The notes under the pieces were generated by a model, which did no database searches, was not told where the DNA came from, and was given only the letters and a program-made list of their open reading frames with translations. Positions 1 through 64,000 of a DNA stretch of 64,000 nucleotides are shown one piece after another. A program made the position numbers and the translations under genes. How positions within the stretch are numbered: the first letter of the stretch is position 1; the number at the start of each line of letters is the position of its first letter. The stretch is from Bacteroidales bacterium (GTDB taxonomy: Bacteria; Bacteroidota; Bacteroidia; Bacteroidales; NBLH01), in NCBI GenBank assembly GCA_016937695.1, contig JAFGWC010000157.1, positions 1 to 64,000 of the forward strand, read 5' to 3'.

Positions 1-203
1 AGTCTCTGGTTTAAAATAGCTGTGACGCTTAATATTATTTGTTTTGCATTTATTCACAGGTAATTAGAAATTTGTAATTGGTAATTAAAAATGAACTATT
101 AATATTCTAAACTGATAATTACCAGTATACTAATCACTTACAAAAAAAAAATAAGCAATACAGTTATTTAAAATATCACAGAGCATCGAAACTAAATCCA
201 TTA

Positions 204-716
204 TTAATTAACTTTATATTCGTATTTTATTTCAGATAATTCTTTGTTTGCCTGCAATATTTTTTTTTCTAAACTTGCTTTAAAAGTTCTTACTGTTTGT
301 AAAATTTCTTGGTTTCCTGTGGCCAGAATTTGAGCAGCTAAAATACCTGCATTTCTTGCACCGTTTAAACTAACAGTTGCAACAGGAATTCCCGGAGGCA
401 TTTGCAAAATTGACAAAATAGAATCCCATCCATCAATTGAAATTGAAGCTTTAATTGGCACGCCAATAACAGGAAGCGGCGTTAATGCAGATACTATTCC
501 GGGTAAATGTGCAGCTCCACCAGCACCGGCAATAATAACTCTAATGCCTCTGTCATAAGCATTTTTAGAAAAATCAATTGCTTGTTGAGGTGTTCTGTGT
601 GCCGATAAAGCATTTATCTCAAAAGGAATTTTAAATTCGTTTAAAATTATTGCTGCTTCCTCCATTATCGGTAAATCAGAAGTGCTTCCCATTATAATAC
701 TTACTAAAGGTTTCAT
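204..716 (-). CDS. purE: N5-carboxyaminoimidazole ribonucleotide mutase (PurE, class I)
   Basis: 170 aa; MGSTSDLPIM, SAHRTP and GAGGAAHLPG motifs typical of PurE. Confidence 0.95.
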   Translation of the reverse strand: MKPLVSIIMGSTSDLPIMEEAAIILNEFKIPFEINALSAHRTPQQAIDFSKNAYDRGIRVIIAGAGGAAHLPGIVSALTPLPVIGVPIKASISIDGWDSILSILQMPPGIPVATVSLNGARNAGILAAQILATGNQEILQTVRTFKASLEKKILQANKELSEIKYEYKVN

Positions 717-993
717 ATGATTATTTTTAAATTATTTTTATTTATATGATTGAAAATCCATAAATTAAAACTCGCAAGTATTTGATTATATTTAACTTAT
801 ATTCATTTTCTTGCATGCTTATTTTTAATGAAAGTTTTATTTATAATAAATATTATTATAAAAATATTCTATTAATGAATAAATTAAAAATAGAATGTTT
901 ACTTAATATTTTTAACTTTGCAAAATAATAAAATTAATGAATTCAAAATTAATAAAATTTAAGTTTTATACGAATTAATAAAAAATTTAAAAA

Positions 994-1533
994 GTGAAAG
1001 AAATTGTTAAAATACTGGATAAAAAATTTGAAATTTTTATTAAATCTGACAAAATTGACGAAGCAGTAAAAAAAGTTGCTGAAAAAATGAATGAAGACCT
1101 TAAAAATGAAGATGTTATATTTCTTGGAATTCTTAACGGCTCATTTATGTTTGCTTCGGATTTGTACAAACAAATACATTTTGATTCGCAAATTTCGTTT
1201 TTGAAACTAGCTTCTTACGAAGGTACAAGCTCAAGTGGAAAAGTAAAGAGATTGATTGGAATAAATGAAGATATAAAAGATAAAACAGTTGTTATTATAG
1301 AAGATATTGTTGATACTGGACATACAATTGAAACAATTTTAAAACAATTATCGGGCTATGAACCAAAAGAAATAAAAATAGCTACATTTTTATTTAAGCC
1401 AAATGCATACAAATCGGATATTAAAATTGATTATATTGGTATTGAAATCCCAAATGATTTTATTTTAGGATATGGCCTTGATTATGACGGATATGGAAGA
1501 AATTTAGCTCATATTTATAAAATAATAGAATAA
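994..1533 (+). CDS. hpt: Hypoxanthine phosphoribosyltransferase (GTG start)
   Basis: 179 aa; PRPP-binding motif VVIIEDIVDTGHT; GILNGSFMFASDL; HPRT size and layout. Confidence 0.92.
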   Translation: MKEIVKILDKKFEIFIKSDKIDEAVKKVAEKMNEDLKNEDVIFLGILNGSFMFASDLYKQIHFDSQISFLKLASYEGTSSSGKVKRLIGINEDIKDKTVVIIEDIVDTGHTIETILKQLSGYEPKEIKIATFLFKPNAYKSDIKIDYIGIEIPNDFILGYGLDYDGYGRNLAHIYKIIE

Positions 1534-1809
1534 AAAAGAATTATAAATATTTTATAAACTGTCAAACAATAAAATTGTAAGTATTTAAATATCAAATAGT
1601 TTTGAGAATTTAAAATTTGACATTAATTGCAAACACTAATTAAAAAGAATTAAACTAAAAAAAGAATCACTTAACTAATTTAAAACACTTTATTCCTCTT
1701 TTTGTAATTCACTCTTTACAATTTTATAATATTTTATAAAGATATTTTTTGCAAATTTTATTAACTTTATACCTGAAATTTATAATTTCCCTTAATATAT
1801 TTAAAACAT

Positions 1810-2799
1810 ATGGCTTCAACAAATTTTGTAGATTACGTAAAAATATACTGTCGTTCTGGAAATGGCGGGCCAGGCTCTGTACATTTATTGCGTTCAAAAA
1901 TTACAGCAAAAGGCGGACCCGATGGTGGTGATGGCGGCAAAGGCGGCAACATAGTTCTTTTAGGAAACAAACAATTATGGACACTAATTCACTTAAAATT
2001 TCAAAGACACATTTTTGCTGAAAATGGTGAAAATGGAAGCGGTGGAAATAGTTCTGGCGCAGACGGAAAAGATGTTTTTATTGAAGTTCCTATTGGAACA
2101 ATAGCTAAAGATGCCGAAACAGGTGAGGTTTTATTTGAAATTACTGAAGATGGAGAAAAAAAAATACTTCTAAAAGGCGGAAGAGGCGGTTTAGGAAATA
2201 CTAATTTTAAAACAGCAACACATCAAACTCCTCGTTTTGCGCAAGAAGGCGAAGAAGGTTCGGAAGGTTGGAAGATTTTAGAACTTAAAATTTTAGCTGA
2301 CGTTGGATTGGTTGGATTTCCAAATGCCGGAAAATCAACACTTTTATCGGTTTTATCTGCAGCTAAACCTAAAATTGCAGATTATCCATTTACTACTTTA
2401 GTTCCTAATTTAGGAATAGTTTCGTACCGCGATCTTAAGTCGTTCGTAATGGCAGATATTCCTGGAATTATTGAAGGAGCATCTCAAGGTAAGGGTTTGG
2501 GTACCAGATTTTTACGGCACATAGAAAGAAACTCTCTTTTATTATTTATGGTTCCGGCAGAAACTATTGAAGTGCATAAAGAATATATAATTTTACTTAA
2601 CGAATTAAAACAGTATAATCCAGAATTACTAGATAAAAAAAGAATACTAGCCATTACTAAATCAGATTTGCTTGATAATGAGCTAATTAAAGAAATCGAA
2701 AAAGATTTACCAAATATTCCTTACGTTTTTATTTCATCAATAATTCAAAAAGGTTTAACTGAACTTAAAGATTTAATTTGGAAAGAATTAAACGAATAA
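1810..2799 (+). CDS. obg: GTPase Obg/CgtA
   Basis: Glycine-rich Obg fold ([18 protein letters not shown]), G1 [12 protein letters not shown]3 [10 protein letters not shown]4 TKSD. Confidence 0.96.
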
Positions 2800-2886
2800 T
2801 ATTATTATTTGTTTAAAATTCATTTTCGCCATCTATCTAATAATAACACAGTTACGTAAACAAATCTGTTTTTTTGTACAATATTT

Positions 2887-3456
2887 ATGTTAGAAAAATT
2901 AATACAATTTGATACAGAATTATTCCTTTTTTTAAATAGCTTTAATTCTCCATTTTGGGATAAAGTAATGTGGATTATAAGTGATACAAAAACATGGATT
3001 CCACTTTATTTGCTAGTTTTGTTTTTTGTTTTCAAAAAAAATAAAACTAAAGGATTTATTACTTTATTTTTTATGATTGCCCTTATTTTTATAGCAGACC
3101 AAAGCTCAGTTCTATTTTTCAAAAACACTTTTCAACGATTTAGACCATGCCATAACGAAGCTATTTCAAATCTTGTTCATATTGTAAATAATAAATGTGG
3201 CGGTTTATATGGTTTTGTATCATCACATGCAACAAATACATTTGCATTTGCAATTTTCACAGCACTATTTTTCAACAAAAGATACATATATTATTTATTA
3301 TTTTTTTGGGCTTTTATAGTTTCTTACAGCAGAATTTATTTAGGAGTTCACTATCCTGCTGATATTATTTGTGGTGCTATTTTAGGATTATTTATAGGTT
3401 TTTTAATTTATAAATTTTATGATTTCTCATTAAAAAAACTTTTCATAAAAAAATAA
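2887..3456 (+). CDS. PAP2-family membrane phosphatase
   Basis: Membrane protein with RFRPCHN, FVSSHATNTFA and SRIYLGVHYPADI phosphatase motifs. Confidence 0.88.
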   Translation: MLEKLIQFDTELFLFLNSFNSPFWDKVMWIISDTKTWIPLYLLVLFFVFKKNKTKGFITLFFMIALIFIADQSSVLFFKNTFQRFRPCHNEAISNLVHIVNNKCGGLYGFVSSHATNTFAFAIFTALFFNKRYIYYLLFFWAFIVSYSRIYLGVHYPADIICGAILGLFIGFLIYKFYDFSLKKLFIKK

Positions 3457-3476
3457 AATATTTTTATGTTAATATA

Positions 3477-3923
3477 TTAGTTATCAATCACTTTCATTCT
3501 TTTGATAATTGTACAATTTTCAATATAAATATTTTCATCCAGTTTAGTAAAAGTTCCTTTTAAAAGCATATTTTCACCAATTCTAAGTGGTTTTAGAATC
3601 TGCTCATCAGATTTTATTAAAGTACAGAATACATCAAAAGGTAAATTTTCATCTTTAATAAAAATTACTAATTCATCAGATTTGTTTTTATATCCTTCTT
3701 CAACAATTCCGCTAACAATAATTTCTTTACCAATCATTGAAGCTGCAGAATTAATAAAATCAAGTTTTTTTTCTACCCAAGGATATTCTGATGCAAAATA
3801 ATCTTGCTGATTAACTTTATCACTATTTTTAAAAAAGTTAATCAGAGTGTTATTAGATAAAACAAACATTCCTAAAAACAGACCTGAAAAGAATAGAACA
3901 ATATAAATAAACTTTTTTTTCAT
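3477..3923 (-). CDS. Membrane-anchored OB-fold (tRNA_anti-like) protein
   Basis: N-terminal TM anchor; GKEIIVSGIVEEGYKN...LLKGTFTKLDENIYIENC resembles the tRNA_anti-like OB-fold; similar to 4286-4678. Confidence 0.6.
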   Translation of the reverse strand: MKKKFIYIVLFFSGLFLGMFVLSNNTLINFFKNSDKVNQQDYFASEYPWVEKKLDFINSAASMIGKEIIVSGIVEEGYKNKSDELVIFIKDENLPFDVFCTLIKSDEQILKPLRIGENMLLKGTFTKLDENIYIENCTIIKRMKVIDN

Positions 3924-3944
3924 ACTTTTAAAATTTCTGTGAAA

Positions 3945-4157
3945 CTAAATTATTAAATTTTGAATGCCTTTTTTGTTAATAATCCATTTTCCACTTACAA
4001 TTTGTCTTCTAAAGTTAATATCTTGTCGCGTATATTTATTAACAGTTAAAGTGTCGTAAATATTTATAAAAGAACCAATTACGCAACATTTGTCATTCGT
4101 TTTTAATATTGCAAAATTGCTGCCAAATAATTTTTTTATGATTTTATAGCTTGCGAA
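3945..4157 (-). pseudogene. Possible degraded small gene (open frame without start codon)
   Basis: Minus-strand open frame of ~70 codons: FASYKIIKKLFGSNFAILKTNDKCCVIGSFINIYDTLTVNKYTRQDINFRRQIVSGKWIINKKGIQNLII*; no ATG in frame; protein-like composition. Confidence 0.3.
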
Positions 4158-4285
4158 TTAAAGCTCAATTTTAACATAATAATATTCTTCTCTTTTTTAT
4201 CTCATTTATAATCAACAAGAAAAAAAAGTTTTGTTTTTTTTATAAAAATTTTGAAACTAAATTTATTGGAAAGTATTTTTAAAGT

Positions 4286-4678
4286 TTATGGTATGATATA
4301 ACATTTATCAAAAATAACCATTTCGTTAAAACCAACACATTTACCTTTTATAATTATGTTTTTCCCTTGTTTTAAAGGCTTTTTAACTTGTTTAGACGAA
4401 TTTATTAAATTACATTTAACTCCTTCTGTTTTGCCTTTTTCAGCCAAAATTATTACAATTTCGCCTTCTTTATTCTTATAATATTGGTCAATGCGTCCAA
4501 TTAGTGTCAATGATTTTCCTTCGTAAGTACTAATTGCTTTTTTATAATTGATTTTAAACTCCAAAGCTATTTCCGAAGCTTTATACGTATTATTTAGGTT
4601 AATTGAGTTTAATGGTGAGCAGGAAAATATTAAGCTGCTTATTGCAGTTATTATTATAGCTTTATAAAATTGATTCAT
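4286..4678 (-). CDS. Lipoprotein with OB-fold (tRNA_anti-like) domain
   Basis: Lipobox-like LIFSCS; YEGKSLTLIGRIDQYYKNKEGEIVIILAEKG...IIIKGKCVGFNEMVIFDKCYII parallels the neighbouring ORF. Confidence 0.6.
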   Translation of the reverse strand: MNQFYKAIIITAISSLIFSCSPLNSINLNNTYKASEIALEFKINYKKAISTYEGKSLTLIGRIDQYYKNKEGEIVIILAEKGKTEGVKCNLINSSKQVKKPLKQGKNIIIKGKCVGFNEMVIFDKCYIIP

Positions 4679-4899
4679 TTATATTATTTTTGGATATTAA
4701 ATCTTAGAGTAATTTTTTATAAGCCATCGACTATCTTTCATTCATTATTTGAAAAATATCATCTGTGAATACAGATTATTTAAAAGTTTATTAAATAATC
4801 GCTAAAATACATTAAAGAATTTAACTATTTATAACACAAAAATAAATCAAAGTTTAAAATTAAAAGAAACAAATACAAAGCAAATAGATTTGAATTATA

Positions 4900-6336
4900 T
4901 TAAAATCTAACTTTTATGCCTTCCGAGATAATCTTTTTTATTCTATCCATCTCATTATCAGATATATTATTGTTTCTTAAGTTTAAATATTCCAAATGTT
5001 TTAACTTAGTAATATCATCAGGAACTTTAGAAATTTTATTTCCTTCTAATTCTAATTCTTTTAAATTTTGAAGTTTATTAATTCCAAAACCAATATCTTC
5101 AATTTCGTTTTCTGAAGCATTAAATATTTGCAAATTTGAAAGTCCTGTAATATTTTTTGTTATATTTTTTAGCCTGTTAAGACTTAAATCTAAATTTATA
5201 AGATTTTCAAGATTTCCAATAGAAGCTGGAAGTTCTTCAATTTTGTTATTACTTAAATTAAGTTGAGATAAATTTGGTAATTTACCAATAGATAAAGGAA
5301 CCGTTTTTAAGGAGTTTTTTGACAAATTAAATTCACGCAAATTTTTTAAATTTCCAATTGCTGAAGGCAATTCACTTAATTCATTGTTAGATGCATCAAT
5401 TATTTGAATTTCTTGCAAATCGCAAAAGCTTGCCGGCAAAAAAGTAATTCCGGTATTTTTTAAATTAATTTGTTGTAAATTTTTTAAATCGCCTATTGAT
5501 AAAGGAAGTTTAATTAATGTTTGTTTATCATTATCATCAATTTGGTTTTGCAGATAAAACATTTTTAACGACCGAATTTCACCAATTTCATACGGTAATT
5601 CTGTTAATTGATTATCTGAGATATCTAAATAAGGAAGTATTTTTAGCATTCCTATATTATCAGGAATTTTTTTTAGACGATTTTGTCTTAAATCACAAAT
5701 TTTCAAATTAAATAATTCACCAAAAGATTCTGGCAGTTCAACTATCTGATTTTCAGATAAATCCAAGCTCTGAAGATTTTTTAAACGTCCAAAAGATTCG
5801 GGTACATTTGTTAATTTATTCTCCCAAAGTGTAAAATCTTTTAAGTTTTTCAAATTTCCAATAGATTCCGGTATTTTTTCAATTTTATTGCCACCTAACG
5901 AAAGATTTTGAAGAAAAATCAAATTACCAAATTCTTCAGGAATTTCAGTTAATTCATTACCTTCGGCATCAAAAGCAATCAAATTTAGCAAATTGCCTAT
6001 TTCTTTTGGTAGTTTTTTTAATTTATTTCCGCCTAAATTAATATATTGAAGATGAGCTAAATCGTGTATTTGAGAAGGAATTTCAGTTATTTCATTTTCC
6101 CATAAATCAAGCATTTGCAAATTATAAAGTTCAAAAATCTGCATAGGAAATTCGTCGAGTTCCAACTCGCTCAAATTTAATTTATATACTTTATCAGGAT
6201 TTTTTAGTGCTTCTTCAAGAGATAAAAATTCTTCAGCTCTTACTAATGCATCTTCATCTAGCAACTCATTTTGTGCAAAAGTTGTTTGACACTCAAAAAA
6301 GAATAATAGAATACTAAATATTAATAAACTTCTCAT
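4900..6336 (-). CDS. Secreted leucine-rich-repeat protein
   Basis: N-terminal signal peptide; ~17 LRR units of ~23 aa (e.g. LPESIGNLKNLKDFTLWENKLTNVP). Confidence 0.92.
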   Translation of the reverse strand: MRSLLIFSILLFFFECQTTFAQNELLDEDALVRAEEFLSLEEALKNPDKVYKLNLSELELDEFPMQIFELYNLQMLDLWENEITEIPSQIHDLAHLQYINLGGNKLKKLPKEIGNLLNLIAFDAEGNELTEIPEEFGNLIFLQNLSLGGNKIEKIPESIGNLKNLKDFTLWENKLTNVPESFGRLKNLQSLDLSENQIVELPESFGELFNLKICDLRQNRLKKIPDNIGMLKILPYLDISDNQLTELPYEIGEIRSLKMFYLQNQIDDNDKQTLIKLPLSIGDLKNLQQINLKNTGITFLPASFCDLQEIQIIDASNNELSELPSAIGNLKNLREFNLSKNSLKTVPLSIGKLPNLSQLNLSNNKIEELPASIGNLENLINLDLSLNRLKNITKNITGLSNLQIFNASENEIEDIGFGINKLQNLKELELEGNKISKVPDDITKLKHLEYLNLRNNNISDNEMDRIKKIISEGIKVRF

Positions 6337-6463
6337 CTTGTAATAATTTAATTCTTAATTTTTATTGTTTTGCAGATAAATCAAAAAACCAGCCAAATGT
6401 ATTAATTTATATATTCACAGATACCGATTTTAGACAGATATACAAAAAAATTTGACAAATGAT

Positions 6464-7153
6464 TTAATTTATATTTTTACATATTATTTTTAATGCTTCT
6501 TTATGGCATAATGGTGCAAGTTTATTATCATTCACAAATTTAACAACAAAATCAGGATTTGTTTTTGAATATTCTCTTAAAGCCCAGCCAATAGCTTTTT
6601 GTATAAAAAATTCTTTTGAATTAAGATGTTTTTTTATAAATTTTGATAAAAGTTCAATATTTGTTTGTTGTTTGTATTTTAGTTGAAATATAATAGAACT
6701 TCTATTTAGCCACATATTTTCAGATTTATTCCATTTCTGCATTTCATTTTCAATTAAATCAGGATAATAAGTGAAAAATTTTCCAACCAATAAACTGGAA
6801 ATAGCATCAACTGTATCCCACCATGATTTACTAATAATCAGTTTCTTATACAAATTAATTCTGTTTTCATCAACTTTTATCTTAATTTCTTTTTCTAAAA
6901 GTTGTATTGCAAAATATTGAAATTCTCTTTCCGGCTGCTGCCATAAATTTGAAATAATTTCTTCAATATTTTCAGATTCAGGAAAACCATAATCTTTAAA
7001 AAAACTTTTATCTATTTCTTTTCTCAATGGCGATTTAATTCCACAAAAATCAAATTTGTTTTTCATATACTTAGACATAGCAATGGCATTTAACTCATTT
7101 TTATTATTTATGTATTCTACTTTTAATAAATTTATATATCCTGTATTTTCCAT
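6464..7153 (-). CDS. DNA alkylation repair protein (AlkD-like HEAT-repeat glycosylase)
   Basis: ALK repeat signatures: GIKSPLRKEI, QQPEREFQYFAIQLLEK, SWWDTVDAISSLLVG, FFIQKAIGWALREYSKTNPDFV. Confidence 0.9.
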   Translation of the reverse strand: MENTGYINLLKVEYINNKNELNAIAMSKYMKNKFDFCGIKSPLRKEIDKSFFKDYGFPESENIEEIISNLWQQPEREFQYFAIQLLEKEIKIKVDENRINLYKKLIISKSWWDTVDAISSLLVGKFFTYYPDLIENEMQKWNKSENMWLNRSSIIFQLKYKQQTNIELLSKFIKKHLNSKEFFIQKAIGWALREYSKTNPDFVVKFVNDNKLAPLCHKEALKIICKNIN

Positions 7154-7308
7154 AACATGCTAATTTTTAATGTATTACAAATTTCAGTTGTTTAATAAGT
7201 ATATTTTAAAAAACAGTCATTTATTTTTTTTATTCCACATAGATTATTAATTTTGTTTAAATAATACATAAAATTTTTATTATTATATTCTTATTAAACT
7301 TTAAAAGA

Positions 7309-8019
7309 ATGAATTGTATTGTAATTGATGATGATAAAGTATCAAGATTATTAATTGAAAAATACGTTAATAAAACTGATTTCTTAGAATTTAAAGGCGC
7401 TTATAATAACGCAGTTGATGCATTAAATACTATGCAATCAGAAAACGATATTGATTTAATATTTTTAGATATTGAAATGCCAGAAATGAGTGGTGTAGAA
7501 TTTATTAAAACACTCACAAATTTGCCGCAAATTATTGTTATTTCAGCAAAAGACAAATATGCTTTAGAAGCCATAGAATATGATGTTGCAGATTATTTAT
7601 TAAAACCAATTTCGTTTACTCGTTTTGTTAAAGCTGTTGAAAAAGTTCATGCAAAATTTAAAGAAGCACAAGAACAATTAACCGGCAAAGATGGTATTTT
7701 TATCAAAAGCAGTTCTTCTTCTCTTGTTAGGTTAAAATATGAAGATATTCTTTGGATAGAAGCTCTTGAAAATTATGTTATTATTAACACTTTTACCAAT
7801 AAATTTACTATACATTTTACAATGAAAGCAATAATTAATAAGCTTCCTTTAAAAATGTTTTCAAGAGTTCACAGATCGTATATAGTTAATTTAACTAAAA
7901 TTGAAATGATTGAAGACAATGCAATTGTTATGAAAATAAAAGGCGAAACTAAAAGCATTCCTATTGCAAAATCTTATAAAGAAGATTTAATGAACAATAT
8001 AAATATTATGACCAAATAA
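7309..8019 (+). CDS. LytTR-family response regulator
   Basis: Receiver domain (VIDDDKVSRLLIEKY, IFLDIEMPEMSGVEF, KPISF) plus LytTR (DILWIEALENYVIINT, FSRVHRSYIVNL). Confidence 0.95.
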   Translation: MNCIVIDDDKVSRLLIEKYVNKTDFLEFKGAYNNAVDALNTMQSENDIDLIFLDIEMPEMSGVEFIKTLTNLPQIIVISAKDKYALEAIEYDVADYLLKPISFTRFVKAVEKVHAKFKEAQEQLTGKDGIFIKSSSSSLVRLKYEDILWIEALENYVIINTFTNKFTIHFTMKAIINKLPLKMFSRVHRSYIVNLTKIEMIEDNAIVMKIKGETKSIPIAKSYKEDLMNNINIMTK

Positions 8020-8050
8020 AAGAAGCAGCTAAAAGCTGCTCTTTTTATTT
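8018..8050. terminator. Rho-independent terminator
   Basis: AGCAGCT (8024-8030) / AGCTGCT (8034-8040) hairpin with CTTTTT tail after the LytTR gene. Confidence 0.75.
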
Positions 8051-9178
8051 ACTGATATTTTGCAAACTATCAATTATTTCTTTACTTAATAAATTCAAAC
8101 CTTTTTCTGCATTTTTAATTGAGCTCTCAATATCACTTTTTCTTTCAGATAGACTAAATATTTTATTCAAATATAATTTCTCCTTTAAATCAATATTTCC
8201 ATCAAAATAGCCACAAATAGCCCAAATTGGTTTATAATGCTTTTTACACAATTTTGAAAGTTTAAAAATAAGCTTTTCGTTCAAAGTTTGATTATCAATT
8301 TTGCCTTCTCCGGTTATTACAATATCTGCTTGTTTAATTTTATTCTCTATATCTACTTTTTCAAAAATTAAATCTGAACCGGAAACTATTTTTGCATTTA
8401 AAACTGCATATAAAGAACCTGCAATTCCTCCGGCAGCTCCAGAACCTTTAATGCTTTGAATATCAACACCATATTGTTTTTTAAGTATTTTTGAAAACGA
8501 TTTTAAAGATGCATCAAGGTATTTGATTTGTTCTAAACTAGCACCTTTTTGAGCTGCATAAACATACGATGCTCCATTTTTTCCATAAAAAGGATTATTT
8601 ACATCAACGGCTATAATAAAACTTACATTGCAATTTTTAGTTATTGATTTTGAATTGTCTATTCTAAAAATATTTTTTAATTCCAATACATAAGCCGAAA
8701 GTTGTTTATTATTTTTGTCATAAAATTCAAAACCTAAAGCATCTAAAATTCCAACAGCAGCATCGTTTGTAGCGCTTCCGCCCAAAAATAATATTATTTT
8801 ACTGGCGCCTTTAAGAATTGCATCTTTCACCAATTCACCAGTTCCGGATGAATTAGCTGCCATTATATCAGGATTATCTTTAATTAAAGATAATCCTGAT
8901 GATTTTGCTAGCTCAATGTATGCAGTAGAATTTTTTTTATCAAACAAATAAAAACTATCTATTTTTTTTCCAATTGGATTTAAAATTTGCAAATCATTTT
9001 TTTGAAATCCTTCAAAACTAGTGAAAATATCAATTGAACCTTCACCTCCATCAGCAAGAGCTTGCTCAATAATGTTCAAATTTAATTTTGAATTTTTAAA
9101 TTTGTTCTTTAAAATATCAATAATTTCATTTGCAGATAAAGAGCCCTTAAAGCTATCAGGCGCAATTAATATATTCAC
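8045..9178 (-). CDS. Glycerate kinase (type 1)
   Basis: MNILIAPDSFKGSLSA; ADGGEGS; FLGGSATNDAAVGILDALGF; GSGAAGGIAG; VITGEGKID. Confidence 0.95.
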   Translation of the reverse strand: MNILIAPDSFKGSLSANEIIDILKNKFKNSKLNLNIIEQALADGGEGSIDIFTSFEGFQKNDLQILNPIGKKIDSFYLFDKKNSTAYIELAKSSGLSLIKDNPDIMAANSSGTGELVKDAILKGASKIILFLGGSATNDAAVGILDALGFEFYDKNNKQLSAYVLELKNIFRIDNSKSITKNCNVSFIIAVDVNNPFYGKNGASYVYAAQKGASLEQIKYLDASLKSFSKILKKQYGVDIQSIKGSGAAGGIAGSLYAVLNAKIVSGSDLIFEKVDIENKIKQADIVITGEGKIDNQTLNEKLIFKLSKLCKKHYKPIWAICGYFDGNIDLKEKLYLNKIFSLSERKSDIESSIKNAEKGLNLLSKEIIDSLQNISK

Positions 9179-9185
9179 AAAAAAA

Positions 9186-10436
9186 TTATTTTATTTTAGA
9201 TACATAAAAATAGTCTATTACAATTGAGCATTTTTTTCCTGCTAATAAACCAATCCAATCTCCAAAAAAAGCTTCAAAATTCATAGAATGAACAAGTTCT
9301 TCGTTAATAAAAAAATAAAGCTTATTGTTTATCTTCCTGATAGTGAGCTTATTGTAATTTAATTTATTAAAATTAGATAATTGAGTATAGTCAACATAAT
9401 CAATCACTCCAGGTGCCATTTTATAAATTGTATAAAATCCACTTTTAGTAATACCAAATCTATACGAATTCTTCTTATCTTCGCTAACTCCCCACATAAT
9501 ACAATTTTCAAATTCTTTTTCAGAATCAACAACTTTGTATCTGGCTTCAATTTCAAAATTATCTTGCTGATTTATGTAAAAAGGAATTAAAGAATGATAA
9601 AATTCACCTTTTGACTCAAAATAATAACAGCCATCTTTTATTAATAAACTTACATTTTCATTATTACTTAATGCCCATTCATTACTATTGCTGTTAAAAT
9701 CTTCCTTTAAAATAAAAGTTTTATCACTATTAATAATTGCTGTATAATTGTCATAATTTTTATTCATATTTACAGCTTCAGGAACAGAATTACTACTTAG
9801 ATAAGACACTTTTAAAAAATCTATTTCTATAGATGAACTTTTACCTATTTCAAAACCAATTTTTTTTCCATAGAAATTAACAAAAGACATGCTGTAAACC
9901 ATTTTTTCGTTAAAGAAAAAATAGTAAACATTATGATATTTTCTAATTGTCAGCAAATTAAATTGTTTGCTCTTATAATTGTCTAATTCTGTCCAATCTA
10001 TAAATTTATTATAAGTTCTGTCTTTATAATTTGTTATTTCAAATTTTGCAGTTTGAGAAAATAAATATCCATAATCCTCGTAAGGATCATTTGTTATTCC
10101 CCACAAAAATGCTTGGCCTGAAGTTTCTGTTCCACTAACAAAACGTATACTGGCCTCAATTTCAAAATCTTTACTATTATCAAAATCAATTTGCATATTT
10201 ACAGTTTGAGAACTTTCATCGTTTAATGTTTGAACAAAATATTTCCCTTCCCTTATAGAAGCAAATTTATTATCGGTGCTTCCAGTAAACCACGAATTTT
10301 CGTTTGAACTAAAGTCATCATAAAATATATTAGTTTTATTATATCTAAAGCTATCATAATCAGAAGGCGACATGCTTTGTGAAAATAAATTAATATTAAC
10401 AAATGTCAGAATTATTAAAACAAGTATTTTTTTCAT
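9186..10436 (-). CDS. Secreted protein with two tandem LamG/DUF1080-like units
   Basis: Signal peptide; repeated blocks FYDDFSSNENSWFTG...FFFNEKMVYSMSFVNFYGKKIGFEIGKSSSIEIDFLKVSYL and LKEDFNSNSNEWALS...FFINEELVHSMNFEAFFGDWIGLLAGKKCSIVIDYFYVSKI. Confidence 0.6.
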   Translation of the reverse strand: MKKILVLIILTFVNINLFSQSMSPSDYDSFRYNKTNIFYDDFSSNENSWFTGSTDNKFASIREGKYFVQTLNDESSQTVNMQIDFDNSKDFEIEASIRFVSGTETSGQAFLWGITNDPYEDYGYLFSQTAKFEITNYKDRTYNKFIDWTELDNYKSKQFNLLTIRKYHNVYYFFFNEKMVYSMSFVNFYGKKIGFEIGKSSSIEIDFLKVSYLSSNSVPEAVNMNKNYDNYTAIINSDKTFILKEDFNSNSNEWALSNNENVSLLIKDGCYYFESKGEFYHSLIPFYINQQDNFEIEARYKVVDSEKEFENCIMWGVSEDKKNSYRFGITKSGFYTIYKMAPGVIDYVDYTQLSNFNKLNYNKLTIRKINNKLYFFINEELVHSMNFEAFFGDWIGLLAGKKCSIVIDYFYVSKIK

Positions 10437-10633
10437 AAGTTTATTTTTTAGGTTATTTTATTAAAAAAGAAATGCTCGCTAACTATACTATTTTAAACAA
10501 TATATTTTCAAATTTACTACCTTTTATCAATTAAATAATAATAATTTTGTGTAAAATATTAAAAAAAATGAATTTTTTATCAGTAAATTTATAAAAAATA
10601 AATTTGCATTTTAAATAACTAAAACAATAATCT

Positions 10634-11743
10634 ATGAAAAATAATATATTTATTCCAATTCTTGTTAGTCTGATAATGTTTTCATTTTCAGTGATTAATA
10701 AAGCTCAGAACAATCCTGAGTTTAATATTTTAAAACAAATTCCTACAAGTCCCGTTAAAAATCAATATAGAACAGGAACATGTTGGGCTTTTGCAACAAC
10801 ATCTTTTATTGAAACAGAGGCGATAAGGAAAGGAAAAGGAGTTCATGATATATCTGTAATGTATAGTGTAAGAAATGCTTACTTAACAAAAGCAAAAAAA
10901 TATGTTAGATTTCATGGCGAAACTAATTTTTCTGAAGGTGGACAAGCTCACGATGTTTTAAACGAAATAGAAAAAAACGGATTAGTTCCAAATAACGTAT
11001 ATAACGGATTAAATTACGGCGAAACAATTCATAATCATTCAGAAATGTTTGAAATGCTGCAAGGCATGTTAAACGGATTAATAAATTCAAAATATGTAAA
11101 ACCTTCAGATGCATGGCTAAATGCTTTTAATGCTGCTTTAGATTCATATCTGGGAAAACCGGTAACTGAATTTAAATACAACGAAAAAAAATATACTCCC
11201 AAAAAATTTGTAGAAGAAGTTTTAGATTTTAATCCTGATGATTATGTTGAATTAACGTCTTTTAAAGATTATCCTTTTTACAAAGAATTTGAGTTAGAAA
11301 TTCCTGATAATTGGTCGCACGATAGATATTTTAATCTACCTTTAACCGAATTAATAGATGTTATCAATAATGCTTTAAACAATGGATATTCTGTAAATTG
11401 GGACGGAGATGTAAGCGAAGAAGATTTTGACCATAAAGAAGGCTCAGCTGTATTATCATTAAAAGAATCTGATGGGATAATTATGACTGGAATTGATAAA
11501 ATGCGCTTAAAAAGCTTTAATAATTTTACAACAACAGACGACCACTTAATGCATATTACAGGAATTGCAAAAGATAAAAACGGTACAATTTTTTATTTAA
11601 CAAAAAATTCATGGGGAGAAAATAGTAATAATTTCGGCGGATATCTCTACATGTCGCAATGGTATGTTCAGTTAAAAACCATAGCAATTATGGTTCATAA
11701 AGATGCTATTCCAAAAACAATAAGAAAAAAATTAGGATTCTAA
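10634..11743 (+). CDS. Secreted C1-family (PepC/bleomycin-hydrolase-like) cysteine peptidase
   Basis: Signal peptide; active-site Cys TGTCWAFATTSFIETE; His DDHLMHITGIAKD; Asn TKNSWGE. Confidence 0.9.
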   Translation: MKNNIFIPILVSLIMFSFSVINKAQNNPEFNILKQIPTSPVKNQYRTGTCWAFATTSFIETEAIRKGKGVHDISVMYSVRNAYLTKAKKYVRFHGETNFSEGGQAHDVLNEIEKNGLVPNNVYNGLNYGETIHNHSEMFEMLQGMLNGLINSKYVKPSDAWLNAFNAALDSYLGKPVTEFKYNEKKYTPKKFVEEVLDFNPDDYVELTSFKDYPFYKEFELEIPDNWSHDRYFNLPLTELIDVINNALNNGYSVNWDGDVSEEDFDHKEGSAVLSLKESDGIIMTGIDKMRLKSFNNFTTTDDHLMHITGIAKDKNGTIFYLTKNSWGENSNNFGGYLYMSQWYVQLKTIAIMVHKDAIPKTIRKKLGF

Positions 11744-11756
11744 AATTAGAAATGCA

Positions 11757-11797
11757 AAGGGTTTGATTTTACTTTATCGAGTAATTTTCAAACCCTT
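11757..11797. terminator. Inverted repeat, probable bidirectional terminator
   Basis: AAGGGTTTGA (11757-11766) / TCAAACCCTT (11788-11797) between convergent genes. Confidence 0.65.
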
Positions 11798-11807
11798 ATT
11801 TATACAA

Positions 11808-12797
11808 CTAACTATCTACAAGCAAATTACAGCCACGAATATCGCTATCATCAAAACGTCCTAACACTTCAAATCTGCCGTTTTCATGTAATTTTCCCAA
11901 ATCTTTTGTAGCAATAAACGAACAGGAATTAAAATTTGCAAAATCAATAACATTTATTCCTCCGGTTCTACCTGTTCCAATATCTGAAAGCGGGTCGTAA
12001 GTATCTCTTATCAGAATTTTCATCCACGGTGGACATTCAAAAATTCCTTCTCCTTTAGAATATGACTGCGATAATAATTCTGTCATTCCATATTCGGAAT
12101 GCACATTTGAGACATTAAAGCTTTCTTTAAAAAAACTATGTAATTCGCTTTTAGTCAATTCCTTGCGTTTTCCTTTCATGCCACCAGTTTCCATCAAAAT
12201 TCCATCACTTAAATCTATTTTAAACAAATTTGCAAAATCAATTAATGCATAACTTACTCCAATTAGAATGTATTTTTTATTTAATTTTTTTAAATCTAAA
12301 ATCGTATTATACAATTCTTCATAGTTATTTAAATAAAAACCACTTTTGTTACAATTTGAAAGCTTTATTAAATCTTCCATCATATAAATTAAAGATGAAC
12401 TCTTATTTTCCAGATAATTAGGAAGAAGACCAAGAATACAATAATCAGAAATATTTCCATAAAAAAATTCAAATCCTTTAGTAAAACTATTTCTATAAAT
12501 TTCCAAATCTGTAATATGATGTTTACTTCTGTTCAAATTTGTTGTTCCACTACTTAAAAAAGTAATTTTCGCATTGTTTGATCCTGAAATTACTTTATGA
12601 GTTTTAAAAAACTCTATCGGCAAAAAAGGAATTTGCTCGACAGTATTAATTTTTTTATAATCAACATTAAGATAATCAACAAATTGCTTGTAAACAATAT
12701 TATTTTTATATTGATATTTAAAAATATCTATTGCAATATCTCCGAATTCAGATTCAGACAATAAATTAAAAATATTTTTATTTTGAAAATCTATCAT
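11808..12797 (-). CDS. LuxE-family acyl-protein synthetase/acyltransferase
   Basis: TFLSSGTTNLNRSKHH adenylation-type loop, VHSEYGMTELLSQ, PPWMKILIRDTYDP, DLG...GRFEVLGRFDDSDIRGCNLL. Confidence 0.82.
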   Translation of the reverse strand: MIDFQNKNIFNLLSESEFGDIAIDIFKYQYKNNIVYKQFVDYLNVDYKKINTVEQIPFLPIEFFKTHKVISGSNNAKITFLSSGTTNLNRSKHHITDLEIYRNSFTKGFEFFYGNISDYCILGLLPNYLENKSSSLIYMMEDLIKLSNCNKSGFYLNNYEELYNTILDLKKLNKKYILIGVSYALIDFANLFKIDLSDGILMETGGMKGKRKELTKSELHSFFKESFNVSNVHSEYGMTELLSQSYSKGEGIFECPPWMKILIRDTYDPLSDIGTGRTGGINVIDFANFNSCSFIATKDLGKLHENGRFEVLGRFDDSDIRGCNLLVDS

Positions 12798-12898
12798 ACA
12801 ACTATATAAATTTTGAAATTTAAAATATACAAAATTATGTATATAATTTCCTTTTCTGGCAAATTATTCTTAATTTTAAGTAAATAAAAAATAGAAAT

Positions 12899-13300
12899 AT
12901 GGAAATAAATTACTTATGCCCTAAATGTAAAAGTTTCTTAAACATTGGAAATAAAATAGTTCTTTCTGTAAAAGTCAAAAATGAACAAAAAGGATTGATG
13001 TTATTTGAAAAAGAGTTAGGTAATTATCAAATAAAAAAACATGACCTTGTTGAATATAAGAAAGGAGAATTACTTGGATTTTACTGTCCAATTTGCCACG
13101 AAAATCTCGCTTTAGATGATGTTAATTCAAATTTAGCAAAAATTATAATGCTTGATGAAAATAATAAAGAATATGACGTTATTTTTTCTAAAGTCGCCGG
13201 CGAACACGCAACATTTAAAATAAGCAATAATGAAATTGAAGCTTATGGAGAAGATAGCCACAAATACATAAATTTTTTTGGACATAGTCCTAAATACTAA
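12899..13300 (+). CDS. Hypothetical zinc-ribbon protein
   Basis: CPKC...CPIC cysteine pairs in a 133 aa protein. Confidence 0.6.
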   Translation: MEINYLCPKCKSFLNIGNKIVLSVKVKNEQKGLMLFEKELGNYQIKKHDLVEYKKGELLGFYCPICHENLALDDVNSNLAKIIMLDENNKEYDVIFSKVAGEHATFKISNNEIEAYGEDSHKYINFFGHSPKY

Positions 13301-13458
13301 CCAACTTTAAAAAAAAGAGTTTTATTTTAAGTTAACCTCTCAAATAACAATATTGATATAAAAAAAACATATTTTTCATCAAAACACCCCCTTATTTTTT
13401 TCGCAATAATAATAAATAATATACTTTTGTTGGCATAACAATATTTAATTAAAATAAT

Positions 13459-15645
13459 ATGGCAACAATAAGATTTCAAGCTTTGCAAGAACTTTTTAAA
13501 AGACAAGCATTAGAAGTAAATTACCCTTCAATTAAAGCATCAGACTATTTTGCAATAAATGTATTCAACAGATCCAAAATGAAAAAACATTTATCAAAAG
13601 AAGCCTATATTAGTGTAATTAAATCTATTGAAGTAGGAACAGGAATTGATAGGAAAATTGCAAATCAAGTTGCAACAGGAATGAAAGAATGGGCAATTAG
13701 CAGAGGTGCAACTCATTATACACATTGGTTTCATCCACTTACAGATGCAACAGCAGAAAAACATGATGCATTTTTTGATATTTCATCAAATGGTGAAACT
13801 TTCGAATCATTTGACGGGAAACTTCTAGCGCAACAAGAGCCTGATGCATCAAGCTTCCCGAGTGGTGGAATCAGAAACACATTTGAAGCAAGAGGATACA
13901 CAGCCTGGGATCCATCATCTCCTGCATTTATTGTTGGAAACACACTTTGTATTCCTACAATTTTTATTTCATATACAGGTGAAGCTCTGGATTATAAAAC
14001 ACCTCTTTTAAGAGCTTTATTTGAATTAGATAAAGCAGCAGTAGATGTTTGCCAATATTTTGATAAAAATATTACTAAAGTAATTTCAACTTTGGGTGTT
14101 GAGCAGGAGTATTTTTTAATAGACAACGCCCTTTATCAAGCTCGCCCTGATTTAAGCCTCACAAATAGAACTCTTATGGGCCATACATCTGCAAAAGATC
14201 AGCAACTTGACGATCATTATTTTGGACCGATTAAAGATAGAGTGGCTTCATATATGAAAGATCTTGAAATTGAATCACATAAATTAGGAATTCCTCTAAA
14301 AACAAGACATAATGAAGTAGCACCAAATCAATATGAATGTGCACCAATTTTTGAAGAAACAAATCTAGCAGTTGACCACAACCAATTGTTAATGGATATT
14401 ATGCAAAAAGTTGCAATAAGACATAATTTTAGAGCTTTATTGCACGAAAAACCATTTAAAGGAATAAATGGTTCGGGTAAACATAATAATTGGTCTATGG
14501 CTACAGACACAGGAGTAAATTTACTTGCCCCGGGAAAATCACCAAAAAAGAATCTCCAATTTTTAACTTTTTTAGTTAATACAATTAAAGCTGTACATGA
14601 TAATCCTGATGTGATACGAGCCAGCATTATGTCTTCAGGTAATCAGCACAGATTAGGCGCAAATGAAGCTCCTCCATCAATAATATCAGTATTTATTGGT
14701 GAAAAATTAACTAAAATGCTAAACGAAATTGCAAATGCTGTAGCAGAAGGACATATGTCTCCTGATAATAAAACTGCAATTAAATTAAACATTGGAAAAA
14801 TCCCTGAAATTTTACTTGACAATACTGATAGAAACAGAACTTCACCATTTGCATTTACAGGCAACAGATTTGAATTTAGAGCTGTAGGCTCTTCAGAAAA
14901 CTGCGGTTCGCCAATGATTGTATTAAATACTGCTGTTGCAAATCAATTAAAATTATTTAAAAAAGATGTTGACAGCCTAATAGAACAAGGAATTAAAAAA
15001 GATGAGGCTATACTTCAGATACTAAGAAAATACATTATTGAATCTGAGAAAGTTAGATTTGAAGGAAACGGTTATAGTAAAGATTGGGAAAAAGAAGCTG
15101 AAAAAAGAGGCTTGTCAAATATTAAAGAAGCTATAAAAGCTTATAAATCATATATTGATGAAGAAACAATCAAACTTTTTTCAGAAAATAATGTACTTTC
15201 AAAAAGAGAATTAGAAGCAAGATACGAAGTTAGAATTGAGAAATATACAAAAAAAATTCAAATAGAATCAAGAGTTTTGGGTGATTTAGCTGTAAATCAT
15301 ATAATACCAACAGCCATTAACTATCAAACAAACTTAATTAATAATGTCAAAGGACTAAAAGAACTTTTTGAGGAACAAGAATTTAATCAAATTGCAGGAG
15401 AAAGATTAAATCTTATCAAAACAATTTCAAAACATATTACTTCGATAAAAACAAAAGTCAATGAAATGACTGAAGAAAGAAAAATTGCAAATAAAATTGA
15501 GAATGCAACTGAAAAAGCAGAAGTTTATGAGAAAAAAGTAAAACCATATCTTGATTCTATAAGATATTGCATTGATAAACTTGAACTTATTGTTGATGAT
15601 CAGATTTGGCCATTACCAAAATATAGAGAACTGTTATTCAACTAA
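13459..15645 (+). CDS. glnN: Glutamine synthetase type III (GlnN)
   Basis: 728 aa; THWFHPLTDATAEKHDAF, GVEQEYFLID, RHNEVAPNQYECAPIFEE, NGSGKHNNWSM, NRTSPFAFTGNRFEFRAVGSS. Confidence 0.97.
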   Translation: MATIRFQALQELFKRQALEVNYPSIKASDYFAINVFNRSKMKKHLSKEAYISVIKSIEVGTGIDRKIANQVATGMKEWAISRGATHYTHWFHPLTDATAEKHDAFFDISSNGETFESFDGKLLAQQEPDASSFPSGGIRNTFEARGYTAWDPSSPAFIVGNTLCIPTIFISYTGEALDYKTPLLRALFELDKAAVDVCQYFDKNITKVISTLGVEQEYFLIDNALYQARPDLSLTNRTLMGHTSAKDQQLDDHYFGPIKDRVASYMKDLEIESHKLGIPLKTRHNEVAPNQYECAPIFEETNLAVDHNQLLMDIMQKVAIRHNFRALLHEKPFKGINGSGKHNNWSMATDTGVNLLAPGKSPKKNLQFLTFLVNTIKAVHDNPDVIRASIMSSGNQHRLGANEAPPSIISVFIGEKLTKMLNEIANAVAEGHMSPDNKTAIKLNIGKIPEILLDNTDRNRTSPFAFTGNRFEFRAVGSSENCGSPMIVLNTAVANQLKLFKKDVDSLIEQGIKKDEAILQILRKYIIESEKVRFEGNGYSKDWEKEAEKRGLSNIKEAIKAYKSYIDEETIKLFSENNVLSKRELEARYEVRIEKYTKKIQIESRVLGDLAVNHIIPTAINYQTNLINNVKGLKELFEEQEFNQIAGERLNLIKTISKHITSIKTKVNEMTEERKIANKIENATEKAEVYEKKVKPYLDSIRYCIDKLELIVDDQIWPLPKYRELLFN

Positions 15646-15657
15646 AAATTTAATAAT

Positions 15658-15685
15658 AAAAAGCCTTTTTTAAAGGCTTTTTATT
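15658..15685. terminator. Rho-independent terminator after glnN
   Basis: AAAAAGCCTTT (15658-15668) / AAAGGCTTTTT (15672-15682). Confidence 0.85.
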
Positions 15686-15827
15686 TAATTGTGATTTATA
15701 AATATAAATGGAATATTTACAAATATCTATTTATTCTTTAATCATATTTTGCATTTCAAACCTATGGATAATAAGTTAATAATCGTATATTTGTTAATTG
15801 AAAAAATAAAAATAAATTAAAACAATC

Positions 15828-17828
15828 ATGAGATTACAAAATTTATTAACAATATTATTTGTCATTTTACTGGCAAACAACACCATATTAGCACAAAATA
15901 AAAAAACAAAAAAAGCAGACGCATCTTTCGATGCAGGTGAATATTTTAAAGCAAGCGAGATGTATAAGAAAATATACACCAAAGCAAATACAAAAATATT
16001 AAAAGCCGAGCTCTCTTTTAAATTAGGCGAATGCTTCAGAAAAATGAATATCCCTGCTCAATCTGAAAAATGGTACAAAAAAGCTGTTAAATACAGATTT
16101 CAAAATCCAATGGCTGTTTGTTATCTGGCTGATGCATACAGAATGAATGAAAAATATGACGATGCTAAAATAGAATACGAAAAATACACAGAATTAGTAC
16201 CCGATGATATCAGAGGTTCAAATGGTATAAAATCATGTAATTTAGCAGATGAATCGATAAAAAATCCCGAGAGATATATAATAGAAAATATTAAAGAAAT
16301 AAATTCTAAACAAAGTGATTATAAACCTGAATATTTCAATGATTATTCAACTTTGTACTTCACAAGCACAAGAGAAGGAGGTGTAGGAAACAGCTTTAAC
16401 AATAATTCAGGACAAAATTTTGCTGACATTTTCTATTCAACAAAAGACAGAAAAGGTAAATGGAGTGAGCCTGTACCAATTAAAGGACAAGCAAATTCAA
16501 TTTTTGATGAAGGAGCATGTACAATTAATTTATCAAATACAGAAATGTATTATACTTCCTGTAAACTTATTAAAAATGAAACCAATGGTTGTCAAATTTA
16601 TCGTTCAAAACTAAACGGAAATCTATGGTCAACTCCCGAACTTATTCCATTAATTGAAGATAGTAGCATTTCTGTTGGTCATCCTGCCTTATCGCCAGAT
16701 GAATTAAGCCTTTATTTTGTTGCTGATTTGCCAGAAGGAAAAGGCGGAAAAGATATATGGATAGCTAAAAGAATTTCTATAACCCAGCCTTTTGGAAAAC
16801 CAATAAACCTTGGTTCTCCTGTAAATACTGCTGATGATGAAACTTTCCCTTATGTAAAAAAAGACGGAACATTTTATTTTGCTTCAAACGGGCATATTGG
16901 AATTGGAGGACTAGACATCTATAAATTAGAAAAAAACGAAAATGGAGAAGATATTGTTGTAAATCTAAAATCACCAATAAATTCATCTTCAGACGATTTT
17001 GCAATAATTTTTGAAAACCAAGATGAAAAAGGTTATTTTTCATCCACAAGACCAGGCGGAAAAGGAAGTGATGATATTTATTCTTTTGAACTGCCACCAA
17101 TTTTATTTGCAATTCAAGGTATAATTAAAAATGAAATTACAACAAATGTAATTGATAAAGCCAAAGTAAAACTCATTGGAAGTAATGGAACTTCATTAGA
17201 AACTTTTTCGGGAGTGGACGGAAGTTTTAAATTTAAATTAAAACCTGAAACAGATTATATTATAACAACTCAAAAAGATAACTTCCTTAAAGGTAAAGCT
17301 AAAGAATCAACAAAAGGTCTTAATAAAAGTCAAACAATTGCCATTGAAATTTTTATGTCCCCAATTGAAAAACCAATTGAAGTTGAAAATATTTTTTACG
17401 ATTTAAATAAAGCAAACCTAAGACCTGAATCAGAAGTTGCTCTGGATCAACTAGTTGAAACACTTAACGATAACTCAACTATTACAATAGAGCTTTCGGC
17501 ACACACCGATTATAGAGGCACAGATGAATCAAATCTAAACCTTTCACAACGTAGAGCCCAATCTGTTGTCGATTACCTTATAAAAAAAGGAATAAAACCT
17601 GAAAGATTAACTGCTAAAGGATATGGCGAATCAGTTCCAAAAACAATAACCACAAAATTTGCACAAAAATATTCTTTTTTAAAAGTTGGAGATATTTTAA
17701 ATAAAGAACTTATTGATCAACTTGCAACAAAAGAACAAAAGGAAGAAGCACATCAAATTAACAGAAGAACAGAATTTAAAGTATTAAAAACAGATTTTAA
17801 CGAAAGTGGAATTCAATTTGGAGAATAA
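15828..17828 (+). CDS. PorE-like OmpA-family protein (TPR, PD40/WD40 propeller, carboxypeptidase-regulatory-like, OmpA_C)
   Basis: N-terminal TPR-like region; YFTSTREGG and YFVADLPEGKGGKDIW propeller blades; GVDGSFKFKLKPETDY regulatory-like domain; OmpA_C SAHTDYRGTDESNLNLSQRRAQSVVDYL. Confidence 0.85.
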   Translation: MRLQNLLTILFVILLANNTILAQNKKTKKADASFDAGEYFKASEMYKKIYTKANTKILKAELSFKLGECFRKMNIPAQSEKWYKKAVKYRFQNPMAVCYLADAYRMNEKYDDAKIEYEKYTELVPDDIRGSNGIKSCNLADESIKNPERYIIENIKEINSKQSDYKPEYFNDYSTLYFTSTREGGVGNSFNNNSGQNFADIFYSTKDRKGKWSEPVPIKGQANSIFDEGACTINLSNTEMYYTSCKLIKNETNGCQIYRSKLNGNLWSTPELIPLIEDSSISVGHPALSPDELSLYFVADLPEGKGGKDIWIAKRISITQPFGKPINLGSPVNTADDETFPYVKKDGTFYFASNGHIGIGGLDIYKLEKNENGEDIVVNLKSPINSSSDDFAIIFENQDEKGYFSSTRPGGKGSDDIYSFELPPILFAIQGIIKNEITTNVIDKAKVKLIGSNGTSLETFSGVDGSFKFKLKPETDYIITTQKDNFLKGKAKESTKGLNKSQTIAIEIFMSPIEKPIEVENIFYDLNKANLRPESEVALDQLVETLNDNSTITIELSAHTDYRGTDESNLNLSQRRAQSVVDYLIKKGIKPERLTAKGYGESVPKTITTKFAQKYSFLKVGDILNKELIDQLATKEQKEEAHQINRRTEFKVLKTDFNESGIQFGE

Positions 17829-17999
17829 ATTTATTTTATAAAAATGATTTATTTACAAACAAAAAACAAATTCAATCACCTGGCTAACAGCAAATTAGCG
17901 TATATTTTTGAGTTTAAATTGTATCTCCTTTAAAATGAGTTTTTTTCTGATTAATAAATAATAAAGCTTAATTTTTTATATTTGGGCAAAATTTTGAAT

Positions 18000-19166
18000 A
18001 TGACAAAATCAAGATATGATTTAAGAGGTGTTTCAGCTTCTAAAGAAGACGTTCATTCAGCAATAAAAAATATAGATAAAGGAATCTTCCCGAAAGCTTT
18101 TTGTAAAATAATTCCTGATATTCTTGCAAATGATGATGAATATTGCAATATAATGCATGCCGATGGTGCAGGTACAAAATCTTCATTAGCATATATTTAT
18201 TGGAAAGAAACAGGTGATATTTCTGTTTGGAAAGGAATAGCTCAAGATGCCTTAGTAATGAATATTGACGATTTGCTCTGCGTTGGTGCAACTAACAACA
18301 TTCTGGTTTCTTCTACAATTGGCCGTAATAAAAATTTAATTCCGGCAGAAGTAATTTCTGCAATAATTAACGGAACAGAAGAATTTCTTGAAAAAATGAG
18401 AAGCCTTGGCTTAAACATCTACAGTACTGGCGGCGAAACTGCCGATGTTGGCGACCTTGTTCGTACAATTATTGTTGATTCTACGGTTACTGCCAGAATG
18501 AGAAGAAACGATATAATTACAAATGAAAAAATATCGGAAGGTGATGTAATAATAGGTCTTTCATCCTCAGGTACAGCCACTTACGAAAACTCATATAATG
18601 GAGGAATAGGCAGTAACGGTTTAACTTCGGCAAGGCATGATGTATTCTCAAATTATATTGCAAAAAAATATCCTGAAAGTTATGATTCTTCAATACCAGA
18701 AGATTTATCATATTCTGGAAGTTTTAAATTAACCGATAAAATTAATAATCTTAATATTGATGCAGGAAAATTAGTATTATCACCAACAAGAACATACGCA
18801 CCTGTTATAAATGAAATTTTAAAAAACTACAGAACTAAAATAAGCGGAATGATTCACTGCTCAGGAGGCGCTCAAACAAAAATATTGAATTTTGTTGATA
18901 ATTTACATATAATAAAAGACAATCTTTTTGATATTCCACCTCTTTTCAAAATAATTCAAAAAGAATCAAATACCAAGTGGCAAGAAATGTATAAAGTATT
19001 TAATATGGGACACCGTTTTGAAATATACATACCAAAAGAATTCTCTGAAGATATTATTTCAATCTCAAAATCATTTAATATTGATGCTAAAATTGTAGGT
19101 AAATGCAAAAAATCAGAAAAAAAACAATTAACAATAATAAGCGAATTTGGGCAATTTAACTATTAA
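18000..19166 (+). CDS. purM: AIR synthase / phosphoribosylformylglycinamidine cyclo-ligase (PurM-like)
   Basis: DLRGVSASKEDV; HADGAGTKSSLAY; NIDDLLCVGA; STGGETADVGD; GLSSSGTATYE. The supplied ORF begins at a TTG (17982); ATG at 18000 is preferred. Confidence 0.85.
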   Translation: MTKSRYDLRGVSASKEDVHSAIKNIDKGIFPKAFCKIIPDILANDDEYCNIMHADGAGTKSSLAYIYWKETGDISVWKGIAQDALVMNIDDLLCVGATNNILVSSTIGRNKNLIPAEVISAIINGTEEFLEKMRSLGLNIYSTGGETADVGDLVRTIIVDSTVTARMRRNDIITNEKISEGDVIIGLSSSGTATYENSYNGGIGSNGLTSARHDVFSNYIAKKYPESYDSSIPEDLSYSGSFKLTDKINNLNIDAGKLVLSPTRTYAPVINEILKNYRTKISGMIHCSGGAQTKILNFVDNLHIIKDNLFDIPPLFKIIQKESNTKWQEMYKVFNMGHRFEIYIPKEFSEDIISISKSFNIDAKIVGKCKKSEKKQLTIISEFGQFNY

Positions 19167-19177
19167 ATATATCTTTG
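19146..19177 (+). promoter_or_regulatory. Bacteroidota-type sigma-A promoter upstream of prfA
   Basis: TTTG (19146-19149) - 20 nt - TATCTTTG (19170-19177), matching TTTG-N19-21-TAnnTTTG. Confidence 0.5.
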
Positions 19178-19307
19178 CAAAAAATATAAATTTTAATGGT
19201 TAAAATTACAGACTACAACTTCAATAAATTCAGCTAGCTTTAAATTATATATTTAAAGACATCTTACCTTATATTTAATTATTAAATATTCTCAAAATTA
19301 AATTACC

Positions 19308-20402
19308 ATGAGCAAAAATATGCTTTTAGAAAAATTAGAAGCCATAAAAATAAAATTTGATTCTGTTGCAGAGCAAATAGCTGATCCTAAAGTAATTGGC
19401 GACATGAAAAGATATATTCAATTAAATAAAGAGTACAAAGAAATGGAACCTTTAATTGAAGCATATAAAAATTATAGCAATGTAATTAGCAATATAGAAT
19501 CTTCAAAAAAAATGTTATCAGAAGAAGCTGATGAAGAGCTAAAATCAATGGCTAAAGAAGATATAGAAGAATTAACTCAACAAGTTCCAATTTTAGAAGA
19601 AGAAATAAAAATACTTTTAATACCCAAAGATCCTGAAGATGATAAAAACTGTATAGTTGAAATTAGAGCAGGATCAGGTGGAGATGAAGCGAGTATATTT
19701 GCAGGTGATTTATCACGTATGTACATGAAATTTTGCGAAACTAAAGGGTGGAAAGTTAGCATTTCAAATATTTCAGAAGGAACTTCAGGCGGTTATAAAG
19801 AAATAGTATTTACTGTAGAAGGAAATGGAGTTTATGGAGTATTAAAATACGAGTCTGGCGTTCACAGAGTTCAAAGAGTACCACAAACGGAAACTCAAGG
19901 ACGTGTTCATACATCAGCTGCATCGGTTGCAGTTTTACCAGAAGCTGAAGATTTTGATATTGAATTAAAAGCTGATGACATTCGAAAAGATACGTATTGC
20001 TCATCGGGTCCGGGTGGCCAATCGGTAAATACAACTTATTCTGCAATCAGACTTACTCATAATCCTACCGGAATTGTTGTAACTTGTCAGGATCAAAAAT
20101 CACAGATTAAAAATCTAGACAAAGCCATGAAAGAATTAAGATCTAGAATCTATAATCTTGAGTATCAGAAATATATCGATGAAATTTCATCTAAACGTAA
20201 AACAATGGTTTCTACAGGCGACAGATCTGCTAAAATTAGAACATATAATTATCCTCAAGGAAGAGTAACTGATCATAGAATAAATTATACTGCTTATAAT
20301 TTACCATTTGTAATGAATGGCGATATTACTGAAATTATTGACAAACTAATAGTTGCAGAAAATACCGAAAGATTAAAAGAAAGTAGTTTTGAAGATGCTT
20401 AA
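19308..20402 (+). CDS. prfA: Peptide chain release factor 1
   Basis: GGQ motif SSGPGGQSVNTTYSAIRLTH; EIRAGSGGDEASIFAGDL; GVHRVQRVPQTETQGRVHTS. Confidence 0.97.
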   Translation: MSKNMLLEKLEAIKIKFDSVAEQIADPKVIGDMKRYIQLNKEYKEMEPLIEAYKNYSNVISNIESSKKMLSEEADEELKSMAKEDIEELTQQVPILEEEIKILLIPKDPEDDKNCIVEIRAGSGGDEASIFAGDLSRMYMKFCETKGWKVSISNISEGTSGGYKEIVFTVEGNGVYGVLKYESGVHRVQRVPQTETQGRVHTSAASVAVLPEAEDFDIELKADDIRKDTYCSSGPGGQSVNTTYSAIRLTHNPTGIVVTCQDQKSQIKNLDKAMKELRSRIYNLEYQKYIDEISSKRKTMVSTGDRSAKIRTYNYPQGRVTDHRINYTAYNLPFVMNGDITEIIDKLIVAENTERLKESSFEDA

Positions 20403-20412
20403 AATTTAAAAC

Positions 20413-21240
20413 ATGGATTATTCAGAGCTTACAAGTCAAATTTTCAAGAAAGAAAGTTTTTTATGCATTGGTTTAGATAGCGATATTAATAAAATTCCTA
20501 GTTTTTTGCTTGAGCATGAAGATCCAATTTTTGAATTTAATAAGCAAATTATTGATTCAACCCATGATTTAGCAGTAGCATATAAACCAAATACTGCTTT
20601 TTATGAAAGTAACGGAAGTAAAGGTTGGTTAAGTCTTGAAAAAACTGTTGCTCACATAAAAAATAATTATCCTGATATTTTTTTAATTGCTGATGCAAAA
20701 AGAGGCGATATTGGTAACACCTCACATGAATACGCAAAAGCTTTTTTCCAAACAATGAATTTTGATGCTATAACAGTAGCACCTTATATGGGAAGCGATT
20801 CTGTAAAACCTTTTCTAAGTTTTAAAGATAAATGGGTTATTATTTTAGCATTAACTTCAAATGAAGGTTCAAATGATTTTCAGCTAAACACTTTATCTGA
20901 AAATAATGAATTCTTATTTGAAAAAGTTATTTCGACAGCCAGATTTTGGGGCGATGAAAAGAACACTATGTTTGTTGTTGGTGCTACAAAATCTGATTAT
21001 CTTAAAGAAATAAGGAAAATTGCACCTAATCATTTTTTACTTATCCCAGGCGTAGGTGCACAAGGTGGTAGTTTAACCGAAGTTGCAAAAAACGGAATAA
21101 ATAATAATTGTGGTTTATTAGTAAATTCTTCTAGAGAAATAATTTATTCTAGTCAAAATAGAGATTTTGCTATCAAAGCACGAATAAAATCTAGAGAAAT
21201 AAAAGAAGAAATGAAACTAATACTTAAACAATTACTATAA
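20413..21240 (+). CDS. pyrF: Orotidine 5'-phosphate decarboxylase (type 2)
   Basis: CIGLDSD, AVAYKPNTAFYES, DAKRGDIGNTS, VAPYMGSDSVKPF, LIPGVGAQGG. Confidence 0.96.
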   Translation: MDYSELTSQIFKKESFLCIGLDSDINKIPSFLLEHEDPIFEFNKQIIDSTHDLAVAYKPNTAFYESNGSKGWLSLEKTVAHIKNNYPDIFLIADAKRGDIGNTSHEYAKAFFQTMNFDAITVAPYMGSDSVKPFLSFKDKWVIILALTSNEGSNDFQLNTLSENNEFLFEKVISTARFWGDEKNTMFVVGATKSDYLKEIRKIAPNHFLLIPGVGAQGGSLTEVAKNGINNNCGLLVNSSREIIYSSQNRDFAIKARIKSREIKEEMKLILKQLL

Positions 21241-21262
21241 AAATAAAAATTTTTATAGTAAT
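21231..21262. terminator. Perfect inverted repeat / terminator-like hairpin at end of pyrF
   Basis: ATTACTATAAAAAT (21231-21244) / ATTTTTATAGTAAT (21249-21262), 14 bp perfect. Confidence 0.6.
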
Positions 21263-21274
21263 AATTAATCTAAG

Positions 21275-21763
21275 TTAATCATTACCACCACAATTCTTAT
21301 TGGCATCAAATTTCTTTATAAAAGACAATACTCCTACAGCACAAGATTTCTTACTTTCTCTGTCTTCTTTAAATCTAACAGAAACATAGTATGTCGCTGA
21401 TTTACAGCAATAGAAATCAAATCTATTACTATTTTCAGATTTAGTTACAGCAAATGGATTATTATTTTCTGGATGCCTTGCATCAAAAAGAGTTAAAACA
21501 ACATCATTTTCAAAACCACTTTGAGTACATAAAGAAAATCTATAAACTGTTCCTTTATTTAAAACAACAGCCCATTTTGTTCCTGAAACTTGTCCTCCTT
21601 GACCTTTTCTCAATTTTGTATTAAAATCTTTAAGATATATTGCTTTACCAATGTCAGTTGCACAATTATATACTACCTGTTGCTTACATTGTGCATGCGC
21701 TTTCTCGCTTATACCACCGCTTATGAATGCAAAAAATAATAAAGATAAAATTATTCTGCTCAT
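21275..21763 (-). CDS. Secreted Cys-containing hypothetical protein, PPC-like beta domain possible
   Basis: Signal peptide; TVYRFSLCTQSGFENDVVLTLFDARHP...YYVSVRF. Confidence 0.55.
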   Translation of the reverse strand: MSRIILSLLFFAFISGGISEKAHAQCKQQVVYNCATDIGKAIYLKDFNTKLRKGQGGQVSGTKWAVVLNKGTVYRFSLCTQSGFENDVVLTLFDARHPENNNPFAVTKSENSNRFDFYCCKSATYYVSVRFKEDRESKKSCAVGVLSFIKKFDANKNCGGND

Positions 21764-21764
21764 A

Positions 21765-22661
21765 TTATAAAGAAATTAATTTATTACGAATTTGTTCAGT
21801 TAAAGAAATAATTTTTTTAAGCTGTTCATCAGACATTATAACTTTGCTTTGATCACCAGAAATTATCACTTCCTGACCATCAATAACAACTGTTCTAGAT
21901 TCACCTATAACATAAGTTATTTGAACTTTTTCATACTCTTCTTTTAAAGGTGCAAAATCTTTGACAACTCTTTCAAAATTTTTATCTCTCTCTTGATATA
22001 CTTCTAAAATATTATATATTTGTTCCAATATCATTTTTTGTTCGCCAATTCTTTCAAATAATTCAGGACTTGCACGCTCACTCATTATTTGAGTAGACAA
22101 ATACAATCCTTCCATCCAAACTCCTGTAACAACTAATGCACTTAAATTACTTCTCCCATTTTTCCTCAGATGTTCATCCATTTGATGGAAACTACTCACT
22201 GATAAAAACATCAGAGAGTCCATATTATCATTGTTAGTAGCTAATCTTTTAAGAGTTTGGAAATCAAAAAATTGTCCTATATTTAAATCGTCTGATATTT
22301 TTTTTATTACTGCCAAATAATTTACAATCTCAGAAGTTTTTGCATATACATTAAGATATCCTAAATCAGCACTTAATATTCCTAAACCTAAGGCTTTTTT
22401 AAAGTTTGTATCATAATCATCAGCATCATCAGGTGAAGCAAGATATTTTTTAGAAAATGGAACCTTTAAATCTTTAATTAAAGCTGCTAACTCAACAGGT
22501 GAAGAAAAGCTTTCTAAAACTTTGTTTATCGCATCTTCGTCTATTTCAGGTGCATCATCATCAACAAAATGAGGAGGTTCTTCTTCATTTGTACTATTAT
22601 TGCATGAAAAAACCGGTAATAATAAAACAATTGATATCGCAAAAATAATTTTTTTAATCAT
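21765..22661 (-). CDS. Hypothetical lipoprotein
   Basis: Lipobox VLLLPVFSCNNS; 2 bp from the next gene on the same strand. Confidence 0.65.
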   Translation of the reverse strand: MIKKIIFAISIVLLLPVFSCNNSTNEEEPPHFVDDDAPEIDEDAINKVLESFSSPVELAALIKDLKVPFSKKYLASPDDADDYDTNFKKALGLGILSADLGYLNVYAKTSEIVNYLAVIKKISDDLNIGQFFDFQTLKRLATNNDNMDSLMFLSVSSFHQMDEHLRKNGRSNLSALVVTGVWMEGLYLSTQIMSERASPELFERIGEQKMILEQIYNILEVYQERDKNFERVVKDFAPLKEEYEKVQITYVIGESRTVVIDGQEVIISGDQSKVIMSDEQLKKIISLTEQIRNKLISL

Positions 22662-22735
22662 ATTTATAATTCATATATTTTATTCAAAAGTAACATTTTT
22701 TTTCAAAGATATTAAAAATTAATGAGAAAAAAATT

Positions 22736-25700
22736 TTATGAGATTAGAGTTCCAATTTTTATTTTGTCCTCTTTTTTATTCCTTTTTATTTTAAATTTTG
22801 AAAAATCAATACTACTAAAAAAATTTATTATTTTCTTCAGATGATCATAATATAGTGGAATGTACAATAAAATAGACATAATCCAAATTATAACTAAATC
22901 AAACCAAAAAGTGTCAAAATATTTGCCGAATAGAACTTTTTTAGGAGCATAAAAATGCGCTCTAAATCCTATTAAGTCAAAATTATCAGGCGTCCAAAAT
23001 ATTGGTTCGTATTGTTGAATTAAACTATTTTTATATCGCCAAATTTTATTTTTCTCATATGTGTTAATAACAATGTCATGAAGCTTTTCATTATGATAAT
23101 CATGTCTTTTTTGCCTGTTAGATCCTGCTTCTTTATCATCAAAATATAGTATAGTTTTCTGTTTTCTTTTATCTGCTTTATTATAAACTTTACCATAATA
23201 TCTTGACCATTTATCAATTTGCTCTATAATTTCCTGAGCTGCATCATCATCAAAATTTTTTAATGTAAGAAGTTCAAAATCTTCAAAAGCTAAACTTGGA
23301 ACTCTTTTAGATTCTTTCGTCATTTCATTAATCAGCAAATCAAAATTAGATTGCATAATTTTAATTATAGAATCGCTCTTTTCTTCATCAAGCAAATCAA
23401 GGTTTTCATTCACATACTCCTCTAATTCAGGCAGATAGTAAACCTGCTTGAAATTTGCAGTACTTTTTTGTTTATCTAGATCGTAATATATTTTTTCGAA
23501 CTTATTATTAACAAATTGATTTACCATTAAACTTTCATAAGCCCAACGAGATACCATAAATTCAGCAATTAAAGGAACTCTGCCAACTGTACCTAATACT
23601 CTGTTTAATTTATCGAAACTAAACATAGCGCCACCAAGTGACATTTGCGGAATCATTAAAAGAGGAATTAATATATAAATTGTTACTGCAGAATTAAATG
23701 TAGAAGAAATTACTAATCCCATCATATTTGCAAAAACAAATGTGCTAAAAAGAATAATCCAATATTCAAAATACATTCCTCCAAAATGTAAAATTGTATT
23801 ACCTACAACTACAAATAATATGGATTGAATTGCAGAAATAACAGTAAGTATAGATATTTTAGATACTAAATATGCTGAGCGACTTAAGTTTAAAAACTTT
23901 TCACGTTTTAATATCATCCGATCTCGAAAAATTTCTTCGGCACTAACTGTAAGTCCTAGGAAAAGAGCTACTACAATACTCATAAAAATATATGGTGGTA
24001 TATTTTCATTTTCGTAAAAGATATAAACAGAAGATCCCGGATCTGCAATATAATAAATGATAAACGATAAAATTAAACCTAACAAAGGTGCTTCAAGTAA
24101 ATTTAAAACTACATATTGGGTATTGCTAATTTTAGATAAAACATCTCTAACTGTAAAAATTCTAAATTGTTTTATCCACCTTGGAATATTTAATATTTTA
24201 GGTGGATCTTCTTCTACATCTTCAAAAACAGGTGGTTTAATATTAGCTTCAAAATGTTCAATCCATTTTTCAGGTTCAACTTTTCTTATATTAGTATATT
24301 CACCAAATTCATCAACAACCTGAGCCTCAACTATATTAAAGATTAATTCTGGAGTGACGTTACCACAAACGGCACATTCTCCAAGTTCACTATTAATCTG
24401 ATTATCAATTCTTTTAAAATAAACAATAGCTTCAACCGGATTTCCATAATACACCATTCTTCCTCCTTGGTCCAGAATTACCATATTATCAAACATTTTG
24501 TATATGTCTGATGATGGCTGGTGTATAACAACAAAAATAAGTTTTCCTTTAAGTGTTAATTCGCTAAGTAGCTCCATAACATTTTCAGAGTCTCTAGAAG
24601 AAAGCCCTGATGTGGGTTCATCAACAAATAAGATAGATGGTTCTCTAATTAATTCTAGGGCAATATTTAATCTTTTTCTTTGGCCACCACTAATCATTTT
24701 GTTCATGGGCGTACCAACTTTTAAGCCTTTACGCTCAAATAATCCAAGATTTAATAAAGTATCGTCAACTAATTTAATTATTTCATCTTCAGTTTTATCT
24801 CTAAAACATAATTTTGCATTGTAATAAAGATTTTGAAATACAGTAAGTTCTTCAATTAATAGATCATCTTGAGGTATATAACCAATAACACCTTCTAGTT
24901 TTTCTCTGTCTTTATGATAATTTACACCATTTATATAAACACCACCTTCAGAAGGTTCTGTAATTCCAGACAATAAATTTAATAATGTGGTTTTTCCTGC
25001 ACCACTTGCACCCATTATCCCAACTAATTTCCCATGCGAAGTTGAAAAGCTTATATTTTGTAATCCAAGATTTCCTGTTGGGAAACGATAACTTACATTT
25101 TTTACATTAAATGAAAGTTTTGTTAAAGAAACATCTTCAAGGAAATTGGCAACTACATCACTATAATAAACCGGTCTGCCTTTTGGTAGTTTTACTGTGC
25201 TTCCTGGTGCAAAAAGGTATATTCTATTATTATAAACGCCCATTCCGTTTAAGAATACATCCTGTTTTCCGTTATATCTAAAGAAATAAAGTTCAGTGCT
25301 TATAACCCTTAGAATTATTATATTTCCGTCTAAGGCTTCGGATACAATATGATTGCAATAAGTACAATAATTTTCTTTATCATTGATTAAAAGTATTGAT
25401 TCATCGTCTAATTCACTTAATTCGTTTTGAATAACAAAATTTTCAATACTTTTAAATTCCTTTTTTGAAATATTAAAAACATCAGCAACTGTATTAATAA
25501 TTGCCATAATCTGATCAGAAAATCTTCTATCAGAATTAATAAGTTCAAATAATCTGACAAGAACAACAACTTTTTGTTTCTGGTCAAGTTTTTTATTAAT
25601 TTTTTTACAGATTCCAAGAACTTTAACAGACTCGCCAACTGTGGTTAGTCTTTTTTTAGATGTAATACCATCATCATTTTCATCTTTATCTTGCCCTACT

Positions 25701-25861
25701 TTAGATTTAAAAAGAGCTAGATATTCCTGAACTGCATCAGTATTAAGTTGAGATGTAAGAAAATTTTCAACATATGCTACTTCATTATAAGCAACACCTT
25801 CGTCTTGCTTTACAATAATAGCGAATAATTGCATTAGTGCTTTTAATATTTCTTCACTCAT
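22736..25861 (-). CDS. ABCG-type ABC transporter (fused ATPase and permease) with N-terminal TerB-like domain
   Basis: Walker A MGASGAGKTTLLNLL, signature SGGQRKRLNIALELIREPSILFVDEPTSGLSS; multiple TM helices; helical N-terminus resembling TerB; CTYC and CAVC cysteine pairs. Confidence 0.92.
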   Translation of the reverse strand: MSEEILKALMQLFAIIVKQDEGVAYNEVAYVENFLTSQLNTDAVQEYLALFKSKVGQDKDENDDGITSKKRLTTVGESVKVLGICKKINKKLDQKQKVVVLVRLFELINSDRRFSDQIMAIINTVADVFNISKKEFKSIENFVIQNELSELDDESILLINDKENYCTYCNHIVSEALDGNIIILRVISTELYFFRYNGKQDVFLNGMGVYNNRIYLFAPGSTVKLPKGRPVYYSDVVANFLEDVSLTKLSFNVKNVSYRFPTGNLGLQNISFSTSHGKLVGIMGASGAGKTTLLNLLSGITEPSEGGVYINGVNYHKDREKLEGVIGYIPQDDLLIEELTVFQNLYYNAKLCFRDKTEDEIIKLVDDTLLNLGLFERKGLKVGTPMNKMISGGQRKRLNIALELIREPSILFVDEPTSGLSSRDSENVMELLSELTLKGKLIFVVIHQPSSDIYKMFDNMVILDQGGRMVYYGNPVEAIVYFKRIDNQINSELGECAVCGNVTPELIFNIVEAQVVDEFGEYTNIRKVEPEKWIEHFEANIKPPVFEDVEEDPPKILNIPRWIKQFRIFTVRDVLSKISNTQYVVLNLLEAPLLGLILSFIIYYIADPGSSVYIFYENENIPPYIFMSIVVALFLGLTVSAEEIFRDRMILKREKFLNLSRSAYLVSKISILTVISAIQSILFVVVGNTILHFGGMYFEYWIILFSTFVFANMMGLVISSTFNSAVTIYILIPLLMIPQMSLGGAMFSFDKLNRVLGTVGRVPLIAEFMVSRWAYESLMVNQFVNNKFEKIYYDLDKQKSTANFKQVYYLPELEEYVNENLDLLDEEKSDSIIKIMQSNFDLLINEMTKESKRVPSLAFEDFELLTLKNFDDDAAQEIIEQIDKWSRYYGKVYNKADKRKQKTILYFDDKEAGSNRQKRHDYHNEKLHDIVINTYEKNKIWRYKNSLIQQYEPIFWTPDNFDLIGFRAHFYAPKKVLFGKYFDTFWFDLVIIWIMSILLYIPLYYDHLKKIINFFSSIDFSKFKIKRNKKEDKIKIGTLIS

Positions 25862-25917
25862 TCTTTTATTTTTCTAGGCAATATAATATTTAATATTATA
25901 CTAAAAATGAAAAAAAC

Positions 25918-26301
25918 TTAATCAATAGAATAACTCACTTGTTCAAAAGGAACTTCAACAATATCAGCGTATTCTTCTCCTGCTTCTTCCATGTCTTCAT
26001 CATCGTCTGGAAAGTACCATTTAACAAGAATATCTTTTCCATCATCGTACATGTCTTCTAATTTAAGAAGTACATCAAGAAGTAGTTTTGAAGATGCAGT
26101 ATTAAAATATTCAAGTTTAAAATTAAAGACTGTTTTTTCCAGAGGATCTTCTGAGTACTGATCTAACCACTCTAATATTGGCTCGTAAAAAGCTGCAACA
26201 TCTTCAGGAAGAGATCGACCAGATATTTCAAAAATTCCATTTTCTTTATCTAACATTACATTAGGAGTATCGTCAGAGCCTTTTATCTTTATTGCTTGCA
26301 T
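25918..26301 (-). CDS. SiaC-family regulatory phosphoprotein (DUF1987)
   Basis: 127 aa; GIFEISGRSLPEDVAAFYEPILEWLDQY, FKLEYFNTASSKLLLDVL typical of DUF1987. Confidence 0.9.
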   Translation of the reverse strand: MQAIKIKGSDDTPNVMLDKENGIFEISGRSLPEDVAAFYEPILEWLDQYSEDPLEKTVFNFKLEYFNTASSKLLLDVLLKLEDMYDDGKDILVKWYFPDDDEDMEEAGEEYADIVEVPFEQVSYSID

Positions 26302-26310
26302 AATTATAAA

Positions 26311-26889
26311 TTATTTTAGTCTTGAAATTGTTGATGTTAAAACAAAAAAAGATTTTTTTTCATTAATTGTTAAGAAACTATATATTAATTTTTCGCCTGT
26401 TTTTCTTGCGATGTCAATAAAACCTAAACCAGCACCACCTCTTTCAGAAAGTCGTCCTTCTCTCATTTGCTGTTTGTACAATTTTTTAAGTCCTTCATCA
26501 TCTAATTGGTTAATGCCTTCTAGCATTTCGCGGAGTTTAGGAATTTTGTCGTTATTAATAACATTACCTGTAGTTACATTATATTCAGATTCGTCTTTAC
26601 TAACCATAAAAATTCCTCTGCCATCTTTAGAAGTAACTATGCTATTCCTATTTTCAGCATGTTTGCTAATATTTTGAAGACATTCGACCATTACATGGAA
26701 TACTTTTTTTTGAACTACGTTCAGGTCTTCTTCTTTTATCATATTACTTTCTGTTAAAGATGTGAAAGCTTTAGTAATCTGGTGTGTAATTTCGCCTTCG
26801 TAGGCCAGATTAATATTGTTTTTTTTCATCTTAACATAAAAGTCATAAACAAAGTCAAGTGATTCCTTATTTCCTTTCAAATTAGCCAT
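26311..26889 (-). CDS. SiaB-family protein kinase (GHKL-like)
   Basis: 192 aa; HVMVECLQNISKHA (N-box-like), RGGAGLGFIDIARKTG (G-box-like); 10 bp from the DUF1987 gene. Confidence 0.88.
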   Translation of the reverse strand: MANLKGNKESLDFVYDFYVKMKKNNINLAYEGEITHQITKAFTSLTESNMIKEEDLNVVQKKVFHVMVECLQNISKHAENRNSIVTSKDGRGIFMVSKDESEYNVTTGNVINNDKIPKLREMLEGINQLDDEGLKKLYKQQMREGRLSERGGAGLGFIDIARKTGEKLIYSFLTINEKKSFFVLTSTISRLK

Positions 26890-27065
26890 AATTATGTATT
26901 TGAAATAATGCTATGATCTTTTATTATGATATTCATAATCCAAGCATCAAAAATAATACTTTTTTTTATTAAATTTAATATATAAATTTTTTAAACATTA
27001 AAAAAATCAATAATATTATTCTAAACGAATATAATAAAATTTAATTCTATAAAAAATTTTTTTCA

Positions 27066-29714
27066 TTAAAACTCGATTCCTATCAATAAAATGTCATCAA
27101 TTTGTTTTTGATCTCCTTTCCACTCGTTAAAATCTTCTTTAAAAAATTCGCCAACATCATTAATAGATTTTTCATTAAATTTCACTACTATTTCTCTAAT
27201 TCTTCTTGCTTGATATTTTCGGCCTGCATCGCCACCAATTTGGTCTGGTAATCCATCTGAGAAGAAATAAATTCTATCGCCTGGTTTATAATTGATAATA
27301 TAGTTTGTAAAATTATCCTCTGTTTTTCTTCTAGGCGGAATACCTCCAATAGCTTTACTATTTCCCTTGAATTGTTCTAATTCGCCATTACTCATATAAA
27401 ATAAAGGTCTGTGAGCTCCGGCAAATTGAATTGTTTTCTTTTTATTATTAATAACACATAGCGCAATATCCATACCATCTCTTGCACTTGCGTCATCATC
27501 TTCTTGTTTTAATGTTTGTCTAACGCCTGAATGTAGTTTGTCTAGTACATTTCCGGCTGTTAAAATTTGATCATGATCTACAATACTGTTTAAAATAAAA
27601 TATCCAATAAATGAAAGTAATGCTCCAGGAACTCCGTGTCCTGTACAATCAACAACAGCTAAATAAATATTATCTCCTTTTTGAAAAAACCAAGGAAAAT
27701 CGCCACTTACTACATCTTTTGGTTTATAAAAGATAAATGAATTTGGCAAAAACTGTTTTATTAATTTTATGTCGGGTATAATTGCTGACTGAATACGCTG
27801 AGCATAATTAATACTTTCTGTTATGTCTTTATTTTTCTTTTCAATTTCAATTTCGATCTGTTTTCTGTCTGTAATATCATGCGCAACAAAAAGAATAGTT
27901 TCGATTTCATTGTTTTTATTTAATTCCGGAATAACGTTTACTTGCATTATTTTTTCGCCGTCAACAGTAGGAAGTGTTATTTCGCTTTCATATTTTATTT
28001 TTGTATCCTTAACATCTTCTACTCCTTTCAAGAAAAATTTAGTAAATTCTGGCTCGAACTCAATATCAGAAATTTTTTTTTGTTTTAGTCTTGTACGAGG
28101 AATTCCGGTAAATTTTTCAACTATAGGATTTGCATAGAAGAATTTTCCTTCAGGATTTAGACGTATAATCATATCGGGCGAATTTTCAGATAAAGCTTGC
28201 ATTTCACCACTCATCTTTTGGGCTTCATCAGCAACTTTTCTAACTGTAATGTCTCTGGTATTAAATACAATACCATTAATAGCCGCATTTTTAAGTAAGT
28301 TTCTTCCTGTTGTTTCTAACCAGATAATTCCATGATTTTTTTTCTCGTATCTGTATTCAAAAGTTTTTGTTTTTTTAGGATCTTCAAGTAATTCATTAAA
28401 AGCATTCATTAAAATAGATTCGCCTCTTTCAAAACGATTTGTTCCTATCATTTCTTCTGGAGCGTAGCCTAATATTCTTGATACAGAAGGACTTACATAT
28501 TTAACAATTCCTTTTCTATCATAAATTGAAATTACTTCTGATGCATTTTCAAGCAGAGAATGGAGTCTTTTTTGACCTTTTTCAACTTCTTCCATTTGTG
28601 ATGCAAGCTGACGGTTGGATTTTTGAAGATCGGTTTGTCCTTCTTCCATTGATTTGGCATTAGAACGAAGAACTTCTTCATTTTTTCTCAATTCATCAGT
28701 TAATTTTTGAGATTCTCTAAGTAAATTTTCTGTTCTTGTATTTACTTTTAGATTAAAAAGAGTTTGTGCAATAACAGGGCTTAATTCTTTAATAAGGCTA
28801 ATTGCTTTTTCGTATATTTCGTCGTATATTGATGCTAACTCAATAACTCCCTGTAGTTTATCATCACTAATAAGAGGAGTAATAATTATTGAGCTTGGTT
28901 TTTTTTCGCCTATAATTCCTGATGTTATTGTTGAGTATGATTCAGGAATTTCGTTTCTATAAATAATATCTCTTTCAAAAGCTGCTTGTCCAACTAAGCC
29001 TTGTCCAATATTAAATTCTTGATTTACGAATTTTTTTCTGTTGTATCCGTATGTTGCAATATTAACGAGTTTTCCTTTATTATCATCGTATATATAAAAA
29101 GCTCCTTGAATTGTATTTGTAAATTTTATAAGGCTAACAAGTGTTTCATATGCCAGTTCATTAATATTGTTGTGTAAACGCAATACATTACCCACAATTT
29201 CTTTACCTTTTGCAATCCAATTTTGTTGAGTTTCTCTTTCGGTATTTTCTTTTAGGTTTTGAAGCATTAATAAAAGAGAGTTTCCTAATTTATCTCTTTC
29301 GTCTATATATTCTGTATCAACATCAAAATGGCCTTCACCAATTTTTTCAGCAAGTTCAGAGTTTTTTTGGATAATATTATTTCGTTGAAGTATTATTCTT
29401 TGTAAATATTTTCTTCTTTTAGCTGTTTTATTATAAATAAAATTAACAATAAAACCAATTACTATTGGTGATGTATCAACAATAAAATGCAAAGGGCTTT
29501 TTAAATGCATTTCGATAATTCCTTTTATTGAAAAGGGATAATTGTTAAAAACAATATCAAAAAACCAAGCAAATAAAGGGAATGTAAATCCAAATAGAAC
29601 TGCTAATAAAGTTATTCTATTGATAGAATAAATTTTTATCATTGAAGCTCCATATTCCTCATCGTAAATGGAATCTATTGTTCGTTTTTGTATTTTTTGA
29701 TCTTGATTTGTCAT
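27066..29714 (-). CDS. SiaA-like sensor phosphatase: TM-HAMP-like-GAF-PAS-PAS-SpoIIE/PP2C
   Basis: GAF IGQGLVGQAAFERD; PAS ISIYDRKGIVKYVSPSVSRILGY; PP2C KPKDVVSGDFPWFF, VVDCTGHGVPGALLSFIGY, FFSDGLPDQIGG. Confidence 0.92.
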   Translation of the reverse strand: MTNQDQKIQKRTIDSIYDEEYGASMIKIYSINRITLLAVLFGFTFPLFAWFFDIVFNNYPFSIKGIIEMHLKSPLHFIVDTSPIVIGFIVNFIYNKTAKRRKYLQRIILQRNNIIQKNSELAEKIGEGHFDVDTEYIDERDKLGNSLLLMLQNLKENTERETQQNWIAKGKEIVGNVLRLHNNINELAYETLVSLIKFTNTIQGAFYIYDDNKGKLVNIATYGYNRKKFVNQEFNIGQGLVGQAAFERDIIYRNEIPESYSTITSGIIGEKKPSSIIITPLISDDKLQGVIELASIYDEIYEKAISLIKELSPVIAQTLFNLKVNTRTENLLRESQKLTDELRKNEEVLRSNAKSMEEGQTDLQKSNRQLASQMEEVEKGQKRLHSLLENASEVISIYDRKGIVKYVSPSVSRILGYAPEEMIGTNRFERGESILMNAFNELLEDPKKTKTFEYRYEKKNHGIIWLETTGRNLLKNAAINGIVFNTRDITVRKVADEAQKMSGEMQALSENSPDMIIRLNPEGKFFYANPIVEKFTGIPRTRLKQKKISDIEFEPEFTKFFLKGVEDVKDTKIKYESEITLPTVDGEKIMQVNVIPELNKNNEIETILFVAHDITDRKQIEIEIEKKNKDITESINYAQRIQSAIIPDIKLIKQFLPNSFIFYKPKDVVSGDFPWFFQKGDNIYLAVVDCTGHGVPGALLSFIGYFILNSIVDHDQILTAGNVLDKLHSGVRQTLKQEDDDASARDGMDIALCVINNKKKTIQFAGAHRPLFYMSNGELEQFKGNSKAIGGIPPRRKTEDNFTNYIINYKPGDRIYFFSDGLPDQIGGDAGRKYQARRIREIVVKFNEKSINDVGEFFKEDFNEWKGDQKQIDDILLIGIEF

Positions 29715-29846
29715 TAAAAGTTTAACTATATACTAAATTGTACAAAATACTTACCAATTTAATAAAATTATATTTGTTTATTTTTCACCTATTTAAAAAA
29801 TTTGCACTGAATTTGATTTTTCTCTATTTATTATTGTTTTATTGTT

Positions 29847-32800
29847 TTAGCTATCTAAATCTTTTTTTAGTTTTTTAACCCATTCATGATATAATTTATC
29901 GCTTTTTTCATCAAATTTAATCTCATCAACAGATGAATTTTCTTCAAGCTTTTTTCTAATTTCAATCAACTCTTTATTTTTTTCTGCGATATCTTTTTTT
30001 ATTTCCTCAATTATCTTATTATCTGATTCTGAGGCATTTATATCAATTGCATATATCACTATTTTCATTAAGTCATTTTTTTCATCTAAAACAGGAAATA
30101 AATAAGATTTCAAAAGCATTTCTGTATTATTTTTCTTGATTATTTTGAACTCAATATTTTGAGTTTCACCATTTCTAAGCTTAATTAAAGACTCTTCAAA
30201 TATTTTTTTATCTTTATCAATAAAGTATTTATATAATTCATTATCAATTATTTCTTTTTTTGAATATCCAATACTTTTTTCAAACGAATTATTTATTTCT
30301 ATAATTTTATTTTCATTATTTATCTCAATTTTATAATATAAGTTATCTAATGCTGAGCTTGTTACAATAAATTTATTAGTGTTTTCAGAACCATCTATTT
30401 GTTTAGTTTCTCTTTGGTTAATAATTTTATTGATTTCATCATCTCTTTCTTTTAATAAGTCTGAAAGTTTTTCTGATTGTTGAGTTAAAACTTCTTTTTC
30501 TTCCTCTACGCTTTTTAATTTTGTTATATCTGAAGCAATGTTAAGAACTTTAAATGGTTTATTGTTTGAGTCTAAAATAGGTGTGTATGTTTGGTCTAGC
30601 CAAATATTTTTCCCATCGCTAAAATTATATCTTTCACTAATTATAAAATGATTTCCATTTTTAAGTTCATTCCATATTTGAATGTTTTTTTCATTTGTTC
30701 TGTTAATAATAACAAAGTCTTCAAGTTTACGTCCAATCATTTGATCTAATGATTTTTCAAACATTTTTAAAAATGCATCATTAACATTTGTAATTAATCC
30801 TTGCATATCAAATTCCATAACTAATGTAGCTTTTTCAATAGCATTTAGGATACTTGATATTTCAGTATGTTTTCCAATTATTTCTTTTTGTGCATTTTTA
30901 AGATTATTAATATTTTGTTCTAGCTCTTCTTCTTTAAATTGCAATGCAGTGGCTCTAGCAATTGATTCTTCTTCACTTTGTTTATATCTTGTGATATCAT
31001 GCGCTAAATAAAGAACTTTACTAATTTTACCATCAATATCTTTTACAGGTGTATATTGATTAATTAGCCAAATAGTTTCTCCTGTTTTAGTTTTTCTTCT
31101 AACTTCTAATTGTTTAGGGTTTCCTTTTATTACATTGTTCCATAAAGTTCTAAAGTTATCTAGTTCGTTTTGTGGAACAAACATTTCAATATTTTTACCA
31201 ATAATTTCAGAAAGTTCGTAACCCATTGTTTTAAGATGCCTATCGTTAACAGAAATTAAAGTTCCATCAATTTCGTATTCTCCTTTCATTAATGTATTAT
31301 CAACAGCCGAAAGAATACCACCTAAATCGGCTTCTCGAATTTTAGAAAGTTCTTGTGCTGCAATCATTTGTTCCATATTTCTTCTGCCCTCAATTTCTTG
31401 TTCAGTAAGAACTTCTGATTGTTTTCTTGATTCTTCTAATAAATGTTCTGTTTGTTCGTTAATTCTTGCTGTAAGTAATGATGAAGCAATACTTTGAGCA
31501 ACATCTTCTACAAATTTAACTTCAAAATCATGAAATTCTTTGAATGATGCAATTTCAACAACTCCAAGAATATCTTCTTCAAATTTTAAAGGTACAATAA
31601 TTAAGCTTTTAGGGTTCGAATCACCTAAACCTGATTCGATTTCGATATAATCTTCTGGTATTTCTTTGAGATAAATAGTATTTCTTTCAAGCGCAACAGT
31701 TCCAATCAATCCATCTCCAATTTCAATTTCTCTTTCAAAAAATTTTTTTCTATCATATGCAAAAGCTGAAACTAATTTTAAAATAGATTTTTGTCCATCA
31801 TCAACAATTGTGAAAAGACCTCCTTGATTAGCGTTTAAGTAATAAACCAAATTTTTAATTATATTATCGGTTAATTCATTTATTCCGCCAGCTCTTTGTC
31901 TTAAAATTTCGCTAAATAAAGCATGTCCTTTATTAGTCCAGTTTCTTCTTTCATCTTCTATTTTTCTTCTTTCGTCTGCTTCTTTGGCTAATTTAAGATT
32001 ATTTTGCAGGTTTACAAGTGCGTTTCCTAATAAATCAGATTTAGTTACTGTGTGTTTACTATCGTAATTACCTTTGCTGATTTCAATTGCAAAATTATTT
32101 ACTCGAGATATATTTGAAGTTAACTCGTTTGTTAATTTTGCCATCAATCCTATTTCGTTTTCAGATTCAGGAACATTAGTTTCTGGGATTTCACCTTTTC
32201 CTAAAATCTGAAGATTATCTTTTAATACTTTTAATGCCGGACTAATATCTTTTAATAAGAAAAAGATTATACCTATTGACAATAATAATACTATAAAACT
32301 GTAAAGATAAATTTTTGTAAGCAATTGTTTTTCAAGCTGATGAATATATTCACTATTTGAAATAATTCCTTTTTTATTGTAATCCATCAAATCTTTTACA
32401 AGAATTTGTAAATTTTTAAATGAAGCTATTTCTCTTTTAGCTCTAATTTCACTAATTAGTTCTTGTTTATCGTTAAATTTTAGTGTATTTATTTCTTTTA
32501 AAATTGATATGTAGTTTTGAAATTCTATTAAAAATTTGTCATAAAGTTCTCTTTGTACTTGGTTCGAAATTGATTGTTCAAAATCGGCTAAATAATTATC
32601 AACCAAGTCCATGTTTACAGAATTATTTGCAGAAATTTCAGTTATTTCATCATTATATAAAATATGATTTTCAATTAGTATTGCGTACAAATTTTCGACA
32701 AGATTGGAAAGACTTACTATATTTTCGAGATATACGACATTAATTTCGTTAATTTTTTTATTTATATCTGATATTCCACGTATAGATACAATACCCATAA

Positions 32801-32894
32801 TAACTATCAAAGTAGCTATAATAAATATCAGGCTATTTAATCTTTTTCTGATTAATATGCTATTTCTTATTTTAGAAATTTTCTCAAACATCAA
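29847..32894 (-). CDS. Multi-PAS/GAF membrane sensor without recognisable output domain
   Basis: N-terminal TM, long periplasmic helical region, second TM, HAMP-like, GAF IGDGLIGTVALERN, three PAS domains; C-terminal end is coiled-coil with no kinase, GGDEF or PP2C motifs. Confidence 0.85.
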   Translation of the reverse strand: MMFEKISKIRNSILIRKRLNSLIFIIATLIVIMGIVSIRGISDINKKINEINVVYLENIVSLSNLVENLYAILIENHILYNDEITEISANNSVNMDLVDNYLADFEQSISNQVQRELYDKFLIEFQNYISILKEINTLKFNDKQELISEIRAKREIASFKNLQILVKDLMDYNKKGIISNSEYIHQLEKQLLTKIYLYSFIVLLLSIGIIFFLLKDISPALKVLKDNLQILGKGEIPETNVPESENEIGLMAKLTNELTSNISRVNNFAIEISKGNYDSKHTVTKSDLLGNALVNLQNNLKLAKEADERRKIEDERRNWTNKGHALFSEILRQRAGGINELTDNIIKNLVYYLNANQGGLFTIVDDGQKSILKLVSAFAYDRKKFFEREIEIGDGLIGTVALERNTIYLKEIPEDYIEIESGLGDSNPKSLIIVPLKFEEDILGVVEIASFKEFHDFEVKFVEDVAQSIASSLLTARINEQTEHLLEESRKQSEVLTEQEIEGRRNMEQMIAAQELSKIREADLGGILSAVDNTLMKGEYEIDGTLISVNDRHLKTMGYELSEIIGKNIEMFVPQNELDNFRTLWNNVIKGNPKQLEVRRKTKTGETIWLINQYTPVKDIDGKISKVLYLAHDITRYKQSEEESIARATALQFKEEELEQNINNLKNAQKEIIGKHTEISSILNAIEKATLVMEFDMQGLITNVNDAFLKMFEKSLDQMIGRKLEDFVIINRTNEKNIQIWNELKNGNHFIISERYNFSDGKNIWLDQTYTPILDSNNKPFKVLNIASDITKLKSVEEEKEVLTQQSEKLSDLLKERDDEINKIINQRETKQIDGSENTNKFIVTSSALDNLYYKIEINNENKIIEINNSFEKSIGYSKKEIIDNELYKYFIDKDKKIFEESLIKLRNGETQNIEFKIIKKNNTEMLLKSYLFPVLDEKNDLMKIVIYAIDINASESDNKIIEEIKKDIAEKNKELIEIRKKLEENSSVDEIKFDEKSDKLYHEWVKKLKKDLDS

Positions 32895-33096
32895 GCAATC
32901 TCTACATTATATCTTATTTAATAATATTGCTATACAATATTTAAACCAAAATAAATTAAAGATTAGCAATTTACAATATATTTTCAACAAAAAAATACAA
33001 AAATTTTTATTCACATAAAAATGTTTATATTTCAAATAAAAAAGCACAATTTATTGTATAACTAGCCTTTAAAATTTATTTTTAAAATTAAAAATC

Positions 33097-33141
33097 AATA
33101 TCTAATTTAAATATTTATTAAATAAATTTAAGTTAGATATT
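33097..33141. repeat. Imperfect inverted repeat
   Basis: AATATCTAATTTAAAT (33097-33112) / ATTTAAGTTAGATATT (33126-33141), one non-Watson-Crick position. Confidence 0.6.
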
Positions 33142-33163
33142 TAAATTTTTAAAAATAATAAAA

Positions 33164-33178
33164 GTTTACAAAGTAAAC
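33164..33178. repeat. Operator-like palindrome
   Basis: GTTTAC-AAA-GTAAAC perfect dyad. Confidence 0.5.
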
Positions 33179-33263
33179 AAAATTTTACTTTATTACAATA
33201 AATAAAATTTGCAATTTGCTTTTTAAAATTAATAATTTAGGAGTTTTACAAAAAGATTTTTAG

Positions 33264-33305
33264 GTAAGCAAACTTAATTATATTTTAATACTTCAGTTTG
33301 CTTAC
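33264..33305. repeat. Perfect 11 bp inverted repeat, 20 nt loop
   Basis: GTAAGCAAACT (33264-33274) / AGTTTGCTTAC (33295-33305). Confidence 0.6.
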
Positions 33306-33364
33306 AAAATTTTAAATATTGAAGGTAATATGCTTATTATCAATCAATAGCGCATAATAATATA

Positions 33365-34240
33365 TTATTCACTTAATAATATTTGTTTGGCTTTTTCGAG
33401 GTCGTTTTTTTCTTTTTCAGGTAATTCCGGAATATTTAGGTTTAACGATTTTAATTTATCAATAATTATATCGCTTATGGCAATTCTTGTATACCATTTA
33501 TTATCAGCTGGTATAACGTACCACGGCGCATATTCTGTAGAAGTTTTATTTATTGCCTGTTCAAATGCATTTTGATATTTATCCCAAAGCTTTCTTTCTT
33601 CGATATCTCCCATTGAAAATTTCCAATTTTTATCTTCTTGTTCTATTCTGTCAAGAAATCTTATTTTTTGCTCTTCTTTTGAAAGATTAAGAAAAAATTT
33701 TAAGATAATTGTTCCGTTTTGATGTAAATTTTTTTCAAAATTATTAATTTGCTGATATCTGTCTTCCCAAAATTGATTATTTACTTTATCAATTGAGTCG
33801 ATTCCGGGAATTTGTTCTCCTAAAATATATTGTGGGTGCACTTTTGTTACAAGTACATTTTCGTAATGAGAGCGATTAAATATTCCAATTTGTCCTCTTT
33901 CAGGTAGTTCTTTATAATGTCGCCAAAGAAAATCGTGATCTAATTCATTTTTTGAAGGTGCTTTAAAACTTGTAACTCGGCAGCCTTGTGGGTTAATTCC
34001 TGACATAACGTGTTTTATTACTCCGTCTTTACCTGCTGCATCCATTGCTTGCAAAACAATTAACAAAGAATATCTGTCATCGGCATAAAAAGTGTATTGA
34101 ATTTTTGATAGCTTTTTAATATTTTTTTTTAGCTTTTCTTTTGATTCTTCGATTTTATATTTTCCGGTATATTTAGTGTCTTGTTCGCTGATTATAAACT
34201 TGTTACCAGGCTTTGCCATTAATTTTTCGATATCTACCAT
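33365..34240 (-). CDS. Polyphosphate kinase 2 family protein (polyP:nucleotide phosphotransferase)
   Basis: LQAMDAAGKDGVIKHVMSGINPQGCRVTSFKAPS Walker A-like; GIFNRSHYENVLVTKVHP; IRFLDRIEQEDKNWKFSMGDIEER. Confidence 0.95.
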   Translation of the reverse strand: MVDIEKLMAKPGNKFIISEQDTKYTGKYKIEESKEKLKKNIKKLSKIQYTFYADDRYSLLIVLQAMDAAGKDGVIKHVMSGINPQGCRVTSFKAPSKNELDHDFLWRHYKELPERGQIGIFNRSHYENVLVTKVHPQYILGEQIPGIDSIDKVNNQFWEDRYQQINNFEKNLHQNGTIILKFFLNLSKEEQKIRFLDRIEQEDKNWKFSMGDIEERKLWDKYQNAFEQAINKTSTEYAPWYVIPADNKWYTRIAISDIIIDKLKSLNLNIPELPEKEKNDLEKAKQILLSE

Positions 34241-34297
34241 GTTGAATTGTGTTTTAGATTTTAAGAATCCAAATTACAATTTTTTTGGTATAAATCA

Positions 34298-34331
34298 AAA
34301 AAACCACTTTAAAATATTTTAAAGCGGTTTT
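34298..34331. terminator. Terminator-like hairpin separating the TPR operon from the PPK2 gene
   Basis: AAAACCACTTTAAAAT / ATTTTAAAGCGGTTTT stem, one mismatch. Confidence 0.65.
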
Positions 34332-34350
34332 AATAAAATAAATTCTTATA

Positions 34351-34971
34351 TTATTTTATAAGTTTTAATCCTTCAAGTGCAGATTTATCGTTTGGTGAAT
34401 ACATCAAAACCTTATTAAACAACACTTTAGCTTCTCTGGATTTTCCCATTTGAAAATTTGTCCAAGCTAACATTAATAAAGCATCGTATCCAAAAGGATA
34501 TAAATTAACAACTTTATCGAAGTATTTAAATGCATTCTGATACTCTTTTTGTCCGTAATAAATAAGTCCTAATCTATAATTTGCAATAGTATTGTTTGGT
34601 GAATTAGCTATAATTTTTTTATACAAAGAAATTACCTCATCCCATTTACCAATTGCGGCATTTGGATATATTAGTCCAAATTTTGCTTCTTCTGCATATG
34701 GCATTAAATTTACTGCTTTTTGATAATGGGCAACAGATTCGTTAAAAATACCGGCTTGGTAATTTAACCATCCTAATCTCAGATTTATTTCATATGAATT
34801 AGCGTCATAAACATTTTTTAAAACCTGAACAGCTTTTTTAAATTCTCCTTTTTTCTCTAATTCATAACTTTTTTCAAATGCCTGTAATACAGCAACTTGA
34901 CTAAGCATATTTGTAGTAATAAACATTAATATAATTACTACTGCTATTGTTTTTCTTTTTAAAAATTCCAT
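34351..34971 (-). CDS. Secreted TPR protein
   Basis: Signal peptide; TPR units (NYRLGLIYYGQKEYQNAFKYFDKVVNLYP). Confidence 0.88.
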   Translation of the reverse strand: MEFLKRKTIAVVIILMFITTNMLSQVAVLQAFEKSYELEKKGEFKKAVQVLKNVYDANSYEINLRLGWLNYQAGIFNESVAHYQKAVNLMPYAEEAKFGLIYPNAAIGKWDEVISLYKKIIANSPNNTIANYRLGLIYYGQKEYQNAFKYFDKVVNLYPFGYDALLMLAWTNFQMGKSREAKVLFNKVLMYSPNDKSALEGLKLIK

Positions 34972-36287
34972 TTTATTCCTCCTATTATTGCGTTATAACT
35001 ATATTCTTTTTTAAAATCTAAATCATTAATTTTGTATTCATTTATTTTTATATAATCTTCGTATTTTGCAAAAAGAGTTAGTTTGTAATTAAATAAATAT
35101 CCATATATTTTAACTGATTTCATATCTTTAATTACATCTAAATCATTATAAATAACAAAAGCGTGGTTACTTACATAGTTTTTAAAATTGCCGAAAGAGA
35201 TTGCTGGTTCGATAAATATTTTATAAATTTTCAACCCAATTGATTGATTAACAACTAATTGCGAAATAGTTCCGTTTGAAGAAAAATCGAATTGATTATT
35301 AATACTGCTTAAAGTGTAAAAATTATTATTACCAAAAGGATAAAAATACATTGATAAGCCCGGTTGTATTTGAAATTGTCCGTTAATAGCTGATAATGAG
35401 TTTGATAATTCAAATTTAAGCAATGAAAAATCTTTTTCAAAAGATAAGAATCCGATAAAAGCTCCGGTTGTTACTTTTTGAATTCCAACTGATGAACTAC
35501 TCCATGCACCTTTAGTTTGAACAGTTGTTAATTCATCCGAAAATATTAGTGCTGTATTAAAAGCCAAATTAAACTTTAATCCATATTTTGCTTGTTTGCT
35601 GAATTTAAAATATAGTTGACTTTGTTTTACGCTTCTGTTAAAATTATATGCTGAATTTTCTTCAACTACAAAAGAATTATTTAATATGTTAATTCCGGTA
35701 TAACCCCAATAAATTCTTTTATCGTTTTGTATTAAATTTTCAAAATTTACTGAATAATAAGAAAAATCTGTTCTAATATCTTGTTTTAAAATATCGCCTG
35801 TATTTGTTTCGGCAGTATAGTCTTTCCAGTTATCAAATTTTGTTTCTATGTATATTGAACTAAAAATCGGATTTTGCTTAATTCCTATTTTTTCTTTAAG
35901 GTTTACAGATAAAACAGATGTAAATTTTCTGGCATCTTCAATTCTTCCTGAAAATAGATATGAATAGTACAAATATTCTTTAATTAGCTCATCATTAGGA
36001 TTTTGATCTCTTGCATTTTCGAAATAATTTATTGCTTGTCGGTACTTTTTAAGTTCATAATAAGCAATTCCCATTCTAACTTGAAGATAGTAGAAATCAA
36101 TATCATTTTTTAATGAAATTTTTCCTGTTTTAATTAAATCTTTCCATTCTGATTTTAGATATTGATCGTAAGTTTTAATATTTATTTCCGGATAATTAAC
36201 TGTTTCTTGCGATTTTACAGATAATATAAAAAATCCGACAATTATTGCTGTTAAAGCGAATTTGTAAATTAAGTTTTTTTTATGCAT
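34959..36287 (-). CDS. TPR plus predicted outer-membrane beta-barrel protein
   Basis: Signal peptide; TPR (IAYYELKKYRQAINYFENARDQNP); C-terminal alternating strands ending in GGIKWNF; overlaps next gene by 13 bp. Confidence 0.75.
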   Translation of the reverse strand: MHKKNLIYKFALTAIIVGFFILSVKSQETVNYPEINIKTYDQYLKSEWKDLIKTGKISLKNDIDFYYLQVRMGIAYYELKKYRQAINYFENARDQNPNDELIKEYLYYSYLFSGRIEDARKFTSVLSVNLKEKIGIKQNPIFSSIYIETKFDNWKDYTAETNTGDILKQDIRTDFSYYSVNFENLIQNDKRIYWGYTGINILNNSFVVEENSAYNFNRSVKQSQLYFKFSKQAKYGLKFNLAFNTALIFSDELTTVQTKGAWSSSSVGIQKVTTGAFIGFLSFEKDFSLLKFELSNSLSAINGQFQIQPGLSMYFYPFGNNNFYTLSSINNQFDFSSNGTISQLVVNQSIGLKIYKIFIEPAISFGNFKNYVSNHAFVIYNDLDVIKDMKSVKIYGYLFNYKLTLFAKYEDYIKINEYKINDLDFKKEYSYNAIIGGIKWNF

Positions 36288-36292
36288 TTTAA

Positions 36293-38494
36293 TTAATCAA
36301 TTTTTCTTGTTAATTTAATTTTATTTTTTGAATAAATTTCAAAAATTCCTTTATTATCTATCTGAATATCAAAACTTAAGCTTTTTAGTGATTTTTTAAA
36401 AAAGTAATTTGTCAATTTACTTTCTAGTATTATTTTTTCCGGCGATAATTCATTATCGATGCTTAAATATTTTAATTCAAATCTTGTATTTAAAAATAAA
36501 AAAAATGGTGCAAAAATATCTTGCAAATACATTAAGTATTTGTTAAACACTATGTTAATAGGAATTGAATCTGAAATTATTACATCTTCATAATATCCGA
36601 AAGAAACATTATATACAGATAAATAAAAATAATATAATGCTGAGTTTTTATCTCCAATAAAATTTTTGAAATAGTTAATTTTATTATCGTTGTATAAATA
36701 AGCAAATGAATTTGTTTGTTCGCAATGTATGTATGTGTTATTGTAAACATCAGTTTCTACATTCCAATAAACAAAATTTTCTTTTCCATTTTCGTATTTG
36801 GCATTAAATTCTAATTTTTGTCCTGGAATAAAGTTCATGGAATCTTTAAGAATATTACAAACTTTAATATTTGAAACTTTTTCATTTAATTTTGGTTTAT
36901 TAAAAGATAAAAAATCGAACTTATTATCTTGATTTACAATAAAATGGTCAATTGGATAATCAATAGTTTTTGAACCAATATAAGGTGTTGCCTGAAGCTG
37001 AAAATGCAAATGTGGATAAGGCGAACGTCCTGAGTTTCCACATTGAGCCAAAACATCGCCTTTTTTAATAAACTCGCCTTTTTTTACTTTAAATGTGTCC
37101 TTTTTAATATGGCTTAATTGAGAATAAAAATATTCTGTATGCTTTATTACAATTGAGTTTCCCCAATTATTAATTAAGTTTACATCTCCAATTTTGTTGT
37201 CTTCAATTCCATCAATTATTTCAACAATAATTCCATCGGCCGGTGCGCAAATCATTTTTCCGTAGCAAAAATAATCTTCAGGCAAATCGCCATTATTTTT
37301 AAATTGCTGGTTTTTGTTGTCTGTAATAATAAAATCCCACGCGTATTTCCATTCGCCTTTATGAGTATATTCACCATTTTCTGATTGAGAAACTGTCCAT
37401 TCGCCCATAAAAGGAAGTGATATTGGAAAAAACTTAAGCCACTTAAACCGTTTAACTGCCTGATTATGAAAGTATAAGTTTTTTTCAGGATTATTCAATT
37501 GTAGAATTACTTCTGTTAAATTTTCATCATGTATATATCTTAATTTTAATATATATATAAATAAAATTACAACAATATTAAAAGGCAAAGAATAAACTGC
37601 TAACTGATATGGAATTAGCAACTTGCCAATGCTTAATGTTATTAAAACTACAACCGGTAATAATAAAATTACCCATAAAAAAGATTTTTTTGTTGGTATA
37701 AGAAAATGCCCGCCAACAGCAATTGCCATTAAAATATAATTAAATCCGATATATGCATATCCGTATTGAGTAATATCTGCACCAATAAAGTGGTAAAAAG
37801 CATATGCCGTAAAATAACCAATTATTGATAATAAAAAAGATATTCTGGAATAGAAAAATAATCCAGCAGCAATTAATAAACCTGCAAAAATATTATATTG
37901 AAAAAAAATTGACGCTAATGATAAAAAATAAGTGCTTATTATTTCGGGAATATGGATATTATCAATAAAAATATAAATATCGACTAATGATTTTCCTCCA
38001 ATTTGAAATAATTCGTTTGTTGTGAAAATACCTCTTTCGCTTAATCCTAATCCCAATAAATCTCTGCTTGAAAGCATTACTATCCACATTCCGAAAAGAA
38101 AAGGAATACTTAAAAAAGGTAAATAATACTTTGCAAAAATTCCTTCTAAAAATAAGCTGATGAATAAAGTTAAAACAGAAGCAAAAAAAACAATAAAAAA
38201 TAGTTCAATTCCCGGCTGAAATGTTAGTCCAACTCCAAGTCCGACAAGTAAACTGTTAAATCCGTACGAACCTTTTTTTATTGTAAAAATATTGTATCCT
38301 AAATAATATGCAATTAAGTTTGTTACAAAAACAGAAATAATGCCTGAAAAACCAGCCCAAAAATCAAAAAAACTTACAATAATTAATATTACTCCAAATA
38401 TTTTATTATCTGAAAAAAATACTTGAGAATAACTATTAACAAAACTTTCAAGAACTCCTGAAATTTTATTTTTTAATCGTAAGCCAATAATCAT
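36293..38494 (-). CDS. Urea transporter (UT family) fused to M23/LytM-like peptidase domain
   Basis: N-terminal UT-like TM region (YNIFTIKKGSYGFNSLLVGLGVGL); C-terminal GNSIVIKHTEYFYSQLSHIKKDTFKVKKGEFIKKGDVLAQCGNSGRSPYPHLHFQLQ. Confidence 0.88.
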   Translation of the reverse strand: MIIGLRLKNKISGVLESFVNSYSQVFFSDNKIFGVILIIVSFFDFWAGFSGIISVFVTNLIAYYLGYNIFTIKKGSYGFNSLLVGLGVGLTFQPGIELFFIVFFASVLTLFISLFLEGIFAKYYLPFLSIPFLFGMWIVMLSSRDLLGLGLSERGIFTTNELFQIGGKSLVDIYIFIDNIHIPEIISTYFLSLASIFFQYNIFAGLLIAAGLFFYSRISFLLSIIGYFTAYAFYHFIGADITQYGYAYIGFNYILMAIAVGGHFLIPTKKSFLWVILLLPVVVLITLSIGKLLIPYQLAVYSLPFNIVVILFIYILKLRYIHDENLTEVILQLNNPEKNLYFHNQAVKRFKWLKFFPISLPFMGEWTVSQSENGEYTHKGEWKYAWDFIITDNKNQQFKNNGDLPEDYFCYGKMICAPADGIIVEIIDGIEDNKIGDVNLINNWGNSIVIKHTEYFYSQLSHIKKDTFKVKKGEFIKKGDVLAQCGNSGRSPYPHLHFQLQATPYIGSKTIDYPIDHFIVNQDNKFDFLSFNKPKLNEKVSNIKVCNILKDSMNFIPGQKLEFNAKYENGKENFVYWNVETDVYNNTYIHCEQTNSFAYLYNDNKINYFKNFIGDKNSALYYFYLSVYNVSFGYYEDVIISDSIPINIVFNKYLMYLQDIFAPFFLFLNTRFELKYLSIDNELSPEKIILESKLTNYFFKKSLKSLSFDIQIDNKGIFEIYSKNKIKLTRKID

Positions 38495-38589
38495 AATGGG
38501 TTTTATATCAACAAATTAGTTATTTTATTTTGATTTTGATGTTTTCATTAATAGTTTACTTTACATATTTATTGCAAACTGAAGATTAT

Positions 38590-39942
38590 CTACTTTTTAT
38601 CTAAATGTTTTGGCATTTTTTCAGCATTTTTAAATGTTTCAGATGTTTCTTTTTCACGAATAACATGAACATTTCCATCAACTCCTAATAAAATTATATT
38701 TGGTCTTAAAGTAATAAATTGCATCCATTGCGTCATGTTATATGCCCCAATTCTAGGTATTACAAAATTATCATCTTTTTGTAATAAAGGAAATTGAATG
38801 GCAGCTCTAATAACATCAATATTCATACATAAAGGTCCATATATTGTGGTATCTTCAGTTTGCTGAGATGTTTCCTGAGCAGGTAAAACATCATGTTCGT
38901 ACCAAAAACTAGTGAAAAGTAAATTTACACCAACATCAATAATTGTAGAGCGACGACCATTAGCTAAACGCTTGTTAGCCAGAACAGTACCGATAATATA
39001 TCCTGCATCATCAATTAATGCTCTACCTGTTTCAAGAAATAAAGTTGGTAATTTATCAGGCTCAATTTCTGAATTAATAAGAGCATTTGTCATGCTTTCA
39101 GCATAATCGTCAAATGAAGGACATGTATCTTTTCCTGGCAAATATGCACCTTTAAGTGTGTTTTTTGAAGCAAAACCACCACCTAAATCAATATATTTAA
39201 TAGTATGATTAAATTTCTTTTGAACACGAACAGCCAAATCAGCTAATTTCGCAGCAGCTACACCATATGCGCTTGCAGTCATTATATAAGTACCAATATG
39301 TGTATGTAATCCTACAAGCTCGAGGTTTTCCGAAAGCATTATTCTGTTTAGTGCATTCCAAGCTTCACCATTTTCATAATTAAAACCAAATCTATCCCAT
39401 TGCGGATAAATTCCTGCGTCCATATTAACTCTAATAGCAACTTTAGCAGTTTTCTTTAATCTATTTGAAATTTTTATCAACGAATATAATTCATCAAAAT
39501 GATCAATATGGATAAAAGAATTGTTTAAAACAGCTTGTTCTAAATCATCATCGCTTTTATCTGGTCCGTTAAAAATAATTTTACTTCCACTCACGCCATT
39601 CGATAAAGCCTTATTATACTCAAAACCTGAAACTACTTCAGCCCAAGAGCCTTCGTCGTGAAAAATTTTACAAACAGCATCTAAATAATTTGTTTTATAC
39701 GACCATGCAAATTGAACTTTCGGATATCTGGTTGAAAAAGCCTGATAAGCCTCTTTATATGTATCTCTGATAATTTTTTCTGAAATAACATAAACAGGTG
39801 AACCATAATTTTTTATGAGTTCTTTCACTGAATGATTTTCTATTTTAGGCATAATTTGAGTTCTTACTTTCATGCCAAATTTATCAGGAACGCCTGCATT
39901 AATTTTATTAATTATTGGTCTTTCGTATTTTAATTTTTCCAT
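38590..39942 (-). CDS. Type III-fold PLP-dependent decarboxylase (DAP/ornithine decarboxylase-like)
   Basis: PLP Lys in FAWSYKTNYLDAV; GLHTHIGTYI; DLGGGFASKN; YGPLCMNIDVI. Confidence 0.9.
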   Translation of the reverse strand: MEKLKYERPIINKINAGVPDKFGMKVRTQIMPKIENHSVKELIKNYGSPVYVISEKIIRDTYKEAYQAFSTRYPKVQFAWSYKTNYLDAVCKIFHDEGSWAEVVSGFEYNKALSNGVSGSKIIFNGPDKSDDDLEQAVLNNSFIHIDHFDELYSLIKISNRLKKTAKVAIRVNMDAGIYPQWDRFGFNYENGEAWNALNRIMLSENLELVGLHTHIGTYIMTASAYGVAAAKLADLAVRVQKKFNHTIKYIDLGGGFASKNTLKGAYLPGKDTCPSFDDYAESMTNALINSEIEPDKLPTLFLETGRALIDDAGYIIGTVLANKRLANGRRSTIIDVGVNLLFTSFWYEHDVLPAQETSQQTEDTTIYGPLCMNIDVIRAAIQFPLLQKDDNFVIPRIGAYNMTQWMQFITLRPNIILLGVDGNVHVIREKETSETFKNAEKMPKHLDKK

Positions 39943-39992
39943 TTTGTTGTATTTTTAGATACTAATTTCTAATTACCTATTTACAGATATTA

Positions 39993-41039
39993 TTACAATT
40001 CACCTGTCATCGATAGTTTTTCAAATTGTGAAATATCACCAATCATATCGTACGAATATCTTATAAACATTTTACCAATATCATATGATTTATACGGTTC
40101 AACTCGCATTCCCATTGAAAGTTTAACAAGTGCTTCAGGAATATTTTGTCCTGCTCCAACAGCCAAATACACCCAAGCAGGAATTCTTGGATTAATTTCA
40201 ATTAAATAATATTCATTATTAATTGTTTTAATCATTTCTAATTCCATGCCACCTCGCCATTTTGTATTTTTTATTAATTTTTTGGTGATTTCTAACATTT
40301 TTTCATCGCCAAGCGTAATTCCTCCCCAAGCTTTACCTTTATCAGTGATGTATTGCTTTCTCATAGGAACAGCGCCAATAGTATTACCTTCGCCATCTCC
40401 AAGAGCCACAACATTTACTTCAGTGCCTCTAATAAATTCTTGAATAATTACAGGCACTCCCCATTTTGCTGTTATTTTATTAAAATGATTAATTACCTGT
40501 TCCGGATTATAAGCTAAATAAGCATCATAAAATTTCCCTTTTACTAATAAAGGATAGTCGAAATGATTTCTTAGATTATTAATATCAGCATAGCTGGTAA
40601 TAGATTTACTAAACGGAACTTTAATGCCATATTTTTCACCAAATTTCGGTAAATTTGTTTTACTTCTTTCTTCAAATTGCTCTAAAGTTGGCAAATAAAT
40701 ATTAATTCCAATTTCTTTTAATCTGGCTTCTGCAAGCATAAATGTATTTAGCTCAGCATCAAAATTTGGAATAATAACATTCAAATTTTCTTTTGAATGA
40801 ATGTATTCTATTCTATCTAAAAAAGCCTGACTCCCGGAAGAAGGATATGGAATTTGATAAGTTTTATCAACTGTATTTTCCATATAAATTCCGGGTTCAA
40901 GATTTTCATAAGCTAAACCTATAATCCTTACATCTAAATCTTTCGACTCACGTAAACTCCTGATTACAGGAACTCCGGGACCCGGATTATCAGTATTATT
41001 TAAACCTGTTACTCCTATATTTAATTTTATTTTTGTCAT
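39993..41039 (-). CDS. ATP-grasp ligase (carbamoyl-phosphate-synthase-like)
   Basis: YPLLVKGKFYDAYLAYNPEQV, VIIQEFIRGTEVNVVALGDGEG, MELEMIKTINNEYYLIEINPRIPAWVYLAVGAGQN. Confidence 0.9.
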   Translation of the reverse strand: MTKIKLNIGVTGLNNTDNPGPGVPVIRSLRESKDLDVRIIGLAYENLEPGIYMENTVDKTYQIPYPSSGSQAFLDRIEYIHSKENLNVIIPNFDAELNTFMLAEARLKEIGINIYLPTLEQFEERSKTNLPKFGEKYGIKVPFSKSITSYADINNLRNHFDYPLLVKGKFYDAYLAYNPEQVINHFNKITAKWGVPVIIQEFIRGTEVNVVALGDGEGNTIGAVPMRKQYITDKGKAWGGITLGDEKMLEITKKLIKNTKWRGGMELEMIKTINNEYYLIEINPRIPAWVYLAVGAGQNIPEALVKLSMGMRVEPYKSYDIGKMFIRYSYDMIGDISQFEKLSMTGEL

Positions 41040-41180
41040 AATTTCCTAGTTTACACCACAATACACTACTTTAATCTTTCGTGTATTATAAATCTTAGAC
41101 TGCTTGTTGTTAGTATATAAATTAAACAACATTGAATGACTAATACACTAATTCCCAATTACCAATATACTAGTTACTAA

Positions 41181-41426
41181 TTACAATTCTTCTAATAAAT
41201 TATGATGACTTAACATACCAATAAAATCATAATAATTTTTTTCGAAAATACTTTCTTCTATATCATACTTTTCAAAAATAAAATCCGATATTTCTTTGTC
41301 TGATTTATTTCCTTTTAGTAATGACAATATTTCTTTTCCAATAGGGTTTAATGTATAAGAATCACCACTTACAGGATCAAAAATAAACCCACTATCCGAA
41401 ATTGCTATATTACTTTTAAGTTTCAT
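41181..41426 (-). CDS. PqqD-like (RRE-like) small protein
   Basis: 81 aa; GFIFDPVSGDSYTLNPIGKEILSLLKGNKSDKEISDFIFEKYD, typical PqqD-family layout. Confidence 0.82.
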   Translation of the reverse strand: MKLKSNIAISDSGFIFDPVSGDSYTLNPIGKEILSLLKGNKSDKEISDFIFEKYDIEESIFEKNYYDFIGMLSHHNLLEEL

Positions 41427-41436
41427 ATTCTTTTTT

Positions 41437-42012
41437 TTAATATAAATTGTCTAACATTCTTTTTATTGATCTTTCACTTCTTTTATATTCACTAACAGAC
41501 ATATCTGTTTCTTTTTTAAACTGATTAGATAAATACTGAACACTGCTATAATCCATCATGTAGGCTATTTCACTTAAACTATATTCATCGCTGTCAATCA
41601 ATTCTTTTATTCTTTCTATTTTATTTAAAATGATGTATCTTTCCAAAGTTATTGTTTCATGTTTTGAAAAAAGCTTTGATAAATACTGATAACTAAAACC
41701 CAACTTTTCTACTAAATACTCAGATTTTCGAACTATTGAGTTTACATTGTTTGAGTGATGAATAATTTCTATAACAGCAGTTTTAATTTGCTCAATAATT
41801 TTTTGATCTCTTGATTTTATAAGCTCCATGCCCAAACTTTCAATAATTTTTGAAATTTTAGATAATGATATTTCTGTATTATTGAACTCGATATGAGCAA
41901 AACCAGCCCTTATTTTAATAACTTTAACACCTGCATTTTCAAGCTCTATATTTAAAAGCTTAATGCAACATGTGCAAATCATATTTTTGATATGTAAAAT
42001 TTCTTCTATCAA
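41437..42012 (-). CDS. AraC-family transcriptional regulator with HMA-like N-terminal domain
   Basis: N-terminal MICTCC (CxxC) beta-alpha unit; C-terminal AraC HTH YSLSEIAYMMDYSSVQYLSNQFKKETDMSVSEYKRS. Confidence 0.88.
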   Translation of the reverse strand: MIEEILHIKNMICTCCIKLLNIELENAGVKVIKIRAGFAHIEFNNTEISLSKISKIIESLGMELIKSRDQKIIEQIKTAVIEIIHHSNNVNSIVRKSEYLVEKLGFSYQYLSKLFSKHETITLERYIILNKIERIKELIDSDEYSLSEIAYMMDYSSVQYLSNQFKKETDMSVSEYKRSERSIKRMLDNLY

Positions 42013-42310
42013 AATCTATATATTAAGAAAAAGTATTTACAAAATAACGCTTTAATTATAAAAATTGATTTACAAAATTCTGTGAAAATTTAATGTTTTC
42101 GAAAACTAATTTTAATAATTAAAATACAACAAATAAAATATAAAGTTATAATATTATAACTACTAAACCGAAAATTATAAATATAAACCAAACTTCATAC
42201 ATTCTAAGCAATATTTTATAAAATTTTAAGCTATGTAATCTCTATTTTTGTTTTGTTGATTTAACATTAATTAACATTTACAAACTAAATTTATAACTAA
42301 ATTTTTAACT

Positions 42311-43501
42311 ATGATGAAAAAATTACTTTTTGGTTTACTAACCTTAACCTTAATTATCTTTATTTCTTCTTGTCAAAAAGAAGATGAAATAGCTAAACAA
42401 GATTTACCTCAAGTAAATGATGAACTAATAGCAGGTCAATACATTGTTGTGTTAAACAATAGCACAAACAAAGCATTTTCCGAGCTAAAATATGCTGAAA
42501 AAGTTCAATTTGTTAAACAAGAAGCTATTCAACTAATGAATAAAATTGGATCTAACGAATCTGCAGTTCTTAATTCATTTGGTACAGCTTTAAGAGGATT
42601 TTCAGCAAAATTAAGCGATGAACAATTAGCTAATTTAAAAAATGATCCAACTGTATCGTACATTATTCAAGACAGAATGTTTAATCTTGGTAACATGAGA
42701 ATATTAAGAGGCAAACCAGTTCCGGTACCTGTTGATCCACCGGCAGAAACAATACCTTATGGAATTACAAGAGTTGGATACGGCGATGGAACAGGCAGAA
42801 CAGCCTGGATTATCGATACTGGTGTTGATTTAGATCATCCTGATTTAAATGTTGATGCATCAAGAGGATATGATTTTATTAATAATGATGCTTTTGCAGA
42901 TGATGATAATGGACATGGCTCGCATTGCGCCGGAACAGTTGCTGGTATTAATAATGATATTGGTGTAGTTGGAGTTGCTGCAAATGCAACTATTGTTCCT
43001 GTAAAAGTATTAGATAAAAGAGGAAGCGGTGCATATTCTGTTATAATTGCAGGTGTAGATTTTGTAGCTGCAAATGCAAGCCCAGGTGATGCTGCCAATA
43101 TGAGTTTGGGTGGTGGTGTTTATGAACCAATAGATGCTGCTGTTTTCGCAGCTTCTGAACATGGGATTTTCTTCGCTTTAGCAGCAGGAAACGAAAGTGA
43201 TGATGCACTTAATCATTCACCTGCAAGAGTTAATGGACAATATATCTGGACAACTTCTGCAATGGATATCAATGATAATTGGGCGTATTTTTCTAATTAT
43301 GGCACACCTGTAGATTATTGTATGCCAGGTTATAACATTTATTCAACATATATGAATGGCGGATATACAACAATGAGCGGGACTTCAATGGCTGCACCTC
43401 ATATGTGTGGTGTTTTACTTATGACAAACGGTAATCCTGCGACTGATGGTTATGTTAATGGCGATCCTGACGGAGATCCTGATCCAATTGCCCATTTATA
43501 G
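42311..43501 (+). CDS. Subtilisin-like S8 peptidase lipoprotein with I9 propeptide
   Basis: Lipobox SSCQKE; Asp WIIDTGVDLDHPDL; His NGHGSHCAGTVAG; Ser MSGTSMAAPHMCGV. Confidence 0.95.
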   Translation: MMKKLLFGLLTLTLIIFISSCQKEDEIAKQDLPQVNDELIAGQYIVVLNNSTNKAFSELKYAEKVQFVKQEAIQLMNKIGSNESAVLNSFGTALRGFSAKLSDEQLANLKNDPTVSYIIQDRMFNLGNMRILRGKPVPVPVDPPAETIPYGITRVGYGDGTGRTAWIIDTGVDLDHPDLNVDASRGYDFINNDAFADDDNGHGSHCAGTVAGINNDIGVVGVAANATIVPVKVLDKRGSGAYSVIIAGVDFVAANASPGDAANMSLGGGVYEPIDAAVFAASEHGIFFALAAGNESDDALNHSPARVNGQYIWTTSAMDINDNWAYFSNYGTPVDYCMPGYNIYSTYMNGGYTTMSGTSMAAPHMCGVLLMTNGNPATDGYVNGDPDGDPDPIAHL

Positions 43502-43504
43502 TAT

Positions 43505-43537
43505 AAAAAAAAGCTTGCGTTTGCAAGCTTTTTTTTT
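43505..43537. terminator. Strong bidirectional terminator
   Basis: AAAAAAAAGCTTGC (43505-43518) GTTT GCAAGCTTTTTTTTT (43523-43537) between convergent genes. Confidence 0.9.
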
Positions 43538-43550
43538 AAAATAATTTTTA

Positions 43551-46500
43551 TTAAAACCTTCCGGGTGTCCATTGAGCACCAACTTTATTTAATTTATCTT
43601 CAATATTTTTAATTTGTTTATTAACTTGATCTATTTTTACTTTAATTAATTCAAATTGTTCTTTTACAATTTTCAATTGTTCTTTTTCTGTTTCTGTAAT
43701 ATCTGAAGTAGAATTATAATGAGTATACATAACATAATCTAGTCTGTCCAATAAAGCAGGTTTGTGTGGCGGAATTTCCTCATAACTTGCTTTAGCTTCA
43801 TATCCTTCAAACTCAAAAATAATATCATCAAGTTCTTTTTCAATTTTTAAAACTTCTAACATTAAATCATTATCTGTTTTAGAAGAGTTTAAAACTGTCT
43901 GTTTAATAGATATTATTTTTTTGTTTAATTCATCAGTAAATTTCTTTTTACCAATTATTTGTTTTGTTATTTCAGAAACATCTTTTTGAAATGAGATTAA
44001 ATCATTTATATTATTTACTGATAACGTCTTATTATTAAGCCCATTAACTTTAAAATCCATTGGTGCAACAATCTCATTAAACTGTCCTTTTTCAAATAAA
44101 GTTATAGATACTTTGTATTTTCCAGGCATAGCTAATAAACCTGATGAACTTTCTTCAAAAGGATTAAATTTATCATCTTTAAGCTTAATTGGATATGGAT
44201 CTTCATATCTTAAATCCCAAGTAATTCTGTTAATTCCTGATGAAGGTTTTGCAGTTAATTTTCTAACGATATTACCATTTTCGTCAGTAATTTTAAATAA
44301 AAGATAGGCTTCATCTTCTTTATTTTCATCTCTTTCTTCTTTCCAAGTTAATTGTTTAATTTTTTTTCCTTCTTTAAAAAGCTTTTTTTCAATTTCTTTT
44401 CTCTTTTGTTTATCTGATTTTGGTTCTTCATTAAGATAGTATGTAAATGTTGCACCAAATTCAGGATTCTTAGCTAAAAAATAAGTAGCTCCTTGTCCGT
44501 ATTTTTTACCTGATTGTATATAAACTAAAGCATCTTTTATAGGGAAAATTTTTGCTTTAACATTTTTAATATTCGGATTAATAGATCTTAATGGTGAATA
44601 ATCATCTAAAATATAAAACCCTCTACCAAAAGTAGCTAAAACAATATCGCTTTCACGTTTTTGAATAGCAATATCTTTTACTGCAATAGTTGGTAACCCA
44701 GATTTCATTTGTATCCAATTTGTTCCACCATTGTATGAATAATAAAAACCAAATTCAGTCCCAACAAACAATAAATCAGGATTTTTAAAATCTTGTTCAA
44801 TAGTATGAACAGTGCCATTAACTGGTAAATCATTTGCAATTGATGCCCAAGTCTTACCTTTATCTTTACTTTTTAACAAATAAGGTTTAAAGTCATCTCT
44901 TTTCATATTATCAAAAGAAGCAAAAACTATATTTTCATCAAATCTTGAAGGAAAAACATCACTTACATAAGTATTAGCAGGAACACCGGGGAAAAACCCG
45001 GCTTTATACCAAATTTGACCAACATCTTCTGTAATTTGAATTAATCCATCATCAGTCCCAACGTATAATAAATTTTCTTTAACTGGAGATTCTGCCATAG
45101 AAACAGCCATTCCATAAAGTGAGGTGGAAACATCTTTTACAACAGCATCAGAACTCCAATATTTACCCATAACAGGCCATGAATTTCTATCAATATTTGC
45201 AGTAATATCATCACTTATTACTTTCCACGAATTACCTCTGTCATCGCTTCTAAAAACCTTATTAGCAGCAATATATAAACGTTTATTTGAAAACTGACTG
45301 ATTATAAACGGTGTATTCCAATTCCATTTATAAGTTAATTCATCTTTTCCTGCTTGGGGTTTAATAAATAATCGCTCTCCACTTTTTTTATCAAATCGAT
45401 ATAAATTGCCATACTGATATTCAGAATAAACAATATTTGGATCTTCAGAATCAACGGCTCCCCAAAATCCATCTCCGCCAATAGTATTAATCCACTCGCC
45501 GCTTGAAACTCCATTTTTGCTAATATTTCGCGAAGGTCCGCCAATACTATTATTATCCTGAGTTCCTCCATAAACATTATAAAAAGGCAAATCGTTATCG
45601 AGATATACTCTGTAAAACTGCGTTACCGGTAAATTTGAGATTTGTCTAAAATTATTTCCTTCATCATAAGATTCATATATTCCGCCATCACCGCCTATTA
45701 AAAAATGCTTGGTATCTTCAGGGTCAATCCATAAAGCATGATCATCAACGTGTCTCTCGTCATCACTTATTTTTTTCCATGTTTTTCCCCCATCTACAGT
45801 AAAATGCGTAAAAGTTTCAACAGAATATACTTTATTTACATCAACAGGATCACAATAAATTTCGTTATAATATTGACCACTACTACTATGCTTACTCATT
45901 TTTTCCCATGATTCTCCTTTATCAGTAGATCTAAAAAACCCCCCGGTTTCGCCTTCAGCTTCAATAATTGCATAAACAATATTTGAATTTACAGGTGAGA
46001 CATCGATTCCTATTCCTCCAACATGGCCAGAAGGCAAGCCAGAGCTTAATTTTCTCCAATTTTCACCACCATCGGTCGATTTATAAATCGCAGATTCAGG
46101 TCCACCTCCAATTTTTGTATGTACATGTCTTCTTCTTTGTTCAGAAGTTGCATACATAATATCTTGATTATCAAGATCTATAACAACATTATTAACTCCT
46201 GTATTTTCACTTATTTCAAGAACTTTTTTCCATGTTTTGCCACCATCAATAGTTTTATAAAGACCTCTATCGCCACCGGCTCCCCATACTGAACCTTCTG
46301 CGGCGACAAAAACAATATTTGAATTTCTCTTATCAATAGCAATCATTCCTATTTGTCTGGAATTTTTTAAACCCATATTTGTCCATGATTTTCCGCCATC
46401 AACCGATTTATAAACGCCATCACCATATCCTAAAGCTCTTTGATGATTATTTTCGCCTGTTCCTGCCCAAATAACATTTGTATTATTCGGATCTAATTTC

Positions 46501-46844
46501 AAACAACCAATTGAATATGCACCATATTTATCAAAAATAGGACTAAAAGTTTGCCCGTTATTTGTAGTTTTCCAAATATTTCCACTTGCAACAGCCACAT
46601 ACCATTCGCTATGGTTATTAGGATTTACAGCAAAATCAGCAATACGACCTGATGCATAAGCAGGGCCTATATTTCTAAATTTCAATCCACTTAAAGTTTC
46701 AGATGAAAATTCATCTTTTTTTTCTTTTGAATCCTCTTTTTCTTTATTCTTTTTTTGAGCTAATAAATCATTATTACTTAAAATCAATACAGATATTAAG
46801 AATAAAATAAATATTCCCCTAAATTTAAACTTCCTCTTTATCAT
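43551..46844 (-). CDS. Secreted BNR/sortilin-like (VPS10-type) beta-propeller protein
   Basis: Repeated Asp-box motifs WKTTNNGQTF, YKSVDGGKSW, YKTIDGGKTW, FRSTDKGESW; signal peptide. Confidence 0.92.
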   Translation of the reverse strand: MIKRKFKFRGIFILFLISVLILSNNDLLAQKKNKEKEDSKEKKDEFSSETLSGLKFRNIGPAYASGRIADFAVNPNNHSEWYVAVASGNIWKTTNNGQTFSPIFDKYGAYSIGCLKLDPNNTNVIWAGTGENNHQRALGYGDGVYKSVDGGKSWTNMGLKNSRQIGMIAIDKRNSNIVFVAAEGSVWGAGGDRGLYKTIDGGKTWKKVLEISENTGVNNVVIDLDNQDIMYATSEQRRRHVHTKIGGGPESAIYKSTDGGENWRKLSSGLPSGHVGGIGIDVSPVNSNIVYAIIEAEGETGGFFRSTDKGESWEKMSKHSSSGQYYNEIYCDPVDVNKVYSVETFTHFTVDGGKTWKKISDDERHVDDHALWIDPEDTKHFLIGGDGGIYESYDEGNNFRQISNLPVTQFYRVYLDNDLPFYNVYGGTQDNNSIGGPSRNISKNGVSSGEWINTIGGDGFWGAVDSEDPNIVYSEYQYGNLYRFDKKSGERLFIKPQAGKDELTYKWNWNTPFIISQFSNKRLYIAANKVFRSDDRGNSWKVISDDITANIDRNSWPVMGKYWSSDAVVKDVSTSLYGMAVSMAESPVKENLLYVGTDDGLIQITEDVGQIWYKAGFFPGVPANTYVSDVFPSRFDENIVFASFDNMKRDDFKPYLLKSKDKGKTWASIANDLPVNGTVHTIEQDFKNPDLLFVGTEFGFYYSYNGGTNWIQMKSGLPTIAVKDIAIQKRESDIVLATFGRGFYILDDYSPLRSINPNIKNVKAKIFPIKDALVYIQSGKKYGQGATYFLAKNPEFGATFTYYLNEEPKSDKQKRKEIEKKLFKEGKKIKQLTWKEERDENKEDEAYLLFKITDENGNIVRKLTAKPSSGINRITWDLRYEDPYPIKLKDDKFNPFEESSSGLLAMPGKYKVSITLFEKGQFNEIVAPMDFKVNGLNNKTLSVNNINDLISFQKDVSEITKQIIGKKKFTDELNKKIISIKQTVLNSSKTDNDLMLEVLKIEKELDDIIFEFEGYEAKASYEEIPPHKPALLDRLDYVMYTHYNSTSDITETEKEQLKIVKEQFELIKVKIDQVNKQIKNIEDKLNKVGAQWTPGRF

Positions 46845-47054
46845 AATTCCCTTTTTTAGTTATCAATTATCACTTTTTATTTCGTGAATTTAATAATAAT
46901 AATTTTATCACAAAAATAAGATGCAATAACCTATTATTTATCGATAATTTCAATAGATTTTTTAACATATATTAATTTTTAAAGTTATATATTTGTCATT
47001 TATGTTATATAATATTATTTTAGCAAAAATTTAACAACCTAAATTGATTTAATT

Positions 47055-48710
47055 ATGAAAAAATTAACATTATCGCTTTTAAGCTTTTTGCTTTCATTTT
47101 CTATGTTTGCAGGAGGTATTGTAACAAACACTAACCAAAGTGCTGCTTGGACAAGAATGATGGTAAGAGATGCATCTACTGATGTTGACGCCGTATTTTA
47201 TAATCCTGCAGGTTTAACCAAACTATCAGATGGCTTGCACATATCTATAAACAACCAAACAATTGGCCAGGTTAAAACTGTTTCAACAGCATACGAATAT
47301 TTAAATAATGCTCCTGTTGAATATGAAGGAAAAATTTCTGCTCCTATTTTCCCTGGTTTTTATGCTGCCTATAAAACTGGCAACTGGGCTTTTTCTTTTG
47401 GGTTTAATGGAATTGGTGGAGGTGGATCTGCAGATTTTGCAACTGGCCTACCTTCAATGGAATTACCAGTAGCAACAATGGTTCCTATGTTTGCAAGTCA
47501 AGGACTTAACGTTACTGACTATAGAATGAATATGAATTTTAAAGGTTCTTCTATTTATTTCGGATTTCAAGTTGGTGCTAGTTATGCTATTAACGAGCAT
47601 ATTTCAGTTTATGCAGGTGGTCGTTATGTAATGGCAAAAAACACTTACGAAGGTGAACTTAAAGATATTGAAATATATGCTGATGGTGCTTGGACAACTC
47701 CTGGTGCTTATTTAACAGGCGTTTCTGCTCAAGCTACTGCTGGTGCAACTCAATTATACGGTACTGCTTCTTTACTTGATCCATTTTTAGCTATGCCAGG
47801 TGGTGGAGATTTAACACTTGCTCAAGCTCAAGCTTACGGCTTTTTAACTGCCGAACAAGTTGCTGGTTTAGAAGGCGGCTTATCAAACTTTGGTATTGAT
47901 CCAACAGGTTTTACAATTAAAGATGTAAATAGTGCATATAATGTACTAGGAGATGATTATTCTTCAAAAGCTGCTCAATTATTAGGAATGGCTACAGTTG
48001 TTGATGCACAAACTGCTGATCAAAAAGCAGAAGTTACTCAAACAGGAAATGGATTTACTCCAATTGTTGGTTTAAATATTTCTGCAATGGATAATAAATT
48101 AAATATTGGTATGAAATACGAATTCAAAACCAATCTTATTTTAACTAACGAAACTACTTTAGACTTTAATACTGCTTGGGATGCATCCGGTAATGTAACA
48201 GAATCAATGTTCCCTGATGGCAAAGAAATTAATGCAGATATGCCTGCAATGTTTTCTATTGGTGTTAAATATCAAGTATTAGATGCGTTAAGTGTTCAAG
48301 CCGGTTTCCACACTTATTTTGATGGACAAGTTGATTGGGACAATGTTGTAGATGTAAAAGGTAACTCTTTTGAATATGCTTTAGGTGCAGAATATAACGT
48401 AACAGACAATATTCTTGTAAGTGCAGGTTGGTTAATGACAAGAACAAGTGTTCGCGAAAGTTATCAAACTGATTTATCTTATAGCTTAAACACTAATACC
48501 TTTGGTGCTGGTGGAATGTATAAAATAAATGACATGTTTTCAGTTGAATTAGGTGCTTTCTATACTTTATATGAAGATGCTGTTGTTTCTAAATATTATG
48601 ATTCTTTCCCTACTTTTTATGATGAAACTTATAAAAAGACTGCTTGGGGAGTTGGTGTTGGCGTTAATATCAATCTTTTCGGTGGTAGTACTGCAAGTGC
48701 TGAAGAATAA
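47055..48710 (+). CDS. OmpP1/FadL-family outer-membrane transporter
   Basis: GGIVTNTNQSAAWTRMMVRDASTDVDAVFYNPAGLTKL typical FadL N-terminus; long beta-barrel. Confidence 0.9.
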   Translation: MKKLTLSLLSFLLSFSMFAGGIVTNTNQSAAWTRMMVRDASTDVDAVFYNPAGLTKLSDGLHISINNQTIGQVKTVSTAYEYLNNAPVEYEGKISAPIFPGFYAAYKTGNWAFSFGFNGIGGGGSADFATGLPSMELPVATMVPMFASQGLNVTDYRMNMNFKGSSIYFGFQVGASYAINEHISVYAGGRYVMAKNTYEGELKDIEIYADGAWTTPGAYLTGVSAQATAGATQLYGTASLLDPFLAMPGGGDLTLAQAQAYGFLTAEQVAGLEGGLSNFGIDPTGFTIKDVNSAYNVLGDDYSSKAAQLLGMATVVDAQTADQKAEVTQTGNGFTPIVGLNISAMDNKLNIGMKYEFKTNLILTNETTLDFNTAWDASGNVTESMFPDGKEINADMPAMFSIGVKYQVLDALSVQAGFHTYFDGQVDWDNVVDVKGNSFEYALGAEYNVTDNILVSAGWLMTRTSVRESYQTDLSYSLNTNTFGAGGMYKINDMFSVELGAFYTLYEDAVVSKYYDSFPTFYDETYKKTAWGVGVGVNINLFGGSTASAEE

Positions 48711-48731
48711 AATATTAATTCAAAAAATTTT

Positions 48732-48767
48732 AATAGACTTTCCCAATGGGAAAGTCTATTTTTTTTA
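48732..48767. terminator. Rho-independent terminator after fadL-like gene
   Basis: AATAGACTTTCCC (48732-48744) AAT GGGAAAGTCTATT (48748-48760) TTTTTT. Confidence 0.92.
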
Positions 48768-48856
48768 CTGATTTAATTATATTTGAATACTTGAAAAATA
48801 AATTACTAATATTTTAGTTTTATAATTATCATTCTAAAATATATAAAAAAAATTAT

Positions 48857-49549
48857 ATGAACATTTTAAGAATACTTACACTATTATTTTTAATTAGTAT
48901 TAATACTAGTTTATTTTCACAAACAATAGAAACACCAAATTCTGCTTTTGCAAGTCATCCATTAATGATTACTAAAATTGAATTATCTGAAAATCAAACA
49001 GTTATTGAATTAGAGCTTGAAAATCAATCGCCAAACGGATATTTTTGTGCTGATAAAAGTATTTCTTTACTTGATACTAAAAGATCTGTAAAATATGAAT
49101 TAATTAAATCAAAAGGCATTCCTGTATGTCCTGCAAATTATAAATTCAAATCGGTTGGCGAAAAATTGACTTTTCAGTTGTTTTTTCCTGAAATTTTACC
49201 ACAAACAAAATATTTAAGTATAATTGAAAATTGTGATAATAACTGTTTTTCTATACTTGGTATTATAATTGACTCGGAAATGAATACCGAAATTAATCTT
49301 GCTTATAATTATTATTTTGAAGGAAAACTTGATTTTGCTTTAGCAGCATTCTTAAATGTTATTAAAAATAATCCTGACTACCAATTTGGTTATTTATATT
49401 CTAATGTAATTCAAATTTATGCCGAAAAAAATGATATTGAGTCAGCTAAACTTTGGTATAATAAATTGAACGAATCTGAATTTATGGATAAAAAAATTGT
49501 TTTAAATAACTTAAAATCAAAAGCTTATTACAGCAAATTGATTTTTTAG
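48857..49549 (+). CDS. Secreted hypothetical protein with C-terminal TPR-like region
   Basis: Signal peptide; NYYFEGKLDFALAAFLNVIKNNPDYQFGYLYSNVIQIYAEKNDIESAKLWYNKL. Confidence 0.6.
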   Translation: MNILRILTLLFLISINTSLFSQTIETPNSAFASHPLMITKIELSENQTVIELELENQSPNGYFCADKSISLLDTKRSVKYELIKSKGIPVCPANYKFKSVGEKLTFQLFFPEILPQTKYLSIIENCDNNCFSILGIIIDSEMNTEINLAYNYYFEGKLDFALAAFLNVIKNNPDYQFGYLYSNVIQIYAEKNDIESAKLWYNKLNESEFMDKKIVLNNLKSKAYYSKLIF

Positions 49550-49625
49550 TTATTCCAATAATTTTACTTTTAAAAAGTATTCAATTAATATTTTTGCATA
49601 AAATAATTTACAGGAATTTAAATTA

Positions 49626-50420
49626 ATGAAACAATACCTAAAACTTCTTGACCATGTATTAAACAATGGTATTAAAAAAGAAGACCGAACAGGAACAGGA
49701 ACAATTAGTACTTTTGGCTATCAAATGAGATTTAATCTTGAAGATGGTTTTCCGTTAATTACTACAAAAAATACACATCTTCACTCAATTATTCATGAAC
49801 TGCTTTGGTTTATTAATGGAGATACCAATGTAAAATACTTACAAGACAATAAAGTAAGAATTTGGAACGAATGGGCAGATGAAAATGGCGATTTAGGAAG
49901 AATATATGGCTATCAATGGCGCTCGTGGACTGCGGATGACGGAAAAAATATTGATCAGCTTAAAAACTTAATTTCAGATATAAAAAATAATCCTAATTCG
50001 AGAAGGCATATTATAAGTGCATGGAATGTTGGCGATCTCGATAAAATGGCATTACCACCATGTCATATTCTTTTTCAATTTTATGTTGCTGATGGTAAAT
50101 TATCATGTCAATTATACCAAAGAAGCGCAGATATTTTTCTTGGCGTTCCATTTAATATTGCATCTTACTCTTTATTTTTAATGATGGTTGCACAAGCTAC
50201 CGGATTAAAAGCAGGTGAATTTATTCACACTCTTGGCGATGCACATATCTATCTCAATCATATAGAACAAGTTAAGCTACAATTAAAAAGAGAGCCTAAA
50301 AAATTGCCAATTATGAAAATTAATACTGATGTTAAATCAATTTTCGATTTCAAATATGATGATTTTAAAATTGAAAATTATGAATTTCATCCTCACATAA
50401 AAGGTGAGATTTCGGTTTAG
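49626..50420 (+). CDS. thyA: Thymidylate synthase
   Basis: [32 protein letters not shown] active-site Cys; [27 protein letters not shown]. Confidence 0.98.
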
Positions 50421-50435
50421 TATAAATTTATTATA

Positions 50436-50924
50436 ATGAAAATATCAATAATTGTTGCCTTTGATGAAAAAAGTGGAATAGGAAAAGATAATAATTTACT
50501 TTGCTATTTACCTGCCGATTTAAAAAATTTCAAAAAGCTTACAAGTGGAAATGCTATAATTATGGGCAGAAAAACTTTTGAATCCTTACCAAATGGAGCT
50601 TTACCAAACAGAAGAAATATTGTAATAACAAAAAATGAAAAATTTAATTCAAATAATATCGAAATAACAAATTCAATAGACAAAGCTATCAATCTATGCA
50701 AAAACGAAAATGAAATTTTTATAATTGGCGGTGCTCAAATTTATAATCAATTTATTAAAAAAGTAGATTATTTATACATTACCAAAATACATCATGTTTT
50801 TGACGCTGATACTTTTTTTCCTGAAATTGATAACAAAAAATGGAAAATAGAATCAGACGAATATTTTAAATCAGATGAAAAAAACAAATTCTCATTTTCA
50901 TTTATAAAACTATCAAGGATTTAA
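50436..50924 (+). CDS. folA: Dihydrofolate reductase
   Basis: GIGKDNNLLCYLPADLKNFKKLT; IIMGRKTFESLPNGALPNRRNIVIT; IFIIGGAQIY. Confidence 0.96.
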   Translation: MKISIIVAFDEKSGIGKDNNLLCYLPADLKNFKKLTSGNAIIMGRKTFESLPNGALPNRRNIVITKNEKFNSNNIEITNSIDKAINLCKNENEIFIIGGAQIYNQFIKKVDYLYITKIHHVFDADTFFPEIDNKKWKIESDEYFKSDEKNKFSFSFIKLSRI

Positions 50925-51062
50925 TTTGCTGATTATCAGCAAACAACAACGATTTGATTAAAATATCAGAAAAAATATTAATCTAAAATTAAACCTTCTT
51001 CTTTTTTCAAGGTCATATAAGCAAAATAAAAACAAATTAGTTTTAACTTAAAAAAATATGAC

Positions 51063-51890
51063 ATGAAAACAATGAAATTAAAATCTATTTTCCTTTTAAC
51101 AGCAATTTTAATTTTTGCATTAACATCGTGCGAAAAAAGCAGTTTTGAAAGTAATAATGAAGCTATACTTACAACAGAAGAAGCATCTTCAGCTGATGGT
51201 CTTTTTGACGATGCAGATGATCAAAGCGAAATATATGATGACAATGAGTATAAAAGTACTGAAGATTTAAGCTATTGTCAACCAACAATTACCATTGAAT
51301 ATCCTGAAGGAACTCCTTATCCAAGAATAGTGACTATTGATTTTGGAAACGACGGATGTGAAGGAAGAAACGGAAGAGTTAGAAAAGGAATTATAATTTA
51401 TACTCTTACCAACGATTTTAGTGAACTAGGCTCTCAAAGAATTATAAGTTTTGATAATTATTACGTAAATGATTTTAAGATAGAAGGCTCAAAAACAATT
51501 ACAAATACAGGGATTAATGAAATTGGTAATTTGACAAGAAAAATTGAAGTAAATGGACAAATTACAACTCCAGAAGGAAATGTAATTATAAGAAATGCAA
51601 TAAGATACAAAGAATTAATTGAAGGATTTGGTACTCCTGAAGATCATTGGGATGATGTATTTTCGATTACAGGAACTGCAAGCGGCATAAATTCAAATGG
51701 AAATTCTTACGAATCAGAAATAATTGAGCCTTTGATTAAAGCAAGAAACTGTAAATGGGTTCAAACTGGCATTTTAAGCATCATTAGCGATGAAAACACT
51801 ATCACAATAGACTTTGGTCAAGGCACTTGCGATAATGTAGCCACTGCAACTATAAATGGCGAAGAAAAAGAAATTAAATTTAGATGGTAA
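51063..51890 (+). CDS. Hypothetical lipoprotein
   Basis: Lipobox FALTSCEKS; repeated beta-strand pattern; TIDFGNDGCEGRNGRVRKG. Confidence 0.65.
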   Translation: MKTMKLKSIFLLTAILIFALTSCEKSSFESNNEAILTTEEASSADGLFDDADDQSEIYDDNEYKSTEDLSYCQPTITIEYPEGTPYPRIVTIDFGNDGCEGRNGRVRKGIIIYTLTNDFSELGSQRIISFDNYYVNDFKIEGSKTITNTGINEIGNLTRKIEVNGQITTPEGNVIIRNAIRYKELIEGFGTPEDHWDDVFSITGTASGINSNGNSYESEIIEPLIKARNCKWVQTGILSIISDENTITIDFGQGTCDNVATATINGEEKEIKFRW

Positions 51891-51903
51891 AGTTTAGTTA
51901 TAA

Positions 51904-52461
51904 TTAGTTTGAAATGTAAGCATGAGCATCAGCATTGTTCATGCTTCTTTGTTTTTCAATAATCATATCGCTGTAAGAAACCGGAATCAAATCATTTTTA
52001 TCTACACCAAATAAGTTTAAATAAAATTTACATTGTTGCAGTAAATTTTCTTTATCATCATTTTCTTTTCCAATAGCCTCAACTTCAATAAATTGGCCTA
52101 AATCTTTTACTTTATCTAAATGAAATTTAACATTACCGATAAAGAAAATTTCTCTTTCTTTATCAACAATAACATGAATTCCTAGTGCCTTAGTAAGAAG
52201 TTCTTTTAAAAGGTTGTTAGAAGAGCTTTTATATAATAAAATATCACTTTCTTTAGGTCCGTCTTTATCTTCTCTGTCATATTGTATTAAAACATTCTCA
52301 ATTGTACCTTCTCTTAATTTTAATCTACCTGAATTAGTATTAAAATACGTATCTACCTGATGATCAACTCCTTTAAATACAGCATTTCCTGTATTTAAAA
52401 TTTGTCGTATTCTATCGATATCATCACATTTTGCTTTAATTTCAATATTAATATGTTTCAT
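51904..52461 (-). CDS. CYTH-domain protein (class IV adenylate cyclase-like)
   Basis: NIEIKAKCDDIDRIRQIL; DTYFNTNSGRLKLREG; GQFIEVEAIG. Confidence 0.88.
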   Translation of the reverse strand: MKHINIEIKAKCDDIDRIRQILNTGNAVFKGVDHQVDTYFNTNSGRLKLREGTIENVLIQYDREDKDGPKESDILLYKSSSNNLLKELLTKALGIHVIVDKEREIFFIGNVKFHLDKVKDLGQFIEVEAIGKENDDKENLLQQCKFYLNLFGVDKNDLIPVSYSDMIIEKQRSMNNADAHAYISN

Positions 52462-52566
52462 TAGTACATAATTTTGTTGTTTTTAGTTGTTAATTAAACT
52501 TTTTTATTTATTATTTATTGCTCAGGCATAGCATTTTTTTACGAAAAAAAGAAAATATCAATAAAA

Positions 52567-53166
52567 TTAATCTTTAATGCATCTAACAGAAAACGACCAA
52601 GATTTTGGTCTTGTACGTCTAAAAACTTGCTTGCTGTCTTTGTAAAATTGACGATACCATGCAACACCATTTTGCTCTGTTGAAGTCCAGAAAAAAGCCT
52701 GTATATTGATTAGATTATTATTAGCCGGCGGATTTCTATATCCTCCTAATAAAATATTAAATCCTAAAGTAGTGTCATTTAATAATTTACTTCCTTGGTC
52801 AGTTCCTCTCCATTTGTCATACTTATCTAAATCAGCTTCAGCCATACCCAAATATGTTTCCAATTGTTTCCACTCCTGATCAGATGGTAAATGCCATCCT
52901 GCCGGGCAAGCAGTTATTGCTGCATCCCAATTATATAATCTACCAAAAACTTTACAATTTTCAGCTTTTTTATTATAACACCAAGATTTATCAGTTTTAA
53001 AGTTTAAATTTTGTGCCATCCAAACTTGGTTAGCAATTGTAACTGTTTTATAATTGGAACTATCTCTTATATCTAATAAGATTTCATTATTGTTTTGTGC
53101 AAAAGCAGTCAAACTTGAAAATGCAACAAATACAAATAGAACTTTTTTAAATAACGTTTTTATCAT
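52567..53166 (-). CDS. Secreted FISUMP-domain protein
   Basis: VTIANQVWMAQNLNFKTD...GRLYNWDAAITACPAGWHLPSDQEWKQLETYLG...GGYRNP...FFWTSTEQNGVAWYR...SFSVRCIKD. Confidence 0.92.
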   Translation of the reverse strand: MIKTLFKKVLFVFVAFSSLTAFAQNNNEILLDIRDSSNYKTVTIANQVWMAQNLNFKTDKSWCYNKKAENCKVFGRLYNWDAAITACPAGWHLPSDQEWKQLETYLGMAEADLDKYDKWRGTDQGSKLLNDTTLGFNILLGGYRNPPANNNLINIQAFFWTSTEQNGVAWYRQFYKDSKQVFRRTRPKSWSFSVRCIKD

Positions 53167-53482
53167 TATAATTACTTTTTTTTAATAGGGCACAAAAGTA
53201 GTTTTTTATTCTCTTTAACCCGAATAATTCGGATATTATATACTTATTTTTCTATACATTTAACAAATAATGTATAAATTTTGTTTTATTTATCTTTTAA
53301 ATATCTCAAATTTGGATGTGCTTTTTCTTTTACTGAAACCAACATATTGTATTAATAATAAACAGCTTAGTTATATAAATAAGGAATTTAATAAATAATT
53401 AAGTTTAAATAAAAAAAGACTAAACCCACAAGTATTTTAAGAATTTTGTGTCAAAAGAAAAAACTTAAACAAAGTTTTAATA

Positions 53483-54043
53483 ATGGATGATAATCAATTA
53501 ATAAAAAACATACAAAACAAAGACAGTAAAGCATTTCAAACTTTAGTTGAAAGGCATCAGACAAAAGTGATAAATATTTGTAATGGTTTTGTACATAATA
53601 AAGACGATGCGCAAGATATTGCGCAAGAAGTTTTTATTGAAATTTACAAATCAATAGATAAATTTAGAAGTGAAGCCAAGCTTTCTACATGGATTTACAG
53701 AATAAGCGTAAATAAATCATTAAATTTTATAAGAGATAATAAAAAAAATAAATGGCTTCAAAGTTTAGATTTATTATTTGTATCAGATAAAAATATTAAT
53801 AATAATAGTTTTATTGATGAAGATAAATTGGAAGAGGAAGAAAAAACGAAAATTATACATCAAGCATTAAATTCTTTAGCCGAAAATCAAAAAATTGCTT
53901 TTACGCTAAATAAGTATGAAGATCTTAGTTATAAAGAAATATCTGAAATAATGAAAATATCTATATCATCGGTTGAATCTTTGATGTTTAGAGCAAAAAA
54001 GAATTTGCAAAAAAAATTAATAAATTATTATCAAAAAAAATAA
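53483..54043 (+). CDS. ECF-type RNA polymerase sigma factor
   Basis: FQTLVERHQTKVINICNGFVHNKDDAQDIAQEVFIEIYKSIDKF; sigma-4 NKYEDLSYKEISEIMKISISSVESLMFRAKKNLQK. Confidence 0.95.
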   Translation: MDDNQLIKNIQNKDSKAFQTLVERHQTKVINICNGFVHNKDDAQDIAQEVFIEIYKSIDKFRSEAKLSTWIYRISVNKSLNFIRDNKKNKWLQSLDLLFVSDKNINNNSFIDEDKLEEEEKTKIIHQALNSLAENQKIAFTLNKYEDLSYKEISEIMKISISSVESLMFRAKKNLQKKLINYYQKK

Positions 54044-54097
54044 ACTAAACGCAAGTTTTTTAAATTAATAGTGTCAAAATACAAAAACAACGAAACA

Positions 54098-54565
54098 ATG
54101 AAATGCAAAGAAGTAAATAAAGAGCTTATTTTTTATACAGATAATAACTTATCTAAAGAAAAAAAACAAGCGATTGAAAATCATTTAAAAACATGCGCTC
54201 ATTGTCGTAATTTATATAATGTTTTTAAAGAGAGCTTTGAAATTATAGAAAAAGAAAAGATAAAGGAATTGGATTCTTTTTTCTATTCACACTTATCAGA
54301 AAAAATAAATCAAATTGAAAATAAGAAAGAAAAAGTTATTTGGTTAAAATCAAAACAAGTTTATTTTCAAGCAATTGCAGCAAGTTTAATAATATTTTTA
54401 AGTATTTATTCCGGTATTTTTTTAGGAACAACTAATTTGGATAAAAGTGCTAATTATACAAATTCAGAAGATTATGAATTATTTGCAGAATCATATAATT
54501 TAAATCAAAATACAAAAAGCACATATGAAATGAGCTTATTAGAAATAGAAGAAAAAAACAAGTAA
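54098..54565 (+). CDS. Anti-sigma factor, zinc-finger (ZAS) type
   Basis: HLKTCAHCRNLY (Hx3CxxC) followed by one TM helix; ATG at 54098 preferred over the GTG at 54071. Confidence 0.8.
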   Translation: MKCKEVNKELIFYTDNNLSKEKKQAIENHLKTCAHCRNLYNVFKESFEIIEKEKIKELDSFFYSHLSEKINQIENKKEKVIWLKSKQVYFQAIAASLIIFLSIYSGIFLGTTNLDKSANYTNSEDYELFAESYNLNQNTKSTYEMSLLEIEEKNK

Positions 54566-54580
54566 TATAAAAAACTAATT

Positions 54581-55129
54581 ATGAACACATTACAAAAAAA
54601 ACGAACAATAATCGCTATAATAATATTTCTTTTATTATTAAATATTTCGGCAATATCAACTATTGTTTACCATAAAATTCAATATAATGATATAAGGAAC
54701 AATTCAGAGCAGTATAATTCAGGAAACAGAAATATTAGAAACCCACACATGCGAGTAAAAAAGTTTATTAAAGAAGAACTTGGACTTACAGATAAACAAT
54801 TTGAATCATATTGTAAACTAAAAGATCAAAATATTAATAATTCGCAAGTAATATTTGAAAAAATTAATGAGAATAAAAAATTAATAATTGATGAAATAAA
54901 AGAAAAAGATCCAGATACACTATTATTAGACAATTTTGCAAAAAACATTGGTGAATTGCATGCTCAAATACAATTGGAAACAATAAAGCATTTTTTAGAA
55001 GTTAAAAAAATTCTTAATGAAAATCAAATTGAAAAATTTGAACTTCTTCTCTCAAAAATGAATAATCATCAAATGCACATGAGAGAAAATAATTATTCGC
55101 AAAAAAGAAATAGAAGATATAAAAATTAA
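54581..55129 (+). CDS. Membrane-anchored CnrX/Spy-like periplasmic sensor
   Basis: N-terminal TM; RVKKFIKEELGLTDKQFESYCKLKDQNINNSQ and later helices resemble heavy-metal-resistance family. Confidence 0.7.
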   Translation: MNTLQKKRTIIAIIIFLLLLNISAISTIVYHKIQYNDIRNNSEQYNSGNRNIRNPHMRVKKFIKEELGLTDKQFESYCKLKDQNINNSQVIFEKINENKKLIIDEIKEKDPDTLLLDNFAKNIGELHAQIQLETIKHFLEVKKILNENQIEKFELLLSKMNNHQMHMRENNYSQKRNRRYKN

Positions 55130-55179
55130 ATAAAAATCATCAACTATAAATATGTTAAATTATTAAAAAACAATAAGTT

Positions 55180-55665
55180 ATGAAAACAATTAGATTAAAA
55201 TCATTATCAGTAATTTTAGCAGTAATGCTATTAAGTTTTGGAACACAATTGAATGCTCAAAGATATCAAGGTAAAAACATGCAAAACAAACAAAATTTTG
55301 AATGCAATATACCTGATTTAACAGATGAGCAAAAAAGTAAAATTGAAGTTTTAAAAGTAAGTCATTTAAAAGAAGTAACAACTCATAAAAATTTAATGTC
55401 TGAAAAACGAGCACATTTAAATACTTTACGAACTGCAGACAAACCAGACATGAATGCAATTAACAAAACACTTGACGAAATTGGTGCTTTAAGAACAAAT
55501 ATGCAGAAAAAAAGCGAGGCTCATCGCCAATCGGTTAGAGCTTTACTTACTGATAATCAAAGAGTTTATTTTGATGCCAGAAAAGGAAATAGAATGCATA
55601 AAGGTAATATGAAAGGAAAAGGTATGGGAAATGGACGTGGCGTAAATTGTCCTAATTCAAAATAA
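55180..55665 (+). CDS. Secreted Spy/CpxP-like protein
   Basis: Signal peptide; IPDLTDEQKSKIEVLKVSHLKEVTTHKN...RALLTDNQRVYFDAR; Met/Gly/Lys-rich tail. Confidence 0.75.
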   Translation: MKTIRLKSLSVILAVMLLSFGTQLNAQRYQGKNMQNKQNFECNIPDLTDEQKSKIEVLKVSHLKEVTTHKNLMSEKRAHLNTLRTADKPDMNAINKTLDEIGALRTNMQKKSEAHRQSVRALLTDNQRVYFDARKGNRMHKGNMKGKGMGNGRGVNCPNSK

Positions 55666-55685
55666 TTTTCTGATAAATAAAAATT

Positions 55686-55723
55686 GAAAAACTGCTTTTT
55701 TAAAAGGGCAGTTTTTCTTTTTT
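55686..55723. terminator. Bidirectional terminator
   Basis: GAAAAACTGC (55686-55695) / GCAGTTTTTC (55708-55717) plus T-run, between convergent genes. Confidence 0.75.
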
Positions 55724-56933
55724 AAAATGCTGCCATTAATAAATTAATATCCTTAGATATAATTTCAAATTTATTTCCAACAATTTCTTTAGTTAAAATA
55801 CCATTAAAAATATAAACACCTTCTCTTAATCCTTTATCTGATTTAAGTAAATTAATTACACCTCCCTGTTCGCTAATTCTAATAATATCTTCGCTTAATA
55901 TATTACTTAATGCAATAGAAGCCGTTCTGGCAACACGAGAGGCAATATTTGGAACACAATAATGTATAACTCCATGTTTTTCAAAAGTTGGTTTTGAATG
56001 ATTTGTAGGTTTTGAAGTTTCGAAACAAGAAACTCTGTCGGCATTTAAATCGATAATAACAGAACCATTTTTCATTTCTTTAACCATTTCTTCAGAAACA
56101 ATAAAGTCGTCATTTTGTTCATCAATATCGAGAGAGCCAATAACAACTTCTGCTGATTTTAAAGCTTTTTTTAGAGCGTGAGGTTGAAGAATTGAAGTAA
56201 ATATTTGCCGTCCTATTCTATGTTGTAAGTCTCTTAAATTACTGATAGATTTATCAAAAACTTTTATATTTGCTCCAAGTCCTAAAGCAGCATTTACAAC
56301 ATGTTCAGCTGCAGTATCAGAACCAATTATTACAATTTCGGCAGGTGAAATACCTGTAATTCCTCCCAATAATACTCCTTTTCCATTGTTTTGATTAGAT
56401 AATATTTCACTTGCAATATTTATTGAGATTTTTCCTGCAATTTCACTCATTGAGCGAACTATAGGATGATATTTAAAATCTGTTTTAATATATTCAAAAG
56501 CAATTGCATAAACCTTTTTTTTCATTAGAGCGATAATTTGCTCTTTGGTTTGAGTTGATAAATGAATTGCTGAGATAATAGTTTGATTTGATTGAAGTAA
56601 TTCAATATCACCATTTAAAAATGGTGATATTTTTAAAATAATAGAAGCTTTAAATACATCTTCCCTATTTTGACTAATTATTGCTCCGGCTTCGCTGTAT
56701 TCTAAATCGCTGTATCTTGCTCCTTGTCCTGCGCCTGTTTCAATTACAATTTTATGCCCGTATTCTGAGAGAAGTTTAACAGCTTGAGGTGTTAATGGAA
56801 TTCTGTTTTCAAATTTTTTATCTTCTTTTGGGATGCCAATAAATAATTCTTTTTTGTTTTTTTTTATTTCAAGCATTTCTTCCTGAGGAAAAAGTCTTTG
56901 TTGCCCTAGTGAGTATTGTGTAAACTCATTCAT
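55722..56933 (-). CDS. Alanine dehydrogenase / NAD(P) transhydrogenase alpha-like protein
   Basis: IGIPKEDKKFENRIPLTPQAVKLLSEYGHKIVIETGAGQGARYSD; GVIHYCVPNIASRVARTASIALSN. Confidence 0.9.
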   Translation of the reverse strand: MNEFTQYSLGQQRLFPQEEMLEIKKNKKELFIGIPKEDKKFENRIPLTPQAVKLLSEYGHKIVIETGAGQGARYSDLEYSEAGAIISQNREDVFKASIILKISPFLNGDIELLQSNQTIISAIHLSTQTKEQIIALMKKKVYAIAFEYIKTDFKYHPIVRSMSEIAGKISINIASEILSNQNNGKGVLLGGITGISPAEIVIIGSDTAAEHVVNAALGLGANIKVFDKSISNLRDLQHRIGRQIFTSILQPHALKKALKSAEVVIGSLDIDEQNDDFIVSEEMVKEMKNGSVIIDLNADRVSCFETSKPTNHSKPTFEKHGVIHYCVPNIASRVARTASIALSNILSEDIIRISEQGGVINLLKSDKGLREGVYIFNGILTKEIVGNKFEIISKDINLLMAAF

Positions 56934-57114
56934 AAAAATAAAATTTTGAAAATAGGCTAATATCTGAACTTAAAAAAACTAATTTATTTCTAATATTAAT
57001 TGATTAATAATCTGATTTCGATATAAATTCAATTAAATTAGAAAAAAGTTTACCAAAGTTAAAATATTAAATCAAATATTCAAAGTAATAATAGTATATT
57101 AAAGTTTACAAATT

Positions 57115-57561
57115 TTATAACGGATGTTTAGTTATTTCAACAAGTCTTGAACCGGATTCTAAAATTTTAATATTACATTTAAAATGGATGTCTGGAAGTA
57201 AGCTTTCAATTTTTTCAGCCCATTCTATTAAACATAAGTTATTACTGTAAAAATAGTCTTCATATCCAATATCATAAGCTTCTTCAATTTGATTTATTCT
57301 GTAAAAATCAAAATGGAATACATTTCTGCCGCTATCTGATAAATATTCGTTTATCAAAGAAAAACTAGGGCTGCTTGCTATATCAATAATACCAAGATTT
57401 TCACAAATTGCTTTAATAAAAGTTGTTTTGCCGGCTCCCATTTCGCCATAAAAAGCAATGCAATTTGTTTCAACTACGTCATTATCAAGATTTAATTGAC
57501 GAATTAATTCTGCTGCATATTCATTAATTTTATCAATAGACTTAATTTCAAATTTAATCAT
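57115..57561 (-). CDS. tsaE: tRNA t6A biosynthesis ATPase TsaE
   Basis: FYGEMGAGKTTFIKAICENLG; SSPSFSLINEY; HFDFYRI; CLIEWAEKIESLLP. Confidence 0.95.
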   Translation of the reverse strand: MIKFEIKSIDKINEYAAELIRQLNLDNDVVETNCIAFYGEMGAGKTTFIKAICENLGIIDIASSPSFSLINEYLSDSGRNVFHFDFYRINQIEEAYDIGYEDYFYSNNLCLIEWAEKIESLLPDIHFKCNIKILESGSRLVEITKHPL

Positions 57562-57601
57562 TATTGTAAAAAAATAAGTAAATAATATTTTTGAAAACCA
57601 A

Positions 57602-59155
57602 CTATTCTTTAGGTTTTAGAACAACAAAAGGAATTAACATTTCTTCCATAGAAATTCCTCCATGTTGAAAAGTATCTTTATAATAACTAACATAGTAATT
57701 ATAATTATTTGGATAGGCGAAAAAATCTTTATTGTATGAGAAAATATATTTTGAGCTTAAAAATGATTTTGGTAATCCTATTGAAAGCGGATCATTAACT
57801 TCATAAACTTCTTTTGGATTATATTTAAGGCTTTTACCTTGTTTAAATCTAAGATTTTTAGTTATATTTTTATCTCCGATAACTTTTACAGGATTTGTAA
57901 CCCTAATTGTTCCATGATCTGTTGTAATAACAACTTTTACTTTTTTATTGCTTAATTCCTTTAAAAGCTCAAATAATGTAGAATGCTCAAACCAAGTAAG
58001 AGTTAATGCTCTATATGAAGCCTCGTCATTTGTAAGTTCTCTAATCATTTGCATTTCGGTTCGAGCATGAGAAAGCATATCTACAAAATTATAGATAATC
58101 ACAACCAGCTTGTTTTCCAGAATATTATTTAAATTGCTGATTATTTTTTCGCCTGATTTATTGTTTAAAATTTTGTCAAAATAAAAATTTACATCAATTT
58201 TTAATCTTTCTAATTGTTTTTCAAGCAGAACTTTTTCATTAAGATTTTTTCCTCCTTCGTCTTCATCATAAATCCATAAATCGGGATGATTTTTGGCAAT
58301 ATCCGCAGGCATTAATCCTGCAAAAAGCGAGTTTCTTGCATATTGCGTAGCGGTTGGTAAAATGCTTGAATATATTATTTCTTCTTCTAACTGATAAAAC
58401 TCTCGAATTAATGGTTGCAGTACTTTCCATTGATCAAATCTTAAGTTGTCAACTATTATCATAACTACCTGACTATCTTCAAGTAGTGGAATTATTTTAT
58501 CTTTTAAAATATTTAAAGGCAAAATTGGTTTACATTCACTATTTGGTTTAAACCAATTTGCATATTCTCTATTAATAAACTTAGCGAAAGAATTATTAGC
58601 TTCTTCTTTCTGAAATTTTAATACTTCATCCATTGTATTATCTTCCGATTGTTCAAGCTTCAACTCCCAAGAAACAAGCTGTTTGTATATTTCGGTCCAA
58701 TCAGAAAAGCATGCAGAATTATTAATTTGCATACTAAGTTTTGAAAACTCTAGTTGATAATCGGAAGTAGTTTTTTGAGTTACTAATCTTTTTAAATCAA
58801 CATTTTTTTTAATTGCAAGTAATATTTGTTTTGGATTAACCGGTTTAATAAGATAATCTGAAATTTTTGCTCCAATTGCAATATCCATAATGTCTTCTTC
58901 TTCATTTTTGGTTACCATTATAATTGGAATTGTAGGATAAATGCTTTTAATAACATCTAAAGTTTCAAGACCACTTAAACCTGGCATATGTTCATCAAGA
59001 AAAATGATATCAAAATGGTTTTCATGAACTAAAGCAATACCGTCGTCGCCATTATTTGCAGTAATTACATTATATCCTTTTTCTTCTAAAAAAAGAATAT
59101 GAATTTTCAACAAATCAATTTCATCGTCAACCCAAAGGATGTTTATTTTTCTCAT
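57602..59155 (-). CDS. porX: T9SS response regulator PorX (REC plus PglZ/alkaline-phosphatase-like domain)
   Basis: REC: NILWVDDEIDLLKIHILFLEEKGY, IIFLDEHMPGLSGLE, KPVNPKQIL; PglZ-like: VMIIVDNLRFDQWKVLQPL, YSSILPTATQYARNSLFAGLMP, VVITTDHGTIRV. Confidence 0.95.
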   Translation of the reverse strand: MRKINILWVDDEIDLLKIHILFLEEKGYNVITANNGDDGIALVHENHFDIIFLDEHMPGLSGLETLDVIKSIYPTIPIIMVTKNEEEDIMDIAIGAKISDYLIKPVNPKQILLAIKKNVDLKRLVTQKTTSDYQLEFSKLSMQINNSACFSDWTEIYKQLVSWELKLEQSEDNTMDEVLKFQKEEANNSFAKFINREYANWFKPNSECKPILPLNILKDKIIPLLEDSQVVMIIVDNLRFDQWKVLQPLIREFYQLEEEIIYSSILPTATQYARNSLFAGLMPADIAKNHPDLWIYDEDEGGKNLNEKVLLEKQLERLKIDVNFYFDKILNNKSGEKIISNLNNILENKLVVIIYNFVDMLSHARTEMQMIRELTNDEASYRALTLTWFEHSTLFELLKELSNKKVKVVITTDHGTIRVTNPVKVIGDKNITKNLRFKQGKSLKYNPKEVYEVNDPLSIGLPKSFLSSKYIFSYNKDFFAYPNNYNYYVSYYKDTFQHGGISMEEMLIPFVVLKPKE

Positions 59156-59219
59156 TAAAATAGATTTGAAAAAATTAGAATAAATATCTGCAAATATTAC
59201 AATTATAACAATAAAAAAA

Positions 59220-59250
59220 CCAAAAGCATCTTTAAAAAAGACACTTTTGG
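59220..59250. terminator. Terminator-like hairpin
   Basis: CCAAAAG..TCTTT / AAAGA..CTTTTGG, downstream of the minus-strand gene at 59268. Confidence 0.65.
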
Positions 59251-59267
59251 AATAATATTTTAAAAAC

Positions 59268-60143
59268 TTAGTTAACCATTATAACTAGATATTTAGAAAC
59301 ACTCCAAAACTCTTTTGGATTTCTAATTACAAGGCTGTCAATTTTATCATTACCTGCAAAATAATATGAATTTGCAGGATGTGTTGTAATTAATTCAGCT
59401 TTTTTACTTACTAATCTTATTGAAGTAGTTTTTCTGATATCAATTATTTTAAAATAATCTTTATTAAAATTATCCATTAGTTTTTCCATTCTACCAATAC
59501 CAATAAAACCACCTTCTAAAGTAATTACTTTATTTTCTTTTAATTCTTTTTTAGTTCCATACACAAAATATGCAGTATTTAACTTTTGTTCTTGAATACT
59601 AATTAAATCAGACTGATTATCAGCAACTTGATTTAAAGTGTCTAAGTTTTCGTTAAGCTTTGCAATTTCTTGGTTTAAGTTCTCAACATCAATATTTAAT
59701 TTAGCCAGATTATTTTTCAATAATTCAATTTCTTCGTTTTTTTGTTCAAGTTCCTGAGTCAATCTATTAATTATTTTATTGAATTCAGACTCTTTAATAT
59801 TTGCTTTTTTAAGTTGATAACGCAAATTATTAATTGTTTTTTTGTTTGTATTCATCAACTCATAAATAGCCAAAATATCGTCATTAATTTTATCTTTATC
59901 TGTTTGATCCAATTCAATATCACCATGAGCTTTTAAAGAAATAATATTTTCCTTTTGCTTAATAGTTTCTAGGTTTGATTCAATTTCATTAAATGATTTA
60001 AGGAAATCATTGATAGTCATGTCTTTATTGTTTGCAATATTTTGCAAACTGTCTCTTTCAGCTTTAATTTTTTCTACTTCGGAGTTATTTCCACATGAAG
60101 CCAATATAAATGGCAGTAATAAAATAACAATAGCTTTTCTCAT
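59268..60143 (-). CDS. Coiled-coil lipoprotein of unknown function
   Basis: Lipobox PFILASCGNN; long heptad-rich region; conserved-looking C-terminal domain. Confidence 0.75.
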   Translation of the reverse strand: MRKAIVILLLPFILASCGNNSEVEKIKAERDSLQNIANNKDMTINDFLKSFNEIESNLETIKQKENIISLKAHGDIELDQTDKDKINDDILAIYELMNTNKKTINNLRYQLKKANIKESEFNKIINRLTQELEQKNEEIELLKNNLAKLNIDVENLNQEIAKLNENLDTLNQVADNQSDLISIQEQKLNTAYFVYGTKKELKENKVITLEGGFIGIGRMEKLMDNFNKDYFKIIDIRKTTSIRLVSKKAELITTHPANSYYFAGNDKIDSLVIRNPKEFWSVSKYLVIMVN

Positions 60144-60212
60144 AATTTATTTATTTGTTTTATTTGTTTTAATTAAATTAATATATAAAGTGTTAAACGA
60201 AAAAAAATTGAA

Positions 60213-60887
60213 TTAATTTTTCCCTTCAACAACAATAACTATTTCGCCTTTAATTTTTTTATCTTTATAAAAATCAAAAACTTCTTGAAGCGTTCCTCTA
60301 ATATTTTCTTCAAATATTTTAGTAAGTTCTCTCGATACAGATACTTTTCTTTCGCTTCCAAAAACTGCAATAAACTGCTCTAATGCCTTAACCAATCGAT
60401 GAGGCGATTCGTAAAATATCATTGTTCTGTCCTCATTTTCAAGTCTTTGTATGCTTTTTTGACGACCTTTTTTTTGAGGTAAAAACCCTTCAAAGCAAAA
60501 TCTATCTGATGGTAATCCAGAATTAACCAGAGCAGGAATAAACGCAACAGCTCCTGGTAAAGTTTCAACGTTAATATCATTTTTAATGCATTCTCTTGAA
60601 AGTAAAAATCCCGGATCTGAAATTGCAGGAGTTCCTGCATCAGAAACTAATGCTATATTTAATCCTTCTTTTAGTTTTTCAACTATATCAATAATAGTTT
60701 TATGTTCATTATGCAAATGATGCGATTGCATTTTATTTACAATATTGTAATGTTTCAACAGAATTACTGTTTTTCGAGTATCTTCGGCCAAAATTAAATC
60801 AACTTCGCTTAAAATTCTTTTAGCTCTAAATGTAAAATCCTCAAGATTTCCAATTGGTGTGGGTACAATATATAATTTTCCAAACAT
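60213..60887 (-). CDS. rsmI: 16S rRNA (cytidine1402-2'-O)-methyltransferase
   Basis: LYIVPTPIGNLEDFTFRAKRIL; LAEDTRKT; LVSDAGTPAISDPGFLL; FEGFLPQKKGRQ. Confidence 0.97.
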   Translation of the reverse strand: MFGKLYIVPTPIGNLEDFTFRAKRILSEVDLILAEDTRKTVILLKHYNIVNKMQSHHLHNEHKTIIDIVEKLKEGLNIALVSDAGTPAISDPGFLLSRECIKNDINVETLPGAVAFIPALVNSGLPSDRFCFEGFLPQKKGRQKSIQRLENEDRTMIFYESPHRLVKALEQFIAVFGSERKVSVSRELTKIFEENIRGTLQEVFDFYKDKKIKGEIVIVVEGKN

Positions 60888-60984
60888 CTACTTTTATTAA
60901 TATTTATAATCAAATATTTAGTTGAAAATAAAAAACAAAGTTATAAATAGTTTAACAAAAAAAATTATGTATTTAAAAGTATTT

Positions 60985-62259
60985 CTAATTGAGTTGATTT
61001 GAAAAATTTACTAAAAGCTTAAATAGAGCCTCGTACTTGTTTAAAGGAAGTGATTCAGATTTATCATAAATATTATGATACTCAGAGTATTCACCTAAAG
61101 TGTAAATAAAAAAGCTTTTTACTCCATTTTTATAAAAAGGATAATGATCGCTGTTTGCGGCAGGTCCTCGAACATAAATTTCAGGCAAATAGTTATTTTT
61201 AGCGTTAATTTTTTTTAACAACTCGAACTCTGATGTAAATTCTGTTGCATTAACCACTTTAATCCCTTTTTCACCACTACCAACCATATCTAAATTAATC
61301 AAAAATTTGATTTTTTCTAATGGGAATTTCGGATTTTTAACATATTCTGAAGAACCAAGAAGCCCTAATTCTTCTCCACTAAAAAAAATAAAAGCAATAG
61401 AATATTTAAGTTTTTTACTGTTTTTAGAAAAATATTTTGCCATATCTAGTACAAGAGCAACTCCACTTGCATTATCGTTAGCGCCCGGGAAATAAACATC
61501 CTTTCCCATTTGCCCAAGGTGATCGTAATGTGCAGAAAACACAATAAAACTATCAATTTCTCCATGAATGTAACCAATAATGTTTCTTGTATTATACGAA
61601 TTTTTATAATCGTTTTCAATTTCGATATCAATAAATTTCAAGCTGTCCGGAATTGCACCTTTTAAGATTTTAACTCTTGGAAATTTATCTGCAGTTTGCG
61701 AAGGTATGTACATTAAATTTTTGTATTCTGTTTCAATTATCCCTTTAGCATTAAATAAATTATATTTAATAATATCATCAGCAGCATCTTTAAAACCTTT
61801 GTTTTTCACATAAAATGTATCTATTAACAAAAAACTTTTTTCAATACTATCTTTACTTATCAATTGTAATTTTTCAGGGTAATTCATTAATTCATAATTC
61901 ATTACAATAACAGGAAATTTTCCTTTAATTGTATTTGAAGATGAAGATACTAAATATTCTAATCCTGGAATTAAACTATTTCCGTTAAGCTTTAAACTAA
62001 TATTATTATGAAAAGTATTAACTGAAATATTAAAATTTTGAGTATACGAATTATCAAAACTTTCAATTTTATTTTTTTTAAGCAGGTCAATTATATAAAA
62101 TGCAGTTAAGCTATCACCATTTTCTGAATATCCTCTTCCGGCATATTTTGAAGAAGAAATTTCGCTAATAATTTTGTGGGCAAATTTAATATCCTGACTA
62201 AATAAATTAGCATTATTGAAAATCAAAAAAAATAGAGAAATAAATAATATCAGTCTCAT
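60985..62259 (-). CDS. Secreted M28-family metallopeptidase
   Basis: SAHYDHLGQMG; GANDNASGVALVLDMAKYF; FFSGEELGLLGSSEYV. Confidence 0.93.
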   Translation of the reverse strand: MRLILFISLFFLIFNNANLFSQDIKFAHKIISEISSSKYAGRGYSENGDSLTAFYIIDLLKKNKIESFDNSYTQNFNISVNTFHNNISLKLNGNSLIPGLEYLVSSSSNTIKGKFPVIVMNYELMNYPEKLQLISKDSIEKSFLLIDTFYVKNKGFKDAADDIIKYNLFNAKGIIETEYKNLMYIPSQTADKFPRVKILKGAIPDSLKFIDIEIENDYKNSYNTRNIIGYIHGEIDSFIVFSAHYDHLGQMGKDVYFPGANDNASGVALVLDMAKYFSKNSKKLKYSIAFIFFSGEELGLLGSSEYVKNPKFPLEKIKFLINLDMVGSGEKGIKVVNATEFTSEFELLKKINAKNNYLPEIYVRGPAANSDHYPFYKNGVKSFFIYTLGEYSEYHNIYDKSESLPLNKYEALFKLLVNFSNQLN

Positions 62260-62343
62260 AGTAAATAAAAATTTTAAAACTGTTTGTTTAATTATATTTT
62301 TGTAAAAGTAATAATTGAAATTTAATTTAATAATTAAAGATAA

Positions 62344-62949
62344 ATGTTTCTAGAAAATAACTTTAAAAACATAGTAAAAAGAGGCTGGATAGAATTAATA
62401 TCAGGCTCAATGTTTTCGGGTAAAACTGAAGAATTAATAAGGCGATTAAGAAGAGCTGAAATTGCTGGACAAAAAATTGCAATATTTAAACCAGAGATAG
62501 ACAAAAGATATTCAGAAAAAAACATTGTTTCTCACGATTCAAAAACAATTCCTTCAATGCCATTATCTGATGCAAAAAACATATTAAATCATGTAAAAGA
62601 TATTGAAGTAGTAGGAATAGACGAAGCTCAATTTTTTGATAATGAGATAGTTGACGTTTGCAATACTTTGGCAAACAATGGCGTTAGAGTAATTATTGCA
62701 GGACTTGATATGGATTTTAACGGAAATCCTTTTGGTTCAATGCCTGCTTTATTTGCAATTTCGGAATACGTAACTAAAGTACATGCAATTTGTATGAAAT
62801 GCGGAAATTTAGCACATTATTCTCACAGACTTACTGCAACAAAAAAACTTGTTGAATTAGGCGAAAAAGATATTTACGAACCTTTATGCAGAAGCTGTTA
62901 TAACGAAATAAAAGCTAATGAAAGTTCTGAGCCTGAGCTGTTTAAATAA
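62344..62949 (+). CDS. tdk: Thymidine kinase
   Basis: [46 protein letters not shown] and CRSC zinc ligands. Confidence 0.97.
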
Positions 62950-62952
62950 AAA

Positions 62953-64000
62953 ATGGGAAACAACATTTTATATAATTACTATAAAAAAAATATCAATAAA
63001 TTATATTTTTATTCGTTTATTCTTATTTCAATAGGATTATTGTTTTCGCGAATTTTAATAAGTACTGGATTTTTCTTAATTTTTTTCAATTGGATTTTTG
63101 AAGGAAATTTTAAACTCAAATTTGAATTAATAAAAAAAAACAAAGTAAAAATATTTATTAGTTTAATCTTTTTTATTTATGTTGCAGGCCTTATTAATAC
63201 TTCAAACTTAATATACGGGCTTGCAGAATTAAAAATAAAACTACCGCTTTTACTTCCAATTTTTTATATATCAGCAATAAAATTAAATGAAAAACAAATT
63301 AATGCAATATTTCATTTTTTTATTGTTTCTGTATTTTTTTCAACAATATTTGCGTTTATTAAATTTCAATTTTTTAAAGATTTTTTTTCTATTGAAGATA
63401 TATACGAAATTTCGATTGTTGGTTTAAACTTACATTTATCTTTATTAGTAAATTTTGCAATTTGTTTAATTTTATATTATATTTTTTTAAAAAAAGAAAA
63501 GATATTAAAATATGATTTTATATATCTGATAATTCAAGTTTGGTTTATCCTTTTTTTATTTATATTAAACTCATTAACAGGATATTTCGTATTTTTTTCA
63601 ATCGTTTTAATTAATGTAATTTATGTTTTAATAAAAATTAAAATAAATAAATTTAAAATATTGATAATATCAATATTAATGCTTTTTATATTAATTCCTG
63701 TTGTATATACAATATCAATAATTAATGATTTTTACAAATTTGAAAAAGTTGATTTTAAAAATCTTGAAAAAATAACTATCTCCGGAAATAATTATTATCA
63801 CAACCTAAAAAGTAAAAGAAAAGAAAACGGAAATATTATTGATATCTATATTTGTAAAAAAGAATTAGAACAAGAATGGAATAAAAAATCTGAATTAAAA
63901 TTTAACAATTTAGATAAAAAAAATCAGCAATTATCTGAAACCATAATAAGATATTTAAGCTCAAAAGGATTAAGAAAAGATTCAAGCGGAATATCTAAAT
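62953..64000 (+). CDS. O-antigen ligase-like polytopic membrane protein (truncated by window end)
   Basis: Manual translation from ATG 62953: MGNNILYNYYKKNINKLYFYSFILISIGLLFSRIL...LNSLTGYFVFF...; open to the window edge. Confidence 0.75.
   Translation, partial: MGNNILYNYYKKNINKLYFYSFILISIGLLFSRILISTGFFLIFFNWIFEGNFKLKFELIKKNKVKIFISLIFFIYVAGLINTSNLIYGLAELKIKLPLLLPIFYISAIKLNEKQINAIFHFFIVSVFFSTIFAFIKFQFFKDFFSIEDIYEISIVGLNLHLSLLVNFAICLILYYIFLKKEKILKYDFIYLIIQVWFILFLFILNSLTGYFVFFSIVLINVIYVLIKIKINKFKILIISILMLFILIPVVYTISIINDFYKFEKVDFKNLEKITISGNNYYHNLKSKRKENGNIIDIYICKKELEQEWNKKSELKFNNLDKKNQQLSETIIRYLSSKGLRKDSSGISK

Follow-up and report, generated by a model that had tools for sequence, protein, structure and literature searches.

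A conserved operon in the Bacteroidota

A six-gene core, coding for a PqqD-like protein, an ATP-grasp ligase, a PLP decarboxylase, a urea transporter (UT)-fold protein fused to an M23 domain (UT-M23), a TPR-barrel protein and a TPR protein, is confirmed as a strongly conserved operon of the Bacteroidota. The core genes are either complete or wholly absent in this phylum, which shows them to be an obligate gene set, and chance grouping is excluded; we state no probability for the grouping because the sampled genomes are related to each other. As to function, we regard it as an even call that the operon serves the synthesis and probable export of a decarboxylated amide conjugate, through UT-M23 and then the TPR-barrel protein, by the full mechanism set out below.

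The window, a stretch of 64,000 nucleotides from a Bacteroidales genome, carries seven packed minus-strand genes running from 42012 to 34351. The first-pass annotation had described them as such, and all of the reading frames were found where it placed them. Its domain calls also held up in profile searches, weakly so for the HMA-like N-terminus of the first gene, an AraC-type regulator (see below). The last two genes overlap by 13 bp in the window, and the operon ends in a hairpin like a Rho-independent terminator (34300..34331, minus strand), which that annotation had noticed as well. The hairpin, read from 34331 to 34300, has a 14-bp stem followed by a T tail, with a folding energy of -16.5 kcal/mol (z = -5.7 versus shuffles); the terminator scan taken alone gave a result for it not above shuffles. 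Rfam and tRNA scans of the whole window gave no match.

To follow the operon across the phylum, ATP-grasp orthologs were gathered from three sources (relatives, named genomes and a sample spanning the phylum), and the surrounding genes were then read. Such a gene-neighborhood search had been proposed at the outset as a way of finding the genes not to be conserved together, and they turned out to be so conserved. With presence cut-offs of at least 380 bits for ATP-grasp, 567 bits for the operon-type decarboxylase and 430 bits for UT-M23, these three genes occur in an identical set of 34 of the 396 sampled phylum genomes and in none of the others. UT-M23 is incomplete in two of the 34 positive genomes and split into two overlapping frames in one. 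In one distant genome (L165) the UT and M23 parts are separate overlapping reading frames, through a gene split or a frameshift. The distance matrices of the three proteins correlate pairwise (r = 0.88-0.91).

About 120 non-redundant loci from many Bacteroidota families share the order PqqD > ATP-grasp > decarboxylase > UT-M23 > (barrel) > TPR, with median intergenic gaps along that order of -4, 21, 14, -13 and -13 bp; in more distant members, the TPR gene lies ahead of a different barrel gene. In a sample of 295 genomes from the window's order, PqqD was found in 117, ATP-grasp in 121 and both in 116. The only genome with PqqD and no ATP-grasp (G022) has a contig that stops right after PqqD. 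Among the five with ATP-grasp only, the gene is at a contig end in two (G003, G566), and the other three (G494, G534, G669) hold only fragments. No natural fusion of the operon enzymes was found; candidate ATP-grasp/decarboxylase fusions in L088 and L206 were discarded, since each reads through N gaps.

The operon is inherited as a unit, by about 9% of the sampled Bacteroidota and about 40% of the genomes sampled in the window's order, and so yields a product that many such bacteria retain. Cultured members exist in Labilibaculum, Ancylomarina and Marinifilum. Plasmid searches beyond the phylum gave ATP-grasps at 20-27% identity, M23-only and UT-only proteins and generic LysA, and the operon neighborhood was absent in the cases inspected. 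A role in anti-phage defense was rejected, as PADLOC models gave zero matches at 1e-5 for all seven proteins. That the operon is real is borne out by the shared order in about 120 loci and by the identical 34-genome sets. It is also apparently undescribed: the combination did not turn up in the literature searched, which was thin on subscription papers, and an older account is possible, perhaps within a survey of ATP-grasp amidoligases.

A decarboxylase probably acting on conjugated amino acids

The AR-fold (type III) PLP decarboxylase, FigC/FslC-like (38590..39942, minus strand; core gene 3, 450 amino acids, PF02784/PF00278), has N-citrylornithine decarboxylase as its nearest solved structure (7kh2, 267 bits), followed by DAPDC (193 bits) and BtrK (133 bits). 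It scores below the cut-offs of both the FslC family NF041039 (238 bits against 500) and the LysA family TIGR01048 (221.7 bits against 297.9). Residues K83, C372, M373 and W347 are invariant in all 110 operon decarboxylases, so that the position after the catalytic Cys is always Met (C372-M373); the genome's canonical LysA carries Glu at this point. ODC, ADC and DAPDC rely on an acidic residue beside the catalytic Cys for binding the amine of the side chain, while FigC has Met at that position (C354-M355) and a 3-10 helix without the Asp or Arg of the other enzymes (PMC7857480). In the operon enzyme the 3-10 helix bears T344/W347/Y348 in place of the ODC Asp or DAPDC Arg, and T/W/Y is found on this helix in all 110 enzymes.

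By these residues and scores, the operon decarboxylase groups with the FigC-like conjugate decarboxylases, and its predicted pocket is FigC-like. Because Met replaces the amine-binding acidic residue and the 3-10 helix is altered, the pocket suggests as substrate an amino acid whose distal end bears an uncharged conjugate. The first-pass annotation had offered ligation and decarboxylation of a conjugate as one possibility, and the Cys-Met pocket (110/110) now lends it support at the level of residues. What might the conjugate be? By alignment, the citrate ligands of FigC are replaced, H357 by I375 (110/110) and R387 by Q405 (109/110), from which we infer an acyl group other than citrate. The neighboring ATP-grasp enzyme is a likely source of the conjugate, presumably an amide.

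Published work on related enzymes offers several precedents: the enzymes of this clade play no part in polyamine synthesis, BtrK and MccE take as substrates residues bound to a carrier or a peptide, and FigC, SbnH and AcsE, the nearest decarboxylases, are siderophore makers (PMC7857480). The idea that the operon enzyme is the cell's only LysA was rejected, given the Met in place of Glu, the TIGR01048 score below cut-off and a separate canonical LysA in the same genome (at C83, beside an aspartokinase).

Among the closest known systems is FigA/FigC (FslA/FslC) of rhizoferrin synthesis in Francisella, whose ligase produces an N-acyl amino acid that is then decarboxylated by an AR-fold enzyme of the operon's type, with Cys-Met and the same kind of 3-10 helix. 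However, the Francisella ligase is an NIS synthetase rather than an ATP-grasp enzyme, its decarboxylase has the citrate-binding His and Arg that are absent here, and the system has no counterpart of the PqqD, UT-M23 and TPR-barrel genes. A second relative is the butirosin side-chain set BtrI/BtrJ/BtrK, where a small protein, an ATP-grasp enzyme and an AR-fold decarboxylase also act on a conjugated amino acid. In that case BtrI is a different kind of carrier protein, whereas the operon has a PqqD-like protein with no apparent conserved attachment residue, and the operon decarboxylase is closer to FigC (267 bits) than to BtrK (133 bits). The enzyme logic is known already from FigA/FigC and BtrJ/BtrK; the whole assembly was not found in the literature searched.

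The ATP-grasp ligase and the PqqD-like protein

The CPS-like ATP-grasp ligase (39993..41039, minus strand; core gene 2, 348 amino acids, assigned by domain profiles) matches the profiles ATPgrasp_Ter, ATP-grasp_3 and CPS-like. It should be active, because the ATP- and metal-binding residues K167, E207, E268, E281, N283 and R285 are invariant in its alignment. Its closest solved relatives are remote (CPS at 47 bits and 2pn1 at 43 bits).

The PqqD-like protein (41181..41426, minus strand; core gene 1, 81 amino acids) has an RRE fold by homology. It matches PF05402 at 36.3 bits, above the cut-off of 23.4, and falls under every NCBIfam RiPP-chaperone (equivalog) cut-off; its best solved relative is the lasso RRE TbiB1 (51 bits). 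We take it as an adaptor, for which a peptide encoded elsewhere is a possible partner. A LysW-like carrier function was rejected, because the C-terminal residue is variable, with Glu last in only 36 of 110 homologs. Ser is conserved to 90% or more in a single alignment column, which bears no mark of an attachment site.

Could the operon make a RiPP-like product? The PqqD-like protein would then be a true RRE for a precursor or scaffold peptide whose gene lies elsewhere, with the ATP-grasp enzyme adding or cyclizing a residue, the decarboxylase acting on the peptide-bound form, the M23 domain releasing the product and the UT part exporting it. The PqqD fold with TbiB1 as best solved relative, the intact zinc residues of the M23 peptidase, and the action of the relatives BtrK and MccE on carrier- or peptide-bound residues (PMC7857480) all fit this route. 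We nevertheless think it unlikely, for three reasons. First, no conserved small ORF lies in the operon or within 1.5 kb of it: 651 small ORFs from the operon plus or minus 1.5 kb formed no cluster beyond three closely related loci. Second, radical-SAM (rSAM), lanthipeptide and graspetide-type enzymes and a lasso cyclase are absent among the operon genes, and the ATP-grasp enzyme is CPS-like. Third, there are the RiPP-chaperone scores already mentioned. For the ribosomal peptide substrate considered in the first-pass annotation, only the PqqD fold speaks in favor and the small-ORF search speaks against, and its statement that no radical-SAM, PqqC or HprK-type partner is present proved correct for the core genes. 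Known RRE-dependent clusters (PQQ, lasso, graspetide) do share with the operon a stand-alone PqqD-like protein and, in graspetides, an ATP-grasp enzyme; they differ in having a precursor peptide and an rSAM, lasso or graspetide-type enzyme, and their transport genes are unrelated.

A urea-channel fold with an M23 domain predicted to be cytoplasmic

UT-M23 (36293..38494, minus strand; core gene 4, 733 amino acids) consists of a UT-fold channel (PF03253, 195.6 bits), an M23 zinc domain (PF01551, 51.6 bits) and a C-terminal beta domain, which forms the last 190 residues and gave no match of its own. It scores 119 against TIGR03441, under the cut-off of 274.6. The AlphaFold model has a pLDDT of 92.2, and its UT part aligns with the solved channel dvUT (targets 3k3f and 3me1) at TM-scores of 0.83-0.86. 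Like dvUT, the pore retains the first-filter Gln24, both Phe and the LPxxSxPF signatures, although the second-filter acidic residue has given way to Ala or Ser. Across 55 homologs, the first pore residue is Gln in 47 and Glu in three, and 51 have Ala or Ser at the second acidic/amide position. Also unlike dvUT, the protein is fused to an M23 domain predicted to be cytoplasmic and to a further beta domain, and it is obligately linked to biosynthetic enzymes.

Which side of the membrane does the M23 domain face? The inner and outer loops of the UT part were assigned on the known urea transporter topology. In the 55 homologs the predicted inner loops carry 0.153 K+R per residue and the outer loops 0.035. 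Because of this positive-inside charge distribution, both protein ends, and hence the M23 domain, should be cytoplasmic. The metal and catalytic residues H378, D387, H462, H495 and H497 are invariant (55/55). The first-pass annotation had the M23 domain acting in the envelope; UT topology and loop charges instead place it in the cytoplasm.

The predicted location bears on a cell-wall role, in which UT-M23 would be a peptidoglycan hydrolase anchored in the membrane, with DAP-containing peptides processed by the LysA-like enzyme. M23 domains with solved structures are mostly peptidoglycan hydrolases, and the decarboxylase is related to DAPDC. We consider this role highly improbable, however, with the M23 domain cytoplasmic by topology prediction, the DAP-binding Glu and Arg absent from the decarboxylase, and similar M23 domains in haloarchaea, where murein is absent. 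The haloarchaeal domains, encoded on plasmids (L202:4758-5621, L203:4518-5594), are 36-37% identical to that of UT-M23, though these archaea are without murein.

A channel could also serve uptake and assimilation: the barrel and the UT part would import a small amide- or urea-like solute, the M23 domain would hydrolyze it, and its parts would be recycled or detoxified by the ATP-grasp enzyme and decarboxylase. In favor of this, channels of the UT fold work passively and in both directions, Gln24, both Phe and LPxxSxPF are retained in the pore, the 14-strand barrel resembles the uptake porins FadL and OmpG, and a hydrolase sits at the channel's predicted cytoplasmic mouth. Still, a ligase that consumes ATP and a decarboxylase of conjugates are better suited to synthesis, the second acidic/amide residue of the urea-channel pore is Ala or Ser, and neither urease nor another catabolic partner recurs among the neighbors; we hold uptake to be distinctly unlikely.

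The outer-membrane side

The outer-membrane protein (34959..36287, minus strand; core gene 5) is predicted from its AlphaFold model (pLDDT 94.2) to have a barrel of 14 strands behind an N-terminal TPR domain, and its Foldseek matches are FadL, OmpG and BcsC. It is followed by a TPR protein with an N-terminal signal-like segment (34351..34971, minus strand; core gene 6, PF07719 at 70.6 bits). The claim that both membranes are involved is upheld. The exporters BcsC, PgaA and AlgK/AlgE likewise combine a TPR domain, an outer-membrane barrel and a periplasmic TPR protein, which suggests an envelope role; the operon differs from them in its 14-strand barrel, the lack of a polysaccharide synthase and the lack of a family-level match.

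In 11 loci, a gene within the operon or on its margin encodes a secreted protein of 260-300 amino acids whose C-terminal domain is of the type IX secretion kind (cluster c5; for example L050:11378-12187, L097:11065-11847, L120:17118-17915 and L206:3182-3973). Another cluster of this kind, c3, is present in 15 loci; among the more distant members it is often found directly upstream of PqqD.

A model for the operon

From the obligate gene set, the conserved catalytic residues, the FigC-like pocket, the folds and the M23 orientation by the positive-inside rule, we infer a substrate, an order of steps, a role for PqqD and a direction of transport. In the cytoplasm, the ATP-grasp enzyme would join a carboxylic acid to an amino acid to give an amide (or ester), and the PLP decarboxylase would then strip the alpha-carboxylate of the conjugated amino acid, leaving an amide with a primary amine at its end. 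The product would be an N-acyl-diamine or another decarboxylated conjugate. The PqqD-like protein may serve as a small adaptor, either presenting the substrate to the enzymes or scaffolding them. The product would cross the inner membrane via the urea-channel-fold part of UT-M23, with the cytoplasm-facing M23 zinc domain trimming or hydrolyzing the conjugate at the channel mouth, and would pass the outer membrane via the TPR/14-strand barrel and the periplasmic TPR protein.

Export over import is uncertain, and we prefer it because of the ATP-consuming ligase. The passage of a larger amine-bearing conjugate is not obvious, because a UT-fold pore is passive and admits small neutral solutes. Counting further against synthesis and export are a cytoplasmic M23 domain with no assigned role, an ATP-grasp enzyme far from ligases of known specificity and the lack of a natural fusion among the enzymes found. 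Of the earlier interpretation as a whole, ligation and decarboxylation, the two membranes and the undescribed operon survive, while the envelope M23 domain and the ribosomal peptide are not supported.

A more tentative proposal, which we find rather doubtful, is that the operon represents a small-molecule system of a new class that spans the envelope. A PqqD adaptor would work with an ATP-grasp enzyme and a conjugate decarboxylase to make an amide, and a cytoplasmic M23 domain in a UT-fold exporter would finish it before it leaves via the dedicated TPR-barrel. If this were true, urea-channel proteins would serve to export products, and M23 domains would act inside the cell as hydrolases of biosynthesis. 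The operon puts a PqqD fold, a UT channel and an M23 domain where none of them has a known role.

The regulator and flanking genes

The AraC-type regulator with an HMA-like N-terminus (41437..42012, minus strand; TTG start) is a frequent neighbor, optional rather than obligate: a homolog adjoins the operon in 51 of 122 loci. It had been counted among the operon genes, and its adjacency in the window is real; obligate membership does not hold at 51/122. The AraC HTH is called, and the HMA-like N-terminus is weakly supported (CopZ profile, E 6e-4), with no match to Pfam HMA. The Cys residues of the NMxCxCC motif are kept in 32, 42 and 39 of 48 homologs. Two or more further HMA-like AraC regulators occur in the genome (L197, L198), one of them beside small HMA proteins. 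HMA-like AraC proteins may form a family of metal-responsive regulators, as these features suggest.

Perhaps, then, an HMA-AraC metal sensor governs the synthesis of an exported amine or amide metal ligand. The regulator adjoins many loci with its Cys largely conserved, a DUF2202 gene is recurrent (16 loci), and FigC, SbnH and AcsE, the decarboxylases nearest to that of the operon, take part in siderophore synthesis (PMC7857480). On the other hand, most distant members lack the regulator, the citrate-binding residues are lost, the core has neither a TonB receptor nor an NIS synthetase, and some neighbors may be accidental. We rate a metallophore as very unlikely, and continue to prefer the synthesis and export of a decarboxylated amide conjugate.

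In most of its 16 loci, the DUF2202 gene immediately precedes the operon and has the same orientation (for example L125:2834-3478 and L206:4180-5313). In six loci a membrane acyltransferase-like gene (Acyl_transf_3/HGSNAT) is found inside or beside the operon, as at L061:12543-13586, L125:12025-13074 and L176:3425-4510. Downstream of the operon in the window are genes for a PPK2-type polyphosphate kinase (33365-34240) and a PAS/GAF sensor protein (29847-32894), and both are also downstream of the operon in a locus of the same genus (L055). Divergently oriented upstream of the operon, on the plus strand, is a gene for a subtilisin-like protease with an inhibitor I9 propeptide (42311-43501).
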